Assembly: GCF_002250115.1 (NCBI RefSeq)
Contig: NZ_CP019985.1
Span: 4,092,001-4,156,000 of the forward strand
Origin: Shouchella clausii
GTDB taxonomy: Bacteria; Bacillota; Bacilli; Bacillales; Bacillaceae_D
Length of the DNA: 64,000 nt
Direction: 5' to 3'
This document shows, one piece after another, positions 1-64,000 of the stretch (the first letter of the stretch is position 1; every line of letters starts with the position of its first letter). Under the pieces are notes generated by a model. That model searched no databases and was not told where the DNA came from. It worked only from the letters and a program-made list of their open reading frames with translations. The position numbers and the translations under genes were made by a program.

Positions 1-249
1 GTCTTGAATCACAACAAGCTTCCGCGTTGAGAAAAACGGAACAGTCTCCGCTTCCTCGACGACTTCCCCTAGTGGCGTATCTTGTAAGCGAAAGCGAATA
101 TCATTCATTTCGCCTTCTTCCCCTGCAAATAATGCTTCGCTTGCTTTTTGTAAAAATTGCTCGATTAAGTAACGTTCTGTTCCATACAAAAAGTATACCG
201 GCGCCATTGTCTCACTCGACAATTGCTTCATTTCCGTAATGATGCTCAT
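1..249 (-). CDS. holA: DNA polymerase III delta subunit, N-terminal part
   Basis: The reverse strand reads as an open frame from an ATG at 249 to the window edge, so only the first 83 residues are present. The N-terminus (MSIITEMKQL, then PVYFLYGTERYLIEQ) matches the start of the clamp-loader delta subunit HolA/YqeN, which opens the beta clamp during replication. The family is normally about 340-350 residues; the rest lies outside the window. The position next to yqzM and comEC is the B. subtilis order. Product assigned from recalled family similarity and synteny. Confidence 0.85.
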   Translation of the reverse strand, partial: MSIITEMKQLSSETMAPVYFLYGTERYLIEQFLQKASEALFAGEEGEMNDIRFRLQDTPLGEVVEEAETVPFFSTRKLVVIQD

Positions 250-479
250 ATCCAACCTATCCCCTATATTCCTGACCTGTTCATGTTTATTCTAATGCCT
301 TTATTGCCCATGAAGCAAGAGGAAGGCCATTCGCCTCCCTCTTTGCTAATTGATCTATAATGAACGCATGCCGCCAAGAACCCTAGGTATTCTAAAAGCA
401 TGCGGGCAACCCTATCGTTTATGGCATTGTATGCATGTAAAAAGGAAATGGTGCTTTTTATAGACGCTTTCAGACAGCC

Positions 480-508
480 TTTTCATTTTTAGGCGAATCG
501 CGTATACT
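480..508 (+). promoter_or_regulatory. Putative sigma-A promoter of yqzM
   Basis: TTTTCA at 480-485 and TATACT at 503-508 are separated by 17 bases, 24 bases upstream of the yqzM start. The -10 differs from consensus at one position; the -35 is weaker. The rest of 250-479 shows no gene. Confidence 0.5.
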
Positions 509-531
509 AGACGTAGACAAGGAGGTGCCTT

Positions 532-669
532 ATGAACAAATTCGAACAGGACGTTCAAGATAAAGCAAATGACATCGTCCCTTCAGGTATCGGCTTTATT
601 GCTTCATTTGCTTTTTTCACAATCATCTTCCTTATCGCCAATATTGTCGACGTGGCAAGCTATTACTAA
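532..669 (+). CDS. yqzM: YqzM family small membrane protein
   Basis: A 45-residue ORF starts at ATG 532 behind a strong AAGGAGG (519-525). Sequence: a charged N-terminus (MNKFEQDVQDKANDIV), a glycine, then one hydrophobic segment (about residues 19-42) ending DVASYY. Size, charge pattern and place between holA and comEC, on the opposite strand to comEC, match B. subtilis YqzM. Function is unknown; a single-span membrane protein is inferred. Confidence 0.8.
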   Translation: MNKFEQDVQDKANDIVPSGIGFIASFAFFTIIFLIANIVDVASYY

Positions 670-750
670 TGGATCGATTCAGACTGATCGGAAACGCTTG
701 TCAACCGAGGGGAACAACGAAGGATGCGAGCGTTTTCCTATAAAGTCTGG

Positions 751-774
751 GGCAGATTATTTTCTGCCTTTTTT
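751..774 (+). terminator. Intrinsic terminator after yqzM
   Basis: GGCAGA and TCTGCC form a 6-bp stem around a 6-base loop, followed by TTTTTT. It ends just before the convergent comEC stop at 779. Confidence 0.6.
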
Positions 775-778
775 ATGT

Positions 779-3085
779 TTACGGTTTTAGCATCGTTTCC
801 ACCGCCTCAATTTCTCCATTGCTAAGCGTAAGTTCAACCATTCCATGTATGTCTGTTCGCCACACGACGATATTCGCCCTTTCTAGCCGCTCAACCACTT
901 CAGGGTGAGGGTGGCCAAAGCGGTTTTGTGCCCCTGCCGAGATGAATGCATAGCGCGGCGCCACTTGGCTAATAAACGGTTCTGTCGTAGACGATAAACT
1001 GCCATGATGGCCAACTTTTAGCACATCCGCCTGCATGCCGGGATACGAGCGAATAAGCCTCTGTTCTCCTGCCTCTTCCAAATCTCCAGTGAATAAAAAC
1101 GTTACCCCTTCAATTTTAGCAAATAACACGACAGAACCGTCATTTCCTTTAACATGTTCTCCCTCTGGCGGATGCAACACATACCAATTCTCAGCAAGCA
1201 CCTCGTTTGCTTTCGTAAAATGGAGATTCGTTGGCGATGCATCAATGTTTTCAAGGAGCTCGATTTCAGTCTCCTTTTCAATTGGCCCTTCCGGATAAAT
1301 AACCTGTTCAACATTGATTTCATTCAACAATCCAGTTGCCCCGCCAATATGGTCGTAATCGCCATGTGTTAAAACAAGCATGTCTATTTTGCTGATGCCT
1401 TTCGCTTTTAAAAAAGGAGCAATCACATCACTTCCTGGGTCAAACGTGTTTTTCCGTTGTTGCCAGTCTTCTTCCTCGCCATAAACTGCCACTCCCCCAG
1501 TGTCGATCATATAAACCCCTTTTCGGTAAGGAAGCTCAATCAAAAAACTATCGCCTTGGCCGACATCAATCATCGTCACAACTGCTTTTGACTGAACATA
1601 AGGCGCTAAAGCACCAACGATCAAACATACAACAAAAGGCAAAAAGGCGAACCGCAAAGGCCATTTTTGTTCCTGCCAATGGACAAAAGCAAAAGCTAGG
1701 GCGACATACATCGCAACTACAAGCCATATCGGAGGTTTCCCAAGCACAAGCTGAAAAGTAGATCCACTTAGCTTAAGAATTGCAGGATGAACAAACGTCA
1801 AAAGCGATTCGAGCAATACAATAAACAGATTCACTTGCTCAGGAAGCCATACAAACGAAAACAGAGAGAGGAAACTAAAGGGAAGAACGATAAAAGAAAC
1901 GAGTGGAATATACACAAGGTTTAGGAGAAGGCTTAAAGGAGACCATTCGTAGAAATGGAAAAAGATAAGCGGCAATCCGGCAAACTGGGCAATTGTTGTG
2001 ACCGTGCACATTTGCCGCAAATACCCCCCGTTTGCGGTTTGAATTGTTTTAGCCGAGAAAATCAGAGCAAACGATACAAAAAACGAAAGTTGAAAACCGA
2101 GTTGGAATAGTTTGTAAGGATCAAACAACAGATAGAGAAAATAGATCGTGGCAAAACCGAATAAGGGGTGAACTCGCCATTTGTGTAAGGCAAACAGAAA
2201 AAACACAAATGCCATTGCAGACGCGCGTACTACCGGAGGCGCTGCCCCGGCGAGAATCGCAAAAATAGGCAAGAGAATAAGCATAAATAGTGCGGCACGC
2301 TCACGCGTCAAGCCGATGCGGATACAGATAAAGAAAGCGGCTCCAGTTACCAAGCCAACATGCAAGCCAGAGATCGCCAGCAAGTGGATAATGCCAAGCG
2401 TTGAGTAAGCTTCAATCACGTCTTCTTCTACATAGAAACGCTCTCCAAGGGTAAGCGCTAACACAATGCCTCCCGCTTCTTTTGGAAAGGCAGCAACAGC
2501 CTCGTGAAGCAATTGTGCTCGAAACGCCTGCAAGTGTGTCAATAACGAAAGCCTATCCATGCGTTTGCATACAAAAGATCCAGACTCTGCCTCCAACAGC
2601 CAGTGGATTCGTTGCTCGTATAAATAGCGGCTATAATCAAATGCATAGCGGTTGCGTGGAGGGTCTGGCTCGCTCAACTTGCCATTTACGTGGCAATGGT
2701 CTCCTGGTAATAATTTACCTAAACGTTGCTCGCTTTCTGCTTGCAAACGGCTTGCTAGTTGCAATCGCTCACCGGCCGTTGTTTCAACCACCATCCTCAA
2801 GCGATTTCCATCAAGGCGAGGTGTTTCTTTTACCTCTACGATAAATGTTGTTTCTTCACCTGAAAGCATGCTGACGTTGCTTTTTTTGTGCCCAGTCGCC
2901 ACACTAGCAAACAGAAGCAACGGCAGTACAAATGCCGCCACCGTTGCTAGCCGCCCACTCTGCCAAGCCGCTGGCAAGAGGGCGATTGCGCCTATAAGCA
3001 AAGCGCCAGCAACGCCAACATCGCTGCTTAAAACGAAGACAACTGCTGCACTCGCTGTAAGCAAACTGATGCACAGGCGATTCAT
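779..3085 (-). CDS. comEC: ComEC DNA uptake channel protein
   Basis: 768 residues, the usual length for ComEC, the polytopic membrane protein that passes single-stranded DNA into the cytoplasm during competence. After two N-terminal membrane segments comes an OB-fold-like DUF4131 region (about 60-170), then the competence membrane domain (about 200-480, several hydrophobic helices, motif ISGLHVGLV), then a metallo-beta-lactamase-like domain (about 500-760) with HGDYDHIGG and GHHGS metal-ligand motifs. Its ATG overlaps the comEB stop (ATGA), so the two are probably translationally coupled in a comEA-comEB-comEC operon. No truncation is visible. Confidence 0.95.
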   Translation of the reverse strand: MNRLCISLLTASAAVVFVLSSDVGVAGALLIGAIALLPAAWQSGRLATVAAFVLPLLLFASVATGHKKSNVSMLSGEETTFIVEVKETPRLDGNRLRMVVETTAGERLQLASRLQAESEQRLGKLLPGDHCHVNGKLSEPDPPRNRYAFDYSRYLYEQRIHWLLEAESGSFVCKRMDRLSLLTHLQAFRAQLLHEAVAAFPKEAGGIVLALTLGERFYVEEDVIEAYSTLGIIHLLAISGLHVGLVTGAAFFICIRIGLTRERAALFMLILLPIFAILAGAAPPVVRASAMAFVFFLFALHKWRVHPLFGFATIYFLYLLFDPYKLFQLGFQLSFFVSFALIFSAKTIQTANGGYLRQMCTVTTIAQFAGLPLIFFHFYEWSPLSLLLNLVYIPLVSFIVLPFSFLSLFSFVWLPEQVNLFIVLLESLLTFVHPAILKLSGSTFQLVLGKPPIWLVVAMYVALAFAFVHWQEQKWPLRFAFLPFVVCLIVGALAPYVQSKAVVTMIDVGQGDSFLIELPYRKGVYMIDTGGVAVYGEEEDWQQRKNTFDPGSDVIAPFLKAKGISKIDMLVLTHGDYDHIGGATGLLNEINVEQVIYPEGPIEKETEIELLENIDASPTNLHFTKANEVLAENWYVLHPPEGEHVKGNDGSVVLFAKIEGVTFLFTGDLEEAGEQRLIRSYPGMQADVLKVGHHGSLSSTTEPFISQVAPRYAFISAGAQNRFGHPHPEVVERLERANIVVWRTDIHGMVELTLSNGEIEAVETMLKP

Positions 3086-3672
3086 TTTTCTTCTGGCTCA
3101 TCACTGCTTGCTGAGAAATACAAGTTCTTTGTTCGCTTTACATAGGCATCCAATTCTTCTTCGCTTGCCCCTAACCGTTCAATTTCTTGTAGGAGTGCTG
3201 TTGTTAAGGCAAGCTTCTCGTGGAACTGTTGATCAATAGCCGCTTCGTCTAGCTCCACTTCTATGCATGGAATGCCCGCTTCGCTGAACAACTCTTCTGC
3301 ATAAGGATGGTTTTTATAGTCCTTTGCATAATAGACGCGGGCAATGCCAGCTTGAATCAGCGATTTGGTACAATGGATGCAAGGAAAATGTGTAATGTAA
3401 ATTTCCGCGCCAGCGGTTGGCACACCAAATTTGGCGCATTGCAGCAACGCATTTACCTCTGCATGAACGGTACGGATACAATGGTTGTCGACTACATAAC
3501 AGCCTTTATCAAGACAATGGTCCGACCCGGAAACAGATCCGTTGTAGCCACCAGCAATAATCCGCTTGTCTCTCACAATTGTTGCGCCTACCTTTAAACG
3601 TGGGCATGTGCTTCGCAGCGAAAGCAATTTGCTTTGCGCTAAAAAATATTGATCCCATGAAATACGTTCCAT
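3082..3672 (-). CDS. comEB: ComEB, dCMP deaminase-like late competence protein
   Basis: 196 residues. The start at MERISWDQYF is preferred over an upstream in-frame ATG because it has AAAGGGG seven bases ahead and matches the B. subtilis N-terminus. The zinc deaminase signature is intact: HAEVN near residue 70 and PCIHC near 100. The family converts dCMP to dUMP; in competence ComEB is reported to act at the cell pole rather than in DNA transport itself. It sits between comEA (10-base nested leader, no overlap of coding start) and comEC (4-base overlap). Confidence 0.93.
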   Translation of the reverse strand: MERISWDQYFLAQSKLLSLRSTCPRLKVGATIVRDKRIIAGGYNGSVSGSDHCLDKGCYVVDNHCIRTVHAEVNALLQCAKFGVPTAGAEIYITHFPCIHCTKSLIQAGIARVYYAKDYKNHPYAEELFSEAGIPCIEVELDEAAIDQQFHEKLALTTALLQEIERLGASEEELDAYVKRTKNLYFSASSDEPEEK

Positions 3673-3726
3673 TGCTTTTCCCCTTTCGCTTAAATTGTAG
3701 AAGCGATCGCCAACATAAGTCAATCT

Positions 3727-4341
3727 TTACTTCACCCGAATAAATGGTTCAAGTGCTTCGAATGTTTTTTCGCCAATTCCGCTCACATTCATTAGCTCTT
3801 CAACTGTGGCAAATGGGCCGTTTTCTTCCCTGTAACCAATGATCGCCGCCGCTTTTGACGGGCCGACTCCTTGTAACGTTAGCAAATCTGCTTCAGTGGC
3901 TTCATTTATATTAATGGTGTCTTCATGATCTGTTTCATTCATTTCAACAGCAAGAACCGGTCCTGCCCCTTCTTCCTCTCCTTCTTCTGGCACATACACA
4001 ACCATCTCATCTTCAAGACGCAAAGCTAAATTAACCCCCTCACGGTTGGCGCTGTCTGTGAAGCCACCTGCTTTTTCAATCGCTTCAAACAAACGGCTGC
4101 CCACCTCCAGCTCATACACCCCTGGCGAAGCGACCATTCCTTTTACGTCGACGACAAGAACGCCATCCTCTGTTTCCTCTTCAAGTTCTGCTTCCTCGCT
4201 TTCCTCTAACCATGGCGGTATCTCACTGACAGTGCCGCGTTCCTCTCGAAAGTCGACAAACACCAAAACGACCACAATGAGTGTACAAATCGTGACTCCG
4301 CCCCCATACAAAGCATACTTTTTTATCGGGAACGTCTTCAT
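3727..4341 (-). CDS. comEA: ComEA competence DNA receptor
   Basis: 204 residues, start supported by AAGGAGGAATTT directly upstream. One N-terminal membrane anchor (about residues 8-30), an acidic linker, a SLBB-type domain (VVDVKGMVASPGVYEL), a second linker, and a C-terminal helix-hairpin-helix DNA-binding domain (ININEATEADLLTLQGVGPS, then VSGIGEKT). This is the ordinary Gram-positive ComEA plan: bind double-stranded DNA outside the membrane and hand it to ComEC. The linkers are very acidic. First gene of comEABC and divergent from comER across about 80 bp that must hold both promoters. Confidence 0.93.
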   Translation of the reverse strand: MKTFPIKKYALYGGGVTICTLIVVVLVFVDFREERGTVSEIPPWLEESEEAELEEETEDGVLVVDVKGMVASPGVYELEVGSRLFEAIEKAGGFTDSANREGVNLALRLEDEMVVYVPEEGEEEGAGPVLAVEMNETDHEDTININEATEADLLTLQGVGPSKAAAIIGYREENGPFATVEELMNVSGIGEKTFEALEPFIRVK

Positions 4342-4420
4342 AAATTCCTCCTTTTTGGAATGATGAACAGGCAGGTTGGCATACGTTCATGAAAGAGCAG
4401 CTATCGAGGAGTGTGAGAAT

Positions 4421-5251
4421 ATGAGGGTCGGTTTTATTGGTACAGGAAGTATGGGAAGTTTATTGATTGAATCATTTATTGACGCCGGAGCGCTGAAACA
4501 GTCGAATATTTCCATCATTAACCGTTCTCCTGAAAAAGCGGCTGCGCTTAAAGCAACCTATCCAGGGATTACGATGTCTGTTTCTCTTGAGGAGATTGCG
4601 TCTACATGCGAGTGGCTGTTCCTTTGTGTGAAGCCAAAGGAAATGCCCGCATTGTTTCACGCCCTCCAGCCCCATGTGGCTGCTGATCAAATCGCCATTT
4701 CGATTACTAGCCCTATTTCTGTTGAGTCCCTTGATGCGGCCTTGCCTTGCAAGACATGCCGTATTATCCCCAGCATTTTAAACCGTACTTTGTCTGGTTC
4801 AACTTTAGTGACATTCGGGAATAAATGTACACAGGAAGACCAGGCAAATTTATTGCGTTTTGTATCGGCTGTTTCAGAACCTTTGCAAATTGAAGAGGAG
4901 ATTACACGTGTTGCGTCCGACATTGTCAGTTGCGGGCCTGCGTTCTTTTCCTTCCTTGCGCAACGATTTATCGATGGCGCGGTAAGCGAAACATCAATCT
5001 CGCAAGAAGAGGCGACCGAGTTGACGACTTCAATGATCATTGGCTTAGGAAAATTATTGGAGAGTGGCCATTACACGCTTCCCGCATTGCAAAAACGGGT
5101 TTGCGTCCCTGGCGGAATCACTGGAGAAGGCCTTGCTGTTTTAGATGATGAATTAGGGGATGGTTTTTGTTCTCTTTTCAAACGTACACACGAAAAATAC
5201 GCAACTGAAAAAGAAAAGTTATTAGCGGAAGTTTTATACGAACCAAAGTAA
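4421..5251 (+). CDS. comER: ComER, pyrroline-5-carboxylate reductase-like protein
   Basis: 276 residues from ATG 4421, which has GAGGA nine bases upstream; the longer in-frame reading from 4376 lacks a ribosome site and overlaps the promoter region. The N-terminus MRVGFIGTGSMGS is a Rossmann dinucleotide-binding motif, and the C-terminal part resembles the P5C reductase dimerisation domain (PGGITGEGLAVLDDE). ComER is a ProC paralogue always found beside comEA in bacilli; work in B. subtilis links it to biofilm and sporulation rather than proline synthesis. Followed by a strong terminator. Confidence 0.9.
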   Translation: MRVGFIGTGSMGSLLIESFIDAGALKQSNISIINRSPEKAAALKATYPGITMSVSLEEIASTCEWLFLCVKPKEMPALFHALQPHVAADQIAISITSPISVESLDAALPCKTCRIIPSILNRTLSGSTLVTFGNKCTQEDQANLLRFVSAVSEPLQIEEEITRVASDIVSCGPAFFSFLAQRFIDGAVSETSISQEEATELTTSMIIGLGKLLESGHYTLPALQKRVCVPGGITGEGLAVLDDELGDGFCSLFKRTHEKYATEKEKLLAEVLYEPK

Positions 5252-5286
5252 AAAGCAGGAGGTTGGCTTTCCCTCCTGCTTTTTTC
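5252..5286 (+). terminator. Intrinsic terminator after comER
   Basis: AAAGCAGGAGG pairs with CCTCCTGCTTT around an 8-base loop, followed by TTTTTT, directly after the comER stop. It also insulates the convergent yqeM. Confidence 0.85.
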
Positions 5287-5309
5287 GCGGTATTTCGCCT
5301 TTTTCCTGC

Positions 5310-6050
5310 TTAAACTTTTCGACAAGAGAAAAACAGCCGTTCACTCTTGCTTGTCGGTGGTTCATTTGTAAAATCCGCGGTCACGTTTAGATCGGTAAAT
5401 CCAGCCTGTTTCAGCATTTTTTTATACGTTTCTACTGTATAGGTCCGCTCAAAATGTGCTTCTTCCAGCCGTTCATACCGTCCATCTTGTTGCCGAACAA
5501 AAAAAGTCAGTTCGTGTACGACACTTAAAGGAGCTTCCCCTGCAAAACTATGCCAAATGTACGAAACTTCTTCATCTGCATGAGCGTGCACTTCTCCAGG
5601 AAAGGCTTCCATGCGTATAGGAGAATGGACATCAAAGAGAAGCAGTCCGCCCTTATTTAACAAGTTAAAACAAGAGGCAAGAGTGCGTGTCACACTCTCC
5701 TCGTCTTGTAAGTAGTTTAATGAATCGCAAAAAATCGTCACGACATCAAATGAACCAACTGGCGGCAGGTCGCTCATATCGCCTTGATATAACAGAGGTT
5801 GGTAACCTGCTTCCTGCAATTTCGCCTGCGCTACCGCAAGCATTTGTTCTGAAAGGTCAACCCCTACTGCCGTCAAACCACGTTTATGCATCTCTAACAG
5901 CCATTCACCTGTACCGCAGCCTAGATCTAGCACTCGGTTAGCCTGAACGCCGTACATGTTGCATGTGCGTTCAAAATAAGTGGCCCATTTTGTGTAATCA
6001 ACATGACTCATGAATGCATCGTACCAGAAAGATAAATGGCTATAGCTCAT
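5310..6050 (-). CDS. yqeM: YqeM, class I SAM-dependent methyltransferase
   Basis: 246 residues. SAM-binding motif I is VLDLGCGTGEWLLEM (about 40-54), with a post-I acidic residue at GVDLSEQML and motif IV around FDVVTIFCDSLNYL. Substrate unknown. Its ATG overlaps the cvfB stop (ATGA), so it is the last gene of the yqeG-to-yqeM operon. Synteny with B. subtilis (rsfS-yqeM-comER) supports the name, although here cvfB stands between rsfS and yqeM. Confidence 0.9.
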   Translation of the reverse strand: MSYSHLSFWYDAFMSHVDYTKWATYFERTCNMYGVQANRVLDLGCGTGEWLLEMHKRGLTAVGVDLSEQMLAVAQAKLQEAGYQPLLYQGDMSDLPPVGSFDVVTIFCDSLNYLQDEESVTRTLASCFNLLNKGGLLLFDVHSPIRMEAFPGEVHAHADEEVSYIWHSFAGEAPLSVVHELTFFVRQQDGRYERLEEAHFERTYTVETYKKMLKQAGFTDLNVTADFTNEPPTSKSERLFFSCRKV

Positions 6051-6904
6051 TCCTTTTCCACCCGATACGTAAAACCGTCACGCTGTTCGACTTTGCCGTC
6101 TTTGATCAGTTTGCCAAGCGCCCGCTTAAATGCCGCCTTGCTCATGCCGAAACGGGCTTTAATGTCTTCAGGAGGCGATTTATCCGTATAAGGCATTCCG
6201 CCTTTACGTTCTGCCAATAAAGCGAGAATGCGGTCAGCGTCTTCTTTTTGTTGTTCTGTCCGAAGCAACCGTTGCGTGATATTCACACGTCCATCGTCTC
6301 GTACAAATTGGACACGGCCGTGAATCGTCTGTCCAAGGCGGGGAACTTCAGCAGCTTCATCTTGATGGAGGAAACCAACAGGGCCATTTTCAATAAGCAA
6401 CGCTGCTCCTTCGTCAAGAAAGTGGTAAACAACGCCTTCTACTTCTTTATTTAGCCATGATCGATCCGCCGCAGTTGCTTGGGAAGTAACAGGCGACCCT
6501 TTGACCAACTTGCCCATTAATCGCCCTTTTTTATCCCACGCCAATGAACAAAACAATCGATCCCCTACCGCTGGCCACTCACGCCGATCAAAAGGCAATT
6601 CATCCATCGACACAAATAAGTCCCTTGAAATTCCGTTATCGACAAAAACGCCATGCCCTGGACGCACACTGACAACCTTTAGCCAGCCCATTTCATCGTT
6701 TTTAATAATCGGTTCGTGCATCGTTGCTGAGAGTCGATTTTGATGGTCATGATATAGAAACACAGACACTTTTTCTTCCAACTCGAGAGGCTTCGTCGCC
6801 TCGTTTTGATGGAGAAGGATATCAGTGTGCCCGTCACTTAAGAAATAACCGAATGACGCTTCCCGTACAACAGCCAAGTCCGCTGTAATCCCCGGCTTTA
6901 GCAT
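6047..6904 (-). CDS. cvfB: CvfB/YitL family S1-domain RNA-binding protein
   Basis: 285 residues, the normal CvfB size. Tandem S1-type beta-barrels occupy roughly residues 1-210 (including VVSVRPGHGVFVDNG and EGVVYHFLDEGAALLIENG), followed by a basic winged-helix-like C-terminus (ARFGMSKAAFKRALGKLI). CvfB in Staphylococcus aureus binds RNA and influences virulence gene expression; in B. subtilis the homologue YitL is encoded elsewhere. Here it overlaps rsfS by 7 bases and yqeM by 4, so it is embedded in the ribosome-assembly operon. Confidence 0.9.
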   Translation of the reverse strand: MLKPGITADLAVVREASFGYFLSDGHTDILLHQNEATKPLELEEKVSVFLYHDHQNRLSATMHEPIIKNDEMGWLKVVSVRPGHGVFVDNGISRDLFVSMDELPFDRREWPAVGDRLFCSLAWDKKGRLMGKLVKGSPVTSQATAADRSWLNKEVEGVVYHFLDEGAALLIENGPVGFLHQDEAAEVPRLGQTIHGRVQFVRDDGRVNITQRLLRTEQQKEDADRILALLAERKGGMPYTDKSPPEDIKARFGMSKAAFKRALGKLIKDGKVEQRDGFTYRVEKE

Positions 6905-7251
6905 TCGTTCAGCACCTCTTGTAAATCAACTTGCGCAGCGTCCCCCCACAACTTCTCAAGGTTGTAATAGAGACGTTCGTCTTTATGAAAAATGTGAACG
7001 ACAACATCGCCGATGTCAATCAGCACCCAACGGGCGACGTCATACCCTTCTAGCCGTTTTATATCAAGCCCTGCTTCTTGGGACACTTTTTTCAATTCAT
7101 GGGCAATCGCTTGCACTTGCTTTTCAGAATTTCCGTGGCAAATGATAAAATAATCGGCAATAGGTGAAATGCCTCGCATATCTAGTGCGGTAATTTGCAT
7201 CGCTTTTTTGTCGTCTAGTGCGGCAATCGCCATTTTTAAATGTTCATTCAA
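6898..7251 (-). CDS. rsfS: RsfS ribosomal silencing factor
   Basis: 117 residues. Family core is clear: DYFIICHGNSEKQVQAI and WVLIDIGDVVVHIFHKDER, then LEKLWGDA. RsfS binds L14 on the 50S subunit and blocks joining with 30S when nutrients are scarce. It overlaps yqeK by 8 bases upstream and cvfB downstream, consistent with tight co-translation. Confidence 0.95.
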   Translation of the reverse strand: MNEHLKMAIAALDDKKAMQITALDMRGISPIADYFIICHGNSEKQVQAIAHELKKVSQEAGLDIKRLEGYDVARWVLIDIGDVVVHIFHKDERLYYNLEKLWGDAAQVDLQEVLNEC

Positions 7252-7828
7252 ATTCCATTGCTCCTTTCTGTTTATAAAAAGCGTTATAAGCGGATACGGT
7301 TTCCGGATGGATGAGCTGTTTTCTATCTAACAAAAAAAACATCGTTTGTCTAAGGGCAAAACAACAAGCTGCGTCTAAACTTTCCTCAGCTAATTTCCTT
7401 GCTTGTTCCACACCTGGAAAACGCCGGTTCGGTTCAATATAATCGGCAACAAATAAAACTTTCTCTAACAAACTCATGCCAGCACGCCCCGTCGTATGAG
7501 AACGGATCGCAAGCAAAATGTCTTTATCTTTAACGCCTAATTGATGTTCTGCAAAGTAGGCTCCACAAGGGGCGTGAAGCAGCTCGTTTCCATATTCGCC
7601 CCAATGAGGTTCATGCAGCTTGTTCCGAACAATGTCTTGCATCGTTTGTACATCATGGTATTTACAAATATCATGGAGAATCGCTGCAAGCTCAGCCTTC
7701 GATTCATCAGCGCCATATTGCTTGGCAAGGGCTAGCGCCGTATCCCGGACACCGAGAGTGTGAGTATAGCGCACATCGGTCAAATGCTGTTTTACTTCAT
7801 GGAGTGCTTCATTCGTTGTTATCGCCAT
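7244..7828 (-). CDS. yqeK: YqeK, HD-domain Ap4A hydrolase
   Basis: 194 residues from the ATG at 7828 (MAITTNEALHE), preceded by GAGGAG ten bases upstream; an upstream ATG at 7846 would place that ribosome site inside the gene. HD-domain metal ligands are visible: the RYTHTLGV histidine, HDICKYH, HAPCGAYFA, and IRSHTTGR. The family symmetrically cleaves diadenosine tetraphosphate. The start overlaps the nadD stop by 20 bases. Confidence 0.93.
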   Translation of the reverse strand: MAITTNEALHEVKQHLTDVRYTHTLGVRDTALALAKQYGADESKAELAAILHDICKYHDVQTMQDIVRNKLHEPHWGEYGNELLHAPCGAYFAEHQLGVKDKDILLAIRSHTTGRAGMSLLEKVLFVADYIEPNRRFPGVEQARKLAEESLDAACCFALRQTMFFLLDRKQLIHPETVSAYNAFYKQKGAMEFE

Positions 7829-8387
7829 AAAGATTCCGCTCCTCAATCAATTGTTCAACTTCCGGCGTAACAAAATAGCGAATCGGTTTGCCTTTTGCAA
7901 GCCGTTCCCTAATTAGCGAAGAAGAGATGTTTACTTCGACAAACGGGACGAAATGGACGTCCGGCTGGCTTTTCGCGCTTGCTCCAGGACGGTTAAAGGC
8001 AACAAACGTCACCAATTGTTTCAGTTCATCGATTCCACGCCATTCTGGCAACATATCCACCATGTCGCCGCCAATCAAAAAAAAGAACTCATCGTCAGGA
8101 TAGGTTTGCTTCAACTCGCGAACTGTATCAATCGTATATGATTTTCCTTTGCGGATTAGTTCGATGTCACAAACTTGAAAGCGCTCCTCTTGAAGGAGAG
8201 CAGCTTTCACCATGTCGTATCGGTCTTTGCCAGACGTTAAACCGGCACGCTCTTTATGGGGAGGTGTCGACACAGGCACAAACCAGACTTCATCCAATTT
8301 GACTGCCGTTAATGCCTCTTGCGCGATAAGCAAATGGCCGAGATGAGGAGGGTCAAACGTGCCGCCAAATAATCCAATCCGCTTCAC
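7809..8387 (-). CDS. nadD: Nicotinate-nucleotide adenylyltransferase
   Basis: 192 residues. Nucleotidyltransferase motifs are intact: GLFGGTFDPPHLGH at the N-terminus (HxGH adenylylation site) and ISSSLIRERLAKG near the C-terminus. NadD joins ATP and nicotinate mononucleotide to give deamido-NAD, an essential step in NAD synthesis. In the yqe operon between yhbY and yqeK. Confidence 0.96.
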   Translation of the reverse strand: MKRIGLFGGTFDPPHLGHLLIAQEALTAVKLDEVWFVPVSTPPHKERAGLTSGKDRYDMVKAALLQEERFQVCDIELIRKGKSYTIDTVRELKQTYPDDEFFFLIGGDMVDMLPEWRGIDELKQLVTFVAFNRPGASAKSQPDVHFVPFVEVNISSSLIRERLAKGKPIRYFVTPEVEQLIEERNLYGDNNE

Positions 8388-8405
8388 TCTTACCTCACTC
8401 CTCTG

Positions 8406-8702
8406 TTACCGGCCAGGCAACTCGATCTGTTTGTTTTCTTTTGACGGTTTATAAAGAATGATCATATTGCCAATGACTTGCACGAGAAAAGAGCGTGTTT
8501 GGTTGACAATTTCTTCCGCAACGTGATGTTTATCATCAAGGCAGTTTTGCAATACGCTAATTTTAATTAATTCTCGTGCTTCGAGGGCTTCGTTGATTTG
8601 CACAACCATGTTTTGGTTGACGCCCCCTTTGCCGACTTGAAAAATCGGCTGGACCGCATGTGACTTGGCCCGTAAAAACTGCTTCTGTTTATTTGTTAAC
8701 AT
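8406..8702 (-). CDS. yhbY: YhbY/YqeI CRM-domain RNA-binding protein
   Basis: 98 residues, full-length for the family. CRM-domain features: LRAKSHAVQPIFQVGKGGVN near the N-terminus with the GxxG loop (GKGG), and a basic conserved body ending VIGNMIILYKP. It associates with pre-50S particles. Lies 18 bases after aroE in the operon. Confidence 0.93.
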   Translation of the reverse strand: MLTNKQKQFLRAKSHAVQPIFQVGKGGVNQNMVVQINEALEARELIKISVLQNCLDDKHHVAEEIVNQTRSFLVQVIGNMIILYKPSKENKQIELPGR

Positions 8703-8720
8703 TTGCTAGTACCTCTCCCA

Positions 8721-9548
8721 TTAAGTTAAATGCATACGAACAACGCGTTCCATGCATTTGCGGTTTGGTTTGCGCCCTGTCCAGTGTTCAATGGACAACG
8801 CTCCTTGATTGACAAACATGCCAATGCCATTTAAAATCCGGTTTCCTCTTTGTTTCGCTTCTTGCAAAAGCGCTGTCTCATATGGGTTATAAATTAAATC
8901 ACTAACAATCGTTGCTTGCTTAAGACGGTCTAAAGCGATCGGCTGTTTGCTCGTATCAGGGTACATACCGACTGAAGTCGTATTAATTAATACGTCGTAT
9001 GTTCCGAGCGTTGATTCCGCCTCGTTAAGCGGGATTGCCTCAATAGTCAAATGGCTAAACAGCTGCGCCAGCTCCTGGGCTTTTTCCGCCGTCCGGTTTG
9101 AAACAGAAATAGTGGCACGTTGTTTGCCGAGGGCGTGGATTACAGCCCTCGCCGCGCCTCCTGCACCAATGACAAGCACACGCCTTCCTGTAAGCGATTG
9201 GTCGCTTACAACCGGCAGAAGGGATTCGATGTAACCATCCGCATCTGTGTTTTTGCCGACCCAACGGCCGTCCTGACAAACGACTGTATTGACCGCCCCC
9301 ATCGCTTCGGCATCTTCATCAATTTCGTCTAAATAGTCGATGATTGCGACTTTATGGGGAATGGTTACATTAAACCCGTCGATGCCTTGCGCTTTCATTG
9401 TACGTATAGCATTTCCCAATTCCTGAGGAGAAATGTCATAGGCACAATAAACAGCGTCTAACCCCATATCTTTGTAGGCTGCTTCATGCATGACTGGGCT
9501 TTTGCTATGGCCTAGTGGATGACCAATTAAACCAAATTGACGGGTCAT
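8721..9548 (-). CDS. aroE: Shikimate dehydrogenase
   Basis: 275 residues. The ATG at 9548 is chosen over a GTG at 9557 because AGGAGG lies eight bases before the ATG and would abut the GTG. Substrate-binding N-terminus GLIGHPLGHSKSP, catalytic lysine motif NVTIPHK, and NADP-binding GAGGAARAV are all present. Reduces 3-dehydroshikimate in aromatic amino acid synthesis. In the yqe operon between yqeH and yhbY, as in B. subtilis. Confidence 0.95.
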   Translation of the reverse strand: MTRQFGLIGHPLGHSKSPVMHEAAYKDMGLDAVYCAYDISPQELGNAIRTMKAQGIDGFNVTIPHKVAIIDYLDEIDEDAEAMGAVNTVVCQDGRWVGKNTDADGYIESLLPVVSDQSLTGRRVLVIGAGGAARAVIHALGKQRATISVSNRTAEKAQELAQLFSHLTIEAIPLNEAESTLGTYDVLINTTSVGMYPDTSKQPIALDRLKQATIVSDLIYNPYETALLQEAKQRGNRILNGIGMFVNQGALSIEHWTGRKPNRKCMERVVRMHLT

Positions 9549-9571
9549 TTCCTCCACCTCCTGCTCCCTTT

Positions 9572-10690
9572 TTACGTATGGATAGAACGGCGAATCGCTA
9601 CGCCGACTTCTTTTGGGGCGTGTGCTTCAACGATGGCGCCTTCCGTCTGAATCCGAATCCATCCTAACCCTGAGAAGACAATATCCATTGGCTCTTTGCC
9701 AACTTTAAACGAATGCTTCACGAGTGGGCGAACTTGTTCACCATCTTCTTTATACGGAGGGACAAGCAGTTCGCCTCCATGCTTGCTGTACAAGTCATCT
9801 GCTTTTTCCATTTTGGTGCGGTGAATATGCAAACGATTTGCCGCATAAACAATAAACGAGGAAGGCGGCCCCTTTACAAAATCAAATCGGGCTAAGCCCC
9901 CTAAAAAAAGGGTCTGTCCTTCTTTTAATTGATACACAATTGGTTTGATTTCTTTTTTGGGCGTAATTTCCTTTAGCCCTTTTACACTAAGCAAATGGGC
10001 ATATTGGTGGCGATTAACCAGTCCAGGTGTATCCACCAACGACTTGCCATCGCCTAGAGGAATATCAATCATCGCCAGTGTCGTCCCTGGAAAGTGAGAA
10101 GTCGTAATCATCGCTTCACCCGTTTGTCCATGCATAGCGAGGATTCGGTTGATAAACGATGACTTGCCAACATTCGTACAGCCAACGACATAAACATCTC
10201 GGCCTCTTCGCATGTCGTCAATCGTTAAAGCGACATCATCAATCCCTTCCCCGGTCACAGTACTCATTAATTTTACTTCAAGTGGCTTTAACCCTAAGTC
10301 ACTCGCTGATTTTTTAAGCCAGTTTGTCAACTTGTTGCGGTTCGTCGATTTAGGAAGAAGGTCAACTTTATTAGCCACAAGCAACACAGGGTTTTTACCA
10401 ACAAACCGTTGGGCACCTGAAATCCAACTGCCATAGAAATCGACGACGTCAACAACTTTTACAATTAATGCCTTTTTATGGTGAAGGGACGCAAACATCG
10501 CTTGAAAATCTTCATCGCCAATTGAAACCGGCTCAATTTCATTGTAATGTTTAAGCCTGTAACACCGTTTGCAAACTACTACGTCTCGCTTTAAAGCCGA
10601 TTCTGGTGCGTAACCAAGCTTTTTCGGATCTTCCGTTTGAATGGAGACACCACAACCTGAGCAGTGCCATTCTTCCTTCGATTCCGTCAT
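9572..10690 (-). CDS. yqeH: YqeH circularly permuted ribosome-assembly GTPase
   Basis: 372 residues. An N-terminal zinc finger (CSGCGV, then VCKRCYRLKHYN) precedes a GTPase domain with permuted motif order: NKVDLLPK (G4) near residue 107 comes before GCTNVGKSSFINR (G1) near 170 and DTPGLV (G3). YqeH is needed for 30S assembly. Its start overlaps yqeG by 4 bases. Confidence 0.95.
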   Translation of the reverse strand: MTESKEEWHCSGCGVSIQTEDPKKLGYAPESALKRDVVVCKRCYRLKHYNEIEPVSIGDEDFQAMFASLHHKKALIVKVVDVVDFYGSWISGAQRFVGKNPVLLVANKVDLLPKSTNRNKLTNWLKKSASDLGLKPLEVKLMSTVTGEGIDDVALTIDDMRRGRDVYVVGCTNVGKSSFINRILAMHGQTGEAMITTSHFPGTTLAMIDIPLGDGKSLVDTPGLVNRHQYAHLLSVKGLKEITPKKEIKPIVYQLKEGQTLFLGGLARFDFVKGPPSSFIVYAANRLHIHRTKMEKADDLYSKHGGELLVPPYKEDGEQVRPLVKHSFKVGKEPMDIVFSGLGWIRIQTEGAIVEAHAPKEVGVAIRRSIHT

Positions 10691-11208
10691 GCCTCATCCT
10701 CCCAATGTATGTACCCTTTTCTTCTCATCCATTTTAATACAATCCGTTCAACACGTCGATTTACTTTTGTCATCCAACCATCGGTGCTTGCAACTGGCAC
10801 GACCAAAATCGTATACAGCCCCGCACGGTTACCGCCGAGAACATCTGTAAATATTTGATCACCAATAACGACTGCTTCATCAGTACGAACCCCCATTTGT
10901 GAGCACGCCTGCCTAAACGCTCTTCTCATAGGCTTTTTAGCGCTATGGATAAAAACCACTTTCTCAGGGTCACAAAAAGTTTTTACCCGCTTTTCATTGT
11001 TGTTTGACACAATCGTTACGTGTAAGCCTGTTTTTTCAAGTTCTTTCAACCATTGTTTGACTTCTGGTGTCGCGCCTGGCCGGTGCCATTCAACTAAAGT
11101 ATTATCTAAATCGGTAATGACCGCTTTTATTCCACGGTCACGGAGCGCATTCAAGTCAATGTCATAAATGCTTTTTACGTATTGATTAGGGAGTAACTCG
11201 CTGAACAC
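10687..11208 (-). CDS. yqeG: YqeG family HAD-type phosphatase
   Basis: 173 residues. HAD motif I is ITDLDNTLVEW (two aspartates), motif II VSNNNEKRV, and motif IV GDQIFTDVLGGNRAG. Physiological substrate not established. First gene of the nine-gene minus-strand operon ending with yqeM; 390 bp of non-coding sequence upstream separates it from sda. Confidence 0.92.
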   Translation of the reverse strand: MFSELLPNQYVKSIYDIDLNALRDRGIKAVITDLDNTLVEWHRPGATPEVKQWLKELEKTGLHVTIVSNNNEKRVKTFCDPEKVVFIHSAKKPMRRAFRQACSQMGVRTDEAVVIGDQIFTDVLGGNRAGLYTILVVPVASTDGWMTKVNRRVERIVLKWMRRKGYIHWEDEA

Positions 11209-11377
11209 ATCAGCACCTCATTTCTAAACATTCCACATTCACTAACCAATCATCAACTATACCGTTCATCCCCCATTTTATCAAACAAAACCCTTTTTTA
11301 TAAAGCTTCTTATTCATGATTCGACAAAAACCATTACGAACGAAAAACTTTTCGACAAATACACCCACGCCCATTCC

Positions 11378-11477
11378 TGTGGATAACTTTGTTCACTTTA
11401 TAAACACTTGTATATTAGGAGTTTGAGACAAAAACCCACAAAATGCTAACAGGTTATCAACGAGTTCATGTGGATAA
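11378..11477. promoter_or_regulatory. DnaA-box cluster upstream of sda
   Basis: TGTGGATAA, the reverse complement of the consensus DnaA box TTATCCACA, occurs exactly at 11378-11386 and 11469-11477. TTATCAACG (11454-11462, two mismatches) and TTATAAACA (11398-11406, one mismatch to TTATNCACA) are weaker candidates between them. In B. subtilis DnaA controls sda through boxes at its promoter, so an equivalent role is likely. The remainder of 11209-11598 shows no gene. Confidence 0.8.
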
Positions 11478-11485
11478 ACGAACGG

Positions 11486-11514
11486 TTGTTCTAGTCCCTG
11501 ATACATGATAGGAT
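11486..11514 (+). promoter_or_regulatory. Candidate sda promoter
   Basis: TTGTTC (11486-11491) and TAGGAT (11509-11514) are separated by 17 bases. The nearest perfect DnaA box ends nine bases upstream of the -35. Both hexamers are imperfect. Confidence 0.4.
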
Positions 11515-11598
11515 TTGATTAATCATATAAGTGATTGCAAGGTCGCGGTCATTTCTATCGACGAGGAGGTGAACCTGCTGACGCTTTAGCGGGGTACA

Positions 11599-11739
11599 AT
11601 GGAAAATTTATCGGACGAGTTGCTAATTGAAACGTACCATAAAGCCATTGAGCTTGAACTTAACCAAGACTTCATTGATTTGATTCACGATGAACTCCTT
11701 AGGCGTTCATTAACGGACAGGATTAAACTCTCTTCATAA
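11599..11739 (+). CDS. sda: Sda sporulation checkpoint inhibitor
   Basis: 46 residues, the length of functional Sda. The protein begins [16 protein letters not shown] and continues as two amphipathic helices ([18 protein letters not shown]), matching B. subtilis Sda ([29 protein letters not shown]). Sda binds the histidine kinase KinA and delays sporulation during replication stress. The ribosome site before ATG 11599 is short (GGGG, four bases away). A far better GAGGAGGTGA at 11563-11572 faces a six-codon GTG frame ending TAG at 11589, ten bases before sda, so coupling through a minicistron is possible. Confidence 0.9.
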
Positions 11740-11772
11740 AGATTGATAGAAATAGCCCGCCTTGTGAGCCTT

Positions 11773-11810
11773 GAAGAAAAAGACGACTTTTAAAAGTCGT
11801 CTTTTTCTTC
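11773..11810. terminator. 38-bp perfect palindrome, bidirectional terminator
   Basis: Bases 11773-11791 and 11792-11810 are exact reverse complements, centred on TTTTAAAA, with AGACGAC/GTCGTCT stem cores and A/T-rich flanks on both sides. It serves sda on the plus strand and overlaps the last codons of the minus-strand small ORF. Confidence 0.75.
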
Positions 11811-11996
11811 TGTCTCTTTTGGCAAAAGCTTTATATATTCACGCGGCGCAAATTCAACTGAATCATACCCTTGTATAGTGAAGCCTTCCCTTTTTTCTTT
11901 CCACGTTTTATCCATATCCTGATCCAGCCACCAACTGCCTAGAAAAATGACCGTAAATACGACCCCACATAAGATCCCTTTCGTTTGAGTTCGAAT
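11790..11996 (-). CDS. Small single-span membrane protein, non-canonical start
   Basis: An open frame of about 68 residues: a short basic N-terminus, one hydrophobic segment (GILCGVVFTVIFLGSWWL), then a charged tail (WKEKREGF to LLPKETEEKDDF). No ATG, GTG or TTG precedes the membrane segment after the in-frame stop; the best initiation site is ATT at 11996, seven bases after AAGGCGGGG. The first ATG (11915) would lose the membrane helix. Either ATT is used or a frameshift joins it to the out-of-frame ATG just upstream. Not recognised; its stop lies inside the shared palindrome. Confidence 0.35.
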   Translation of the reverse strand: MRTQTKGILCGVVFTVIFLGSWWLDQDMDKTWKEKREGFTIQGYDSVEFAPREYIKLLPKETEEKDDF

Positions 11997-12134
11997 GGAA
12001 CATCCCCGCCTTCTTTTTTACATATAGCGTGGTCTGATTAAGGGTCCATTTATACATTTTAAACTAAATAACAAAAAATTTTAGGTTCTCCTTACGCCTT
12101 CTATCCTATTTAATAGATAAGTCAAACATCGTAA

Positions 12135-12154
12135 ATCCTTGGTACACTAAGGAT
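12135..12154. repeat. Inverted repeat upstream of the Mrp operon
   Basis: ATCCTT and AAGGAT flank GGTACACT, followed seven bases later by a run of T (about 12162-12171). It could be an operator or a weak terminator. A TATAAT at 12176-12181 follows but has no convincing -35. Confidence 0.35.
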
Positions 12155-12236
12155 GCACGGCTTTTTTTTTTGCGTTATAATGGCTGAGATCGTACTAAAT
12201 CGATTGTTCCTATTTTCATTTCAAAGGAGGTCAGGC

Positions 12237-14648
12237 ATGTCCAGTTTGCATATCGCCATCCTCATTCCATTTATGATGGCTATTCTTATACCAATTATTT
12301 ACCCGTATACAAAAAAAATCCATACTGGTTGGTTCGTCCTATTGGTTCCAACTGCCCTATTCCTGTACTTTTTAACGTTTTTACCGACAACGACAGAAGG
12401 CGGTTACGAGTACGTTTCCCTTTCCTGGGTTCCCTCACTTGGGATTAATGTGGATTTGTATGTTGACGGCCTTAGTTTACTATTTGCCTTGTTAATTACA
12501 GGAATTGGTGCATTGGTCGTATTGTACTCCATTTACTACTTGGACAAAGCGTCAGAACGTCTTCATCACTTTTACGTTTACTTGCTCATGTTTATGGGGG
12601 CTATGGTTGGCGTCGTGTTGTCCGATAATTTAATTGTTTTGTATATCTTTTGGGAACTAACCAGCCTTGCTTCAGCGCTGCTTATTAGCTATTGGTTCCA
12701 TCGAAAAGCGTCCGTATATGGTGCCCAAAAATCAATGCTGATCACCGTGTTCGGTGGCTTTGCGATGCTAGCCGGCTTTTGTATCCTCTACGGTATGACA
12801 GGCACATTCAGTGTCCGTGACATTATTGCGCAAACAGAAGGCATGGCCGGTAGCACACTCTTTTTAGCGGCGATGATTTTAGTACTGCTTGGCGCTTTTA
12901 CTAAGTCAGCGCAATTCCCGTTCCATATTTGGTTGCCTGATGCAATGGAAGCGCCTACTCCGGTGTCCGCCTATTTGCATTCAGCCACGATGGTGAAAGC
13001 GGGCATTTATTTAGTAGCCCGTTTAACGCCTGTGTTCGGCGGCGACGCTGTATGGTTTTGGACATTGGTGATTGCCGGGCTTGTTACACTGACATACGGA
13101 TCAATTACGGCTGTGCGCCAAAAAGATTTAAAAGGGATCTTGGCCTACTCAACCATCAGCCAACTAGGGCTGATCATGAGCTTGCTTGGAGTCGGTTCGG
13201 CTGCCATTTATATGGAATCAGGAGAAGGGGCCCTCTTTTATTCACTTGCTATAACGACTGCTGTCTTCCATTTGCTAAACCACGCGACTTTTAAAGGCAG
13301 TTTGTTTATGGCAGTTGGCATTATCGACCATGAAACCGGCACTAGGGATATCCGCAAATTAGGCGGATTAATGACGATCATGCCAATCACTTTTGCGATT
13401 TCAGCAATAGGGCTGGCTTCCATGGCTGGATTGCCGCCATTTAATGGCTTTCTTTCAAAAGAAATGTTTTTTACGAGCTTGCTGCGGGCAACTGAGGGCG
13501 ATTTCTTTTCATTAGAAACGATAGGCTTTCTGCTTCCTGTTATTGCTTGGGTTGCTAGTGTGTTTACGTTTCTGTACTGTGCAGTCACATTTTTCAAGAC
13601 GTTCTTCGGAAAATTCGAGCAAAGCCATTACGAAAAGCCCGTACATGAAGCTCCTTTCGGAATGCTGATTAGCCCAGTGATCCTAGTAGCCTTAGTTGTT
13701 ACGCTTGGTATATTTCCAAATATCGTCGCTCAATCGCTTGTTGCTCCCGCTGTCACTAGCATACTTCCCCGTTTTTCTGTGGACGAGCTTGACATCAAGT
13801 TCTCGCTATGGCACGGGATTAATACAGAATTACTAATGACATTGGCTATCATTTTATGCGGAAGCGTGCTCTTGATCACGATGAAAAAATGGTCGCAGTT
13901 TAACATCTATAAACGTGAAAGAGACCCACTCCATTGGTTTTACGATCAAGGCTTAGATGGTCTTATTCACTTTTCGCAAACCGTCACAAGAGTGCAAATG
14001 ACAGGGTTGCTAAGGGACTATTTTGTTTATATGTGTGCGTTTATCCTTTTGCTCCTCGGTTGGACATTTTGGTATGCCGATGCATGGTCTTTTAACATAA
14101 GTTCCGTAGCGACAACTCCATTTTTTGTCTATATCGTAACAGCAGTGTTTATAGTGACGGCTTTGTGCCTACCGTTTATTCAAAAACGGATGACATTGAT
14201 TATCTTTGCAGGAATCATCGGCTACATTATGGCACTCTATTTTGCGATGTTTCGCGCACCGGACTTGGCGCTTACACAGCTTTTAATTGAAACGGTAACG
14301 GTTGTGCTATTAATGCTAGCATTCAGGCACTTGCCAGAAATGGCGCCGGAAAAGGCAGCTCCTACAAAAAAACTGGGCAATATTGTGATTTCAGCTGCTG
14401 TCGGGGTAACCATTACGGTTGTTGGTATTAGCGCTTATTCGCTTGGCACCGATGCCAATTTCTCGTCGATCTCCGACTATTACATCGAAAACGTTTATAA
14501 ACTCGGAGGCGGAACCAATATGGTAAACGTCATCCTCGTTGATTTCCGGGGGCTTGATACAATGCTTGAAGTCCTTGTGCTTGGCATTGTCTCACTTGCC
14601 GTCATCATGTTAATCAAACACCGCTTTAAAGGAGGGGAAGATGTGTGA
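12237..14648 (+). CDS. mrpA: Mrp antiporter subunit A
   Basis: 803 residues from ATG 12237, behind AAAGGAGG; an upstream in-frame start at 12153 has no ribosome site and matches no family N-terminus (family begins SLHIAIL). Long polytopic protein related to respiratory complex I NuoL with an extra C-terminal MrpB-like domain (about 690-803). Conserved proton-path residues sit in contexts such as LYIFWELTSLAS and FPFHIWLPDAMEAPTPVSA. First gene of a complete seven-gene Mrp Na+/H+ antiporter operon, essential for cytoplasmic pH control in alkaliphiles. The stop overlaps the mrpB start. Confidence 0.96.
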   Translation: MSSLHIAILIPFMMAILIPIIYPYTKKIHTGWFVLLVPTALFLYFLTFLPTTTEGGYEYVSLSWVPSLGINVDLYVDGLSLLFALLITGIGALVVLYSIYYLDKASERLHHFYVYLLMFMGAMVGVVLSDNLIVLYIFWELTSLASALLISYWFHRKASVYGAQKSMLITVFGGFAMLAGFCILYGMTGTFSVRDIIAQTEGMAGSTLFLAAMILVLLGAFTKSAQFPFHIWLPDAMEAPTPVSAYLHSATMVKAGIYLVARLTPVFGGDAVWFWTLVIAGLVTLTYGSITAVRQKDLKGILAYSTISQLGLIMSLLGVGSAAIYMESGEGALFYSLAITTAVFHLLNHATFKGSLFMAVGIIDHETGTRDIRKLGGLMTIMPITFAISAIGLASMAGLPPFNGFLSKEMFFTSLLRATEGDFFSLETIGFLLPVIAWVASVFTFLYCAVTFFKTFFGKFEQSHYEKPVHEAPFGMLISPVILVALVVTLGIFPNIVAQSLVAPAVTSILPRFSVDELDIKFSLWHGINTELLMTLAIILCGSVLLITMKKWSQFNIYKRERDPLHWFYDQGLDGLIHFSQTVTRVQMTGLLRDYFVYMCAFILLLLGWTFWYADAWSFNISSVATTPFFVYIVTAVFIVTALCLPFIQKRMTLIIFAGIIGYIMALYFAMFRAPDLALTQLLIETVTVVLLMLAFRHLPEMAPEKAAPTKKLGNIVISAAVGVTITVVGISAYSLGTDANFSSISDYYIENVYKLGGGTNMVNVILVDFRGLDTMLEVLVLGIVSLAVIMLIKHRFKGGEDV

Positions 14649-15079
14649 AGTATTCCAAATCCCATGACGTGCTTCAGCAAACGCTTATTACTGTAGCCGC
14701 CTATTTTATTCTCGCCTTTTCCTTTTACTTGTTTTTTGCCGGGCATAATGATCCAGGTGGAGGGTTCATTGGCGGATTAATGGCTGCCTGTGCCTTTATC
14801 CTTATATATGTCGTTTTTGACCGTAAAAAAGCCCACGAAGCAATCAAGATTTCATTTGTGCCATTTATTGCGGTTGGCTTGTTGCTGACAATTGCCGTAG
14901 GTTTTATTGGCATCCTGTTTGGACAGGCTTATTTGGAACAATTTTTCGACTACTTCCATTTCCCCTTTTTTGGTAAAGTCGAATTAACGACCGCATTGCC
15001 TTTCGACTTAGGTATCTTTTTTGTAGTCGTAGCAATGGCAATGGTTGTAACCCTAACGATTGCGGAGGATAAAGGCTAA
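14645..15079 (+). CDS. mrpB: Mrp antiporter subunit B
   Basis: 144 residues, start GTG overlapping the mrpA stop (GTGA). Four membrane segments; the GHNDPGGGFIGGLMAA motif is the hallmark of MrpB-type proteins. Ends TAATG, sharing bases with the mrpC start. Confidence 0.95.
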   Translation: MKYSKSHDVLQQTLITVAAYFILAFSFYLFFAGHNDPGGGFIGGLMAACAFILIYVVFDRKKAHEAIKISFVPFIAVGLLLTIAVGFIGILFGQAYLEQFFDYFHFPFFGKVELTTALPFDLGIFFVVVAMAMVVTLTIAEDKG

Positions 15080-15417
15080 TGGAAATTTTAATGTTTATCG
15101 TCATCGGCGTTTTTTTCGCGATCGGCACTTATCTTCTGCTAGCACGGAGCTTGCTACGTGTGATTGTGTCGTTAATGATTCTTTCACACGGCGCCCATTT
15201 GCTGCTTTTGACGATGGCTGGCCTAAATGCTGAAGCTCCACCACTTGAGCATATGGCAGACGGCGGCTACACAGACCCGCTCCCGCAAGCGCTTATTTTG
15301 ACAGCGATTGTCATTAGTTTTGGAATCACTGCCTTTCTTGTTGTGCTTGGCTACCGGACGTACAAAGTGCATAACACCGACGACTTAGAGAAATTAAGGG
15401 GTTCTGCCGATGAATAA
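15079..15417 (+). CDS. mrpC: Mrp antiporter subunit C
   Basis: 112 residues, three membrane helices, homologous to complex I NuoK. The conserved segments LILTAIVISFGITAF and GAHLLLL are present. Overlaps mrpB by one base and mrpD by 8. Confidence 0.95.
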   Translation: MEILMFIVIGVFFAIGTYLLLARSLLRVIVSLMILSHGAHLLLLTMAGLNAEAPPLEHMADGGYTDPLPQALILTAIVISFGITAFLVVLGYRTYKVHNTDDLEKLRGSADE

Positions 15418-16891
15418 TATGCTAATCATTCCTGTTATTTTGCCATTTGCGGTAGGAGCAACTTTGATATTATTTGCCAAATATCGCAAGGCGCAGCGCT
15501 TTATTAGCTTGCTCGCCTCTATTGCGATACTGGCAAGCGCGCTGTTTCTCGCATATGACGCTTATACAAATGGCATTACAACGCTCGAGTTCGGAAATTG
15601 GAATGCCCCATTCGGCATTGTATTCGTATCAGATTTGTTTTCCACATTTATGGTGCTTCTCTCTGCTATTATCGGGCTAGTTTGTTTGCTTTTCGCCTTC
15701 TGTACCATCCACCCTGAACGGGAAAAGTTTTATTTCTACCCCTTTTACTTCTTTCTGTTAACTGGAGTAAACGGCGCTTTTCTCACTGGGGATTTATTTA
15801 ACTTGTTTGTTTTCTTTGAAGTGATGCTGTTGTCATCCTATGCGTTAATCGTTATTGGAGGAACAGGCTACCAATTGCGAGAATCGTTTAAGTATGCAGC
15901 GATCAACGTATTTGCTTCCATACTCTTTTTAGTTGGCGTCGCCTACCTTTATGGGATTACAGGCACGTTAAATATGGCCCACTTAGCGGTTCGGATTGGG
16001 GAAATGGAACAAACAGGGGCTTTGCAAGTGGTAGCGATGATTTTCTTTATTGTATTTGCGATGAAAGGAGCGTTATTTCCCCTTTATTTCTGGCTTCCCC
16101 GCTCTTATTACGGGCCGCCAGCAGCGATTGCCGCCCTGTTTGGCGGATTGTTGACGAAGGTTGGCATTTATGCGATCATCCGAACATTTACGCTGATTTT
16201 TACAAATGACCCAGGGTTTACCCATACGTTCATTTTATGGATTGCAGGATTGACGATGTTTTTTGGTGTCCTTGGAGCCGTATCGCAATTTGATTTCAAA
16301 CGGATTCTTTCCTACCATATCATTAGCCAAGTTGGTTATATGGTAATGGGCCTTGGCCTCTATACACGGGCCGCTATTGCTGGAGCAGTCTTTTACATTG
16401 CTCACCATATCATAGTCAAAACAGCGCTCTTTCTGTTTGCTGGAGCAACCGAAAAAGTGACGGGCACAACTGATATTAAGCAAATGGGCGGCTTGCTCAA
16501 AACACATCCTTGGCTAGCGTGGCTCTTTTTAATCAGCGCATTATCCCTTGCTGGGATTCCTCCATTGAGCGGCTTTTTCAGCAAATTCCCGCTCATCTTA
16601 GAAAGCTTAGTAATTGAAAGTTACGGGATCGCCTTTGTCGCGTTGCTCGTCGGCTTATTGACGTTGTTTTCAATGATCAAGATTTTTGTATATGCGTTCT
16701 GGGGAAAACAAGCACATACAGACGAACAGGCGTCTATTTCCGTAACAAAGCTCTTGCTGCCAATCGTTCCTCTGGTAATGTTAACGATTGCCCTAGGCAT
16801 TGCTGCTGAACCTGTATTTACTTATTCGCTTGCTGTAGCAGACCAGCTACTCAATCCGGAAATTTACATTCAATCTGTTTTGGGAGAGTGA
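15410..16891 (+). CDS. mrpD: Mrp antiporter subunit D
   Basis: 493 residues, polytopic and related to NuoM/NuoN. Characteristic segments include FVFFEVMLLSSYALIV (membrane glutamate), MKGALFPLYFWLPRSYYGPP (lysine and proline-rich loop) and SYHIISQVGYMVMG. With MrpA it forms the likely cation and proton pathways. Confidence 0.95.
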   Translation: MNNMLIIPVILPFAVGATLILFAKYRKAQRFISLLASIAILASALFLAYDAYTNGITTLEFGNWNAPFGIVFVSDLFSTFMVLLSAIIGLVCLLFAFCTIHPEREKFYFYPFYFFLLTGVNGAFLTGDLFNLFVFFEVMLLSSYALIVIGGTGYQLRESFKYAAINVFASILFLVGVAYLYGITGTLNMAHLAVRIGEMEQTGALQVVAMIFFIVFAMKGALFPLYFWLPRSYYGPPAAIAALFGGLLTKVGIYAIIRTFTLIFTNDPGFTHTFILWIAGLTMFFGVLGAVSQFDFKRILSYHIISQVGYMVMGLGLYTRAAIAGAVFYIAHHIIVKTALFLFAGATEKVTGTTDIKQMGGLLKTHPWLAWLFLISALSLAGIPPLSGFFSKFPLILESLVIESYGIAFVALLVGLLTLFSMIKIFVYAFWGKQAHTDEQASISVTKLLLPIVPLVMLTIALGIAAEPVFTYSLAVADQLLNPEIYIQSVLGE

Positions 16892-16895
16892 GATT

Positions 16896-17384
16896 ATGGC
16901 ATTTCAATTAATCATAAATACGTTAGTTGCGTTTTTGTGGATGCTCTTTCAAAACAGTTTTACCGCCCAGACTTTCGTCTTTGGTTATGTCATAGGGATG
17001 CTTGTCGTTCTTTGTTTAATCCGTTTTAAAGGCCGCTATTTTTACATGCTTCGCGTTTGGTCCTTTTTAAAGCTAATGGGTGTGTTTGCCAAAGAATTGA
17101 CGATTGCCAACCTGGATGTTGCCAAAATTGTCATCAGCCCTAAAATGAACATTGCTCCTGGGATCATTGCCGTGCCAACTGAACTGGAGACGAGGGCGGA
17201 GAAAACTTTGTTTGCCGTCATGATGACATTGACTCCAGGAACGATGTCGATTGAGTTTTCAGAAGACGGTCGCTACATTTTTGTCCATGCCTTAAATGCC
17301 GAAGACAAAGATGGGCTGGTTAAGCAAGCAAAAGATACATTTGAGGCTGGCATTTTGGAGGTGACCCGTCGCTATCATGTTTAA
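16896..17384 (+). CDS. mrpE: Mrp antiporter subunit E
   Basis: 162 residues, start 4 bases after mrpD with GGGAGTGAG just upstream. Two or three N-terminal membrane helices and a cytoplasmic domain with the family motif MMTLTPGTMS. Overlaps mrpF by 8 bases. Confidence 0.95.
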   Translation: MAFQLIINTLVAFLWMLFQNSFTAQTFVFGYVIGMLVVLCLIRFKGRYFYMLRVWSFLKLMGVFAKELTIANLDVAKIVISPKMNIAPGIIAVPTELETRAEKTLFAVMMTLTPGTMSIEFSEDGRYIFVHALNAEDKDGLVKQAKDTFEAGILEVTRRYHV

Positions 17385-17652
17385 TTTGTTGCTCTCAATT
17401 GCTTTAGTAATACTAAGCCTTGCGGCGCTCCTTTGTTTCGTCCGTGCCCTTCTTGGACCAACCAATCACGACCGCATTGTGGCCCTAGATACCGTTGGCA
17501 TCTTACTAATTGGCTTTGTCGGCATCTTAATGATCCTTCAAGACACACGCGCCTATACCGAGATTCTTCTCGTCGTAGGCATTCTCGCTTTTGTAGGCTC
17601 AGCCGCCATGGCGAAATTCCTTGAAAGGGGGAATTTGTTTGACGACGATTGA
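17377..17652 (+). CDS. mrpF: Mrp antiporter subunit F
   Basis: 91 residues, three membrane helices. Family motif RALLGPTNHDRIVALD near residue 24, with the conserved aspartate in the second helix region. Overlaps mrpG. Confidence 0.95.
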   Translation: MFNLLLSIALVILSLAALLCFVRALLGPTNHDRIVALDTVGILLIGFVGILMILQDTRAYTEILLVVGILAFVGSAAMAKFLERGNLFDDD

Positions 17653-18055
17653 ATGGCTAATTGCGGTTTTAGCTTTACTAGGGTCGATTTTTGGCTTCCT
17701 ATCTGCTGTAGGCATCGTTCGATTGCCTGATGTGTACTCGCGGCTTCATGCGACGGGGAAAAATTCGACATTTGGCATTATGATGATCATGGCTGCTGTA
17801 TTCCTCTACTTTTTTGTATTAAAAGGCGAGTTTATTGGCAAGTTGTTGTTAACGATTCTATTTGTGTTTATTACGGTGCCAATTGCAGCATTAATGATTT
17901 CTCGATCCGCTTACCGTACAGGTATTCCGATGGACGCTTCCACTGTTTGCGACGAAATGAAGCCTTTTTATGACAAAGAAAAGAAAACATATGCGAACAA
18001 CATCAAAGACGCAACGGATGAAAATCATGCAAAACCATTACCTACGGAAAAATAG
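17639..18055 (+). CDS. mrpG: Mrp antiporter subunit G
   Basis: 138 residues from a TTG at 17639, seven bases after AAAGGGGG; a TTG at 17621 is also in frame but would contain that ribosome site. Three membrane helices with the family motif GIVRLPDVYSRLHATGK, then a hydrophilic C-terminal tail rich in K, D and E. Last gene of the operon; no hairpin terminator is obvious before the hup promoter. Confidence 0.93.
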   Translation: MTTIEWLIAVLALLGSIFGFLSAVGIVRLPDVYSRLHATGKNSTFGIMMIMAAVFLYFFVLKGEFIGKLLLTILFVFITVPIAALMISRSAYRTGIPMDASTVCDEMKPFYDKEKKTYANNIKDATDENHAKPLPTEK

Positions 18056-18163
18056 ACCCTAAAAAAAGGACACGTTTGATGACAAGAATGGTGCTGAATT
18101 TAGGGAAAAACGTTACAAAGTGATTAAAAATCAGGTGTTCAGCCTTATTTTGGCCTTTAAGTC

Positions 18164-18192
18164 TTGACACAACAAGGATTCATGAGTAAATT
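18164..18192 (+). promoter_or_regulatory. Sigma-A promoter of hup
   Basis: TTGACA (18164-18169), a 17-base spacer and TAAATT (18187-18192), about 110 bases before the HU start. The -35 is a perfect consensus. Confidence 0.7.
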
Positions 18193-18301
18193 AAGGGCAG
18201 GCATTGTCGCTATAAGCCGCACACAGCGAATATAGCAATATGTTGGTCTGTAAGAAGAAAAGAATGAAACAACTTTACGATAAGAAAAGGAGTTTTTTAA
18301 G

Positions 18302-18577
18302 ATGAACAAAACAGATTTAATCAATGCAGTATCAGAACAAGCAGAAATCTCTAAAAAAGACGCTTCCAAAGCGGTTGACGCTGTGTTTAATGGCATTACG
18401 GAATCACTCGTAAAAGGAGCAAAAGTACAACTCGTAGGTTTTGGCAGCTTTGAAGTTCGCGAGCGTTCTGCCCGTAAAGGCCGCAACCCGCAAACTGGCG
18501 AAGAAATTGAAATCCCAGCAACAAAAAACCCTGCTTTCAAGCCAGGTAAACAGCTAAAAGACGCTGTTAACGAGTAA
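18302..18577 (+). CDS. hup: HU family DNA-binding protein
   Basis: 91 residues, exactly the usual HU length, with AAAAGGAG upstream. The N-terminal helical dimerisation part ([20 protein letters not shown]) leads to [20 protein letters not shown] and the DNA-bending arm ([16 protein letters not shown], with the intercalating proline). It compacts and bends DNA. In B. subtilis hbs is next to spoIVA, so the place beside mrpG may mark a second HU copy or a rearrangement; the window cannot tell which. Confidence 0.95.
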
Positions 18578-18597
18578 AACAACATCAAACATATAGA

Positions 18598-18683
18598 TTC
18601 CACTAGGGGTGCTTCGTGCTGAGAAAAGGTTCGCCTTTAACTCTTCAACCTGATCTAGTTCGTACTAGCGTAGGGAAGTGGAA
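18598..18683 (+). promoter_or_regulatory. TPP riboswitch (THI element)
   Basis: Canonical thi-box landmarks occur in order: ACTAGGGGTGC, CTGAGA, then ACCTGATCTAGTTCGTACTA and AGCGTAGGGAAGTGG. The closing P1 stem pairs CCACT with AGTGG. A terminator follows at 18716-18750, then thiD, so ligand-induced transcription termination is the likely mechanism. Confidence 0.96.
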
Positions 18684-18715
18684 ACGTAAAAAATACATTT
18701 GTTTTTTACATTACA

Positions 18716-18750
18716 ACAGTCGCCTCCACCAGAACGGGCGGCTGTTTTTT
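18716..18750 (+). terminator. Riboswitch expression-platform terminator
   Basis: ACAGTCGCC pairs with GGCGGCTGT (one G-U pair) and is followed by six T, lying between the TPP aptamer and thiD. Confidence 0.8.
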
Positions 18751-18771
18751 ATTTAGACAGAAAGGATGATG

Positions 18772-19602
18772 GTGTTGTCAACGATTTATCGCGCTTTAAC
18801 GATCGCAGGAACCGATCCTACAGGAGGAGCTGGCATTCAAGCCGATCTCAAAACTTTTCAAGAACTAGAAGTGTATGGAATGAGTGTGATTACCTCTTTA
18901 GTGGCGCAAAATACGACAGGTGTACGGGCTATCCACCACGTACCCCTTGAATTCATCGACCAGCAATTTCAAGCGGTTGTCGATGATATTTATCCAAGCG
19001 CAATTAAAACCGGCATGATCGCACTCCCAGAAATGATGGAACTCCTGCAACAACAGCTACATTCCCACAAAAACGTCCCTTATGTTTGCGACCCAGTGAT
19101 GATGGCCAAAAACGGCGACCCCTTGCTAGAAAAGCATGTGCGCGCTAAGCTTCGAGAGACACTTGTGCCTTTAGCAACGATTGTCACACCTAATATTGCT
19201 GAAGCTGAAGATTTAATTGACGTGCATATTGATGATGTTAACGACATGGAAAAAGCAGCCATACGGATTGTTAAAGAATTAGGGGCACAAAGCGTTGTTG
19301 TAAAAGGGGGAAGTTTAACTGGCGATGCGGTTGATGTATTTTACAGTAGAGAGACTGGATTGTTTAAACTGGATGCGCCCCGTACGGATACAAAACACAC
19401 ACATGGGACAGGCTGTACCTTCTCAGCAGCTATTTGTGCCCAATTGGCTAAAGGCATAAGGCTATTGGATGCAGTCCAAAAAGCAAAAGCTTTTACAGCA
19501 GATGCCATTACATGGTCTTTACAACTTGGGAATGGCTATGGTCCGACCAACCATTGGGGTCATCGACTTAATGGGTTACCAGGTAAAAACGTTAGCCAAT
19601 AA
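18772..19602 (+). CDS. thiD: Hydroxymethylpyrimidine (phosphate) kinase
   Basis: 276 residues from GTG 18772, six bases after AAAGG; the frame also has ATG at 18766 and 18769 (too close to the ribosome site) and TTG at 18775. Ribokinase-fold features: ALTIAGTDPTGGAGIQADLKTF at the N-terminus, VCDPVMMAKNGD in the middle, and the anion-hole motif HTHGTGCTFSAA near the C-terminus. ThiD phosphorylates HMP and HMP-P in thiamine synthesis; bacillar paralogues act on pyridoxal. The TPP riboswitch upstream argues for the thiamine role. It is a single-gene unit here. Confidence 0.9.
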   Translation: MLSTIYRALTIAGTDPTGGAGIQADLKTFQELEVYGMSVITSLVAQNTTGVRAIHHVPLEFIDQQFQAVVDDIYPSAIKTGMIALPEMMELLQQQLHSHKNVPYVCDPVMMAKNGDPLLEKHVRAKLRETLVPLATIVTPNIAEAEDLIDVHIDDVNDMEKAAIRIVKELGAQSVVVKGGSLTGDAVDVFYSRETGLFKLDAPRTDTKHTHGTGCTFSAAICAQLAKGIRLLDAVQKAKAFTADAITWSLQLGNGYGPTNHWGHRLNGLPGKNVSQ

Positions 19603-19825
19603 GGGAACGATTCCCACGTTTATTTGTCGCCCAAGCGCATGAGAGAATATGGTCCAGTGCGAATGCTCGATACGCATTTTTTAAATGGCAATAACAAAAA
19701 ACATGCGTATCAGTAACGGTGTATACTGTAACTTCCCTTTGGGTTAGCTTTTTATTTTTTGCTTCATAGATGAGTTCTACCCGTCCTTGCTCAGTAGCAG
19801 CTCTGTTTAATAACCGGATCATCAT
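19592..19825 (-). CDS. Small WYL-like domain protein, SOS-type promoter
   Basis: 77 residues from the first of two ATGs, seven bases after AAAGGAG; the longer reading from 19954 runs through the promoter. The body resembles a lone WYL domain: a strand with VELIYEAKNKKLTQREVTVY, a central TDTHVFCYCHLK, then AYRAFALDHILSCAW, like the RtFrldRI end of WYL modules. WYL domains sense ligands or nucleic acid and usually sit behind a DNA-binding domain; none is present. The promoter carries a perfect LexA box, so DNA-damage induction is inferred. The stop overlaps the convergent thiD end by 11 bases. Confidence 0.7.
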   Translation of the reverse strand: MMIRLLNRAATEQGRVELIYEAKNKKLTQREVTVYTVTDTHVFCYCHLKNAYRAFALDHILSCAWATNKRGNRSLIG

Positions 19826-19847
19826 GGTCACACTCCTTTTAGTTATT

Positions 19848-19876
19848 ATTATAACTATCGAACGAATGTTCGTCAA
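19848..19876 (-). promoter_or_regulatory. Sigma-A promoter of the WYL-like gene
   Basis: Read on the minus strand: TTGACG (19876-19871), a 17-base spacer and a perfect TATAAT (19853-19848), 23 bases ahead of the start codon. The spacer contains the LexA box. Confidence 0.8.
19859..19872. promoter_or_regulatory. LexA (SOS) operator
   Basis: CGAACGAATGTTCG matches the Bacillus SOS box CGAAC-N4-GTTCG at every fixed position and lies between the -35 and -10 of the minus-strand promoter. A second, imperfect copy (AGAATGTTTGTTCG) is at 19885-19898, 26 bases away. Confidence 0.85.
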
Positions 19877-19909
19877 CAAAAACCAGAATGTTTGTTCGTT
19901 ATATTTTCT

Positions 19910-19943
19910 CCCGCATCTTACTAGAAAGATGCGGGCTTTCTGT
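19910..19943 (+). terminator. Hairpin, possible thiD readthrough terminator
   Basis: CCCGCATCTT and AAGATGCGGG form a perfect 10-bp stem with a 6-base loop, followed by CTTTCTGTTTT. The poor T-tract points to the plus strand, although thiD ends 300 bases earlier. Confidence 0.5.
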
Positions 19944-20037
19944 TTTAAAATCATTCATTGTGGGTAATTCCTCCTTGCCTCTCATTCCTTCTTCCTAAGT
20001 TCAACTATCTATTTTCATCGCTTTTTGTTTGAGTTCA

Positions 20038-20066
20038 TAGACGCATACATGGGAGTTAAGTATAAT
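20038..20066 (+). promoter_or_regulatory. Candidate promoter of the BCCT transporter
   Basis: TAGACG (20038-20043), a 17-base spacer and TATAAT (20061-20066). About 100 bases of leader follow before the start codon. Nothing else is evident in 19944-20169. Confidence 0.5.
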
Positions 20067-20169
20067 GGGAAAAGTATTTGGAAATCACCTCCCAGGTTAT
20101 AAACGCGAATAAATGGGTAAGTAAAGTTTATTCCGTCATCACAGTTGATTTAAAACAAGGAGCGCACCA

Positions 20170-21831
20170 ATGAATTCAAATGACACACGAACGAAGATTG
20201 ACCCCGTATTTTACTGGGTGCTTGGCATCCTCCTTATCTTTATTGTTGTTGGCATCTCTGCTCCAGCGCGCCTTGAAGCGGTTACAGCCGCTGCCCAGGC
20301 CTTTATCGCCGATCGGTTTGGCTGGTATTATTTAATCGTCGTTACCTTCTTTTTGCTTGTTTGCCTCTTTTTTATCTTTAGCCCTTATGGAAAGATACGT
20401 TTAGGCAAAGATGATGACCGACCTGAGTACAGTTACTTAACATGGTTTGCTTTCTTATTTAGCGCAGGACTCGGTGTCGGACTTCTGTTTTTCGGCGCAG
20501 CCGAACCAATTGCCCATTATGCAGTGAGCTCACCGACTGTAGAAGAAGGAACGGGAGCAGCTGCGCTGGAGTCAATGAAGTACGTATTTCTCCATTGGGG
20601 TTTTCATGGTTGGGCCATTTATGCAATTGTGGCGATTTGTTTGGCTTACTTTAATTTCCGCAAAGAACAGCCTGGCCTGATTAGCGCAGCGTTGTCGCCG
20701 TTAATCAATCCAAATGGCTTCTTTGGCAAAACGATTGATGTGATCGCTATTATTGCCACATTGTCAGGAATTGCAACGACGCTCGGATTTGGGGCAGCAC
20801 AAATGAACGGCGGCATTTCCTTCCTGACAAACTTAGAAAACAGCTTTATGCTCCAGTTAGCGATTATTGTTGTGATTACCGTGCTCTTTCTTATTTCAGC
20901 AAGTACAGGGCTTGATAAAGGAATCCGCATTTTAAGCATGGTCAATATGACACTTGTCGTGCTTATGTTGCTGTTTTTCGCCGTGTTTGGCGCAACCATG
21001 TACTCGTTGAACCTTTTCACAAATACACTTGGCCAGTACATACAATCCTTGCCTGAACTTAGTTTTACGATCGCACCAAACAGTGCAGAACACCGTGCTT
21101 GGATTAACGCGTGGACCTTGTTTTATTGGGCCTGGTGGATGGCATGGTCCCCTTATGTCGGTACATTCATTGCCCGCGTATCACGAGGACGGACACTGCG
21201 CGAATTTGTCATTGGCGTACTGCTAGTCCCTTCGCTGCTAGGCTTTGTGTGGTTTTCATTTTTAGGGGGGACATCGATTGCTGCCGAGTCTTCGGGGGCT
21301 GCCGCTATTTCAACATTAGCTGATGAAGAGATGTTGTTTGGCGTGCTAAGTACAATGCCTTTTAGTAGCATTACATCCTTTATAACGATCTTTTTAATCG
21401 CTGTATTTTTTATTACGTCAGCTGATTCAGCCACGTTTGTGCTAGGTAGCCAGTCTACAAAAGGATCATTAAATCCATCTAACAAAATTAAAACAACATG
21501 GGGCCTGTTAATGTCAGCAACTGCCGCTGTCCTTCTCTATAGCGGCGGCCTGCAAGCATTGCAAAACACAATGATTGTCGTAGCGTTTCCTTTTTCCATT
21601 ATCATCGTGCTTATGGTGATTTCTCTTTTAAAAGCATTGCGCCAAGAAGGACTAAAAGAGCAGGTCAAAGAGCGGCGGCTTCGGCGTGAGCTGGTTGAGC
21701 TCCGCAATTTCAAAAACAAGCATGAACGTGAAGAGAAAAAACGTTTAAAACAGGAACAAAAAAAACAGCACAAACGTGCTGTACAAAAAAGCAATCACCA
21801 CAACACCAAACCACCAAAAAAGAAAGACTAA
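20170..21831 (+). CDS. BCCT family betaine/choline/carnitine transporter
   Basis: 553 residues, ACAAGGAG upstream. Twelve membrane segments and the BCCT signature WTLFYWAWWMAWSPYVGTF with aromatic residues that line the substrate site; also GLGVGLLFFGAAEP, typical of the glycine betaine subfamily (B. subtilis OpuD type). These carriers import compatible solutes with Na+ or H+ under osmotic stress, which suits an alkaliphile living on a sodium cycle. The C-terminal 60 residues are unusually lysine/arginine-rich, a region that acts as an osmosensor in BetP. Substrate cannot be fixed from sequence. Confidence 0.92.
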   Translation: MNSNDTRTKIDPVFYWVLGILLIFIVVGISAPARLEAVTAAAQAFIADRFGWYYLIVVTFFLLVCLFFIFSPYGKIRLGKDDDRPEYSYLTWFAFLFSAGLGVGLLFFGAAEPIAHYAVSSPTVEEGTGAAALESMKYVFLHWGFHGWAIYAIVAICLAYFNFRKEQPGLISAALSPLINPNGFFGKTIDVIAIIATLSGIATTLGFGAAQMNGGISFLTNLENSFMLQLAIIVVITVLFLISASTGLDKGIRILSMVNMTLVVLMLLFFAVFGATMYSLNLFTNTLGQYIQSLPELSFTIAPNSAEHRAWINAWTLFYWAWWMAWSPYVGTFIARVSRGRTLREFVIGVLLVPSLLGFVWFSFLGGTSIAAESSGAAAISTLADEEMLFGVLSTMPFSSITSFITIFLIAVFFITSADSATFVLGSQSTKGSLNPSNKIKTTWGLLMSATAAVLLYSGGLQALQNTMIVVAFPFSIIIVLMVISLLKALRQEGLKEQVKERRLRRELVELRNFKNKHEREEKKRLKQEQKKQHKRAVQKSNHHNTKPPKKKD

Positions 21832-21865
21832 AAGATCGATCTAGACAAGAACCGTCTCCAACACA

Positions 21866-21897
21866 ACGGAGGCCAGCGAACGCTGGCCTCCGTTTTT
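21866..21897 (+). terminator. Intrinsic terminator after the BCCT gene
   Basis: A 12-bp perfect stem (ACGGAGGCCAGC with GCTGGCCTCCGT) closed by a GAAC loop and followed by TTTT. Confidence 0.85.
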
Positions 21898-21936
21898 ATC
21901 TTCAAGTGCCTCGTGCTTCTTTCTGTAAGTCCACTC

Positions 21937-23142
21937 TTACATAGACGTCGTCTGCTTTGTCTCCGTCCACGCCTTCTTCCATGAGTGTTGAGCAAACAGT
22001 AACAGCCCAAGGGCGAAACAGGCAGAAAGGGCGAACAGAAGAAATCCGCTAGCGTACGTTCCTGTTATATCCTTAAACAAGCCGAGAATATTTGGCAAGA
22101 AAAAGCCGCCAACGCCTCCGGCAGCCCCGACTATGCCAGTTACCATGCCGATTTCTTTATGGAAACGCTGAGGGACAAGTTGAAACACAGCACCGTTGCC
22201 CATGCCGAGGCAGCCCATGCCTACAAATAACACAGTAAGAGCAAACGCAATTGGCGGGAGAAAACTAACGGCAAACATACAAAGGGCTACGCCAACAAAA
22301 AGCATAGTAAGCAAGCGAGCACCGCCAATTTTATCTGCAATCAACCCACCAATTGGGCGCAATAAGCTGCCGGCAGCAACGACAAGTGTGACAAACTCCC
22401 CTGCTCTGACCCCTGAAACAGCATACTGGTTCACAAAGAAATAGCTTAAAAAGCTTGACAAGCCTACAAATCCACCAAATGTAACACTGTAAAGCAAGCA
22501 AAAGTACCATGTATCACGCTCTTGAAATACACGGAAATACGCTTTTAACGGCTTCGGAGCTGGCTGGTTTGGTGGCTCCTTCGCCATAAGGATGTAAGAG
22601 ATGAGCACAAGGGAAAGCGGAATAAGTGCTAGTCCCATCACGCCATTCCAACCGACCACTTCCGCTAGCCGTGGCCCAAACAATGTGGCAAATAAAGTGC
22701 CGCTATTCCCAGCCCCTGCTATGCCCATTGCCACTCCTTGTAAATGAGGGGGGTACCACCGGCTAGCCATTGGCAGTGAAGCAGAAAAACTAGCACCGGC
22801 AACGCCAAGCAGCAGCCCGATCGCGATCAACTCTGACAGGCTCGTACCAAAAAGCCAGCCCCATAACAGCGGTACCATCGTTACAACCATGCCTGCTATG
22901 CTCGTCTTTTTTGGCCCATAACGATCTGTCAAAATGCCAACTAGGATGCGGAAAACAGAGCCTGCTAAAATCGGAATCCCGACAATAAACCCAATTTGTG
23001 AAGCACTCAAGCCAAAATCAGCAGTAATGTATGCTCCAAGGGCACCAAGCAATACCCAAATCATAAAGCTTACATCGAAGTATAAAAAAGCGGAAAACAA
23101 CGAAGGCGCATGCCCGCTTTTGCGTAACTCAGAAAGTTTCAT
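21937..23142 (-). CDS. narK: Nitrate/nitrite MFS transporter
   Basis: 401 residues, the size of B. subtilis NasA. Twelve membrane helices; nitrate-signature-like glycine motifs appear in helices 5 and 11 ([28 protein letters not shown]), and an MFS loop motif [11 protein letters not shown]. Imports nitrate for assimilation. Start ATG overlaps the nasC stop (ATGA). It is the last gene of the operon here, whereas nasA is a separate divergent gene in B. subtilis. Confidence 0.93.
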
Positions 23143-25298
23143 GTTTCCAACACTCCTTCCAATTGCTCATGTACAACTAATGGTTCAGCCCTTACTGCGC
23201 TTACTTTAAAAGCCGGCATGCGGCAATCAGGGTCTAAATTGCCTGTAATTATACGATTGACGTTTTGCTTGCCACTCCAGTGAAACGGCACAAATACAGT
23301 GTCTTCACGAATCGTTTCCGTAAAGTGACAACGGACGATCATACTGCCTTGTTTGGTAGTCAGCTTGATAAGCGTTTGATCAGCAATTCCATGCCTTTTA
23401 GCGGTTTCTGGATGCATTTCTGCAAAAGATTCAAAGTTTCGTGCCATAAGGGAGGCGCTATTTCGTGTCTGTACGCCAGTCAAATAGTGAGCAAGAACTC
23501 TGCCCGTCGTTAAATAAAGAGGGTAATCTCGACTTGGTTTTTCTTTTGGTACAGGCGCCTCATTCGGCACAATGGTCATAAGCGCTTTTTTGTTTGGCCG
23601 ATAAAAACAATCCGTAAATAACATTGGCGTCCCTGGATGTTCCAGGCTAGGGCATGGCCAAAAAATCCCCTTTTCTTTCCTAAGCCGCTCATACGTAATT
23701 CCATAGTAATCAGCGATTCCACCTTTGCTGGCCATTCTTAATTCGGTAAAAATGTCTTCCGCGCAGGAATAGGAAAAATCAGTTCCTTTGCCAAGAACAG
23801 CCGCAATGTTACAAATAATTTGCCAATCATGGCGGGCTTCCCCATAAGGGGGCATACTGGCTTCACGCAACGTCACTCTGCCTTCGACATTTGTCATCGT
23901 GCCTTCATCTTCCAAGTAAGAAGTTGACGGCAAGATCAAGTCAGCAAGCTGAGCTGTTTCAGAAACAAATAAGTCGACAGCGACCAGAAATTTCAGCTTT
24001 TTTAAAGCATTTTTGACGAAATCGGCTTGTGGGTGGGATACGACCGGATTGGAGCACATTAAAAACATTCCGGTGATTTCTCCCTTTTCTGCTTTTTTCA
24101 TCATTTCAAAAGCAGAGACACCCTTCCTTGGCAACTGTTCAGGCGAAATCCCCCAAATAGCGGCAATATGAGCGCGATGTTCTTCATTTTCGATTGAACG
24201 GTATCCTGGAAGCTGATCAGCTTTTTGACCATGTTCCCTTGCCCCTTGACCGTTACTTTGTCCAGTAACAGCGGCAAATCCACAGGCATGTTTGCCTAAC
24301 TTTCCTGTAACGATTAGAACATTCAGGAAATTACGGACAGCCATAGATCCATTTGTTTGCTGCTCAACGCCCCTTGCCGTAAAAATCATCCCTGTTCTTG
24401 CCTTAGCAAACGTTTTAGCAGCCTTGGTGATCACATCGCCGCTGACCCCTGTTTGCTCGGCTATGTTTTCAAGTTTGAGCTTGGCAATATGGGCTTTGAC
24501 TTCCGCAAACCCTTCAACCTGTTTTTGGATGAAAGCGGCATCTTCGTAGCCACCTTCTAAGATACATTTCAATAACCCATTTGCTAAAGCAGCGTCTGTA
24601 CCAGGTTTTAGCTTTATATGCAAGTCAGCCAGCTGTGCAGTTGCCGTTTCCCTTGGATCAACGACGATAAGAAAAGCGCCGTTCTTTTTCGCTTGTTCAA
24701 TGTAAGGCATCAGCGTTGGTTGGCATTCAGCTAAATTGGTCCCTACCAACATCAGACATTCCGCAAACAGAACGTCTTCAAGGGAATTGGTTAAGCCTCT
24801 ATCTATTCCAAATGCTGTTGTAGCAGCGGAGGCAGCAGCCGACATACAGAGCCGGCCATTATAGTCAATATGCCTTGTTTTCAAGGCTAAACGGGCAAAC
24901 TTACCGAGCAAATATGCTTCTTCATTTGTAATTGACGCGCTTCCATATACCGCCATTGCATCATGCCCATCTTCTTGCTGAATTGCTTGAACGTTTTCGG
25001 CGATTTGTTTCAGTGCTTCATCCCAACTAATCGGCAGCCATTTTCCATTTACTTTGGCCAGCGGTTGTGTAAGCCGATCGGGATGAAAGGCGTGTTGGTG
25101 AGCATTCAGCCCTTTTACACATAAACGGCCTTTTGACGTGGGATTCTCTATGCCAACAACGTCGTATGATGTTTCCTGTCCATGCTTACGCTTAATCAAT
25201 TGCATCTTGCATTGTACACTGCAAAAAGGGCATTGGCTGTTATAGACGATTTCACGATTAGGCAGTTGTCTTTTTTCTTGCAAATATCCCGACTGCAT
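23139..25298 (-). CDS. nasC: Assimilatory nitrate reductase catalytic subunit
   Basis: 719 residues from ATG 25298; a TTG at 25322 extends the frame by eight residues but has no good ribosome site. The N-terminal [4Fe-4S] motif is [10 protein letters not shown] with a fourth cysteine at GRLCVKG. Molybdopterin dinucleotide-binding segments follow: [40 protein letters not shown], and [13 protein letters not shown]. Very close to B. subtilis NasC in length and sequence. Reduces nitrate to nitrite in the cytoplasm with electrons from NasB. Overlaps narK by 4 bases. Confidence 0.95.
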
Positions 25299-25334
25299 TC
25301 GAGTACAATCCCTCCACTCCAAATTGTTATCTCT

Positions 25335-27638
25335 TTAAACGACTGGCATTCGTTCCGCATGCTCATGGCTAACTGCCGTTATTTCCGCTAGCTGTTTATT
25401 TAATTTTGCCTGGCAAGCAGCGTCAAACACGACTTCGCGAACATGGACCGCGCCTTTACGGACAAGCCAAGCATGGATATTTTCACTGTACTGCGCTGAT
25501 TGCCTAAAGTATTGCAGCAAAGCGCAAACAAGTTGAAAGGTTCCTTCAACGGAGTCGTTCGAACAAAATAATTCAGAACCAATCGCTACTTCCCAATTTA
25601 ATGGCGACCGGGAGAGACGAATAGCAGCGAGCTCGTGTCGACGAGCAGCTAACGTAACGCATACTTCTGTTTCCGCAGGAAAAGGCACACAGTTAAATAA
25701 ATCGAGCAGTCTTTCAGCCAAGTGCCTCCCTTCCGGCCAGTTATAGTGGCTGTCATCAATAGCAACCTGCAAACGCTTGCCTGCCAAAACAGCAGGAGGC
25801 ATATCAAGCTGTTCAAAGACGTAAGGCAGTTGCTTTTCCGTCAACCCTTTCAGCTGCACTTGGTTGCGTGCTGAAAAATCAATTCTCGGCACTTGCAGTT
25901 CCTCAGCCATTAGGGCAAATTGTTTTAATTGGTCAGTGCTCAATCTGCCAGCAATGTGTGGAAGTGTAATCGTATAACTGCCATCGTTTTCTTGTTTTCC
26001 ATTCCGTTCCTTTGGTGCTCCCCCAGGAAAGAACAATCCGGCATAATAAGCAGACACTTCTCGGCAGACTCGGCACCCATTTTTGTTTTTCCAACCTAGC
26101 TTTTCGCTCATGTCAGAAAACACAACGAGCCGTTTCTCGGCGATTGATTGGGCGACTTGTTGTTCGGTTAGCGACGTGCATGGGCACAACGGTTTTCTTT
26201 CGGCTATATCGACAGTCGCTAGCAGCTGTCCATGCTTAAAGCTTTCTAGCATAGCGGCCACTCTGACCTCGCATCCACCGCATGAACTTGCCGCTTTCGT
26301 TCCCGCTTTTATCTGTGCAATTGTGTGCTGTCCGGCTGCCATTGCGCTCATAATGTCGCCCTTTGATACAGCATTACAATTGCAAATGAGATGGGAAGCT
26401 GGCAGAGAGGCTAGCTCTCGTTCAAATGCTGTTCCATCTTCTGTTAATAGTTGCGTCTTCTCGTCATCTGACAATGGCGTGTTTGCCCGAATCAACTGCA
26501 ACAGCTGGTCGCTTTGTCGCGTATTGCCAAACAATACTGCCCCGGCAAGGCAATCCTCTTTAAACAGAAGCTTCTTGTACTGACCCGTAATTTCGTTTAA
26601 AGTTTTCAAAACAGTACAAGAGCGAGAACAGGTTGTTTCGCCTGCAGAAAAGACGTTTACTCCTGATATTTTCAATTGCGTCGCTAACACAGTGCCGTTA
26701 TAATACAGACCTGGCAGTCCACAAAGCTCACGGGCCAGCACTTTTGCTTGTTCATATAAGGGGGCCACTAACCCATAGCTGATTCCGTTATGTTCGGCAC
26801 ATTCGCCGACGGCATACACACCTGAAACGTCCGTGCGTAGACGATCATCAACAACAATTCCTCGCTTTGTTGGAATGTTGCTTTCCTTGGCAATGGCAAT
26901 GTTCGGCTGGACGCCAGCTGCCATGACAACAAAATCAGCAGAAAGAGTGGTTCCATCTTGAAAACGAAGACCTGTTACCCGCTCCTCGCCGCTAATTTCC
27001 GCTGTTTGTTTTTGTAACAAAAAGCGAATCCCTTTGCTCTCAAGGCTCTGTTTCAACAGCCGGGCTGCCGTTTCGTCGAGCTGGCGCTCCATAATTCGGT
27101 CAGAAAGATGAATGACGCTTACGTCGACGCCTAAATGAGCCAGCCCTTGGGCGGCTTCAAGACCAAGCAAACCGCCCCCAATGACAGCCGCTTTTTGGTA
27201 ACGAGTCGCCCATTCAGTTAACCGTTCACAATCACGGATTGTGCGAAAAACAAATACGCCTTCTTTCTCCACTCCTGGCACTGGAAGGACAAAAGGTTCC
27301 GAACCAGTAGCGATCACTAGCTTGTCGTAAGCAAGTTCCCCTTTGTCGGTATATACTTTCTGGGCAACGGGATCGATTCTGGTCGCTTCCTCACCTAATC
27401 GCAGCTCAATGCCATGGTCAACATACCATTGGAACGGATGGATGCCAATGCTGTGAAGCGTCTGTTTCCCTTGCAAAACGGAGGAAAGCAAGATGCGGTT
27501 ATAGCTCGGACGGTCTTCTTCTGATAGAATCGTAATCGCAAATTGGCGCGGAGCAAGTTTTAACACTTCCTCTACCACGCGGACGCCTGCCATGCCATTG
27601 CCAATAAGGACGAGGCGCTGTCTTGACTCCGAGCCCAT
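25335..27638 (-). CDS. nasB: Assimilatory nitrate reductase electron-transfer subunit
   Basis: 767 residues from ATG 27638, seven bases after AAAGGAG; the in-frame ATG at 27662 touches the nasE stop and has no ribosome site. Order: FAD/NAD(P)H reductase domain (about 1-330, VLIGNGMAG and VIGGGLLGLEAAQGL), two BFD-like [2Fe-2S] modules (CNCNAVSKGDI with CGGCE; CPCTSLT with CRVCRE), and a C-terminal half-domain like nitrite/sulfite reductase (about 560-740) without siroheme cysteines. This matches B. subtilis NasB. Passes electrons from NADH to NasC. Confidence 0.93.
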   Translation of the reverse strand: MGSESRQRLVLIGNGMAGVRVVEEVLKLAPRQFAITILSEEDRPSYNRILLSSVLQGKQTLHSIGIHPFQWYVDHGIELRLGEEATRIDPVAQKVYTDKGELAYDKLVIATGSEPFVLPVPGVEKEGVFVFRTIRDCERLTEWATRYQKAAVIGGGLLGLEAAQGLAHLGVDVSVIHLSDRIMERQLDETAARLLKQSLESKGIRFLLQKQTAEISGEERVTGLRFQDGTTLSADFVVMAAGVQPNIAIAKESNIPTKRGIVVDDRLRTDVSGVYAVGECAEHNGISYGLVAPLYEQAKVLARELCGLPGLYYNGTVLATQLKISGVNVFSAGETTCSRSCTVLKTLNEITGQYKKLLFKEDCLAGAVLFGNTRQSDQLLQLIRANTPLSDDEKTQLLTEDGTAFERELASLPASHLICNCNAVSKGDIMSAMAAGQHTIAQIKAGTKAASSCGGCEVRVAAMLESFKHGQLLATVDIAERKPLCPCTSLTEQQVAQSIAEKRLVVFSDMSEKLGWKNKNGCRVCREVSAYYAGLFFPGGAPKERNGKQENDGSYTITLPHIAGRLSTDQLKQFALMAEELQVPRIDFSARNQVQLKGLTEKQLPYVFEQLDMPPAVLAGKRLQVAIDDSHYNWPEGRHLAERLLDLFNCVPFPAETEVCVTLAARRHELAAIRLSRSPLNWEVAIGSELFCSNDSVEGTFQLVCALLQYFRQSAQYSENIHAWLVRKGAVHVREVVFDAACQAKLNKQLAEITAVSHEHAERMPVV

Positions 27639-27661
27639 CGAATCACTCCTTTTAGCAAGCA

Positions 27662-27985
27662 TTAAATAAACACATAAATATCGTCTCCTTCAACTTCCAC
27701 AGTAAAACAAGCTACATTTCCTTGATCTCCACCTTGCGCGCTGCCCGTTTTCATGCAAATTTTCCAATCATGCAGCGGACAATAAACATAATTCCCACTA
27801 ACGATGCCCTCCGATAGGGGTCCGCCTTTATGAGGACATTTGTTGTCAAGAATACGAACGGACCCATCCTCTTGCATAAATAAAGCAAGCTCCCTCCCTT
27901 CGATTTCAACTTTCTTGCCTAAACCGACCGCCAGCTCATTTCGGTTAGCGACAAACACTTTTCTACCCGCTTCCACGAATGCCAT
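27662..27985 (-). CDS. nasE: Assimilatory nitrite reductase small subunit
   Basis: 107 residues from an ATG whose A is the last base of the nasD stop, six bases after GGAGG. A Rieske-type fold with CPHKGGPLSEG and CPLHDW, which supply two cysteine and two histidine ligands. NirD-type partner of the large nitrite reductase subunit. Confidence 0.95.
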   Translation of the reverse strand: MAFVEAGRKVFVANRNELAVGLGKKVEIEGRELALFMQEDGSVRILDNKCPHKGGPLSEGIVSGNYVYCPLHDWKICMKTGSAQGGDQGNVACFTVEVEGDDIYVFI

Positions 27986-30426
27986 CACATACCTCCACCC
28001 TGTTTAACAGCAATTTTTTTCTTTTCAAACAATTGCTGTTGCTTTTCTTCACTCTCAACAATTTCCGTCCACGGATCTTTGTGCCTAGATAGCGCCATTT
28101 CCATCCGTTCGATTAGCGCTGCTCGTTCGATGCTGTCGTCGAAAATCACTTTTTTAATTGATTCAAGCCCGACTCGCTCAATCCAATGGGAAGTCCGTTC
28201 TAAATAGGTGGCTTGTTCCCGATAATATTGCAAAAATGCACTGATCGTTTCCATTACTTCTTCATTCGTTGCCACTTTGCAAAGCAGCTCAGCGCTTCTT
28301 AAATCAACGCCTCCATTCCCACCTACATAGATTTCCCATGCTCCTTCTACACCCACAATTCCAACATCTTTTATGCCTGATTCCGCACAATTACGCGGGC
28401 AAGCGGAAACAGCCATTTTTACTTTATGGGGCGTATTCAGGCCCTCGTATTTTTTCTCAATTTCGATTCCAAGGCTAACCGAGTCCTGCGTGCCAAAACG
28501 GCAAAAATCTTCACCAACGCACGTTTTGACTGTCCGCAATGTTTTGCCATACGCATAGCCGGAGCGCATCCCTAAATCACGCCATACGTTAGGCAATTTT
28601 TCTTTTTCGACGCCGAGCAAGTCGATCCGTTGACCGCCGGTGACTTTTAATAAAGGGACATTGTATTTTTCAGCAACATCAGCGATTTTCCGCAGTTGTT
28701 CTGGATTGGTCACCCCGCCATACATCCGAGGCACAACAGAGAACGTGCCGTCTTTCTGGATATTGGCATGGACCCGTTCATTAACAAACCGGGAATGAGC
28801 ATCATCCGTATAATCAAGGGGGCTAATGAGACCTAGATAATAGTTGAGAGCAGGGCGGCACTTTGAACAGCCTTCCTCTGACTTCCAACCAAGCACGCTC
28901 ATGACTTCTCGAACATAGGACAAGCCCATTTCCCGGATCGAGGCTACCACTGCTTCATGGGTTAATTCCGTACAGCCGCAAAGAGGTTCTGGTTTTGCCA
29001 TTATGTCCGTTCCTGTTGTGAGTGCCAACAATTCAGCTACTTCCGGCTTGCAGCCACCACAAGACCTTGACGCATTCGTACATTGCCTTATTTCTGCTAC
29101 CGTAGAAAGCCCCTGCTCTTTAATTGCACAGACAATCTCACCTTTGCTTACACCGTTACAGCCGCAAATCGTTTCTTCGTCTGCCATTGTAGCTACTACT
29201 GATGGACTGCTGTCATTCGTCTCAGATGGGAACAGTGCCGCTTTACTTATGGCCGAAATGTCTTCCCCAGACCGAATGAGAGAAAGAATTCGATTGGCAT
29301 CATTGGTGTCGCCAAATAAGACGGCCCCTACAACTTGGTTGTTTTTAACAACTAGCTTTTTGTAGACTCCAGCAAATTCGTCATGGATACGAATCGATTT
29401 CGTCTCGTCTTGATCGCGAAACGCCCCTGCGGAAAAGACATTTATGCCTGATACTTTTAATTTCGTGGAGACGATTGACCCTTTATAGCCGCTGACCTCA
29501 TTGCTCGTATTTGTACAGATGTGTTCAGCAAGCACTTTGCCTTGTTCGTACAAGGGAGCAACAAGCCCATAAACGATACCACGGTGTTCAGCACATTCAC
29601 CAACTGCATATACATCTTCTTCGCTAGTTTCCATATAATCATTGACGACGATTGCTTGATTGACTTTAAGTCCTGATTGCTTAGCCAATTGAACATTCGG
29701 ACGAATGCCAACAGCCATAACAACTAAATCAGCTTTTATACTTGTTTGGTCACTGAAGGAAATGCCCTTGACCCGTTTGTGGCCATTGATTTTGACCGTT
29801 TTCTTATTTAAATGAAACTGCATCCCTTGTTGTTCAAGCTCGGCCTTCAACATCTTTCCTGCATCTGAATCCAGTTGCCGGTCCATTAAATGATCGGCAA
29901 TATGGATGACATCAACGTCCATTTTTAAGTTCAACAGGCCTCTAGCTGCTTCAAGGCCTAGCAGCCCTCCACCAATGACCACCGCTTTTTGATACGATTT
30001 CGCAGCATTGATCATTGATTCGCAATCGGCGATGTTGCGAAACGCAATGACACCTTCTTTCTCTGCTCCAGGCAAAGGGAGCATAAACGGGTCGGAGCCT
30101 GTGGCAAAGATCAAACGGTCATAGGTCCGTTTAATGCCACTGGCGCTCCACACTTCTTTTTTGCGACAATCAACTCGTACGACTGCGTCACCTGTAAACA
30201 ATTCAATTTGGTTTCTTTCATACCAGTCGTAGTCGTTTAAGACGATGTCGCTTACACTTGAGTCGCCTTGAAGAACAGACGACAACAATATTCGATTGTA
30301 ATTTGGATGGGGTTCTGCACCGAAAACCGTGAATTGAAAACGATTAGGCTCTCGTTTAATGATTTCTTCGAGTGTGCGGATGCCCGCCATGCCATTGCCA
30401 ATTAAAACAACCTTTTCTTTATTCAC
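27985..30426 (-). CDS. nasD: Assimilatory nitrite reductase large subunit
   Basis: 813 residues. N-terminal FAD and NADH domains (IGNGMAGIRTLEEI, VIGGGLLGLEAARGL), a BFD-like module (CGCNGVSKGEI, CGGCKPE), then the siroheme/[4Fe-4S] reductase domain: TGGQRIDLLG, TCVGEDFCRFG and ACPRNCAESG supply the four cluster cysteines. Reduces nitrite to ammonium with NADH. Shares its domain plan with nasB two genes downstream, which suggests an old duplication. About 40 bases separate it from nasF. Confidence 0.96.
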   Translation of the reverse strand: MNKEKVVLIGNGMAGIRTLEEIIKREPNRFQFTVFGAEPHPNYNRILLSSVLQGDSSVSDIVLNDYDWYERNQIELFTGDAVVRVDCRKKEVWSASGIKRTYDRLIFATGSDPFMLPLPGAEKEGVIAFRNIADCESMINAAKSYQKAVVIGGGLLGLEAARGLLNLKMDVDVIHIADHLMDRQLDSDAGKMLKAELEQQGMQFHLNKKTVKINGHKRVKGISFSDQTSIKADLVVMAVGIRPNVQLAKQSGLKVNQAIVVNDYMETSEEDVYAVGECAEHRGIVYGLVAPLYEQGKVLAEHICTNTSNEVSGYKGSIVSTKLKVSGINVFSAGAFRDQDETKSIRIHDEFAGVYKKLVVKNNQVVGAVLFGDTNDANRILSLIRSGEDISAISKAALFPSETNDSSPSVVATMADEETICGCNGVSKGEIVCAIKEQGLSTVAEIRQCTNASRSCGGCKPEVAELLALTTGTDIMAKPEPLCGCTELTHEAVVASIREMGLSYVREVMSVLGWKSEEGCSKCRPALNYYLGLISPLDYTDDAHSRFVNERVHANIQKDGTFSVVPRMYGGVTNPEQLRKIADVAEKYNVPLLKVTGGQRIDLLGVEKEKLPNVWRDLGMRSGYAYGKTLRTVKTCVGEDFCRFGTQDSVSLGIEIEKKYEGLNTPHKVKMAVSACPRNCAESGIKDVGIVGVEGAWEIYVGGNGGVDLRSAELLCKVATNEEVMETISAFLQYYREQATYLERTSHWIERVGLESIKKVIFDDSIERAALIERMEMALSRHKDPWTEIVESEEKQQQLFEKKKIAVKQGGGM

Positions 30427-30467
30427 ATCTCAAAACTCCTTTTTTTAAAAAAATCCAATTACCTCGT

Positions 30468-31841
30468 TTAAGACATTGTCTGATCGAGTGGTTGATTGTG
30501 CAGAACGACAGAAGCGTACATCGAAAGAGACTTAGCATATGCTTGAACTTGATCGCTCGTCGTTAAAATAGGCACTACAGCTTCATTTGCACATTCTGCT
30601 AAAACGAGTCGCAAATCATCAATTTCTTGCTCTGTTTCACAAAAGGCATGAGTTAAGTGGCCTTCTTCTAGCAGACGACGAATCGCAACAGTTATTTTTT
30701 GTGGTAACAAGCGGCGGTTAATGGCATCTGTACCAATCACGACAGGCGAAAGAGTTGATTTTTTCGAATAACGCGCCAATTGCAAACCGAGTGAGCGAGC
30801 GATTTGCTCCACCTCCTGTGTTCCCGCCATAAGTTGCCCTTGTACAGAACGAATATCATAGCCTTTCTCGCCAAGCTTTGCTAAAAACGCGAACAACACC
30901 TCCTTGGCAAAAAACAAGACTGCTTGATTTTTACTAGTTTGAAGCACAGCAGCGATGTCCGTATCAGTAACAATTTTCCCCTTGTTTTGTTGGAGGGGAG
31001 CCGCAAAGACATCCGCCCCTTGCGTCCGCAGCGCTTCCGTTACTTCAGTCTTTCCTCTAAGCGATAAGATGCCTATGCCCGAAAGGGGCTTGTGCTCAAA
31101 CCATGATACAGCCCCACGGACACCGACAACATCGCCGATTAAAATAACAGCAGGATTCGCCAAGTTAGCGTTAGCGACATTGGTCACAATCGTTTCTAGT
31201 GTTCCTTCCACGGACCGCTGTCGACTGTATGTGCCCCACTCGACAATGAGCACAGGCGTACCGGCTGGTTTTCCATGTGTCATTAACTGGTCAACAATGG
31301 CAGCTAATTGTTTCATGCCCATATAGATCATTAGCGTGTCAACCGATTGAGCAAGTGCTCGCCAATTAGGGGGCTCTTTTTTTTCGTCTCTGTCGCGATG
31401 AGCAGTTACGACTGCAAATGAACTGGAAAGCGTTCTATGGGTTGCCGGTACACCTGCATAAATAGAAGCGGCTGTACCCGCTGTCACACCAGGGACAATC
31501 TCAAATGGAATGTGGTGAGTTTTTAAATAGGCAGCTTCCTCTCCTACTCTGCCGAATACGGCAGGATCGCCCCCTTTTAAGCGAACAACCGTTTTTCCTT
31601 TTTTTGCGTGGACAAGCATTTCTGTTTGGATGTCTCCTTGGCGCAACACATGTTTACACGGCTGCTTGCCTGCATACACCAACTTGGCATGATCGCTAAC
31701 TTCCATGATTAGCGCCGGATTGGCAAGCCTGTCAAAAATCACAACGTCTGCTTGCTGTAATATCTTGCGTGCTTTAACAGTCAACAGTTCGGCGTCTCCA
31801 GGTCCTGCGCCGACGAGGTACACTTTTCCTTGTATGGACAT
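30468..31841 (-). CDS. nasF: Uroporphyrinogen-III methyltransferase/synthase fusion
   Basis: 457 residues from ATG 31841, six bases after AAAGGAG; a longer frame from 31946 runs back through the promoter and TnrA box. Residues 1-245 are a SUMT (CobA) domain with VYLVGAGPGDAELLT and VRLKGGDPAVFGRVGEE. Residues about 250-457 resemble uroporphyrinogen-III synthase (HemD). Makes precorrin-2 for the siroheme of nitrite reductase. Same fusion as B. subtilis NasF, but first rather than last in the operon. Confidence 0.93.
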   Translation of the reverse strand: MSIQGKVYLVGAGPGDAELLTVKARKILQQADVVIFDRLANPALIMEVSDHAKLVYAGKQPCKHVLRQGDIQTEMLVHAKKGKTVVRLKGGDPAVFGRVGEEAAYLKTHHIPFEIVPGVTAGTAASIYAGVPATHRTLSSSFAVVTAHRDRDEKKEPPNWRALAQSVDTLMIYMGMKQLAAIVDQLMTHGKPAGTPVLIVEWGTYSRQRSVEGTLETIVTNVANANLANPAVILIGDVVGVRGAVSWFEHKPLSGIGILSLRGKTEVTEALRTQGADVFAAPLQQNKGKIVTDTDIAAVLQTSKNQAVLFFAKEVLFAFLAKLGEKGYDIRSVQGQLMAGTQEVEQIARSLGLQLARYSKKSTLSPVVIGTDAINRRLLPQKITVAIRRLLEEGHLTHAFCETEQEIDDLRLVLAECANEAVVPILTTSDQVQAYAKSLSMYASVVLHNQPLDQTMS

Positions 31842-31878
31842 GTATAACTCCTTTTTAACGTCTAAAATGATTTCCTCT

Positions 31879-31884
31879 AGTCTA
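31879..31884 (-). promoter_or_regulatory. Candidate -10 of the nas operon promoter
   Basis: TAGACT on the minus strand predicts transcription start near 31872, putting the TnrA box centre at about -50, the position used by TnrA-activated promoters. No good -35 is seen, as expected for an activated promoter. Confidence 0.5.
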
Positions 31885-31913
31885 ACGTGGATCGTTCTTC
31901 TACTGGCACCGAT

Positions 31914-31930
31914 TGTGATATTTTGTGACA
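31914..31930. promoter_or_regulatory. TnrA/GlnR box
   Basis: TGTGATATTTTGTGACA matches TGTNANAWWWTNTNACA at every constrained position. It sits about 75-90 bases upstream of the nasF start, consistent with TnrA activation of nitrate assimilation during nitrogen limitation. Confidence 0.88.
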
Positions 31931-31989
31931 TACTAACGTTCGACAAAAGTCGCGCACCCTAACCAGCAATGCACACTCTTTCTGAAGGC

Positions 31990-32025
31990 AAAAACAGGGC
32001 TAAGCATGGCTTAGCCCCGTTTTTT
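31990..32025 (-). terminator. Terminator of the DUF4064 gene
   Basis: GGGCTAAGC and GCTTAGCCC form a 9-bp stem with a 3-base loop; T-rich tracts lie on both sides. On the minus strand it closes the gene ending at 32051 and separates it from the nas promoter. Confidence 0.75.
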
Positions 32026-32050
32026 GCATTTGGCTTCTTACTTACAACAG

Positions 32051-32401
32051 TTAACCTTGAACCTCTGGATTTTTTTGAACTTGTGAAACGTTTTTCTTAT
32101 TGGCTAAAGCTAAAATGCCGGCAATGAGCAAGAAAATAAATGCTAGCGTAAAAAACAACCCATTTAAAAAGAAGCCTGTCACAGAAATAATAATTAATGC
32201 AATACCGCTAATGACTCTTAACTTAGGTGCCCATGATAAAAACCCTAAAGCAATCGCTAAAAAGGATAGCCAAAACACAGAAGAACCGTCGTTTGCCATT
32301 GCTTCTTCTCCAAAAACAACCCCACCAGCCGTCACAAGAAAGCCACTAACGATACCACAAATTCCTCCAAGAATAGAAAGAACTGCAATCCACGTTTTCA
32401 T
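32051..32401 (-). CDS. DUF4064-like small membrane protein
   Basis: 116 residues, TAGGAGG upstream. Four hydrophobic segments (about 5-27, 42-60, 63-82 and 83-102) with a glycine-rich first helix (LGGICGIVSGFLV) and a short polar tail. Resembles DUF4064 proteins of Bacillus; function unknown. Monocistronic with its own terminator. Confidence 0.75.
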   Translation of the reverse strand: MKTWIAVLSILGGICGIVSGFLVTAGGVVFGEEAMANDGSSVFWLSFLAIALGFLSWAPKLRVISGIALIIISVTGFFLNGLFFTLAFIFLLIAGILALANKKNVSQVQKNPEVQG

Positions 32402-32784
32402 TGAAAACCTCCTAAAATTAGATAAATATTGTAACAGTTCACGTTCTATTTTACATGAAATTACTTATTTTTTCCATTGTTTATTTAAATTTTTCCATGT
32501 TTCTATCAATAAAGAGCCAGTCAAATAGGCTTAGCAATTTACGAGAACATATTCCCTTTCCCATCCCGAAAAGCTTTCATTCCCCTAGTTCTCCCATCGG
32601 AATGGCGAAAAAATCAAATGGCAGCCCCTCCCCTCTTTTAGCCGTTCCCTCATAAAACAATATTATTTATTTTTGCTAGGAAGGATAAAGGCTTTTCTCA
32701 CCATTACTTAAGTTCTAATTTAGATTCACCACTACCCCGTCCTTTTACATCATGCTAAAATTCCATATATAGGGGAGTGTTTAT
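32402..32784. other. Intergenic region without a convincing gene
   Basis: AT-rich non-coding stretch between the DUF4064 gene and a small plus-strand ORF. One 66-codon frame (32455-32655) has no ribosome site and low-complexity content. TTTACA (about 32744-32749) and TATATA near 32766 could form a promoter for the downstream ORF but would leave almost no leader. Confidence 0.5.
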
Positions 32785-32949
32785 ATGTATAAAATTATTT
32801 GCAACAATAACGGCAAACTAAAGGATTTATGTGAATCTAACAGTACAGTTATTAAAACGTTCTTGTGTTACAAAGAAGCTAAGCGCATGGCTGAGAAATT
32901 AAACTCAAATACCACTCCTGATTTTATCTGGACCGTTGTAGAAATTTAA
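32785..32949 (+). CDS. Small hypothetical protein, 54 residues
   Basis: ATG 32785 follows GGGGAG by seven bases. The product (MYKIICNNNGKLKDLCES to FIWTVVEI) is soluble, with a central helix KTFLCYKEAKRMAEKLNS and three cysteines. A terminator follows directly. Not recognised. The ribosome site and terminator support a real gene. Confidence 0.6.
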   Translation: MYKIICNNNGKLKDLCESNSTVIKTFLCYKEAKRMAEKLNSNTTPDFIWTVVEI

Positions 32950-32954
32950 AAAAA

Positions 32955-32990
32955 ACGAGCATTAGCTCATGCTAATCGCTCGTTTTTTTT
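32955..32990 (+). terminator. Terminator of the 54-residue ORF
   Basis: ACGAGCATTAGC pairs with GCTAATCGCTCGT (one bulged C) around TCAT, followed by eight T. Its 3' arm and T-tract begin the first copy of the direct repeat. Confidence 0.75.
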
Positions 32991-33026
32991 GCGATATGTT
33001 CCAGTTGACCATTAAATAGCTGGTTT
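32978..33026 (+). repeat. Direct repeat, copy 1
   Basis: GCTCG plus eight T, a five-base gap, then ATGTTCCAGTTGACC, ATTAAATAGCTGGTTTT. The second copy is at 33672-33718. The 32-base core differs at one position (A here, G there). Confidence 0.75.
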
Positions 33027-33120
33027 TTTAGTAATGAAGGCAATCCCGTCCTTTGAGCTAAACTTACTAAAGGAGTCATTCTTCGATCAATCGGCTTATT
33101 AAAAGTACGGCAACAGTGTT

Positions 33121-33525
33121 TGATCGAAGGCATACTTTGTGGAAGCCCTTACTATCCCAGAACATAGGGATTCCGTTTTTGGAGTAAAGACCAAAACAAA
33201 TTTAGCTAGTATTCTATATCAGCTCAATGACGACAAAGCCACTGAACTATACCGTGACGCTTTAAAAGAAGCTGCTCGTTTTAACCAGGTGGAGTACATG
33301 AATCGATTGAAGATACTTCACATTTTGCACCGCGAGTTTTCAGAAATCGCACTTGATAAAGAACTTGACAAGCTGCTACAATTAAACTGTTTAGTATATT
33401 TAGTCTCAGAAGAAATTTCTCACATATTCGAAAACCGTGGTGAGTTAAAATTAGCGCTAAAATACATGGAATTCGCTTACAAAACACGGTTACAACCAAA
33501 CATTATTGGAGGGGAACAACCTTGA
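33121..33525 (+). pseudogene. 3' remnant of a rap phosphatase gene
   Basis: After a stop at 33121 the frame encodes about 134 residues aligning with the last third of Rap response-regulator phosphatases: KAYFVEALTI, then TNLASILYQLNDDKATELYRDALKEA and GELKLALKYMEFAYKTR, like the tetratricopeptide helices of B. subtilis RapA. Full Rap proteins have about 370 residues with an N-terminal three-helix bundle, which is missing; a GTG at 33139 has no ribosome site. The downstream phr gene is intact and overlaps the stop. Without its N-terminal bundle it should not bind a response regulator. Confidence 0.7.
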
Positions 33526-33647
33526 AGAAATTATCTTCCATAGTCTTTTTAGCAGCCGTTTTATTTTCATTAGTGATCGTGCCGAATGGAGACAAAATCG
33601 ATACCATGCAGTTTGTTCCTTTGAGTGATAAAATTGATACTGTTTAA
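33522..33647 (+). CDS. Phr-type pheromone precursor
   Basis: 41 residues from TTG 33522, seven bases after GGAGGGG and overlapping the rap stop. A signal peptide (MKKLSSIVFLAAVLFSLVIV) is followed by a short C-terminal region with DKIDT twice, at residues 24-28 (GDKIDTM) and 36-40 (SDKIDTV). Phr precursors are exported, cut to pentapeptides and re-imported to inhibit the cognate Rap. DKIDT is the best candidate signal because it is repeated. Position directly behind a rap remnant supports the call. Confidence 0.8.
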   Translation: MKKLSSIVFLAAVLFSLVIVPNGDKIDTMQFVPLSDKIDTV

Positions 33648-33653
33648 ATGCTA

Positions 33654-33684
33654 GGAGCTGCCTTCGGGACAGCTCGTTTTTTTT
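33654..33684 (+). terminator. Terminator after phr
   Basis: GAGCTGCC and GGACAGCTC pair around TTCG with one bulged A, followed by eight T. Confidence 0.75.
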
Positions 33685-33718
33685 AAATGTTCCAGTTGAC
33701 CATTAAGTAGCTGGTTTT
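33672..33718 (+). repeat. Direct repeat, copy 2
   Basis: Near-identical to 32978-33026: GCTCG with eight T, two bases, then ATGTTCCAGTTGACC, ATTAAGTAGCTGGTTTT. The two copies bracket the rap remnant and phr. Confidence 0.75.
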
Positions 33719-33810
33719 CCCATATAGAATGAATCTACTTCCCTCCTCATTGAAACCAACTTTCTCGTAGTTTCGTAGAAAAATATAGTGAAAACGAGGA
33801 GGAAGAGAAA

Positions 33811-33981
33811 ATGGACAACGAGTACGTAGTCGGCTGGGGCACCCTTGCCTTAATTAATGCTGGCCTCGCGCAAGGAAAGAACCGAACAGGACTTAATTGG
33901 TTCTTGCTTTCACTGTTGCTAGGCCCTGTGGCCACATTGATTTCGCTATTTGTCGAAAAGCGCCCTAATCCAAATGATTAA
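33811..33981 (+). CDS. Small membrane protein, 56 residues
   Basis: ATG 33811 follows GAGGAGGAAGAG. The product begins MDNEYVVGWGTLALINAGLA, has a basic turn (QGKNRTG), then a hydrophobic segment NWFLLSLLLGPVATLISLFV and a polar tail. The two-segment plan with a glycine-rich first half resembles small phage- or plasmid-type membrane proteins, but I do not recognise a family. Confidence 0.6.
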   Translation: MDNEYVVGWGTLALINAGLAQGKNRTGLNWFLLSLLLGPVATLISLFVEKRPNPND

Positions 33982-34059
33982 CGTTCGGGCAAAGGGAAAA
34001 TACTGCCCTTCGTCTCGTTTACTAGTACTATACAAACACAAGCAGGACTGCTCTAACAT

Positions 34060-34088
34060 TTGAGTTCCTTTATAAAATTAGTTATACT
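34060..34088 (+). promoter_or_regulatory. Promoter of the CNNM gene
   Basis: TTGAGT (34060-34065), a 17-base spacer and TATACT (34083-34088), leaving a leader of about 120 bases with no recognised riboswitch. Confidence 0.6.
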
Positions 34089-34218
34089 TTACTTCTAAGG
34101 ATTGGCTGACTTTGCCAGCAGCACTTTTTCCTCATGCTTCATTTATTTCATTAAAACACCGCTGTAAAGAGGCTGCGTCACCATTTACATCTCTTAAACG
34201 ACTCAGGAGGGGCATTCC

Positions 34219-35451
34219 GTGTTATTTGCTATTATTGCCTGCTTACTCGCTTCGTTTTTCTTCTCTGGAAGTGAGACTGCACTCACTGCGGCGAATAAGA
34301 TGAAAATTCAATCAAGAGCTTCAACAGGAGATAGAAACTCACAAAAACTACTTCATCTTATCTCAAAACCCGATCAATTTATTACAACGATTTTGATTGG
34401 TAATAACATTACAAATATTCTATTGCCAACACTTGTTACAATGATTGCGATTGATTACGGCATTAGTGTCGCTTTAGCTACTGCTATATTGACTGTCGCT
34501 ATCATTGTCTTTGCTGAAGTATTGCCAAAATCAATTGCTGCATCGTTTCCTGATAAAATCGCTTATTTCGTTTCCCCAGTTATACGTGCATTAATGATTC
34601 TTCTTAAGCCAATTACTTACTTGCTTAACTTAGGAACAGGCGCCCTTATCCAACTCCTTTCTAAAAGCCAGCCAAAAGAAAAATCGTTTTCAAAAGAAGA
34701 GCTGCGAACGATTGTCGATATCGCCAGTGGGGAAGGCACATTTGAAAAAGAAGAATCGCATCGGATTAAAGGCATTCTCGATTTTCGAAGTCTTAATGTA
34801 AACGACGCTATAAAAACCCCCAGAATTGAAATAGTCGGCTTACAAGAAAATACACCATTTGAGGAAGCACGAGACTTTATTATCCAAAATCGGTACACAC
34901 GCTATCCTATTTATCGAGAAGATATGGATAGCATCATTGGGATCTTCCATTCCAAAGCATTGGCGTCATGGTCGTTAGACCCATATAGACCTTTAACCGA
35001 TTTTAGCGACATGGAACCACTTGTTGTCTTTGAATTCCAGTCAATCGAATTGGTTTTCAGAAAGATGATGCAAGAACGAAAACACATGGCAATTGTTTAT
35101 GACGAATACGGTGGGACTGAAGGTCTAATTACACATGAAGATATTATCGAAGTGATGATTGGGCAAGAAATTGAAGACGAAACGGATTTAGAAAATGATA
35201 GCCTAGTTGATTTAGTCAATGATAGAGAAATCATCTGTCACGGGAAGCTTCCTCTCCAAAAACTAAACAATCTTTTTGCAACGGATATTCCTGACGAAGA
35301 GAATAACCTCGCTGGCTATGTATTAAAACATTTTGGCCGCCTTCCCGCTGAAGGGGAGCAATTTGAAGCAAAAGGGTTACTCTTTTCTGTGCTTGACGTA
35401 GATATAGAGCGCAAGCGCATAGTAAAAGTGCGTATTCTCAAGCAAGCTTAA
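34219..35451 (+). CDS. CNNM/HlyC-type membrane protein with CBS domains
   Basis: 410 residues from GTG 34219, eight bases after GGAGG. DUF21 (CNNM) transmembrane domain, about residues 1-175 (FFSGSETALTAANKM, FAEVLPKSIAASFP), then a CBS pair (about 200-320, TPRIEIVGL and VYDEYGGTEGLITHEDI) and a C-terminal CorC_HlyC domain (about 335-410). The family is implicated in Mg2+ or other cation export. B. subtilis has several paralogues (YhdP, YhdT, YqhB, YugS); the exact orthologue is not clear. Confidence 0.92.
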   Translation: MLFAIIACLLASFFFSGSETALTAANKMKIQSRASTGDRNSQKLLHLISKPDQFITTILIGNNITNILLPTLVTMIAIDYGISVALATAILTVAIIVFAEVLPKSIAASFPDKIAYFVSPVIRALMILLKPITYLLNLGTGALIQLLSKSQPKEKSFSKEELRTIVDIASGEGTFEKEESHRIKGILDFRSLNVNDAIKTPRIEIVGLQENTPFEEARDFIIQNRYTRYPIYREDMDSIIGIFHSKALASWSLDPYRPLTDFSDMEPLVVFEFQSIELVFRKMMQERKHMAIVYDEYGGTEGLITHEDIIEVMIGQEIEDETDLENDSLVDLVNDREIICHGKLPLQKLNNLFATDIPDEENNLAGYVLKHFGRLPAEGEQFEAKGLLFSVLDVDIERKRIVKVRILKQA

Positions 35452-35484
35452 ATAGAAAACCAGTCATAAAACCGGTGTTCGGTT

Positions 35485-35522
35485 AAAAGACATGCCTTCT
35501 TACGAATAGGTATGTCTTTTTT
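35485..35522 (+). terminator. Terminator after the CNNM gene
   Basis: AAAAGACATGCC and GGTATGTCTTTT form an 11- to 12-bp stem (one G-U pair) with a 12-base loop, followed by TT. Confidence 0.7.
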
Positions 35523-35749
35523 ATGTATGGCCTATGATTTCCCCATTATCGGGAAACAATGATAAATGGTTAACCCTCTTTCCTTTCCTGCCAACATTCT
35601 CTGCATTCACTACTAAAATTTTACAGAAATAGGTTTACACTCACTTCCTCGATAGCAACGCAACCGGACCATCAGCAAAACATTCCTTCGTACAGACACA
35701 ACCAAGCCCAGTGTTGCATAGATATAACCATTCTTGTGGAGGTGAGCAT

Positions 35750-36457
35750 ATGTCCGGCATCCTCGCTGCACTCACATATTTTATGAAAGAAGTGTTTGTT
35801 TTTGTTTCCTATGTCAAAAACAACGCTTTCCCGCAGCCATTAAGCAAAGAAGACGAAAAAAAATACTTAGCCCGGATGGCAGAAGGCGATGCTTCTGCAC
35901 GGAACATGTTAATTGAACATAATCTTCGCCTTGTTGCCCATATCGTCAAGAAATTTGAAAACACAAGGGAAGATGTCGAGGATTTAATTTCCATTGGCAC
36001 GATCGGCTTGATTAAAGCAATTGAAAGTTATTCCGAAGGCAAGGGAACGAAATTAGCGACGTACGCGGCACGTTGTATTGAAAATGAGATTCTAATGCAT
36101 TTGCGGGCTTTGAAAAAAGTAAAAAAGGACGTTTCTTTGCACGATCCAATCGGTACAGACAAAGAAGGCAACGAGATCACACTGATCGATATTCTTAAAG
36201 ACGACAGCGAAGACATTGTTGATGTCTTGCAGACGGAAATGGAAAAAAAGCAAATTTACGAGTACATTCATGTGCTCGATGAACGTGAAAAAGAAGTCAT
36301 TATTGGCCGATTCGGTTTGAATATGGAGGAAGAGCGGACACAGCGGGAAATTGCGAAAGAATTAAATATTTCCCGTAGCTACGTCTCCCGGATTGAAAAA
36401 CGGGCGTTAATGAAACTGTTTCATGAGTTTTACAAACATAGTCGTGGCCGCAGTTAA
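35750..36457 (+). CDS. sigK: Sporulation sigma factor K, uninterrupted
   Basis: 235 residues from ATG 35750, behind GGAGGTGAGC; the upstream ATG at 35711 is not preferred. The N-terminal 20 residues ([20 protein letters not shown]) are the hydrophobic pro-sequence removed by SpoIVFB in B. subtilis, followed by [12 protein letters not shown]. Region 2 ([32 protein letters not shown]) and region 4 ([21 protein letters not shown]) are complete. Mother-cell late sporulation factor. No skin-type element splits it. Confidence 0.95.
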
Positions 36458-36460
36458 ATA

Positions 36461-36498
36461 AACAGAGATGCCTGAATGTCAGGCATCTCTGTTTTTCG
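36461..36498. terminator. Terminator after sigK, shared with the BASS gene
   Basis: A 15-bp perfect stem (36461-36475 with 36479-36493) with a 3-base loop and TTT on the plus side. The stop of the convergent transporter gene lies inside the hairpin. Confidence 0.8.
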
Positions 36499-37441
36499 CG
36501 GCGCCAAATTGACTAATAGAGGGCTTAGGCTGCAGCGATTGCCATTTTCCAAACGAGGCTGCCAATATTTGTTGAAACAGTGTCCCGGCAATGACAGGCA
36601 ATATGGCGGCTGGTGGAAAGTAGACAATCGCAATCGCTGCCCCGACACCGATATTGCGCATCCCTGAAAGCAGCATAATGCTGACCTGGTCCTCTTTAGG
36701 AGAGCCTGTCGCCTTTCCAAGGTATAACCCTGTTAAGTAGCCGATAATAGCCAAAGTTAGTACCGTTGCAACAACCGTGGCCAATTTTATATCAAGCGCT
36801 AAAAAATAAGGTGCTGCAACTGAACTATTTAACATAATGACTGCAAGTAAGCCAAGCTTTGTAAAGGGCGCGCCAACTACGTGTATGACGTTGACCCATG
36901 CCGGTTTTGTGGCGTTAATAGCTAATGCAGCAAGGGATGGCGCCACGACCATCCAAAAGACGCCCATAAAAATTCCGAATGTATCAAGGGGCAGCTCGGT
37001 TCCAAGAAACACAGCTAGCGTTAGCGGTATAAAGATGGGCGCAAGTAATGTGTTTGCCAATATTAAACAGAGCGCCAACGATCGGTTTCCCCCATAAATC
37101 GAAATCCACATGAGGGAAACGATGCCTGTAGGAATGGAAAAAGCAAGCAAAAGGCCTGTTTGTGTCCATATGTCATCTGGAAACAACAAAGTGCCAGCAA
37201 TATAAGCACAAAACGGCAAAATGAGCTGCAGCGAGACAAAAGTTAGAAAAAAGGATCGTGGGAATCGAAAGACTTGCTTTATTTCCCCCGGATGGATTGT
37301 AATGCTGTTTGCAAACGACATACAGGCAAAAATCCATGGAACCAAAAAGGCTGCAGGTTCGAGCATTTGATTCGCAAGTACGCCAGCGATAACAGCTAGT
37401 GGCGTCATGGTTGGGAGCCACTTTTGTAGGAATTGGTTCAT
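36479..37441 (-). CDS. Bile acid:sodium symporter family (BASS) transporter
   Basis: 320 residues with nine to ten membrane segments. BASS/SBF hallmarks are NSITIHPGEI and the C-terminal GMRNIGVGAAIAIVYFPP. Members move organic acids with Na+; the substrate here is unknown. Its ATG has no ribosome site of its own but overlaps the stop of a 23-codon ORF (ATGA) that has a strong one, so its translation probably depends on that ORF. Downstream of an M20 amidohydrolase on the same strand. Confidence 0.85.
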   Translation of the reverse strand: MNQFLQKWLPTMTPLAVIAGVLANQMLEPAAFLVPWIFACMSFANSITIHPGEIKQVFRFPRSFFLTFVSLQLILPFCAYIAGTLLFPDDIWTQTGLLLAFSIPTGIVSLMWISIYGGNRSLALCLILANTLLAPIFIPLTLAVFLGTELPLDTFGIFMGVFWMVVAPSLAALAINATKPAWVNVIHVVGAPFTKLGLLAVIMLNSSVAAPYFLALDIKLATVVATVLTLAIIGYLTGLYLGKATGSPKEDQVSIMLLSGMRNIGVGAAIAIVYFPPAAILPVIAGTLFQQILAASFGKWQSLQPKPSISQFGAAKNRDA

Positions 37442-37509
37442 CGCTTTGTTCTCGTCTTCCTATGTCCCGCTCGTACTCGCCGTTTGATGAGGCTCATTGT
37501 TTCTTGCAT
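37438..37509 (-). CDS. 23-codon basic leader ORF coupled to the BASS gene
   Basis: ATG 37509 follows AAAGGAG by seven bases. The peptide MQETMSLIKRRVRAGHRKTR plus TKR is strongly basic and its TGA overlaps the transporter ATG. The ribosome site, short length and ATGA overlap fit a coupling or leader peptide; alternatively it is a remnant of a former gene end. Confidence 0.45.
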   Translation of the reverse strand: MQETMSLIKRRVRAGHRKTRTKR

Positions 37510-37534
37510 AGCGCTTCTCCTTTCGAACGCTCTC

Positions 37535-38707
37535 TTACTGTTTTTCTTTCCACGTTCTATATTCTTGTTTAATTGTTTCTAGAAGCGCTTGATCTGTCAA
37601 CACATCAAAGGCAGTATGCGCCATCGTCTTTGCGCCAAGCATCAGTCCTTCAAATCCTTGCTCGCTTAATGCGGCATCACGAAATTCAGGCGTATGGCAC
37701 GCATAACCGCCGTCTGTAATTTTAACGTACGGATGGATGGCGGGAACGCGCTGGCTGACATTGCCCATATCCAGCGAGCCTCCAAGTGTTTTTTCGCGAA
37801 TATCGTTGACGTCAACGCCTAACGCGACCAAATTAGCGGTAAATTGTTTGGATAGCGCTTCATTTGTATTCATATCGTCATAGGAAAATTCGTAGAACGA
37901 AATTTCCAACTGTGCGCCAGTCGCAAGGGCTGCCGCCTTTGCACAGTTTTTCACCTTTTCAAGCAAAGGTTGAAGTGTTTTTCGTGATGCGGCGCGCACG
38001 TAAAATTGCGCTCTGGCAAAATCGGGAACGACATTTGCAGCCTGTCCCCCTTCTGGGATAATGCCATGTATACGCACATCTGGCGTAACATGCTGCCTAA
38101 GTGCATTGATTTGATTAAACGTCGCTATGACTGCATCCAATGCATTGATTCCCTCATGGGGGCTAGCCGCTGCATGGGCCGCCTTTCCAAAAAAGTCAAA
38201 CTGAATGGCGTCCATTGCCAACGAAGTTCCGCTTTCCTCATAATGTGCATTCGGATGAACCATCATGGCTACGTCAAGATCATCAAACAATCCTGCATCT
38301 GCCATGGTCACTTTCGCTCCACGCGTCTCTTCCGCTGGTGTGCCATAGACATATATCTTGCCCCCTGTTTTATGCAAAACGTCACTGAGACCAATCGCCG
38401 CTGCCGCCGACATCGTGCCAATTAAATTATGGCCGCAAGCATGGCCAATTTGCGGGAGGGCATCATATTCAGCCATAAAGCCCACTTCCGGTCCAGGTTG
38501 GCCGCTGTCAAATGTCGCTGTAAAAGCCGTTTCTAGCCCGCATGTTCCCACTTCTACTGTAAATCCGTGTGATTTTAGTAAGTCAGTCAGTGTTTTGCAG
38601 GCAATAAACTCTTCGTGGCCAAGCTCTGGATTGTGGCCAATATGCTGGCTTACTTCCCAAAACGTTAAACGAAGCTGTTCCAGTTTTTCACTAATTTGTT
38701 CTTTCAT
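37535..38707 (-). CDS. M20 family amidohydrolase/aminoacylase
   Basis: 390 residues. Metal-site motifs of M20D-type hydrolases: GFMAEYDALPQIGHACGHNLIG near residue 75, GTPAEETRGAKV with the catalytic glutamate near 125, and a dimerisation domain starting IQFDFFGKAAHAAASPHEG. Similar to aminobenzoyl-glutamate or N-acyl-amino-acid hydrolases; the substrate is not fixed. It shares a 120-bp divergent promoter region with a YfcC-type carrier and is probably co-transcribed with the BASS transporter, which suggests uptake and hydrolysis of an acylated amino acid or small peptide. Confidence 0.88.
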   Translation of the reverse strand: MKEQISEKLEQLRLTFWEVSQHIGHNPELGHEEFIACKTLTDLLKSHGFTVEVGTCGLETAFTATFDSGQPGPEVGFMAEYDALPQIGHACGHNLIGTMSAAAAIGLSDVLHKTGGKIYVYGTPAEETRGAKVTMADAGLFDDLDVAMMVHPNAHYEESGTSLAMDAIQFDFFGKAAHAAASPHEGINALDAVIATFNQINALRQHVTPDVRIHGIIPEGGQAANVVPDFARAQFYVRAASRKTLQPLLEKVKNCAKAAALATGAQLEISFYEFSYDDMNTNEALSKQFTANLVALGVDVNDIREKTLGGSLDMGNVSQRVPAIHPYVKITDGGYACHTPEFRDAALSEQGFEGLMLGAKTMAHTAFDVLTDQALLETIKQEYRTWKEKQ

Positions 38708-38744
38708 TTGGTTCTCCTCGATTCATCGTATCTTTATTCGCTAC

Positions 38745-38786
38745 TTGACATTTATCTATTATACTTTATATTAAAATAAAGTTAAA
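38745..38786. promoter_or_regulatory. Overlapping divergent promoters
   Basis: Plus: TTGACA (38745-38750), 16-base spacer, TATATT (38767-38772). Minus: TATAAT at 38758-38763 with a weak TTTAAC 17 bases upstream (38781-38786). The two cores overlap, so polymerases would compete. Confidence 0.55.
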
Positions 38787-38829
38787 TATAAATTCATATG
38801 AATATTTATACCGATAGGAGCTTTCAACA

Positions 38830-40236
38830 ATGGAACAGAAAGACACCCGCAACTCAGAAAAAACAGCACCAATTTCGAAAGTCCCCCATACGTACGCAAT
38901 TTTGTTTGCAATGATAGTCCTGGCAGCGTTAGCGACTTACTTCGTGTCTCCAGGCGCGTTTGAGCGGGTTGAACAAGATGGACGGACGCTCCTTGTCGAA
39001 GACAGTTACACGCCCCTTGAAGCAAGCCCTGTTACCCCATTTGAAATGTTTCAAGCCATTCCAACAGGCCTTATGGATTCTGCACAAATTGTCTTTTATA
39101 TTTTTCTAGTAGGTGGCACGTTCGGCGTTATTTTAAAAACGGGAACGATTGACGCGACTGTTTATAGTTTGATTGGCAGGCTACAATCAAAAGGGATTTA
39201 TTTAATTCCAGCGATGATGATTGTTTTTTCCATTCCTGGCGCGACGATTGGCATGTCTGAGGAAATTATTATATTTGTTCCAATTGGCATTGCCGTTGCG
39301 AAAGCTCTTGGGTACGATACCATTACTGGAACAGCCATGGTCAGCCTCGGTGCTATGGCCGGTTTTGTCGGCGGCATGATGAACCCATTTACTGTCGGCG
39401 TTGCCCAATCGATTGCTGAATTGCCTCTTTTTAGCGGGATCGCTTTTCGTTTCGCTGTGTTTTTGTTGTTTCTAGGCTCGGCGATTTGGTTGGTTGTCCG
39501 CTATGCACTGAAAGTAACAAAAGATCCGTCTGCTAGCCTTATGCATGGCTTTGAATCAGGGAAACAGGCAAGCGCACAAGCAGCCCCGCGTTTTTCTGGG
39601 CGGCACGCCTGTGTGCTAGCAATTATTGCTGTCGGTTTTGCCCTTAATATGTACGGCGTATTCCAATGGGACTGGTATTTAACAGAAATGGCAGCTATCT
39701 TTATTATTATTGGCTTTCTCGTCGGCCTCACTGGCGGACTTGGTGTTAACGGCATGTTTACCGCCTTCACGGACGGAATGAAAATGGTCACATTCGGCGC
39801 CCTCGTCGTTGGTTTTGCCAGAGCGATTTTAGTGGTGATGGAACAAGGCCAAATCATGGATACACTTGTTTATCAGCTTTCCAATTGGATTAGCGTCATC
39901 CCTAGCCAACTGACAGTTATCGGCATGTTTATTTTGCAGTTGATTATTAACTTTTTTATTCCATCAGGGAGTGGACAAGCGGCTGTAACGATGCCATTAA
40001 TGACCCCTCTTGCCGACATGTTGGACATCCAACGGCAAGCCGCTGTACTGGCGTTCCAGTACGGGGATGGCATCATGAACACCATTAACCCAACTTCTGC
40101 GCCGCTGATGGCTTTTCTAGCAATAGCTGGCATCCCTTATTTACGTTGGGTGAAATTCATTTGGAAACTTGTCGTTATTTGGTTTGTGATTTCAGCGATC
40201 GCTTTGCTAGTCGCTGTAGCGCTTAATATCTCCTAA
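38830..40236 (+). CDS. YfcC family membrane carrier
   Basis: 468 residues with about eleven membrane segments, ATAGGAG upstream. Features of the YfcC/C4-dicarboxylate-type superfamily: IPGATIGMSEEIIIFVPIGI, GGMMNPFTVGVAQSIAELPL and FFIPSGSGQAAVTMPLMTPL. Proposed substrates in the family are basic amino acids, dipeptides or C4 acids. Divergent pairing with the M20 hydrolase implies shared control and perhaps a shared substrate. Confidence 0.88.
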   Translation: MEQKDTRNSEKTAPISKVPHTYAILFAMIVLAALATYFVSPGAFERVEQDGRTLLVEDSYTPLEASPVTPFEMFQAIPTGLMDSAQIVFYIFLVGGTFGVILKTGTIDATVYSLIGRLQSKGIYLIPAMMIVFSIPGATIGMSEEIIIFVPIGIAVAKALGYDTITGTAMVSLGAMAGFVGGMMNPFTVGVAQSIAELPLFSGIAFRFAVFLLFLGSAIWLVVRYALKVTKDPSASLMHGFESGKQASAQAAPRFSGRHACVLAIIAVGFALNMYGVFQWDWYLTEMAAIFIIIGFLVGLTGGLGVNGMFTAFTDGMKMVTFGALVVGFARAILVVMEQGQIMDTLVYQLSNWISVIPSQLTVIGMFILQLIINFFIPSGSGQAAVTMPLMTPLADMLDIQRQAAVLAFQYGDGIMNTINPTSAPLMAFLAIAGIPYLRWVKFIWKLVVIWFVISAIALLVAVALNIS

Positions 40237-40255
40237 AAGATTCGTATGCCTGTTG

Positions 40256-40283
40256 GCCGCTAGCCGTTTGCTAGCGGCTTTTC
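40256..40283 (+). terminator. Terminator after the YfcC gene
   Basis: GCCGCTAGC and GCTAGCGGC form a 9-bp stem with a CGTTT loop, then TTTT. Confidence 0.75.
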
Positions 40284-40360
40284 CCATGCGAATAACTCGA
40301 TTTCCAAGCAACAAATCAGTATACTAAAGGAGATCGTCACATGAAAGGAGACATGAACCA

Positions 40361-41353
40361 ATGAAATTCATTGACAATGCAGGCATTACAGATCCACGAA
40401 TAAACTTAGCGATTGAAGAGTGGGCGCTAAAAAACTTAGACCCAGAAGAAACATACCTTCTCTTCTATATAAATGAGCCATCGATCATTATTGGCAAAAA
40501 CCAAAACACGTTTGAGGAAATTAATTTGGATTATGTAAATGACAACAACCTCCATGTGGTCCGGCGTTTGTCAGGCGGCGGCGCGGTCTACCACGACTTG
40601 GGTAATTTAAACTTTAGCTTTATCACAAAAGATGATGGCGATTCCTTTCACAATTTTAAAAAATTCACTGAGCCCGTTGTTCAAGCACTGCAAAAACTCG
40701 GCGTAAACGCGCAATTAAGTGGACGAAACGACCTTCAAGTAGGCGAACGTAAAATTTCTGGCAATGCCCAATTTACGACAAAAGGCCGTATGTTTTCCCA
40801 TGGCACACTCATGCTCAACTCAGAGATTGAAAACGTCGTTTCCGCGTTGAAAGTGAAAGATGACAAAATTAAATCAAAAGGAATCAAATCGATTCGCAGC
40901 CGAGTAGCCAACATTGCTGAATTTTTAAGTGAGCCACTGACAATGGAAGAATTCAAAACAATGCTGTTGCGTTATATTTTTAATACGGAGAGCGGTGCCG
41001 TTCCTGAACATACATTAACAGAGACAGAATGGGAGCAAATCCACGCTCTGTCAAAAGAGCGCTATCAAAACTGGGATTGGAATTATGGCAAATCGCCTGC
41101 CTTTGATATTCAACGCTCCAAGCGTTTTCCGATCGGTTCGATCGATTTGCGTTTAAACGTGAAAAAAGGCGTCATTGTAGAATGCAAAATTTATGGTGAC
41201 TTTTTTGGCGTAGCAGACGTGGCAGAACTGGAAGACAAGCTTGTCGGCAAACGCTACGATGCGGACGAACTTAGAGATGCATTAAACGACACGGAGATTA
41301 AAGCTTATTTTGGAAACATCGATAAAGATGATTTCTTATCATTAATCTATTAA
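40361..41353 (+). CDS. lplJ: Lipoate-protein ligase
   Basis: 330 residues, AAAGGAG upstream. Biotin/lipoate ligase core: VVRRLSGGGAVYHDLGNLNFS, GRNDLQVGERKISGNAQ with the lysine that contacts lipoyl-AMP, and a C-terminal accessory domain (SIDLRLNVKKGVIVE). Attaches free lipoate to the E2 and GcvH domains. Matches B. subtilis LplJ in size. Confidence 0.93.
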   Translation: MKFIDNAGITDPRINLAIEEWALKNLDPEETYLLFYINEPSIIIGKNQNTFEEINLDYVNDNNLHVVRRLSGGGAVYHDLGNLNFSFITKDDGDSFHNFKKFTEPVVQALQKLGVNAQLSGRNDLQVGERKISGNAQFTTKGRMFSHGTLMLNSEIENVVSALKVKDDKIKSKGIKSIRSRVANIAEFLSEPLTMEEFKTMLLRYIFNTESGAVPEHTLTETEWEQIHALSKERYQNWDWNYGKSPAFDIQRSKRFPIGSIDLRLNVKKGVIVECKIYGDFFGVADVAELEDKLVGKRYDADELRDALNDTEIKAYFGNIDKDDFLSLIY

Positions 41354-41364
41354 AATTCTGTAGC

Positions 41365-41393
41365 AAAAAAAATGGCGGCCTTTAGGGCCGCCC
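41365..41393. repeat. GC-rich inverted repeat after lplJ
   Basis: GGCGGCC and GGCCGCC pair around TTTAG. An A-tract lies before it and no T-tract after, so it reads as a terminator only on the minus strand, where no gene precedes it. Confidence 0.5.
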
Positions 41394-41534
41394 AATTGGG
41401 GAGAGAGACAAGAAAGAACAATTCGGAAGCAAGGGTTGCATCCTTTCCTTGTTTCTAATGTACTTCACTTCTTTCGTTTTTGCAGCACAATTGTCATAAG
41501 ATCTGACACATTACTTTTGATAAGGAGAATACCG

Positions 41535-42152
41535 GTGTTAACAATTGATGAGATTAAAGCCAAATTGAAGACAGCGGACATTTATAACAAGCACACGGAT
41601 AGAGAAGCAGCCGTCCTTCTTCCCCTCGTTACGATCAATCGGGAACTTCATATCCTCTTTCAAGTCCGGTCTTTGGCTTTAAGAGCTCAGCCTGGAGAAA
41701 TCTGCTTCCCTGGAGGAAAGATTGAGCCAACGGATCGTGATGCAAAAGCAGCGGCCATTCGCGAATGCACGGAAGAGTTAGGCATTGACGAATCAGACAT
41801 TACCGTCATCGCTGCCCTTCCTCCTGTACACACGCCACAGCGCACATTCATCTTTCCGTTTTTAGCAGAAATTTCGTCAATAGAAGATATTTCCATTAAC
41901 AATGCAGAGGTTGATAGCTGGTTTACCATTCCAGTCGCTTACTTACTCAGTCATCCCCCATTGCAAGGCTATATGAATATAACCGTCCAACCAGGCAAAG
42001 GCTTTCCGATTGAAAAAATAGCAAACCGAGATGCTTACGAAGGACGGATCTACCAAATGCCAGAATACTTTTATGAATACAACGACTATATCATTTGGGG
42101 ATTGACAGGCCGGATATTAAAACAGTTTCTTGACAGGCTTCAACATAAGTAG
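41535..42152 (+). CDS. CoA pyrophosphatase-type Nudix hydrolase
   Basis: 205 residues from GTG 41535, seven bases after AAGGAG; an upstream frame from 41436 has no ribosome site. The LRAQPGEICFPGGKIEPTD stretch and AAIRECTEELGI give the Nudix box with the upstream feature typical of CoA/acyl-CoA pyrophosphatases (NudL type). Predicted to cleave CoA to 3',5'-ADP and phosphopantetheine. Confidence 0.85.
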   Translation: MLTIDEIKAKLKTADIYNKHTDREAAVLLPLVTINRELHILFQVRSLALRAQPGEICFPGGKIEPTDRDAKAAAIRECTEELGIDESDITVIAALPPVHTPQRTFIFPFLAEISSIEDISINNAEVDSWFTIPVAYLLSHPPLQGYMNITVQPGKGFPIEKIANRDAYEGRIYQMPEYFYEYNDYIIWGLTGRILKQFLDRLQHK

Positions 42153-42227
42153 GAATGGCCAATAGACAAACATAACGAGCTTATCTTTTAAGCAGCTCAC
42201 TATTTCGAAATCAATTCACAGATTGTA

Positions 42228-42665
42228 TTATTCCTGACGATGTTGATTACCGATCTCGATTCCCATGTTTTTCGCTGTTCCTGCGATGATTTTCATGGCA
42301 CTATCAATCTTTGTCGTATTTAAATCTGGAAGCTTTATTTTAGCGATTGCCCGTAGCTGGTCTGGTGTGATCGACCCGACAACCTCTTTTCCTGGATTTG
42401 CGGCCCCCTTTTCTACACCTGCATATTGTTTTAGCAAGAAAGCAGTAGGTGGTGTTTTGAGCTCTACAGAAAAGCTACGATCATCATAGATCGTAACGTT
42501 TGCAGGAATAACAACTCCCTGTTGATTTTTTGTCATCTCGTTGTATTGATTGCAAAAGCTGAGAATGTTTATCCCCATTGGAGCAAGATCTTTCTCAACT
42601 TTTGCTCCGTTGGTTTTTCCTGCTTGCAAATGAATGGTCATGATTCGTTTTATTGATTTTTCCAT
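42228..42665 (-). CDS. Ribosomal protein L11 paralogue
   Basis: 145 residues, like L11 throughout: GINILSFCNQYNEMTKNQQG, VIPANVTIYDDRSFSVELKTPP, and the C-terminal rRNA-binding part KLPDLNTTKIDSAMKIIAGTAKNMGI. It is not the ordinary rplK: the site is far from rplA/rplJ/rplL, and the N-terminal proline-rich segment (PAPPVGPALG in L11) is replaced by GAKVEKDLAP. Those prolines line the thiopeptide pocket with 23S rRNA. Could replace L11 on some ribosomes, conferring thiopeptide tolerance or altering RelA activation; both are inference. Ribosome site AAGGGTG lies seven bases before ATG but within a hairpin. Confidence 0.85.
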   Translation of the reverse strand: MEKSIKRIMTIHLQAGKTNGAKVEKDLAPMGINILSFCNQYNEMTKNQQGVVIPANVTIYDDRSFSVELKTPPTAFLLKQYAGVEKGAANPGKEVVGSITPDQLRAIAKIKLPDLNTTKIDSAMKIIAGTAKNMGIEIGNQHRQE

Positions 42666-42667
42666 TG

Positions 42668-42702
42668 TTATTCACCCTTTTCGTTTTTCTAAGGGTGAGT
42701 AA
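42668..42702 (-). promoter_or_regulatory. Hairpin sequestering the L11-paralogue ribosome site
   Basis: On the minus strand TTACTCACCCTT pairs with AAGGGTGAATAA (11 of 12 positions) around an 11-base loop. The 3' arm is the Shine-Dalgarno region of the L11 paralogue. A 13-codon frame (42713-42672, MSDIYSPLEKRKG) runs through the hairpin and ends within the 3' arm, but has no ribosome site. Confidence 0.6.
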
Positions 42703-42720
42703 ATGTCTGACATTACGTTA

Positions 42721-42760
42721 AGGTCAAGGCTGTTTTTAACTCTCCAAACAGCCTTGACCT
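42721..42760. repeat. 15-bp perfect inverted repeat in the L11-paralogue leader
   Basis: AGGTCAAGGCTGTTT (42721-42735) and its reverse complement (42746-42760) flank a 10-base spacer. No T-tract follows on either strand, so it is not an obvious terminator. A possible minus-strand -35 (TTGACC) lies in one arm, 18 bases before TTTACT. Confidence 0.7.
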
Positions 42761-42762
42761 AC

Positions 42763-42808
42763 AAAAAAATCGAGCGACTTTCCGACATCTCCCCTTTGGC
42801 GTCGCCTC
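42763..42808 (-). terminator. Terminator after the amylase, or attenuator for L11 paralogue
   Basis: On the minus strand GAGGCGAC pairs with GTCGCTC (one bulged G) around 22 bases, followed by GATTTTTTT. If the L11 paralogue is transcribed from a candidate promoter at 42840-42867 (TTGGAG, 16 bases, TATAGT), this would lie in its leader. Confidence 0.5.
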
Positions 42809-42875
42809 CACTTCTTTTGCCAGCGTTCTTTCGCTAACCACTATACCTGTGCCGTAGAAGCCTCCAAGCAATCCC

Positions 42876-45746
42876 TTACTTAGGCGTGCCCCTGACTATC
42901 ACGCCATCTGCTAATGTATTTACTCCTGAATGGAAGACGTAGTCTCTTCCCTGATTGTTGTCCCATTGTCCATGCCCATTATTAAAAGCTGCCCTGAGCC
43001 GACTTCCCTCTTCTGCTTCAATCGTTATTTTCGCGTAGCCATTATACTCCGACGAGTTTAGAGGCACCCCTGGCAAAGTGGTCCAAGCTTCTTGGTTGAG
43101 GGAATAATGAATATGTGGGTCGGTCCAACCGGTCTTATAGTAAATCGTAATGGCATTTGCTAGGTCAGGTTTTTCGGGATGCCACTCCCCATCAAACCAA
43201 CCGTCTTGGTCTCGATAAAACCCATCCTCTCCAGGTCCTGGCCATTGATTAGCGCCATCATCTTTAAATAAAATTCGCACACTTTCTGCCCCTTCGATTG
43301 TGTACATATACCAGCCATTCTCGAAAGGCTCCATTTCTGGAGCTGAACCCCATGATGGTTCCTCCACTTTAGGATCTGTATCGTAATAGTAAATGTGCGG
43401 TGTCCCCCATGTGTCAGGCTTTTTGAAGTAAACGGTTAACCCTGCTGTTTTTGTAAACGTATACATTTCTTCAGTAGAGCCGAATTCGTTCTCCGCCTTA
43501 AGCTGAAGCGTTACTTCTTCTCCGGCTTCAACTCCTTCTCCTATGGTAATAACATCGCCATTTATAAAAGATTGTTCGGCAGCGCCATCAATCGAGTACA
43601 TCCCTTCTCCTACGTTTTGTACGTGAAGCGTCACTTCTAACAAATCACCGGAAAAGGAACCGCCAGGCGGATCAGCAAAAACTTGCGGATAAGGCGGTAC
43701 CTTCGTAAAGGTATATTCCGCTTCTGCTTCACCTGCTTCATTTTCTGCAAAAAGCCGTAATATCAGCGACTCATCAATAGCCAAGTTACTCCCGATTGCC
43801 AGCACATCCCCATCAGCAAATGCTGTTCCATTCTCCTGCGGATCAGAACCGTCGATCGTATATGCGCCCGACTCCGCTTGCAGCACACTGAGTGTGACTT
43901 CAAGTTCTTCACTAGAAAACTCCCCGCCTTGAGGCGAGGTAGATACAGAAGGAAGCGTATCTCCTTCTGTTTCAACTAAAATGACGCCATTTTGATGGGC
44001 TGCAAATGTCACTTTCCCGTTTTCAACAACTGTGCTGTCTCCCGTATAGAAGTCACGGACTATCTGTCCGTCGGAAAAGACAGAGGAAACATCAATCGTC
44101 GTTTCTCCCGTTGCCCCGACTGCCACGACAACGCGATCATCGACGCCATCCTCCACATAGGTGCGACTAAATGTATACGGATTTGTGCCAATTTGCTTGT
44201 GCACTCCTGCTCCAACCGCTAAATGGTTATTCCGAAATTGCCCCATCTTTTGCCAATGGCTTAATACATCCTCATTCACAGAATCCCAGTTCATCGCTGA
44301 ACGTGTTCCTTGCTGGGGATCAGATCCAGTAGGTCCAAATGGCCGTGCTGTCTCATCGCCATAAAACAATTTGACCCCGCCAGGAAGGAGCATTAAATAC
44401 GTGCCGCCATCAACTAGGCGCTCCCGTGGATATAAATGCGTATCATGCTGAGAAAGGTAGCTTAACACATTGAAAGACGCGTCCGTATTGATCTGATTCG
44501 CATAGTGGGAAAAAGTGTCTTCCATTGTGTCCAAACGGTAAGCGGGACCGTTCCCATGTTCCCCTTGGAACGTAAAATTAATGATCGAATCGAATCCGTG
44601 ATCAAAGTATTCGCTCCGTCCAACACCATGGCCCCACACTTCGCCTACCATCCAAAAGTCATCCGTCCAGCTCGCCCCTGGTGCATCTGGGTTTTCTTCA
44701 CGCCAAGACCACAGCGCTTCATTCGCTGCATCCTTTAACTGCTGCCAACGGAACAACTCCACATGTTTGGCCGTGTCGATACGAAAGCCATCAATTCCAA
44801 ATTCTTCAACCCAAGCGGCGAGCCATTGCACAATATAATCTGCCGGAGCTATATCTAGATCACGGCGTAGATCGTTCGCAGCTGGAACGATCCAGTCCTT
44901 ATACCCCTCTTGTCGCTCTTGGCCCCACTTCGTCTCTAACAAGGGAGGCAAGCCAACACTATGCGTTAACTCCGTCCGAAAGTCGGGCAAACCGGCTAAG
45001 CACATTGTGATCTCACTGTTTCCACATGATTCATACCCGCCAATTCCTGCGCGAATCCAAGGCCCCCACCATGTGCTCCACGCCGAGGCATCATCATAAT
45101 GAATATGGTCGTGGACATCATGCCAAGTTTGCCCTTCACTTGGTGTCCAATCCTCGGATACGCCTGGATTCCCGAATCCATATTGATTCATATCTTTAAT
45201 GGTGTTGTAGCCTGGATGGTTCATCACTACATCTAGGACGACGCGAATTCCTTGTTCGTGAGCTGTGTTGACGAACTCGCGCATTTCCTCGACTGTGCCC
45301 ATATTTTGGTCGACTGTTGTATAGTCCAACGCATAGTAACCATGGTACGCATAATGGGCAAAATCGCCATCTGGGCCACCGCCGACCCAGCCGTGGATCT
45401 GTTCATAAGGAGCCGAAATCCAAATCGTATTGATCCCTAGATCTGTGAAATACCCTTCATTGAGCTTATCGGTTAACCCTTGGAGATCCCCACCATGAAA
45501 CGTTCCGATGTTTTGGCCCCAAGCGTCTTCTTGGGGCCGGCCATATGAATCGTTATTGGATGGATTTCCGTCATTAAAGCGGTCAGTAATGGCAAAATAA
45601 ACCGTTGCGTTCTCCCATGAAAATGGTTTTTGGTCGCTATTTTGCGAAGCATATGCGTCATTCACAGACGAAGTAGTCAACAAAAATGAAAACGTTACCA
45701 TAAATATACATGCTAAAAAAACACTAATTTTCCTTATTCCAATCAT
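42876..45746 (-). CDS. Secreted modular alpha-amylase
   Basis: 956 residues from ATG 45746 (AAAGGAG 11 bases upstream); the longer frame from 45854 reads through the cre site. Signal peptide about 1-33 (cleavage AYA|SQ). GH13 catalytic domain about 45-560 with the four conserved regions: DVVMNHP, GFRIDTAKHVE (nucleophile Asp), VGEVWGHG (acid Glu) and SQHDTH; most like the MalS-type subfamily. Two similar beta modules follow (each with GGxFS and LEVTLxV), then CBM26-like (about 755-845) and CBM25-like (about 860-950) starch-binding modules. Hydrolyses starch outside the cell; catabolite control is expected. Confidence 0.93.
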   Translation of the reverse strand: MIGIRKISVFLACIFMVTFSFLLTTSSVNDAYASQNSDQKPFSWENATVYFAITDRFNDGNPSNNDSYGRPQEDAWGQNIGTFHGGDLQGLTDKLNEGYFTDLGINTIWISAPYEQIHGWVGGGPDGDFAHYAYHGYYALDYTTVDQNMGTVEEMREFVNTAHEQGIRVVLDVVMNHPGYNTIKDMNQYGFGNPGVSEDWTPSEGQTWHDVHDHIHYDDASAWSTWWGPWIRAGIGGYESCGNSEITMCLAGLPDFRTELTHSVGLPPLLETKWGQERQEGYKDWIVPAANDLRRDLDIAPADYIVQWLAAWVEEFGIDGFRIDTAKHVELFRWQQLKDAANEALWSWREENPDAPGASWTDDFWMVGEVWGHGVGRSEYFDHGFDSIINFTFQGEHGNGPAYRLDTMEDTFSHYANQINTDASFNVLSYLSQHDTHLYPRERLVDGGTYLMLLPGGVKLFYGDETARPFGPTGSDPQQGTRSAMNWDSVNEDVLSHWQKMGQFRNNHLAVGAGVHKQIGTNPYTFSRTYVEDGVDDRVVVAVGATGETTIDVSSVFSDGQIVRDFYTGDSTVVENGKVTFAAHQNGVILVETEGDTLPSVSTSPQGGEFSSEELEVTLSVLQAESGAYTIDGSDPQENGTAFADGDVLAIGSNLAIDESLILRLFAENEAGEAEAEYTFTKVPPYPQVFADPPGGSFSGDLLEVTLHVQNVGEGMYSIDGAAEQSFINGDVITIGEGVEAGEEVTLQLKAENEFGSTEEMYTFTKTAGLTVYFKKPDTWGTPHIYYYDTDPKVEEPSWGSAPEMEPFENGWYMYTIEGAESVRILFKDDGANQWPGPGEDGFYRDQDGWFDGEWHPEKPDLANAITIYYKTGWTDPHIHYSLNQEAWTTLPGVPLNSSEYNGYAKITIEAEEGSRLRAAFNNGHGQWDNNQGRDYVFHSGVNTLADGVIVRGTPK

Positions 45747-45775
45747 AATTTTATCGTCTCCTTTATCATTTTTTA

Positions 45776-45789
45776 AGCAAACGTTTGCA
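45776..45789. promoter_or_regulatory. cre site (CcpA operator) of the amylase
   Basis: AGCAAACGTTTGCA contains a perfectly palindromic core and fits the cre consensus TGWAARCGYTWNCW on the minus strand with one mismatch. It lies 30-43 bases upstream of the start codon, where CcpA would block transcription. The rest of 45790-46090 shows no convincing gene. Confidence 0.8.
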
Positions 45790-46093
45790 CAAATAGACAA
45801 AAACATAAGCAGGGCTCCACCTTTAGAAAACGCTCGCAAATAAAAAACAACCATCCACTCAATATCCTTTAAATAAGCAAGATTGAGCCAGTATGGAAAG
45901 ACAACATTGCAACTCCCCCTTTCATTTTCTATTCATTCTAAAGTGATTTTTCTCAAAAATCAATAGATCTACTCTCCTCTATTTATTCTTTTTCGTGGAA
46001 ACATTCGACCTCGAAGACCTGTCATTTTTATTTTAAGCTGTATTACAGGCATCCACTTCTCAACCACTCTAACTTTCCTCATAAACAAAGTGC

Positions 46094-46122
46094 TTGACTT
46101 CTCAAACCCGAGTAAATATATT
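46094..46122 (+). promoter_or_regulatory. Promoter of the tetR-ABC operon
   Basis: TTGACT (46094-46099), a 17-base spacer and TATATT (46117-46122); a strong sigma-A match, about 55 bases before the TetR start. Confidence 0.75.
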
Positions 46123-46140
46123 AGGTTTATCAGATAATTG

Positions 46141-46158
46141 ACTGACGCATCAATCAGT
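46141..46158. promoter_or_regulatory. Candidate TetR operator
   Basis: ACTGACGCATCAATCAGT has ACTGA/TCAGT arms and lies about 10-30 bases after the predicted transcription start, a usual place for an autoregulatory TetR operator. Confidence 0.5.
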
Positions 46159-46176
46159 AATAAAAAGGGGATGTTT

Positions 46177-46788
46177 ATGAGCACACTTGATAACAGGCGC
46201 CATTTAATGGAGGCTGCCTTGGCGCTTTTCGCCCAAGAAGGCTACCACAAAACGAAAGTATCCGACATTGTCAAACAAGTCGGCGTTGCCCAAGGCACTT
46301 TCTACTGGCACTTTAAAAACAAAGAGGAGATTGTCCTATGCATTCTGCAAGAAGGTGAACAAGCACTCCTGAATGTCATCCGCTCCGGATACCGCCAAAC
46401 TGAAGGAGATGTCGATGATATGGTCGAATCTTCGCGGCGATTAATGACCGACCTCTTCTCTTTTGCGCAAGCAAATCCAAATTATATGCGGTTGTTGTTT
46501 AAAACAGGGCAAGATGCAGAAGAAAAGATTTGCCAGCATATATCCCATACGCTTATCGCGATCGAAGAAGCGTTCGAACGCAACATAAAACGGGCCCAAG
46601 AACTGGAGATGTTGCCGAAAGGGGGTTCGAGCAAAAGACTTGCTGCTATGCTCGTTAGCTTGGTGCTTGGAACACTTGAGCGTTGGCTATTTTCTAAATC
46701 ACCCCATTTAGACAATATTGCAGCTGAATCGTTGGCAGTTGAAATCGTTTCTTTTGAATTTTTTGGGCTACTCGGCAAAACAAAGTGA
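46177..46788 (+). CDS. TetR family regulator of the adjacent ABC operon
   Basis: 203 residues from ATG 46177, six bases after AAAAGGGG; a TTG/ATG-type start at 46138 would overlap the operator. N-terminal helix-turn-helix (ALALFAQEGYHKTKVSDIVKQV, GTFYWHFKNKEEIV) and a C-terminal ligand domain of all-alpha type. The transporter genes start 17 bases after its stop, so it is probably the first gene of the operon and represses itself; the ligand may be the transported substrate. Confidence 0.88.
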   Translation: MSTLDNRRHLMEAALALFAQEGYHKTKVSDIVKQVGVAQGTFYWHFKNKEEIVLCILQEGEQALLNVIRSGYRQTEGDVDDMVESSRRLMTDLFSFAQANPNYMRLLFKTGQDAEEKICQHISHTLIAIEEAFERNIKRAQELEMLPKGGSSKRLAAMLVSLVLGTLERWLFSKSPHLDNIAAESLAVEIVSFEFFGLLGKTK

Positions 46789-46804
46789 GTGGAGGTGACC
46801 TTTT

Positions 46805-47719
46805 TTGGGATTTTTGAAAAAAGTCGTCGTGCAAGTCATACCGAGCTTGCTCATTTTAACATTGATCATTTTTTTCCTTGTTTATGTTGCTGGTGATCCT
46901 GTTTCTGTGATGCTTCCTGAAAATGCGACTGCGGCAGACCGTGAAGTATTGCGTGAAGCATTAGGTTTAAATGAACCTTTTTTCGTGCAATATTTGCATT
47001 TTTTAAGTGACCTTCTCCGTGGCGATTTTGGGATGTCCCTGCAATACCAGCAGCCAGCCATTGACCTTGTGTTCAGCCGTTTGTGGGCAACGTTAGCTCT
47101 GTCCATTGTAGCGATGATAATCGCGATTGTGATTTCCATCCCCCTTGGCATTTATGCTGCCATTAAACGGAATACGTTTGTCGATGTGCTCATTTCAGGA
47201 TTGTCGATTATTGGCAAGGCGATGCCTAATTTTTGGATTGGGATTATGCTGATTCTCTTTCTTGCTGTTGCCATTCCCATCTTTCCCGTTTCAGGCGCAG
47301 CGACACCGCTTCATTTTGTATTGCCAGCCTTTACGCTTGGCATCGCCCTAGCAGCGGAAATGACGCGGCTCACACGGGCTAGTATTTTGGAAGTAATCGA
47401 CCAAGAATATGTCCAAACAGCGAGAAGTAAAGGCCAAAAAGAGAGCATTGTCATTTTTAAACATGTGTTTTTAAATGCGTTAATTCCCGTTATAACGATC
47501 ATCGGTCTACAATTTCCACAGTTGATTGGCGGTGCCATTGTTGTCGAAACAGTTTTTTCATGGCCAGGGGTTGGCCGCTTGTTGCTTTCCTCAATGGGAG
47601 CAAGCGATATGGCAGTCATTCAAGCCATTGTATTTGTCATTGCGCTCATTACGATTGTTGTAAATTTATTGACCGATTTGCTTTATCGCGTGCTTGACCC
47701 ACGCATTAAATACAACTAG
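46805..47719 (+). CDS. Peptide/nickel-type ABC permease, DppB class
   Basis: 304 residues from TTG 46805, behind GGAGGTGA at seven bases. Six membrane segments with the permease EAA loop (MTRLTRASILEVIDQEYVQT, ARSKGQKESIVIFKHVFLNA). Partner of the permease that starts 16 bases downstream. Family includes dipeptide, oligopeptide and nickel importers. Confidence 0.9.
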   Translation: MGFLKKVVVQVIPSLLILTLIIFFLVYVAGDPVSVMLPENATAADREVLREALGLNEPFFVQYLHFLSDLLRGDFGMSLQYQQPAIDLVFSRLWATLALSIVAMIIAIVISIPLGIYAAIKRNTFVDVLISGLSIIGKAMPNFWIGIMLILFLAVAIPIFPVSGAATPLHFVLPAFTLGIALAAEMTRLTRASILEVIDQEYVQTARSKGQKESIVIFKHVFLNALIPVITIIGLQFPQLIGGAIVVETVFSWPGVGRLLLSSMGASDMAVIQAIVFVIALITIVVNLLTDLLYRVLDPRIKYN

Positions 47720-47735
47720 GCTAGGAGAATCGTTC

Positions 47736-48632
47736 ATGGAGGCTACTTCTAAACAAAAGAAAGCGAACCGGGCTCGTTTTTTTGCCCACCTCTCTCCTTT
47801 AGGCTTGGCAGGGTTGGTCACTGTTTTCCTAATCGCCGTACTTGCTATCTTTGCACCGTGGATTGTTCCTCACGATCCTTTTCAAATTGATGCGACACAA
47901 CGCTTAATCCCGCCAGCATGGATGGAAAATGGCTCCAGCTTGCACTGGCTCGGCACCGACCATTTAGGGCGAGATGTGCTCAGCCGTCTTATTTACGGAG
48001 GACGTGTTTCCCTTTTTGTCGGCATCGTCTCCGTTGTGATTGCTGGTTTCATTGGCCTGACACTTGGCCTTGCCTCTGGCTATTTAGGCGGTTGGCTCGA
48101 TGCACTCATCATGCGCTTTGTTGACGCTATGCTTGCCATTCCAACGTTGTTGCTTGTCCTTGTAGCAATGGTAATGCTTGAACCGTCAATTGCCACACTC
48201 ATTTTGATCATTGGACTGACAAGTTGGGTTCAGTATACTCGCGTTGTCCGTGGGGAAGTGCTTAGTGTAAAGGAAAGGGAGTTTGTCCAGTCTGCCAACA
48301 CGCTTGGAGCAAGCCGTACTTATATTGTTCGGAAACATATTTTGCCAAACGTTTTATCTTCTTTTATTGTGATCGCCACCATTGGGATCGGCACAGCCAT
48401 TTTAACAGAGTCCTCTCTTAGTTTTCTTGGCTTTGGCGTCCAGCCCCCTGACATTACTTGGGGAGGAATGCTTAACGACGGGCGCAACTATTTAGCCACA
48501 AGCTGGTGGGTTGCGACATTTCCTGGTATAGCGATTACAATCACCGTTCTTTCCTTTACCTTTCTAGGAGATTGGTTACGGGACTTATTAGACCCACGCT
48601 TCATACGAGGAGGCATAAAGGATGACAAATAG
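47736..48632 (+). CDS. Peptide/nickel-type ABC permease, DppC class
   Basis: 298 residues from ATG 47736 with TAGGAG upstream (an in-frame ATG at 47694 lies inside the previous gene). N-terminal OppC-like segment with APWIVPHDPFQI and HWLGTDHLGRDVLSR, then five membrane segments and the EAA loop (QSANTLGASRTYIVRKHILPN). Overlaps the next gene by 11 bases. Confidence 0.9.
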   Translation: MEATSKQKKANRARFFAHLSPLGLAGLVTVFLIAVLAIFAPWIVPHDPFQIDATQRLIPPAWMENGSSLHWLGTDHLGRDVLSRLIYGGRVSLFVGIVSVVIAGFIGLTLGLASGYLGGWLDALIMRFVDAMLAIPTLLLVLVAMVMLEPSIATLILIIGLTSWVQYTRVVRGEVLSVKEREFVQSANTLGASRTYIVRKHILPNVLSSFIVIATIGIGTAILTESSLSFLGFGVQPPDITWGGMLNDGRNYLATSWWVATFPGIAITITVLSFTFLGDWLRDLLDPRFIRGGIKDDK

Positions 48633-49425
48633 CCCTTTGCTTCGTGTAAAAGACCTTGTAGCAACATTTGCTTCTGGCAGCGACTTCAAACCAGTTGTCA
48701 ATGGCATTTCATTTCATGTTTATCCGGGTGAAATTGTAGCCATTGTCGGCGAATCAGGTAGCGGTAAAAGTGTGACATCTCTTTCGATTATGGGGCTGTT
48801 AAATCGAAACGCCACGATCGGCGGATCGATCCTTTATGAAGGACAAGAGTTACTGACTATGTCGGCAACTGAACGCAGACGGTTGCGTGGCAAAGAAATG
48901 TCGATGATTTTCCAAGAGCCGATGTCCTCTTTAAATCCAATGCTGCGCATTCAGACGCAAATTGCCGAAGTGCTTAAAATCCATAACCATAGCTGGAGTA
49001 AAGCAGCGATTGCTAAAAAAGTCATTGATTTGCTCGAACAAGTGGACATTCCAAACCCTGAAGAAACAGCGAAACGCTTTCCACACCAATTGTCTGGAGG
49101 CATGCGGCAACGAGTGATGATCGCCATCGCCATCGCCTGTCAACCAAAATTGTTAATTGCAGATGAGCCGACAACAGCACTCGATGTCACGACGCAAGCG
49201 CAAATCTTAGCGCTTATGAAACGGTTGAACAAACAAAACGGCGCTGGAATCGTATTTATAACTCATGATTTAAGTGTTGTCGCTGATATCGCTGACCGAG
49301 TTCTTGTAATGCGCACCGGCAAAATTGTCGAAGAAGCGACTGTGTTTGATTTATTTGACAAACCGCAACACCCTTATACAATTGGCCTGTTAAAGGCAAT
49401 GCCGACATTGGACACAAGTTTTTAG
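48622..49425 (+). CDS. ABC transporter ATPase, DppD class, short
   Basis: 267 residues. Walker [10 protein letters not shown]-loop [10 protein letters not shown], signature LSGGMRQRV, Walker [14 protein letters not shown]-loop FITHD. It ends [15 protein letters not shown] and lacks the cysteine-rich tail (CxFxPRC) of OppD/DppD (about 330 residues). Nickel- and metallophore-type ATPases (NikD, CntD) are this short, so metal-chelate uptake is possible. Confidence 0.88.
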
Positions 49426-49500
49426 TTCTTAGCCCATCCTTGGCAATCCCCCAGGCTTAGCCAATGGATTGTCAGTAGCCAGGAAAGGAGGAAACAAAAA

Positions 49501-50331
49501 ATGGAACCGACGAGTGAATTGCTTCTGGATGTACGCCATCTAAGCAAAACATTTCCATTGAAAAAGAGCAAAACAAACAAAGCACCTTCCTTTAAAGCAG
49601 TGGATGACGTCAGTTTCCAAGTTTTTAAAGGAGAAACATTGGGCATTGTCGGCGAGTCAGGCAGTGGAAAATCAACAGTGGCGAAAATGATTTTGCAGCT
49701 CTTAGAACCAACTAACGGGGAAATTTATTTTTTAGGGCAAAACCTTGCCAACCAGTCAAAAGCGGAAAGCAAAGCGACTAAAAGGCGTATGCAGGCAGTG
49801 TTCCAAGACCCATATGCGTCGTTAAATCCGAGAATGAGGGCCAAGGAAATCGTCACAGAACCGCTCATTCTCCATAAGCAATTAAACAAGAAAAACCGGG
49901 ACGACAAAGCGCTAGAATTGTTGCACGAGGTTGGTTTAAGCGAACAGCATTTGAACCGGTTTCCACACGAATTCAGCGGTGGGCAGCGCCAACGGTTAAG
50001 CATTGCCAGAGCGATCGCCTTAAAACCGGATCTCATTATATGTGATGAGGCTGTCTCTGCCCTTGACGTCTCGATCCAAGCGCAAATTTTAAAATTGCTC
50101 AAGTCCCTGCAAACATCATATGGGCTCTCTTATATTTTTATTGCCCATGGATTGCCGACTGTGAAACAGCTTAGCAACCGTGTCGCGATTATGCATAAAG
50201 GCAAGATTGTCGAGATCGGAGAAACAAACGACATTTTCCAGTCCCCAACACACACTTATACAAAATCACTGTTAAAAGCCGTGCCGCCCTCTCATCCTAG
50301 AGACAGGCACAAACCATCTATTGGAGGATAA
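49501..50331 (+). CDS. ABC transporter ATPase, DppF class, short
   Basis: 276 residues, AAAGGAGG upstream. Walker [10 protein letters not shown]-loop FQDPYASLNP, signature FSGGQRQRL, Walker B LIICDEAVSALD (Ala in place of the usual Pro at the third position), H-loop FIAHG. The H-loop has glycine after the histidine instead of aspartate. Partner of the preceding ATPase. Confidence 0.88.
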   Translation: MEPTSELLLDVRHLSKTFPLKKSKTNKAPSFKAVDDVSFQVFKGETLGIVGESGSGKSTVAKMILQLLEPTNGEIYFLGQNLANQSKAESKATKRRMQAVFQDPYASLNPRMRAKEIVTEPLILHKQLNKKNRDDKALELLHEVGLSEQHLNRFPHEFSGGQRQRLSIARAIALKPDLIICDEAVSALDVSIQAQILKLLKSLQTSYGLSYIFIAHGLPTVKQLSNRVAIMHKGKIVEIGETNDIFQSPTHTYTKSLLKAVPPSHPRDRHKPSIGG

Positions 50332-50334
50332 AAC

Positions 50335-51867
50335 ATGAAAAAACCAGTTTCTTTTATAACTATTTCTGCTGTTACACTGGCGCTCCTTGCTTCCTGCGGT
50401 TTTGAAGATCCTGATGCAAACGATACAACCAATGACGATACAGCGTCTGGCAATGGCCAGCTGACGATTGCCAACCCTGCCGACATCACTACGTTTGACC
50501 CTCATAATAATAGCGTCATTACGACTTCGGCTGTACTCGTAAATGTATACAGTAAGTTGTTAAAACGGGATGAAGCAGGAGAAATCATTCCTGAGTTGGC
50601 GGAGAGTTGGGACACGATAGATGATGTAACTTGGGAATTCCAATTACGTGATGACGTTACTTTTCATAACGGCGATCCATTTACGGCGGAAGATGTGAAA
50701 TTCTCATTGGAACGAGTTGCCAACGATACGACGCTCCAGCAATATGCCACATTTAGCCAAATTGAAAATGTGGACGTAGTGGATGACCATACCATTCAAA
50801 TTACAACTGCTGAACCTGACCCACAATTGCTCAGTCGCCTCTCTACTCCAGCAGCAAGCATGTTGCCAAAAGACTACTTTGAAGAAGTAGGCGCTGATGA
50901 GTTTTTCAAAGCCCCGGTTGGAACCGGTCCATTTCAATTTGAATCTTGGCAACAAGATGAAGCTGTTGTATTAAGCAAATATGAAGGCTATTTTGAAGGA
51001 GAGCCGAATTGGGAAACTGTTCGCTTTAGTGTGGTGCCTGAAGACTCAACCCGTGTATCTGAACTTCTTACCGGTGGCGTCGATATCGCCTTCAATATTC
51101 CTACCGCTGACATGGAGCGGATTGACAACAATGATGGCACCCATATGGCATTAGAACCGATTCAACGTGTGATCCAAATTTGGCTTTCTAATGAGGAAGG
51201 AGAAGCTACAGCTGACCCGGCAGTAAGAGAAGCAATTGATTTGGCTATCGACAATCAGGTAATTATCGATGAAATTCTTCAAGGCAGCGCTACAGCAACA
51301 CGGACTCATATTACGCCCGGAAACTTTGGCGCTGATCCGTCTTTGTATGACACGTACGAGTACGACCCAGAACGAGCAAAAGAAATTCTTGCTGATGCTG
51401 GCTATGAAGATGGCGTGACAATCAATATGTCTGTTAATAATTACTATACGGAAATGGCGGAAGTGGTTGGCGGCATGCTAGCTGATGTCGGCATTACAGC
51501 CAATATCGAACTAATTGAACAAAGCCAGTTTGCCAACCGATTATTTAACGGTGAATTAGAAGAAGCGATCTTTGTCGGCTGGGGAAATGACATGTTTGAT
51601 GCAAGCGTGCTCGACTTCTTTAAAGAAGAAGGGGTCGCCCCTTATACTGACCCTGAGATTGAACAGCTGCTTGAAGATGCTGCTTATAATATGGATGAGG
51701 AAGAACGTGCCGACCAATATCAACAAGTTCAACAACAATTAGCTGAAGATCGTGGCGCTGTTTATTTATTCCAACTTCAAGGCCGCTATGGGGTGAGTGA
51801 CCGTTTGGACTACAAACCAAGACTTGATGAGCTCTATTACGCAAACGAAATCAAATTGGCCAAATAA
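50335..51867 (+). CDS. Family 5 extracellular solute-binding lipoprotein
   Basis: 510 residues, ATTGGAGG just upstream, three bases after the ATPase. Lipoprotein signal peptide with lipobox LLASC (Cys20), then an acidic linker and a peptide/nickel-binding (SBP_bac_5) domain: TFDPHNNSV, LAESWDTIDDVTWEFQLRDD, FHNGDPFTAEDVKFSLER. Captures substrate outside the membrane for the permeases; peptide versus metal chelate cannot be decided. Confidence 0.9.
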   Translation: MKKPVSFITISAVTLALLASCGFEDPDANDTTNDDTASGNGQLTIANPADITTFDPHNNSVITTSAVLVNVYSKLLKRDEAGEIIPELAESWDTIDDVTWEFQLRDDVTFHNGDPFTAEDVKFSLERVANDTTLQQYATFSQIENVDVVDDHTIQITTAEPDPQLLSRLSTPAASMLPKDYFEEVGADEFFKAPVGTGPFQFESWQQDEAVVLSKYEGYFEGEPNWETVRFSVVPEDSTRVSELLTGGVDIAFNIPTADMERIDNNDGTHMALEPIQRVIQIWLSNEEGEATADPAVREAIDLAIDNQVIIDEILQGSATATRTHITPGNFGADPSLYDTYEYDPERAKEILADAGYEDGVTINMSVNNYYTEMAEVVGGMLADVGITANIELIEQSQFANRLFNGELEEAIFVGWGNDMFDASVLDFFKEEGVAPYTDPEIEQLLEDAAYNMDEEERADQYQQVQQQLAEDRGAVYLFQLQGRYGVSDRLDYKPRLDELYYANEIKLAK

Positions 51868-51887
51868 GGCATAAGGAGAATAAACTC

Positions 51888-52337
51888 ATGGACCTTCCAG
51901 CTTTATCGCAATGGGAAGCTTTTATGGTGGAAACGTTGCTTGCCAAAGGCATGGAGCGACAAACACTCATTAATTTGCTGAAAGCAAAAGATGCGGAAAC
52001 ACTGAACAACTTTGATGACACCTTCGATTATCATGAACTGATTACAGCTGCAGAAACAGCTTTAGACAACCTTACGCAAGCAGTGCAAGTAGGCTACACC
52101 ATTAAGTTTGTGTCGAAATTCGGGATTAAACGCTTGCTCGGTTTAAAATATGGACTGGAGGAAGGCATCGACTACCAAATGGCAGACGACCGGTTTGACA
52201 ATCTTACACTGACAGCGCCACAATTAGCTGAATTTAAAGCAATGTTGTCGCCAAACTGGAAAGTGTTTAACGAAATCAATGGAAATGGGACTTTTACCGT
52301 CTCCATTCTCCATGCAACACTTGTACACAAAACCTAA
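51888..52337 (+). CDS. Hypothetical protein in the ABC operon
   Basis: 149 residues, ATAAGGAG upstream, 20 bases after the binding protein. Soluble, mostly helical, with no signal peptide or membrane segment; a central GYTIKFVSKFGIKRLLGLKY stretch and a C-terminal strand-rich end. I do not recognise a family. The spacing and shared terminator indicate co-transcription with the transporter, so it may process or sense the substrate. Confidence 0.7.
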   Translation: MDLPALSQWEAFMVETLLAKGMERQTLINLLKAKDAETLNNFDDTFDYHELITAAETALDNLTQAVQVGYTIKFVSKFGIKRLLGLKYGLEEGIDYQMADDRFDNLTLTAPQLAEFKAMLSPNWKVFNEINGNGTFTVSILHATLVHKT

Positions 52338-52351
52338 CCTTTTCAAAATGA

Positions 52352-52385
52352 AGCCCTAAGCTTTTTTGCTTAGGGCTTTATTTTA
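52352..52385 (+). terminator. Terminator of the ABC operon
   Basis: AAGCCCTAAGC and GCTTAGGGCTT form an 11-bp stem around six T, followed by TATTTTAT. Confidence 0.85.
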
Positions 52386-52400
52386 TGTGGGTTGTTTGTC

Positions 52401-52640
52401 TTATTCGTGTTTTTTTAATTTTTGTTTAGCCAAGTAAGAAAGGCCAAAGCAACAACCGGCAAAGACAATAGCAGCTCCAATAATGCCTGAATATATTTGT
52501 ACACTTGCATCATGTATTTGGTAAGGCTCAGGCAGCCAAAAACCAATTGTCAAAAATAAACCCGCCCCTAAAAACAACAAGCAGAACAACTGATAATCAT
52601 GCTGATCCTGTTTCAAACGTTGAATCGTCTTTTCGTCCAT
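52401..52640 (-). CDS. yrhC: YrhC-like small membrane protein
   Basis: 79 residues with two hydrophobic segments (about 18-37 and 48-69) between a polar N-terminus and a basic tail (LAKQKLKKHE). Size, topology and place downstream of mtnN resemble YrhC at the end of the B. subtilis yrrT-mtnN-mccA-mccB-yrhC operon. Identity to YrhC is low, and mccA/mccB are absent between it and mtnN, so the name is provisional. Confidence 0.55.
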   Translation of the reverse strand: MDEKTIQRLKQDQHDYQLFCLLFLGAGLFLTIGFWLPEPYQIHDASVQIYSGIIGAAIVFAGCCFGLSYLAKQKLKKHE

Positions 52641-52730
52641 TAGACTGCCTCCTCTCCTACTGCTCTCCTTTTCTATGTTAACAGATCAAAAGAAGTTCGA
52701 AAGGCGAAGACTTTTGCTAATAGAGGAAAA

Positions 52731-53426
52731 TTATGCTGATAAGTGGTCGAGCATCAATATCACTTGTTTAGCGGAATTGACAGCTGATTTTTCTAAAAAT
52801 GCATCGTATGACATCTTTGCGTCTTGGCCAGCCACGTCAGACAAAGCCCGGATAATGACAAATGGGGTTTGGAATTGGTGGCATACTTGAGCGATCGCGC
52901 CTGCTTCCATTTCTGCACAATAAGCAGCAGGAAATAATGTTTTGACTTCGTTTACACGCGTTTCTTCCCCCATAAAGGAATCTCCTGTCACAATCAGCCC
53001 CTCTTCTGAATGGAAGCCTACTTTTTGCGCGGCTGTCTTCGCTGCTGCAATTAAGGTTGCATCTGGTAAATACGCTGGCACCATTCCAGGAACTTGTCCA
53101 TATTCATAGCCAAACACAGTTGCGTCAACATCGTGGTAACGTACTTCCGTTGAAATGACAAGATCGCCAACAGCCATACTTGCGTTGAGGCCTCCTGCTA
53201 CGCCAGTGTTGATAATAGCATCAGGTTGAAACCGATCATTCAATAGCGTTGTTGCCAGTGCAGCGTTCACTTTTCCAATTCCACACCGTGTTAGCACTAC
53301 TTGCACAGCGCCAATTTTTCCTTCAGTAAATTCACAATTGGCAATCGTTGTCACTACGCGGTTTTCCATTTTATCTCGTAAAAAGTTGACTTCTTCTTCC
53401 ATTGCACCAATGATACCGATTTTCAC
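52731..53426 (-). CDS. mtnN: MTA/SAH nucleosidase
   Basis: 231 residues from GTG 53426 (AAGGG ten bases upstream), matching the family length; the longer frame from 53483 is not supported. Purine-nucleosidase motifs: [14 protein letters not shown] at the N-terminus, [18 protein letters not shown], and the catalytic region [12 protein letters not shown] with RALSDVAG. Hydrolyses methylthioadenosine and S-adenosylhomocysteine. yrrT, normally upstream, is not here. Confidence 0.95.
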
Positions 53427-53499
53427 ATCCACTCTTCCCTTCTGTTGGACAATTCCTTTTCCAGTATACACACCTTTAAGCAAGATTTCACGACTTAAA

Positions 53500-53532
53500 A
53501 CTGAAAAAACCAGCTGGCAATGCCGGCTGGTT
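53500..53532 (-). terminator. Terminator after ku
   Basis: On the minus strand AACCAGCCGGC and GCCAGCTGGTT pair (one non-Watson-Crick position) around ATT, then TTTTTTC. Lies between the end of ku and mtnN. Confidence 0.75.
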
Positions 53533-53584
53533 CAACCTATCGCTTTCAATATCTTCATTGACAAAGCGTTTTCGATCCGTCTGG

Positions 53585-54421
53585 TTATGCGTTTTTCTTT
53601 GTTGCTGTTTTTCGTTTTGATGCAGCCGCTTTTTTCCGCTTCGGCTTTGTCCGCTCTAGTGACGCCTCTAGCGCTGACATTAAATCGGTCACATTCGTGT
53701 CCCGTTCCGCTTCTTTTGGTTCCGAAACAACCATTTTGTTTCCTTGCTTTTTTTGTTCAATTAGATCAAAAAGCTGCTCCCGGTATTCATCCGTGTATGA
53801 CTCTGGGTCGAATTCACTGGTAAGCTGGTCAATCAAAAGCAACGCCGTCTTTAGTTCTTTTTCTTCTACTTTAGGCGCTTCTGGCAAATTAGGGACATCA
53901 GCAAGCTTCCGCACCTCATCAGGAAAATAAATCGTCTCCATCATTAAAGCGTTGCCGTACGTGCGGACAATTGCCAAATGTTCTTTCGCGCGAATGATAA
54001 TTTTGCCAATGCCAATTTTTTTAGAATCAGCAAGCGCCCTTTGCAACAGTGCGTAGGCTTTGGAGCCACCATCACCTGGCGCTAAGAAATAAGAACGGTC
54101 AAAATAAATCGGATCGACTTCCTCCAACTGGACAAAATCAAGAATTTGCACCGCTTTGTCTTCGTTGTCTTTTCGAAACTGCTCAAGCTCTTCCGCTTCG
54201 ACAACAACAAATTTGTTTTTCACGTATTCGTATGCTTTGACAATATCATCTGCTTCTACTGCTTCCTCGCAGTGGCGACACCTTTTCTCATAAGAGATTG
54301 GCGTATGGCACTTTTTATGGAGTTGACGCATTTTGATGTCTTTGTTTTCGGTTGCCGTGTGCAGTTTAACGGGAATATGAACAAGCCCGAACTGGATGCT
54401 GCCTTTCCAAACTGTATGCAT
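53585..54421 (-). CDS. ku: Ku DNA end-binding protein
   Basis: 278 residues. Ku core domain (about 1-215) starting MHTVWKGSIQFGLVHIPVKL, with KKCHTPISYEKRCRHC and the SYFLAPGDGG segment, then a linker and a lysine-rich tail of about 20 residues (KPKRKKAAASKRKTATKK) that probably contacts DNA. Binds broken ends and recruits LigD. Divergent from ligD across 89 bp. Confidence 0.95.
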   Translation of the reverse strand: MHTVWKGSIQFGLVHIPVKLHTATENKDIKMRQLHKKCHTPISYEKRCRHCEEAVEADDIVKAYEYVKNKFVVVEAEELEQFRKDNEDKAVQILDFVQLEEVDPIYFDRSYFLAPGDGGSKAYALLQRALADSKKIGIGKIIIRAKEHLAIVRTYGNALMMETIYFPDEVRKLADVPNLPEAPKVEEKELKTALLLIDQLTSEFDPESYTDEYREQLFDLIEQKKQGNKMVVSEPKEAERDTNVTDLMSALEASLERTKPKRKKAAASKRKTATKKNA

Positions 54422-54510
54422 GATTTCACCTCACTCTTACTATACGGCGCAAGCGCCATTAATATCACAGGAAAGGTTTGGTTACTCTATAGCTAGGAGG
54501 TAGCGCAAAA

Positions 54511-56319
54511 ATGAAACCAATGAAACTGACGGAGACGACCGCATTTCCTCAGTCAACAGGCTGGGTCGGAGAGCCTAAATACGATGGCTATCGTTGCCTA
54601 GTTTCCATCACAGACACGAGCGTTGAGCTAATCAGCCGCAACGGGCGATTGCTTAACCATGCTTTCCCTGAAGTTGTAAGTGCTTTTGAAGAAAGGCAAA
54701 CAAAGCTTTCAGGCCAGTTGCCGATCGTATTGGATGGAGAGCTTGTTTGTTTGCTGAATGGCTATGCAAGCCATTTTCCTGCTGTACAAACCCGTTCGCG
54801 CATGAGCAATGTTCATGTGATCGAAAAGGAAATGTTAAGCAGGCCTTGCCAATGGATGGCCTTTGACATACTCAACCAACCTAATGTTCCTTATCGAGAA
54901 AGGCGCAAACAGTTGTTATCATTCTGCAAACGGGCCGACATTCCCATCGTTACTCCATTAGGCGATGTCCCGACACTTGGTGTGGTTGAGTCGACAAGCG
55001 CTATTCAAGCGCTCCTAACGACGGTGAAACGTTATAATGGCGAAGGGATTGTCCTTAAAAAACAGCTAAGCCCATACAATCAAAATATCCGTTCAAAAGA
55101 TTGGCTAAAACTGAAACATTACCGGTTTGTGCCTGTTCTTGTTACTTTTTTTGATGCGACGAATGGCTATTTTCACGGCAGCGTTTATCACCAACAAAGG
55201 GAGTTAAACGAAGTCGCTATTTTTAAGCACGGCCTTTCGCCAGACGATGCCAAAACGTTAGCCAATTTTTTTAGAACAAAAGGAACAGCTGAAAAAAATG
55301 GGTTTCGCCTCGCTCCATCAATCGTCGTTGAGCTCGCTTGCATTGGCCTTTCTGGTGGACAACTCCGTGAAGTCTCCTTTGTCCGCTTTTTGCATCATGC
55401 TGATCCAGACGACATCACCATGGCCACACTGTTTCATGGTTTGTATCCATTGCCAGACATTGTAGAGACGACAAGTTTGGATAAACCGTTATGGGAACAG
55501 GTCACAAAAGCGGATTACCTTCATTATTTGCAAGCTGTTATGCCTTTTATGCTGCCTTTTTTATATCAACGAGCGCTTACTGTCATTCGATTTCCCCATG
55601 GGACGTTTGCAAATGAGCGTTTTTACCAAAAACATATTCCAAGTTATGCGCCTGCTTATGTCAAATCAGGTTGGTTAGAAGATATTTGTTATATTCTATG
55701 CAACAATCCAGAAACGCTTATATGGCTTGGAAACCAACTGGCGTTGGAACTCCACATTCCGTTTCAAACGATTGATTCAAGCAAACCAGACGAAATTGTC
55801 TTTGATCTCGATCCTCCAAGCCAAGATCAGTTTGGCCTTGCCCAGGAAGCAGCACTTGACATGAAACAAATTTTCAACCGGTTTCAACTCCCCTTTTTTT
55901 GCAAAACGACTGGTGGAAAAGGATTGCAAGTTCACATTCCATTGGAAAAACAGACCCTTACTTATGAGGAGACAGGCCGCTTCATGAAATTTGTCGCAGA
56001 TTTTCTCTGCCAACAAAAGCCAGGCAAGTATACGACGGAACGGCTCAAAAAAAAGCGACGTAACCGTCTCTATATCGACTACGTTCAGCATGCTTATAAC
56101 AAAACGCTCATTGCACCATACTCTATGAGAGAGACCGGCTTTGCCGCCATTCCTTTGCGAGAAGACGAATTAGCATCGCCCACTCTTTCGCCTCAGCAAT
56201 TTTCACTCGTTGATGTGCTTAGGCGCATCCAACAATTTGAGAACCCGTTTACTGGCTACGAACAAAAACGAGTAAGCAAAGAACGCTTTTTCAAATTGCT
56301 CGATGAAATTGGCGTATAG
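54511..56319 (+). CDS. ligD: Non-homologous end-joining ligase-polymerase
   Basis: 602 residues, the two-domain LigD of Bacillus. ATP-dependent ligase domain first (about 1-310), with EPKYDGYR carrying the nucleophile Lys23 and LDGELVCLLNG; then a primase-polymerase domain (about 325-600) with FDLDPP as the metal-binding motif. No phosphoesterase domain, as in B. subtilis LigD. Repairs double-strand breaks, chiefly in spores in bacilli. ATG 54511 follows TAGGAGGTAGC. Confidence 0.95.
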   Translation: MKPMKLTETTAFPQSTGWVGEPKYDGYRCLVSITDTSVELISRNGRLLNHAFPEVVSAFEERQTKLSGQLPIVLDGELVCLLNGYASHFPAVQTRSRMSNVHVIEKEMLSRPCQWMAFDILNQPNVPYRERRKQLLSFCKRADIPIVTPLGDVPTLGVVESTSAIQALLTTVKRYNGEGIVLKKQLSPYNQNIRSKDWLKLKHYRFVPVLVTFFDATNGYFHGSVYHQQRELNEVAIFKHGLSPDDAKTLANFFRTKGTAEKNGFRLAPSIVVELACIGLSGGQLREVSFVRFLHHADPDDITMATLFHGLYPLPDIVETTSLDKPLWEQVTKADYLHYLQAVMPFMLPFLYQRALTVIRFPHGTFANERFYQKHIPSYAPAYVKSGWLEDICYILCNNPETLIWLGNQLALELHIPFQTIDSSKPDEIVFDLDPPSQDQFGLAQEAALDMKQIFNRFQLPFFCKTTGGKGLQVHIPLEKQTLTYEETGRFMKFVADFLCQQKPGKYTTERLKKKRRNRLYIDYVQHAYNKTLIAPYSMRETGFAAIPLREDELASPTLSPQQFSLVDVLRRIQQFENPFTGYEQKRVSKERFFKLLDEIGV

Positions 56320-56348
56320 CAAAAAACGGATGCATGATGCATCCGTTT
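56318..56348 (-). terminator. Terminator after yrrS, shared with ligD
   Basis: AAACGGATGCA and TGCATCCGTTT form an 11-bp stem with a TGA loop. The better T-tract (TTTTTTGC) is on the minus strand, downstream of yrrS. Confidence 0.75.
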
Positions 56349-56402
56349 CAGACTGTACACTTATTTATTCGGTCTACGCATTGAGGTAGACGCTCCTTTT
56401 GC

Positions 56403-57026
56403 TTAGCGAGGATCTGTAGCTGATTCACTCGATGACACAACCGTCCAACCAACATTGTCTTCCCATTGAAGGCGTACGTCGTGATAGGTGCCTGTGTTTT
56501 TATCAAGCAACACGCCCCGGGCACTTGTAGTGGAACCGCCATTTCCTAACCACATAAGTGTTGAATTCGATTCGTTTAAACCTGTGGCCAAATAAAGGGC
56601 TGACTCCATTTCGTTCCAGTTTTGACTTCCTCTTGTGAAGTCATTTGGTGACGGATTTTCCTGTTGCGTCGGAACAGTATCGCCTTCTGTTTCTTCCGTT
56701 TCTTCGTCTTCTGTTTGTTCTTCTTCGTCGTTTTCCTCACTGCTATTTTCGTCTTCATTATGTTCTTCTTCGGAAGCATCGTTGTCGCTGTCGCCGTCAT
56801 CATTGGCTGCTGTACTTCCTTCTTCATCGCCTTCTTCAATCGTTTGGCCATCTCCTGATTGACCTGAGCTGCTTTCTTGTTCATCCACAGCAGCTTGATC
56901 GGAACTAAACCAATTTACTGCAAGATTGCCACCAAGAAAGAGGATCAGCACAGTAACAATGATAATAGCAATGTTTAGGATTCGATTAATACGTTTACTT
57001 CTGCGATATTCAGATCGCCGTCCCAT
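56403..57026 (-). CDS. yrrS: YrrS family membrane protein (DUF1510)
   Basis: 207 residues from ATG 57026, seven bases after GAGGAGG. A basic N-terminus (RRSEYRRSKR), one membrane anchor (about 18-38), a long acidic low-complexity linker (about 45-120) and a C-terminal DUF1510 domain with NWNEMESALYLATGL and GTYHDVRLQWEDNVGW. Function unknown; in B. subtilis it follows pbpI, which is absent here. Confidence 0.88.
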   Translation of the reverse strand: MGRRSEYRRSKRINRILNIAIIIVTVLILFLGGNLAVNWFSSDQAAVDEQESSSGQSGDGQTIEEGDEEGSTAANDDGDSDNDASEEEHNEDENSSEENDEEEQTEDEETEETEGDTVPTQQENPSPNDFTRGSQNWNEMESALYLATGLNESNSTLMWLGNGGSTTSARGVLLDKNTGTYHDVRLQWEDNVGWTVVSSSESATDPR

Positions 57027-57122
57027 CAAATAACCTCCTCTTTCCAACGTTCTTTTTCCATTATAGCTTGTTTCAGTTGAACTTCAACCTTCCTTTTGTC
57101 GGAGATTGACGAAAAATCATGT

Positions 57123-57164
57123 GAAAAAAAATAGTCCTCTTGCTCTAATTGCAACAAGAGGACT
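57123..57164 (-). terminator. Terminator after greA
   Basis: AGTCCTCTTG pairs with CAAGAGGACT around 12 bases on the minus strand, then ATTTTTTTT. Confidence 0.85.
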
Positions 57165-57172
57165 CCTTATAT

Positions 57173-57649
57173 TTAGCGGATTTCAAGGATTTCGACTTCC
57201 ATTTCCCCGCCTGGCGTATTCACAACAACACGGTCATTAACTGTTTTACCTAACAAACTTTGCGCCATCGGAGAGTCATTTGAAATTTTTCCCTCAAACG
57301 GATCTGACTCTGCTGAACCGACAATCGTATATTCTTCTTCTTCCCCATCAGGTAGTTCCATTAAGCGAACTGTTTTTCCTAATGAAACAACATTGCCATC
57401 TACTTTTTCATTTTCAATCATGACGGCATTGCGAATCATTTTTTCCAGTTGGGCAATCCGGCCTTCAACAAATGCCTGGTCTTCTTTGGCAGAATCATAC
57501 TCGGAGTTCTCCGACAGGTCGCCAAAGCTACGGGCGACTTTTATACGTTCAACGACTTCTTTACGTCGTGTTGTAATCAAATAATGCAGTTCTTCTTCAA
57601 GTTTTTTCTTACCTTCTGCGGTCATGTAATGTTTTTTCTCTTCTGACAT
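57173..57649 (-). CDS. greA: Transcription elongation factor GreA
   Basis: 158 residues from ATG 57649, eight bases after GAGGAG; a GTG at 57658 overlaps the ribosome site. N-terminal coiled coil ([14 protein letters not shown], then [20 protein letters not shown] with the tip acidic residues) and C-terminal FKBP-like domain ([20 protein letters not shown]). Rescues backtracked RNA polymerase by stimulating transcript cleavage. Confidence 0.96.
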
Positions 57650-57701
57650 GCTATTCACTCCTCATTAATATATACAAAAGGACTGTTGGGACTGGCTTTG
57701 T

Positions 57702-58346
57702 TTAAGCATCCAACTTCTTTTGTTCAATAATTGTGCGAATTTTTGTTGCCATCAAATCGATCGCGACTTTGTTTTGCCCGCCTTCTGGGATAATTAAATC
57801 CGCATAACGTTTTGTCGGCTCCACAAACTGCAAATGCATAGGCCTCACGACCGAAGTGTATTGGTCAATGACGGAATCGATTGACCGCCCGCGCTCCTTT
57901 GTATCGCGAACAAGCCTACGAATGATGCGAATATCAGGGTCCGTGTCGACAAACACCTTTATATCCATCATGCTTCGTAAACGTTCGTCTTCAAGAATCA
58001 AAATTCCTTCTAGGATAATGACATCTTTCGGCTCAATTTTTGTAACCGTTTTTGCCCGTGTATGATTGGCATAATCGTAGGAAGGCTTAAAAATCGGCGA
58101 CCGATCTGCCAGTTGCATAAGATGGGCATAAAGAAGCTCATTGTCAAATGAAAGCGGATGGTCGTAATTCGTTTTTAAACGCTCTTCAAATGTGAGATGA
58201 TCTTGATTTTTATAGTATGCATCTTGTTCAATCAAGACAATGGATGACTGGCTGAACTGCTTAAAAATTTCTTTGGCGACAGTGGTCTTCCCAGATCCAG
58301 TGCCGCCCGCTACGCCAATGATCACAGGCCTCGTGCTTGATTCCAT
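57702..58346 (-). CDS. udk: Uridine/cytidine kinase
   Basis: 214 residues. P-loop [17 protein letters not shown], the [17 protein letters not shown] nucleoside-binding segment and [12 protein letters not shown] lid. Phosphorylates uridine and cytidine in pyrimidine salvage. Between trmR and greA, without the yrrN and yrrO genes that B. subtilis has next to it. Confidence 0.95.
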
Positions 58347-58370
58347 TCGTCTTCCTCTCCTATGTTGCTG

Positions 58371-59021
58371 TTAAGTTCGTATCTTCATGCTGCATGCAAT
58401 TCCATCGCCGATCGGCAAAATGCGCGTCGTAAAATGTGGATGGTTGGACAACCATTCATTGTAGCGTTTGATTTTAATCGCAAGCTTGTGCAAACGTTTT
58501 GGTTGCGAAGACAAGTCGTCTTTCGCGACAAGGCCCCTAAACAAAATATTGTCACTGATCACAAGCCCCGAATCTGCTAACTTCGGCGTATACAATTCAA
58601 AAAAGGTTTGGTATTGCCCTTTTGCAGCATCAATAAATAATACATCAAATGGAGTGGAATGTACAATGAGATCAACTGCATTGGTCGCATCCCCATGGAT
58701 AAGGTGAATTCGGTCTTGCAAGCCAGCACGCTGTATGTAATCCTGTGCTTGATGGAAGCGAACATCATCCCGTTCGATTGTCGTAATCTGTGTTTGCGGA
58801 AGCGCTTCCGCCATTCGAATAGCCGAATAGCCAATTGCTGTTCCAATTTCTAAGATGGTTTTTGGTTGTTTGGCGACAAGCAGCAAAAGCATAGCTTCCA
58901 GTGCCACTAGTTCCATAATCGGCACGTTGTTGTCCTTTGCATACTGCTCCATTTCCAGCACAAGCGGTGAACGTTTTGGCAGCAGCGACGTTACATAATC
59001 ATGTATTTCTTCGTTCATCAT
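58371..59021 (-). CDS. trmR: tRNA 5-hydroxyuridine O-methyltransferase
   Basis: 216 residues from ATG 59021, 11 bases after AAAGGA (a second ATG follows immediately). Class I methyltransferase motif ILEIGTAIGYSAIRMAEALP, then FDVLFIDAAKGQYQTFF with metal-binding acidic residues. Best match B. subtilis TrmR (YrrM), which makes mo5U at wobble 34 of tRNAs; the reaction follows from that family. Gene order mltG-trmR is conserved. Confidence 0.9.
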   Translation of the reverse strand: MMNEEIHDYVTSLLPKRSPLVLEMEQYAKDNNVPIMELVALEAMLLLLVAKQPKTILEIGTAIGYSAIRMAEALPQTQITTIERDDVRFHQAQDYIQRAGLQDRIHLIHGDATNAVDLIVHSTPFDVLFIDAAKGQYQTFFELYTPKLADSGLVISDNILFRGLVAKDDLSSQPKRLHKLAIKIKRYNEWLSNHPHFTTRILPIGDGIACSMKIRT

Positions 59022-59074
59022 GTGTAAGCCATTCCTTTGCAATGAAAAAAGCAAGGGAGGCTAGACTCCCCGCC

Positions 59075-60214
59075 CTACTCGTTATTTTCTGCTTCTTCCC
59101 ATTCATGACGGTATGCATCACGTGCTTCTAAATGCTTGTTGTAATCTTCATTGTAGATGATTTCACCGTTGTAACGGGCATAGAAATACAGGTAATCGGT
59201 GTCATTCGGGTCAGCAGCAGCAACAAGTGATTGTTCCCGGACTGTAGCAATCGGTCCTGGCGGCAACCCTTCATATCGATACGTATTATACGGTGAATCG
59301 ATGTCAAGGTCATCATAGGTTGTCATATAAATATGCTCGCCTTGGGCGTATGCAACGGTTGGGTCGACTTGCAGCTTCATATTTTGCTCTAACCGGTTAT
59401 GAAGCACGCCAGAAATTTCAAAGCGGTCTGGTGCCTCTTTTGCTTCCCGTTCAATAATGGATCCAATCGTCAGCAGCTCATGGAATGTGTACGCGCTGTT
59501 TTCAATCAAGTCGGCATTGTTTTGATAAACTTGTTCCATTTGGTCAAGCATCGCTTCAATGACTGCTTTGACAGGAGGCTGTTCCTCTTCAAATGGATAA
59601 CTGGCGGGAAACAAGTAGCCTTCCAGTGGGTGATGAATCTCTTCGTTTAAAATTTCGTCTGTCAGCATGTCATAGTCGTCGATAAGCTCTTTGACATATT
59701 CTTCATCATCGATAACGGCCATTACTTCTTCTTGGGATGTTCCAGTAAACTCGGCAAGCCTTTCGCTTAAGCTCGCTAAGTTAAGACCTTCAGGAATAGT
59801 AATCGTCGAAGCAGCCTCCGCCACGACTCGGCCATCTTTTAAACTTGCAATAAGGTCATCCACGCCCATTGATGTGTTTAATGTATACGTTCCTGCTTGG
59901 AAATCCGATTCATTTTTATAACGGGCGTAATAACGGAAAAACGTTGCATTGCGGATTAATCCTTCTTCTTCTAGAATGTCCGCAATACCGCTTGTCGAAG
60001 TTCCGACAGGAATCGTTACTTCTATATCGGTGCCTTCCCCTTCTTCGTCCATTGGTTTTAAAGCAGTTGTTAAGTAAAAATAACTAAATATGCCGGCTGC
60101 CAATATCACGGCAAACAGAATTAAAACGCAAATAAACACGATCTTACGGACGGTTTTGGCTTGGGATGCACGTTCCTGATAAAGCTCTGAATGCTGTTTC
60201 GGTTGCTTTGTCAT
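59075..60214 (-). CDS. mltG: Endolytic murein transglycosylase
   Basis: 379 residues. An N-terminal membrane anchor (about 27-50), a LysM-like N-terminal lobe (VTIPVGTSTSGIADILEEEG), and the YceG/MltG catalytic domain with LTIGSIIEREAKEAPDR containing the active-site glutamate, then VDPTVAYAQG and YNTYRYEGLPPGPI. Cuts nascent peptidoglycan strands near the membrane. Confidence 0.95.
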   Translation of the reverse strand: MTKQPKQHSELYQERASQAKTVRKIVFICVLILFAVILAAGIFSYFYLTTALKPMDEEGEGTDIEVTIPVGTSTSGIADILEEEGLIRNATFFRYYARYKNESDFQAGTYTLNTSMGVDDLIASLKDGRVVAEAASTITIPEGLNLASLSERLAEFTGTSQEEVMAVIDDEEYVKELIDDYDMLTDEILNEEIHHPLEGYLFPASYPFEEEQPPVKAVIEAMLDQMEQVYQNNADLIENSAYTFHELLTIGSIIEREAKEAPDRFEISGVLHNRLEQNMKLQVDPTVAYAQGEHIYMTTYDDLDIDSPYNTYRYEGLPPGPIATVREQSLVAAADPNDTDYLYFYARYNGEIIYNEDYNKHLEARDAYRHEWEEAENNE

Positions 60215-60304
60215 TTATTGCCTCCTTACCCGTCCCATTATACTACAAAAAATGCTAAAGTCATCCTTTATCGCCTTCATTTTTACAGCATTCGCCCTTT
60301 ATTC

Positions 60305-60338
60305 TAAAGCAAACCCGTGCCACATTCAGCACGGGTTT
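60305..60338 (-). terminator. Terminator after yrzB
   Basis: AAACCCGTGC and GCACGGGTTT form a 10-bp stem with an 8-base loop; a short T-tract follows on the minus strand. Confidence 0.7.
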
Positions 60339-60344
60339 GTGGTT

Positions 60345-60632
60345 TTACTCTTCCTCTTCAGAGAAAGTATTAAGCATCTCTTCGATCATGTCCCATTCTT
60401 CGTCTGTCTCGACGGGATAAAAGGAAATATCATTGTCTTCGTTTTGCTGTTCTTCATAGCGGAACGCAAACACTTCGACTTCTTCTTCCTCATCCTCTTC
60501 TTCCCCGACTGGAACGAGTACCATATAAGACTTTTCTGTTTCGTCAACTGTAAAACGGAACAATTCATCAAACAGATGTTCTGTGCCATTCTCGTCTGGA
60601 ATGACAAAACGCTCTTTTTCTTCTTGGGCCAT
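60345..60632 (-). CDS. yrzB: YrzB family protein (DUF1292)
   Basis: 95 residues, strongly acidic. Family pattern: RFVIPDENGTEHLFDELFRF, SYMVLVPVGEEEDEEEEVEV, then a C-terminal EEWDMIEEMLNTF. Function unknown. It follows ruvX, as in B. subtilis. Confidence 0.9.
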   Translation of the reverse strand: MAQEEKERFVIPDENGTEHLFDELFRFTVDETEKSYMVLVPVGEEEDEEEEVEVFAFRYEEQQNEDNDISFYPVETDEEWDMIEEMLNTFSEEEE

Positions 60633-60664
60633 TCTCTTTCCCTCGCTTTGCTAAATGGTTTGTT

Positions 60665-61093
60665 CTATGTCAGTGTGTGGCTTTGGCGGTCTAAATATCC
60701 TTGTAAAATGAAAACAGCAGCCATTTTGTCTACAGCTTTTTTGCGTTTTTTTCGACTTACATCTGCATCAATTAAAACGCGCTGAGCTGCAGCCGTTGTA
60801 AGACGTTCATCCCATAAAACGGCCTGCACATTGCACCGTTGTTCAAGCGTCCGTGCGAATGCCTCACTCCGTGTGGCGCTTTCCCCAACCGTGCCGTTCA
60901 TGTTTTTAGGATAACCAATCACCACTTTTTGGACGTCATTCTCTTTGATCAGCTCAGCTAGTGCTTCAAAATCACGGTTTGGGTCGTCTTCAGATCGTTG
61001 GATCGTCGGCAGTCCTTGCGCTGTCCACCCGAACGCATCACTAATGGCGACACCAATTGTCTTTGTCCCTACGTCTAAGCCGATTGTTTTCAT
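60665..61093 (-). CDS. ruvX: YqgF/RuvX family putative Holliday junction resolvase
   Basis: 142 residues. RNase H-fold motifs: [19 protein letters not shown] at the N-terminus, [19 protein letters not shown] in the middle, and [15 protein letters not shown] with the acidic pair. The homologue is implicated in 16S rRNA maturation and RNA cleavage. Its start overlaps the ireB stop by 4 bases. Confidence 0.93.
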
Positions 61094-61362
61094 TTGTTTT
61101 CCTTGCCATGGGCACGCAAATACGACTTCACAAGCGTTTCAATTAGCTCGTCTCGTTCTAATTTGCGGATTAGCGTACGGGCATCTTTATGCCTAGGAAT
61201 GTAAGCTGGATCACCAGACAACAGATAGCCGACGATTTGGTTAATCGGGTTGTACCCTTTTTCTTCAAGCGCATCATAAACAGACAAGAGCACTTCTTGG
61301 ACATCTGCGTCAAAGGAATCATCATTGAAATTGAATTGCATCGTATTATCCATTGAACTCAA
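61090..61362 (-). CDS. ireB: IreB family protein (YrzL)
   Basis: 90 residues from TTG 61362, seven bases after GAGGTGA, which reproduces the family N-terminus [11 protein letters not shown]. Conserved body [20 protein letters not shown] and [20 protein letters not shown]. IreB of Enterococcus faecalis is a substrate of the IreK Ser/Thr kinase and regulates cephalosporin resistance; that role is family knowledge, not shown here. Confidence 0.93.
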
Positions 61363-61445
61363 CTAGCTCTCACCTCTTTTAGCGTTCTTTAGACGAAATG
61401 CGCGTCGTTCTGTCGTCTGTCCTATTGTACAACAGAATCGACCAT

Positions 61446-64000
61446 TTAGGAAATTGATTTCACGTATTCATGCACATAGGCAAGGGCTTCGTCCAACTTG
61501 GCAGGATCTTTTCCACCAGCTTGCGCCATATCAGGACGGCCGCCGCCACCCCCGCCTGTACGAGCGGCAACTTCTTTAATCAATTTGCCGGCATGGAAGC
61601 CTTCCGCAATAGCTGGCTTTGTAACGCCAGCGACAAAGGCAAGCTTGTTGCCTGTTTTTGCTCCAAGAACGATTACGGCTTTTTCGTGTGCTTGTTTAAG
61701 TGTATCCACCATAGAACGGAGCGCTTCCGTATCTTTTGCATCAACTTGGGCGGCGATAACGGCAACACCGCCAATTTCCTTGACTTGGTCATTTAAATTT
61801 CCAGCTTCAGCTTGCCCAAGCTTAGCGGTCAATGATTCGTTCTCCCTTTGTGCTTTACGCAAATCTTCTTGCAAGCTTTCAATTCGCTGCGGCACATCAG
61901 ATAACCGCTTTGCTTTTACACGTTCCGCTGCATCTTTTAAAATCGCTGTTTGCTCTGCCAAAAACTGATAGGCGCCTTTTGACGTCACTGCTTCAATGCG
62001 GCGTACACCTGCGCCAATACCGGATTCGCTTGTAATTTTAAACAATCCGATCTCAGCTGTGTTGCGTACATGGCAACCGCCACACAATTCAAGGCTGTAA
62101 TCGCCAACACGGACAACCCGGACTTCGCTGCCGTATTTCTCACCAAACAATGCCATGGCGCCAGCCGCTTTTGCTTCCTCTAAACGTTGAATCGAAATGT
62201 CAACTGGCAACGCCTGCCACACTTTTTCGTTAACAATTTCTTCAATTTGTTGAAGCTCATTCGGCGTCACTTGCCCAAAATGGGAAAAGTCAAAGCGCAA
62301 CCGTTCACTCGACACAAGCGAACCTGCTTGATTGACATGTTCGCCTAAAACGTCTTTTAACGCTTGGTGGAGCAAATGGGTAGCTGTATGATTTTTGACA
62401 ATATCGAGTCGTTCCCTTACTTCTATACGGGCACTCGCCTGTTGGCCAGCGGAGATTTCGCCATTTGTCACTTCAGCCGTGTGCAGATGTTGGCCATTTG
62501 GCGCTTTTTTCACATCTTTAACTACAGCTTGTCCCGTGTCGGTTACAATCATCCCTCTATCTGCCACTTGCCCGCCGCTCTCAGCATAAAAAGGCGTTTC
62601 GTCAAGAAAGAATTGGATGACATCCCCCTTGACGGCTTGTTCGACGTTCTCTTTGCCGCGGACGAGCGTCGTAATGACTGCGTCTGTCTCCGTATGTTCA
62701 TAGCCGACAAACACACTTGGCGTTTTCACTTCCCCAAAGACATCTTCCTGAACGGACATCGATGCGCTTTCCTGGCGAGCCGCACGTGCTCTCTGCCGCT
62801 GTTGTTCCATTTCCTGCTCAAAGCCAGCACGGTCAACCGTCAATCCTTCATCATGGACATACTCTTCCGTTAAATCAATTGGAAAGCCATACGTGTCATA
62901 AAGGCGAAATGCGTCCTCACCTGCAATGGTTTCATTGTTGGTGGCCTTTGCTTTTTCGATGATGTCGCTTAAAATCGCAAGGCCTTCGTTCAATGTTTCA
63001 TGGAAACGCTCTTCTTCGGTGCGAATGACCCGTGCAATAAAGTCTTGCTTATCTGCAACTTCAGGATAAAAGTCTTTCATGATCGCACCAACAACGGGCA
63101 CAAGCTCATACATAAACGGGCGGTCAATGCCAATTGATTTTGCAAAGCGGACAGCGCGGCGCAACAAGCGGCGCAACACATAACCGCGACCTTCATTAGA
63201 CGGCAACGCCCCGTCACCAACTGCAAAAGCAACCGTTCGAATATGGTCGGCAATCACTTTAAAAGCAGTATCTGCTTCCTTGTATGTTTTACTAGCCAGT
63301 GCTTCCGTTGCCTCAATGATTGGCATAAACAAATCTGTCTCAAAGTTAGTCGGCGTCCCTTGGATCACAGACACCATTCGCTCTAAGCCCATGCCTGTAT
63401 CAATGTTTTTCTTTGGCAATGGCGTGTATGTGCCGTCTGCGTTATGGTTGAACTGGGAAAAAACCAAATTCCAAATCTCAAGGTAGCGTTCATTTTCACC
63501 ACCTGGATACAATTCTGGGTCATTCGGGTCATCGCCATACTCTGGCCCCCGGTCATAGAAAATTTCTGAGTTTGGACCACTTGGGCCTTCGCCAATGTCC
63601 CAGAAGTTCCCTTCTAAACGGATAATCCGTTCTTCAGGAAGACCAATATGTTGATGCCAATAGTGGTAAGCCTCTTCATCTTCAGGATGAACGGTGACAG
63701 AAAGGCGTTCTTGTGGAAATCCGATCCATTTTTTATCGGTCAAAAATTCCCACGCCCATTCAATCGCTTGCTCTTTAAAATAATCGCCAATCGAAAAATT
63801 GCCAAGCATTTCAAAAAATGTATGGTGTCGTGCCGTTTTTCCGACGTTCTCGATATCGTTCGTCCGAATCGACTTTTGCGCGTTGACAATACGCGGGTTT
63901 TCGGGAATCACCCGTCCGTCAAAATACTTTTTTAATGTGGCAACGCCACTGTTAATCCATAGCAATGACGGATCTTCAAAAGGCACAAGCGAAGCACTCG
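61446..64000 (-). CDS. alaS: Alanyl-tRNA synthetase, N-terminus cut by window
   Basis: About 851 residues are visible; the frame continues past 64000, and the internal GTG at 63986 is not the start (the visible protein begins [14 protein letters not shown], about 26-30 residues into the family). Class II catalytic domain ([19 protein letters not shown]), tRNA-binding region, editing domain with [15 protein letters not shown] and [13 protein letters not shown], a coiled coil and the C-Ala domain ([15 protein letters not shown]). Upstream of ireB in conserved order. Confidence 0.96.

Follow-up and report, generated by a model that had tools for sequence, protein, structure and literature searches.

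Shouchella clausii encodes, in addition to its canonical rplK, a second ribosomal protein L11, here called L11b, which is probably a TipA-controlled, thiopeptide-inducible and thiopeptide-insensitive spare uL11 that replaces the sensitive L11. The computed basis for this reading is a second intact L11 gene, a conserved altered loop, a largely unchanged C-terminal domain, TipAS regulators as neighbours and TipA-class promoters. L11b belongs to a subfamily of at least 12 loci in Shouchella, Paenibacillus and other Bacilli.

The window, the whole stretch of 64,000 nucleotides that we analysed, holds an intact L11b open reading frame with an ATG start. An earlier note on this DNA had given the gene as 42228–42760, which is too long, as L11b extends only to 42665 and positions 42666–42760 are its upstream region. 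The gene and its parts are:

42228–42665, minus strand: L11b gene, second ribosomal protein L11, 145 amino acids (open reading frame, TIGR01632, PF00298 at 97.6 bits, alignment)
42573–42620, minus strand: altered drug-contact loop, residues 16–31, GKTNGAKVEKDLAPMG against canonical GKANPAPPVGPALGQAG (alignment, codon count)
42673–42679, minus strand: predicted ribosome-binding site AAGGGTG of L11b (sequence)

A profile search matched residues 3–138 of the protein to TIGR01632 (L11_bact) at 167.2 bits, against a cut-off of 141.85, and PF00298 matched two genes of the one-contig genome (G000, 4.52 Mb), the window copy and a canonical rplK at C1:1202577 that carries PAPPVGPALGQAG. The earlier note had proposed a second L11 without the proline-rich segment in a genome with a normal rplK, and both parts are borne out: the PP pair is gone from one of the two genes, and the other has PAPPVGPALG. 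Where its own rplK reads GKANPAPPVGPALGQAGVN, the window L11b aligns as GKTNGA-KVEKDLAPMGIN, with one residue deleted, P22, P23 and P26 (canonical numbering) absent, and its sole new proline at the position of canonical Q30; the alignment gives no shifted register that restores the loop, so the prolines are truly lost. L11b shares with canonical uL11 the full-length TIGR01632 match, most of the conserved C-terminal columns and, according to an AlphaFold model (mean pLDDT 84.3, pTM 0.59) with matches in the PDB, the predicted L11 fold, in which residues 20–30 are modelled as one helix. It differs in the altered loop, in being only 40% identical to its own rplK and in adjoining no ribosomal gene, an isolation that the earlier note had described correctly; the flanking genes resemble NUDIX, amylase and lipoate ligase genes (open reading frame translations read by eye).

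Across the subfamily, NPAKVGKDLAPTG stands in place of canonical NPAPPVGPALGQAG. This signature is near-identical in the 10 intact members, whose loop reads NPAKVGKDLAP(T/A)G except in the window (NGAKVEKDLAPMG) and in G457 (NPATVGKDLGPTG). The loop GAKVEKDLAP that had been quoted for the window copy is indeed present there, but it is a derived form of the subfamily's NPAKVGKDLAPTG. For comparison we used 126 canonical rows picked with a motif that includes PP and LG, so that conservation of the PP and LG columns among them is by construction. Where 95% or more of these rows agree, the majority residue of L11b equals the canonical one at 21 N-terminal columns, departs from it at 5 and is unchanged at all 13 C-terminal columns; the window copy departs from it at 9 of the 26 in the N-terminal domain and retains 12 of the 13 near-invariant ones in the C-terminal domain (E110 becomes K), in agreement with the earlier claim that the rRNA-binding domain is kept. 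The table of L11b changes required a change in at least 8 of 9 L11b rows, and two C-terminal positions conserved at 93–94%, S89 and A118, are A and T in 9 of 9. T in place of P26, the change carried by TclQ of thiocillin clusters (see below), occurs in 41 of the 126 canonical rows, and the missing PP pair of L11b is therefore the less usual alteration of the two. The rows with T include Erysipelotrichaceae, Mollicutes, uncultured Bacilli, Dehalococcoidia and Patescibacteria (for example, L087, L099, L104 and L119), and natural thiopeptide tolerance may be conceivable there. In a tree of 75 rows (9 L11b, 2 TclQ and 64 canonical rows out of the 126; G011, whose protein is identical to that of G010, Paenibacillus J5C2022 and G006 were left out), the L11b proteins form a single clade (support 100/100) that is separate from the rplK genes of Bacilli.

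Intact members are the window copy, those of Shouchella G010 and G011, Paenibacillus MSJ-34 (L085) and DMB20 (L086), and the Bacilli G688, G459, G533, G641 and G457. The other 2 of the 12 loci are broken: the gene of Paenibacillus J5C2022 has two frameshifts by our own reading of the sequence, and that of the sister species Shouchella G006 lacks its 3′ part (G006:C4:297260–297382, L053), a clean loss between flanks that are 94–96% identical. Among 41 genomes of its own family, L11b is whole in 3 and a remnant in 1. Taking the best E value of each genome with a match, we found L11b in 6 of 398 genomes sampled from the class (7e-59 or better, the rest 5.9e-46 or weaker) and, of 397 sampled from the order, in its own genome only (7e-81, the rest 4.5e-39 or weaker). 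The 42 genomes of the order of G688 gave the same 4 members and no further L11b, and 1 of 3 genomes in the family of G459 has the gene. Genome contigs were scanned with two peptide patterns and the best 80 of 124 relatives were kept, so that members were missed.

The stretch around L11b is chromosomal and collinear in Shouchella G000, G010, G011 and G006, and an 18-kb part of it is 91.9% identical between the window and G010; for this reason we rejected a phage or plasmid origin of the window copy. L11 matches in phage (tblastn) came from 19 records, all below 60% identity, a scan of viral contigs gave no relative, and the best 60 of 78 plasmid records were led by TclQ clusters; the plasmid records opened held two such clusters and one canonical rplK operon. 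The record MW495066.1 (L050, Microcystis phage MaAM05) holds secE–nusG–rplK–rplA and a selenocysteine peroxiredoxin and is probably bacterial DNA. In the other 9 genomes of the genus the flanks of L11b match weakly or not at all, which leaves only G006, with its partial deletion, informative on the empty site.

At 5 of the 12 loci a MerR-TipAS gene is adjacent to and codirectional with L11b. The assignment comes from Pfam in G688, G459, G457 and G533, and from a TipAS match of 39.7 bits together with the translation in G641; in G533 and G641 the TipAS match is weak, at about 40 bits. Translations read by eye revealed no adjoining TipAS gene at the four Shouchella and three Paenibacillus loci. 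TipAS matches number 1–4 in each of 18 genomes searched, and all 13 genomes searched in the genus have TipAS genes (in the window genome at C1:229954 and C1:1532375), so their presence alone is not special, whereas adjacency and promoter are. The Shouchella TipAS-MerR gene at C1:229954 has in its own promoter the same box as L11b, and its product is likely to be the regulator of the window L11b. A predicted Zn-protease gene of the DUF2268 type also follows a TipA-type box, ahead of a second TipAS-MerR gene (L227:148–1881, G000:C1 about 1531022); G006, G010 and G011 carry this box at the corresponding position, and it may mark a further TipA-type module. In both f81 genomes, G533 and G641, the gene immediately upstream of L11b, and codirectional with it, encodes a WYL-type regulator (L206:8854–9825 and L207:10210–11217), assigned by Pfam on the G533 protein, to which that of G641 is near-identical.

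Regulators next to L11b share the MerR plus PF07739 architecture of TipA of Streptomyces lividans (TipAL/TipAS), Mta and SkgA, and L11b shares their operator type, for which the published probes begin TTGCACCTCACGTCACGTGAGG, TTGACCCTAACGTTGCGTGA and TTGACCCTCACGCCACGTCA (PMC7762955). That report describes how TipA binds thiopeptides through its TipAS domain and then binds its own promoter more tightly, with thiostrepton binding preceding the tighter promoter binding, and it presents the class as minimal autoregulated systems (PMC7762955); at the L11b loci, by comparison, such a box also stands in front of the gene for a ribosomal protein that the drug itself targets. Because the class, as described there, also takes in Mta, SkgA and the albicidin-binding AlbA (PMC7762955), the inducer of L11b is not fixed. 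Upstream of the window gene we annotated:

42698–42727, minus strand: putative TipA-class (MerR-type) promoter (sequence, matrix, family box)
42727–42722, minus strand: −35 element TTGACC of this putative promoter
42703–42698, minus strand: −10-like element TTTACT, at a spacer of 18 bp (19 bp in G010)
Within 42698–42727, minus strand: dyad region AACGTAATGT of the putative promoter
42721–42760, no strand assigned: inverted repeat AGGTCAAGGCTGTTT ... AAACAGCCTTGACCT with 15-bp arms, overlapping the −35 element (sequence)

All 11 L11b genes that were scored have a MerR-type promoter 60–76 nt before the start (for example, TTGACTCTAACGTTACGTGATGCTCTATACT), although these loci are not all independent, as G010/G011 and G533/G641 are near pairs. 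With a matrix built from the three published operators alone (tipA, mta and skgA probes of PMC7762955), the 11 upstream regions score 14.0–22.6, compared to 11.1 for the best of 139 canonical rplK upstreams. Eight of the 11 beat all 5,500 shuffles, and the scores of G533, G641 and G457 were reached by 9, 2 and 9 of 5,500, respectively. A 20-nt family box, read off the same L11b loci whereas the matrix is independent of them, occurs with at most two mismatches in 9 of 11 L11b upstreams compared to 0 of 136 canonical upstreams (loci added in between account for the 139 of the matrix) and 3 of 11,000 shuffles; with 4 mismatches in G533 and 3 in G641, the other two fall in a range also reached by 4 of the 136 canonical upstreams. 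The window promoter scores 18.2 and has one mismatch to the family box. The subfamily combines a TTGACC-type −35, a TCACGTNACGTGA-like dyad and a 19-bp spacer, and the window has this combination only in part, its spacer being 18 bp.

Genome-wide, a 27-nt pattern with up to three mismatches gave 9 sites in G000, compared to 5 in the reversed control, and 9 compared to 6 in G010, which, as in most genomes, is hardly above background, so that only sites with 0–1 mismatches stand out. G010 and G011 have two zero-mismatch sites each, the promoters of L11b and tipA; in G000 the only one is the tipA promoter, and the window L11b site has two mismatches. The inverted repeat at 42721–42760 is perfect in the window and imperfect in G010. 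We also considered an RNA switch in the leader, where a predicted hairpin (TCACCCTT...AAGGGTGA, 42672–42698) covers the ribosome-binding site, with a folding energy of −10.7 kcal/mol and z −3.4 in the window (z −4.0 in G010, −0.8 in G641); a transcript that begins about 7 nt past the −10 would contain hardly any of the left arm, and we therefore kept the hairpin out of the model.

YcaO is needed for the azoles of thiopeptides. No YcaO gene was found in the searched genomes G000, G010, G011, G006, G533 and G641, and on this ground the four Shouchella genomes with L11b or its remnant presumably make no thiopeptide, which makes self-protection an unlikely role for L11b there. The earlier note's view that no producer cluster is present holds for these four genomes, but not for the subfamily as a whole: G457 has two YcaO genes, G459 one and G688 one partial match, and one of the two in G457 and that of G459 sit in thiopeptide-type clusters:

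L289:8633–14858 (G457): thiopeptide-type YcaO/LanB cluster, TbtD/PbtD-like protein present
L288:8901–15574 (G459): thiopeptide-type YcaO/LanB cluster

In both, thiopep_ocin is above its cut-off, the pyridine-synthase model gives 123.8 bits (G457) and 19 bits (G459), both below its cut-off of 325, and a search of the two clusters for a precursor peptide identified none. Both clusters are far from L11b or on another contig; given their presence, L11b may be self-protection in some hosts.

The nearest known system is TclQ/TclT, the L11-type proteins of thiocillin and micrococcin clusters (Bacillus cereus ATCC 14579, Macrococcus pBac115, staphylococcal plasmids), which two reports presume to replace the native L11 in ribosomes, calling the immunity role ‘presumed’ or ‘likely’ (PMC12724294, PMC10704990). 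TclQ resembles L11b in being encoded in addition to a normal rplK and in having an altered N-terminal segment where the drug makes contact, so the earlier note's comparison with thiocillin producers was right in kind, but in TclQ the PP pair is intact and T replaces P26, the change with which PMC12724294 credits it. The two TclQ proteins that we read, which are not those of B. cereus, keep PAPPVG in a loop PAPPVGT.LGPAG, whereas L11b is shorter there by one residue and carries K22, K25 and D26; TclQ lies inside a biosynthetic cluster, and L11b alone or with a TipAS regulator, under a TipA-class promoter. As the window L11b has neither that loop nor a location in a thiopeptide cluster, we did not class it as a plain TclQ member.

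The resemblance raises the question of whether L11b began as TclQ-like self-immunity of a producer and outlived the biosynthetic genes of a lost thiopeptide cluster, which we consider unlikely. Among the plasmid-borne matches (best 60 of 78 records), the TclQ proteins come nearest to the window copy, at 52% and 48% identity against 40% to its own rplK, but some chromosomal L11s, for example of Patescibacteria, are as close or closer, at up to 58% (among the best 80 of 124 relatives), so that identity to TclQ is no special sign. The free tree parts TclQ from L11b at weak forks, and a tree with both in a joint clade is not rejected (p-AU 0.568) and surpasses the free one by 6.9 log units, which is compatible with such an origin, as are the thiopeptide-type clusters of G457 and G459, the gene loss in G006 and the frameshifts in Paenibacillus J5C2022. 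Against it, the TclQ proteins retain the PP pair, translations read by eye over about 5 kb on either side of L11b show no biosynthetic gene, and loop and promoter are kept in G010, G011, G533 and G641, all of which are without YcaO. The N-terminal domain of L11 matters for the stringent factor, and L11 for SigB activation. An altered stringent-response or stress subunit, conditionally expressed and with a loop that modulates Rel/RelA activation or SigB signalling, would agree with these roles and with most of the altered conserved residues lying in the N-terminal domain; this alternative of the earlier note found no specific support here and is very improbable, as the changes centre on the prolines that contact thiopeptides, and TipAS sensors and TipA-class promoters co-occurring with L11b point to antibiotics rather than to the stringent response.

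Rather doubtful, too, is that the window copy, as opposed to the subfamily, is a decaying non-functional duplicate, even though it shows signs of drift. Its dN/dS against G010, by simple counting and with small numbers, is 0.34, the highest of 10 regional genes compared (the others range from 0.03 to 0.26), and its first 40 codons have 7 non-synonymous and 2 synonymous changes (dN/dS 0.93). T18, G20, E24 and M30 are peculiar to it among intact members, and since G010 and G006 agree at these four loop positions, the window form is derived. The operator has one changed dyad base and a −10-like TTTACT at 18 bp, where G010 has TATACT at 19 bp, and the sister G006 has lost the operator dyad as well as the 3′ part of the gene. 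On the other side, the reading frame, start and ribosome-binding site are intact, the C-terminal columns are kept at 12 of 13, and the whole-gene dN/dS is below 1. MerR-type promoters depend on a long spacer, so the 18-bp window promoter may instead act without a regulator. The window L11b may thus be either expressed without inducer or decaying, as in G006.

Returning to an inducible spare uL11 as the preferred reading, a TipA-class MerR regulator, encoded next to L11b or acting in trans as in Shouchella, would bind a thiopeptide and then activate the 19-bp-spacer promoter of L11b. Newly made L11b would replace canonical L11 in the GTPase-associated centre, and ribosomes assembled with it would stay active in the presence of the drug, because the prolines on which its thiazoles stack are gone. 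Thiopeptides sit in the cleft between the uL11 N-terminal domain and H43/H44 of 23S rRNA, with thiazoles stacked on prolines, and changes of the N-terminal uL11 prolines confer resistance, according to PMC5960728; against this, a review reports work on mutants in which thiostrepton still bound despite the changes in L11 (PMC3917276). The self-standing thiopeptide resistance factor that the earlier note had suggested is thereby strengthened by the subfamily, the TipAS neighbours and the TipA-class promoters, although resistance is something that we infer and the window copy is perhaps drifting.

L11-type immunity has been described for thiopeptide producers, as with TclQ, and here we describe an L11 subfamily outside such clusters with a more drastic loop change. 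New are the adjacency of L11b and TipAS genes at 5 of 12 loci and the TipA-class promoters at all 11 scored; among the records listed, largely outside subscription journals, our literature search found neither an L11 paralogue under TipA control nor the L11b loop. We lean towards a stand-alone inducible module in Bacilli that make no thiopeptide, consisting of a TipA-class sensor and a target-remodelling L11 paralogue, which would be spread over several families with repeated loss and which the 18-bp spacer of the window may have freed from its regulator. If this is true, TipA-class regulators would gain a target-replacement resistance gene, bacteria would be shown to counter an antibiotic by swapping a core protein of the ribosome, and AKVGKDLAP together with a TipA box would be a signature for finding thiopeptide-resistant or thiopeptide-exposed bacteria.
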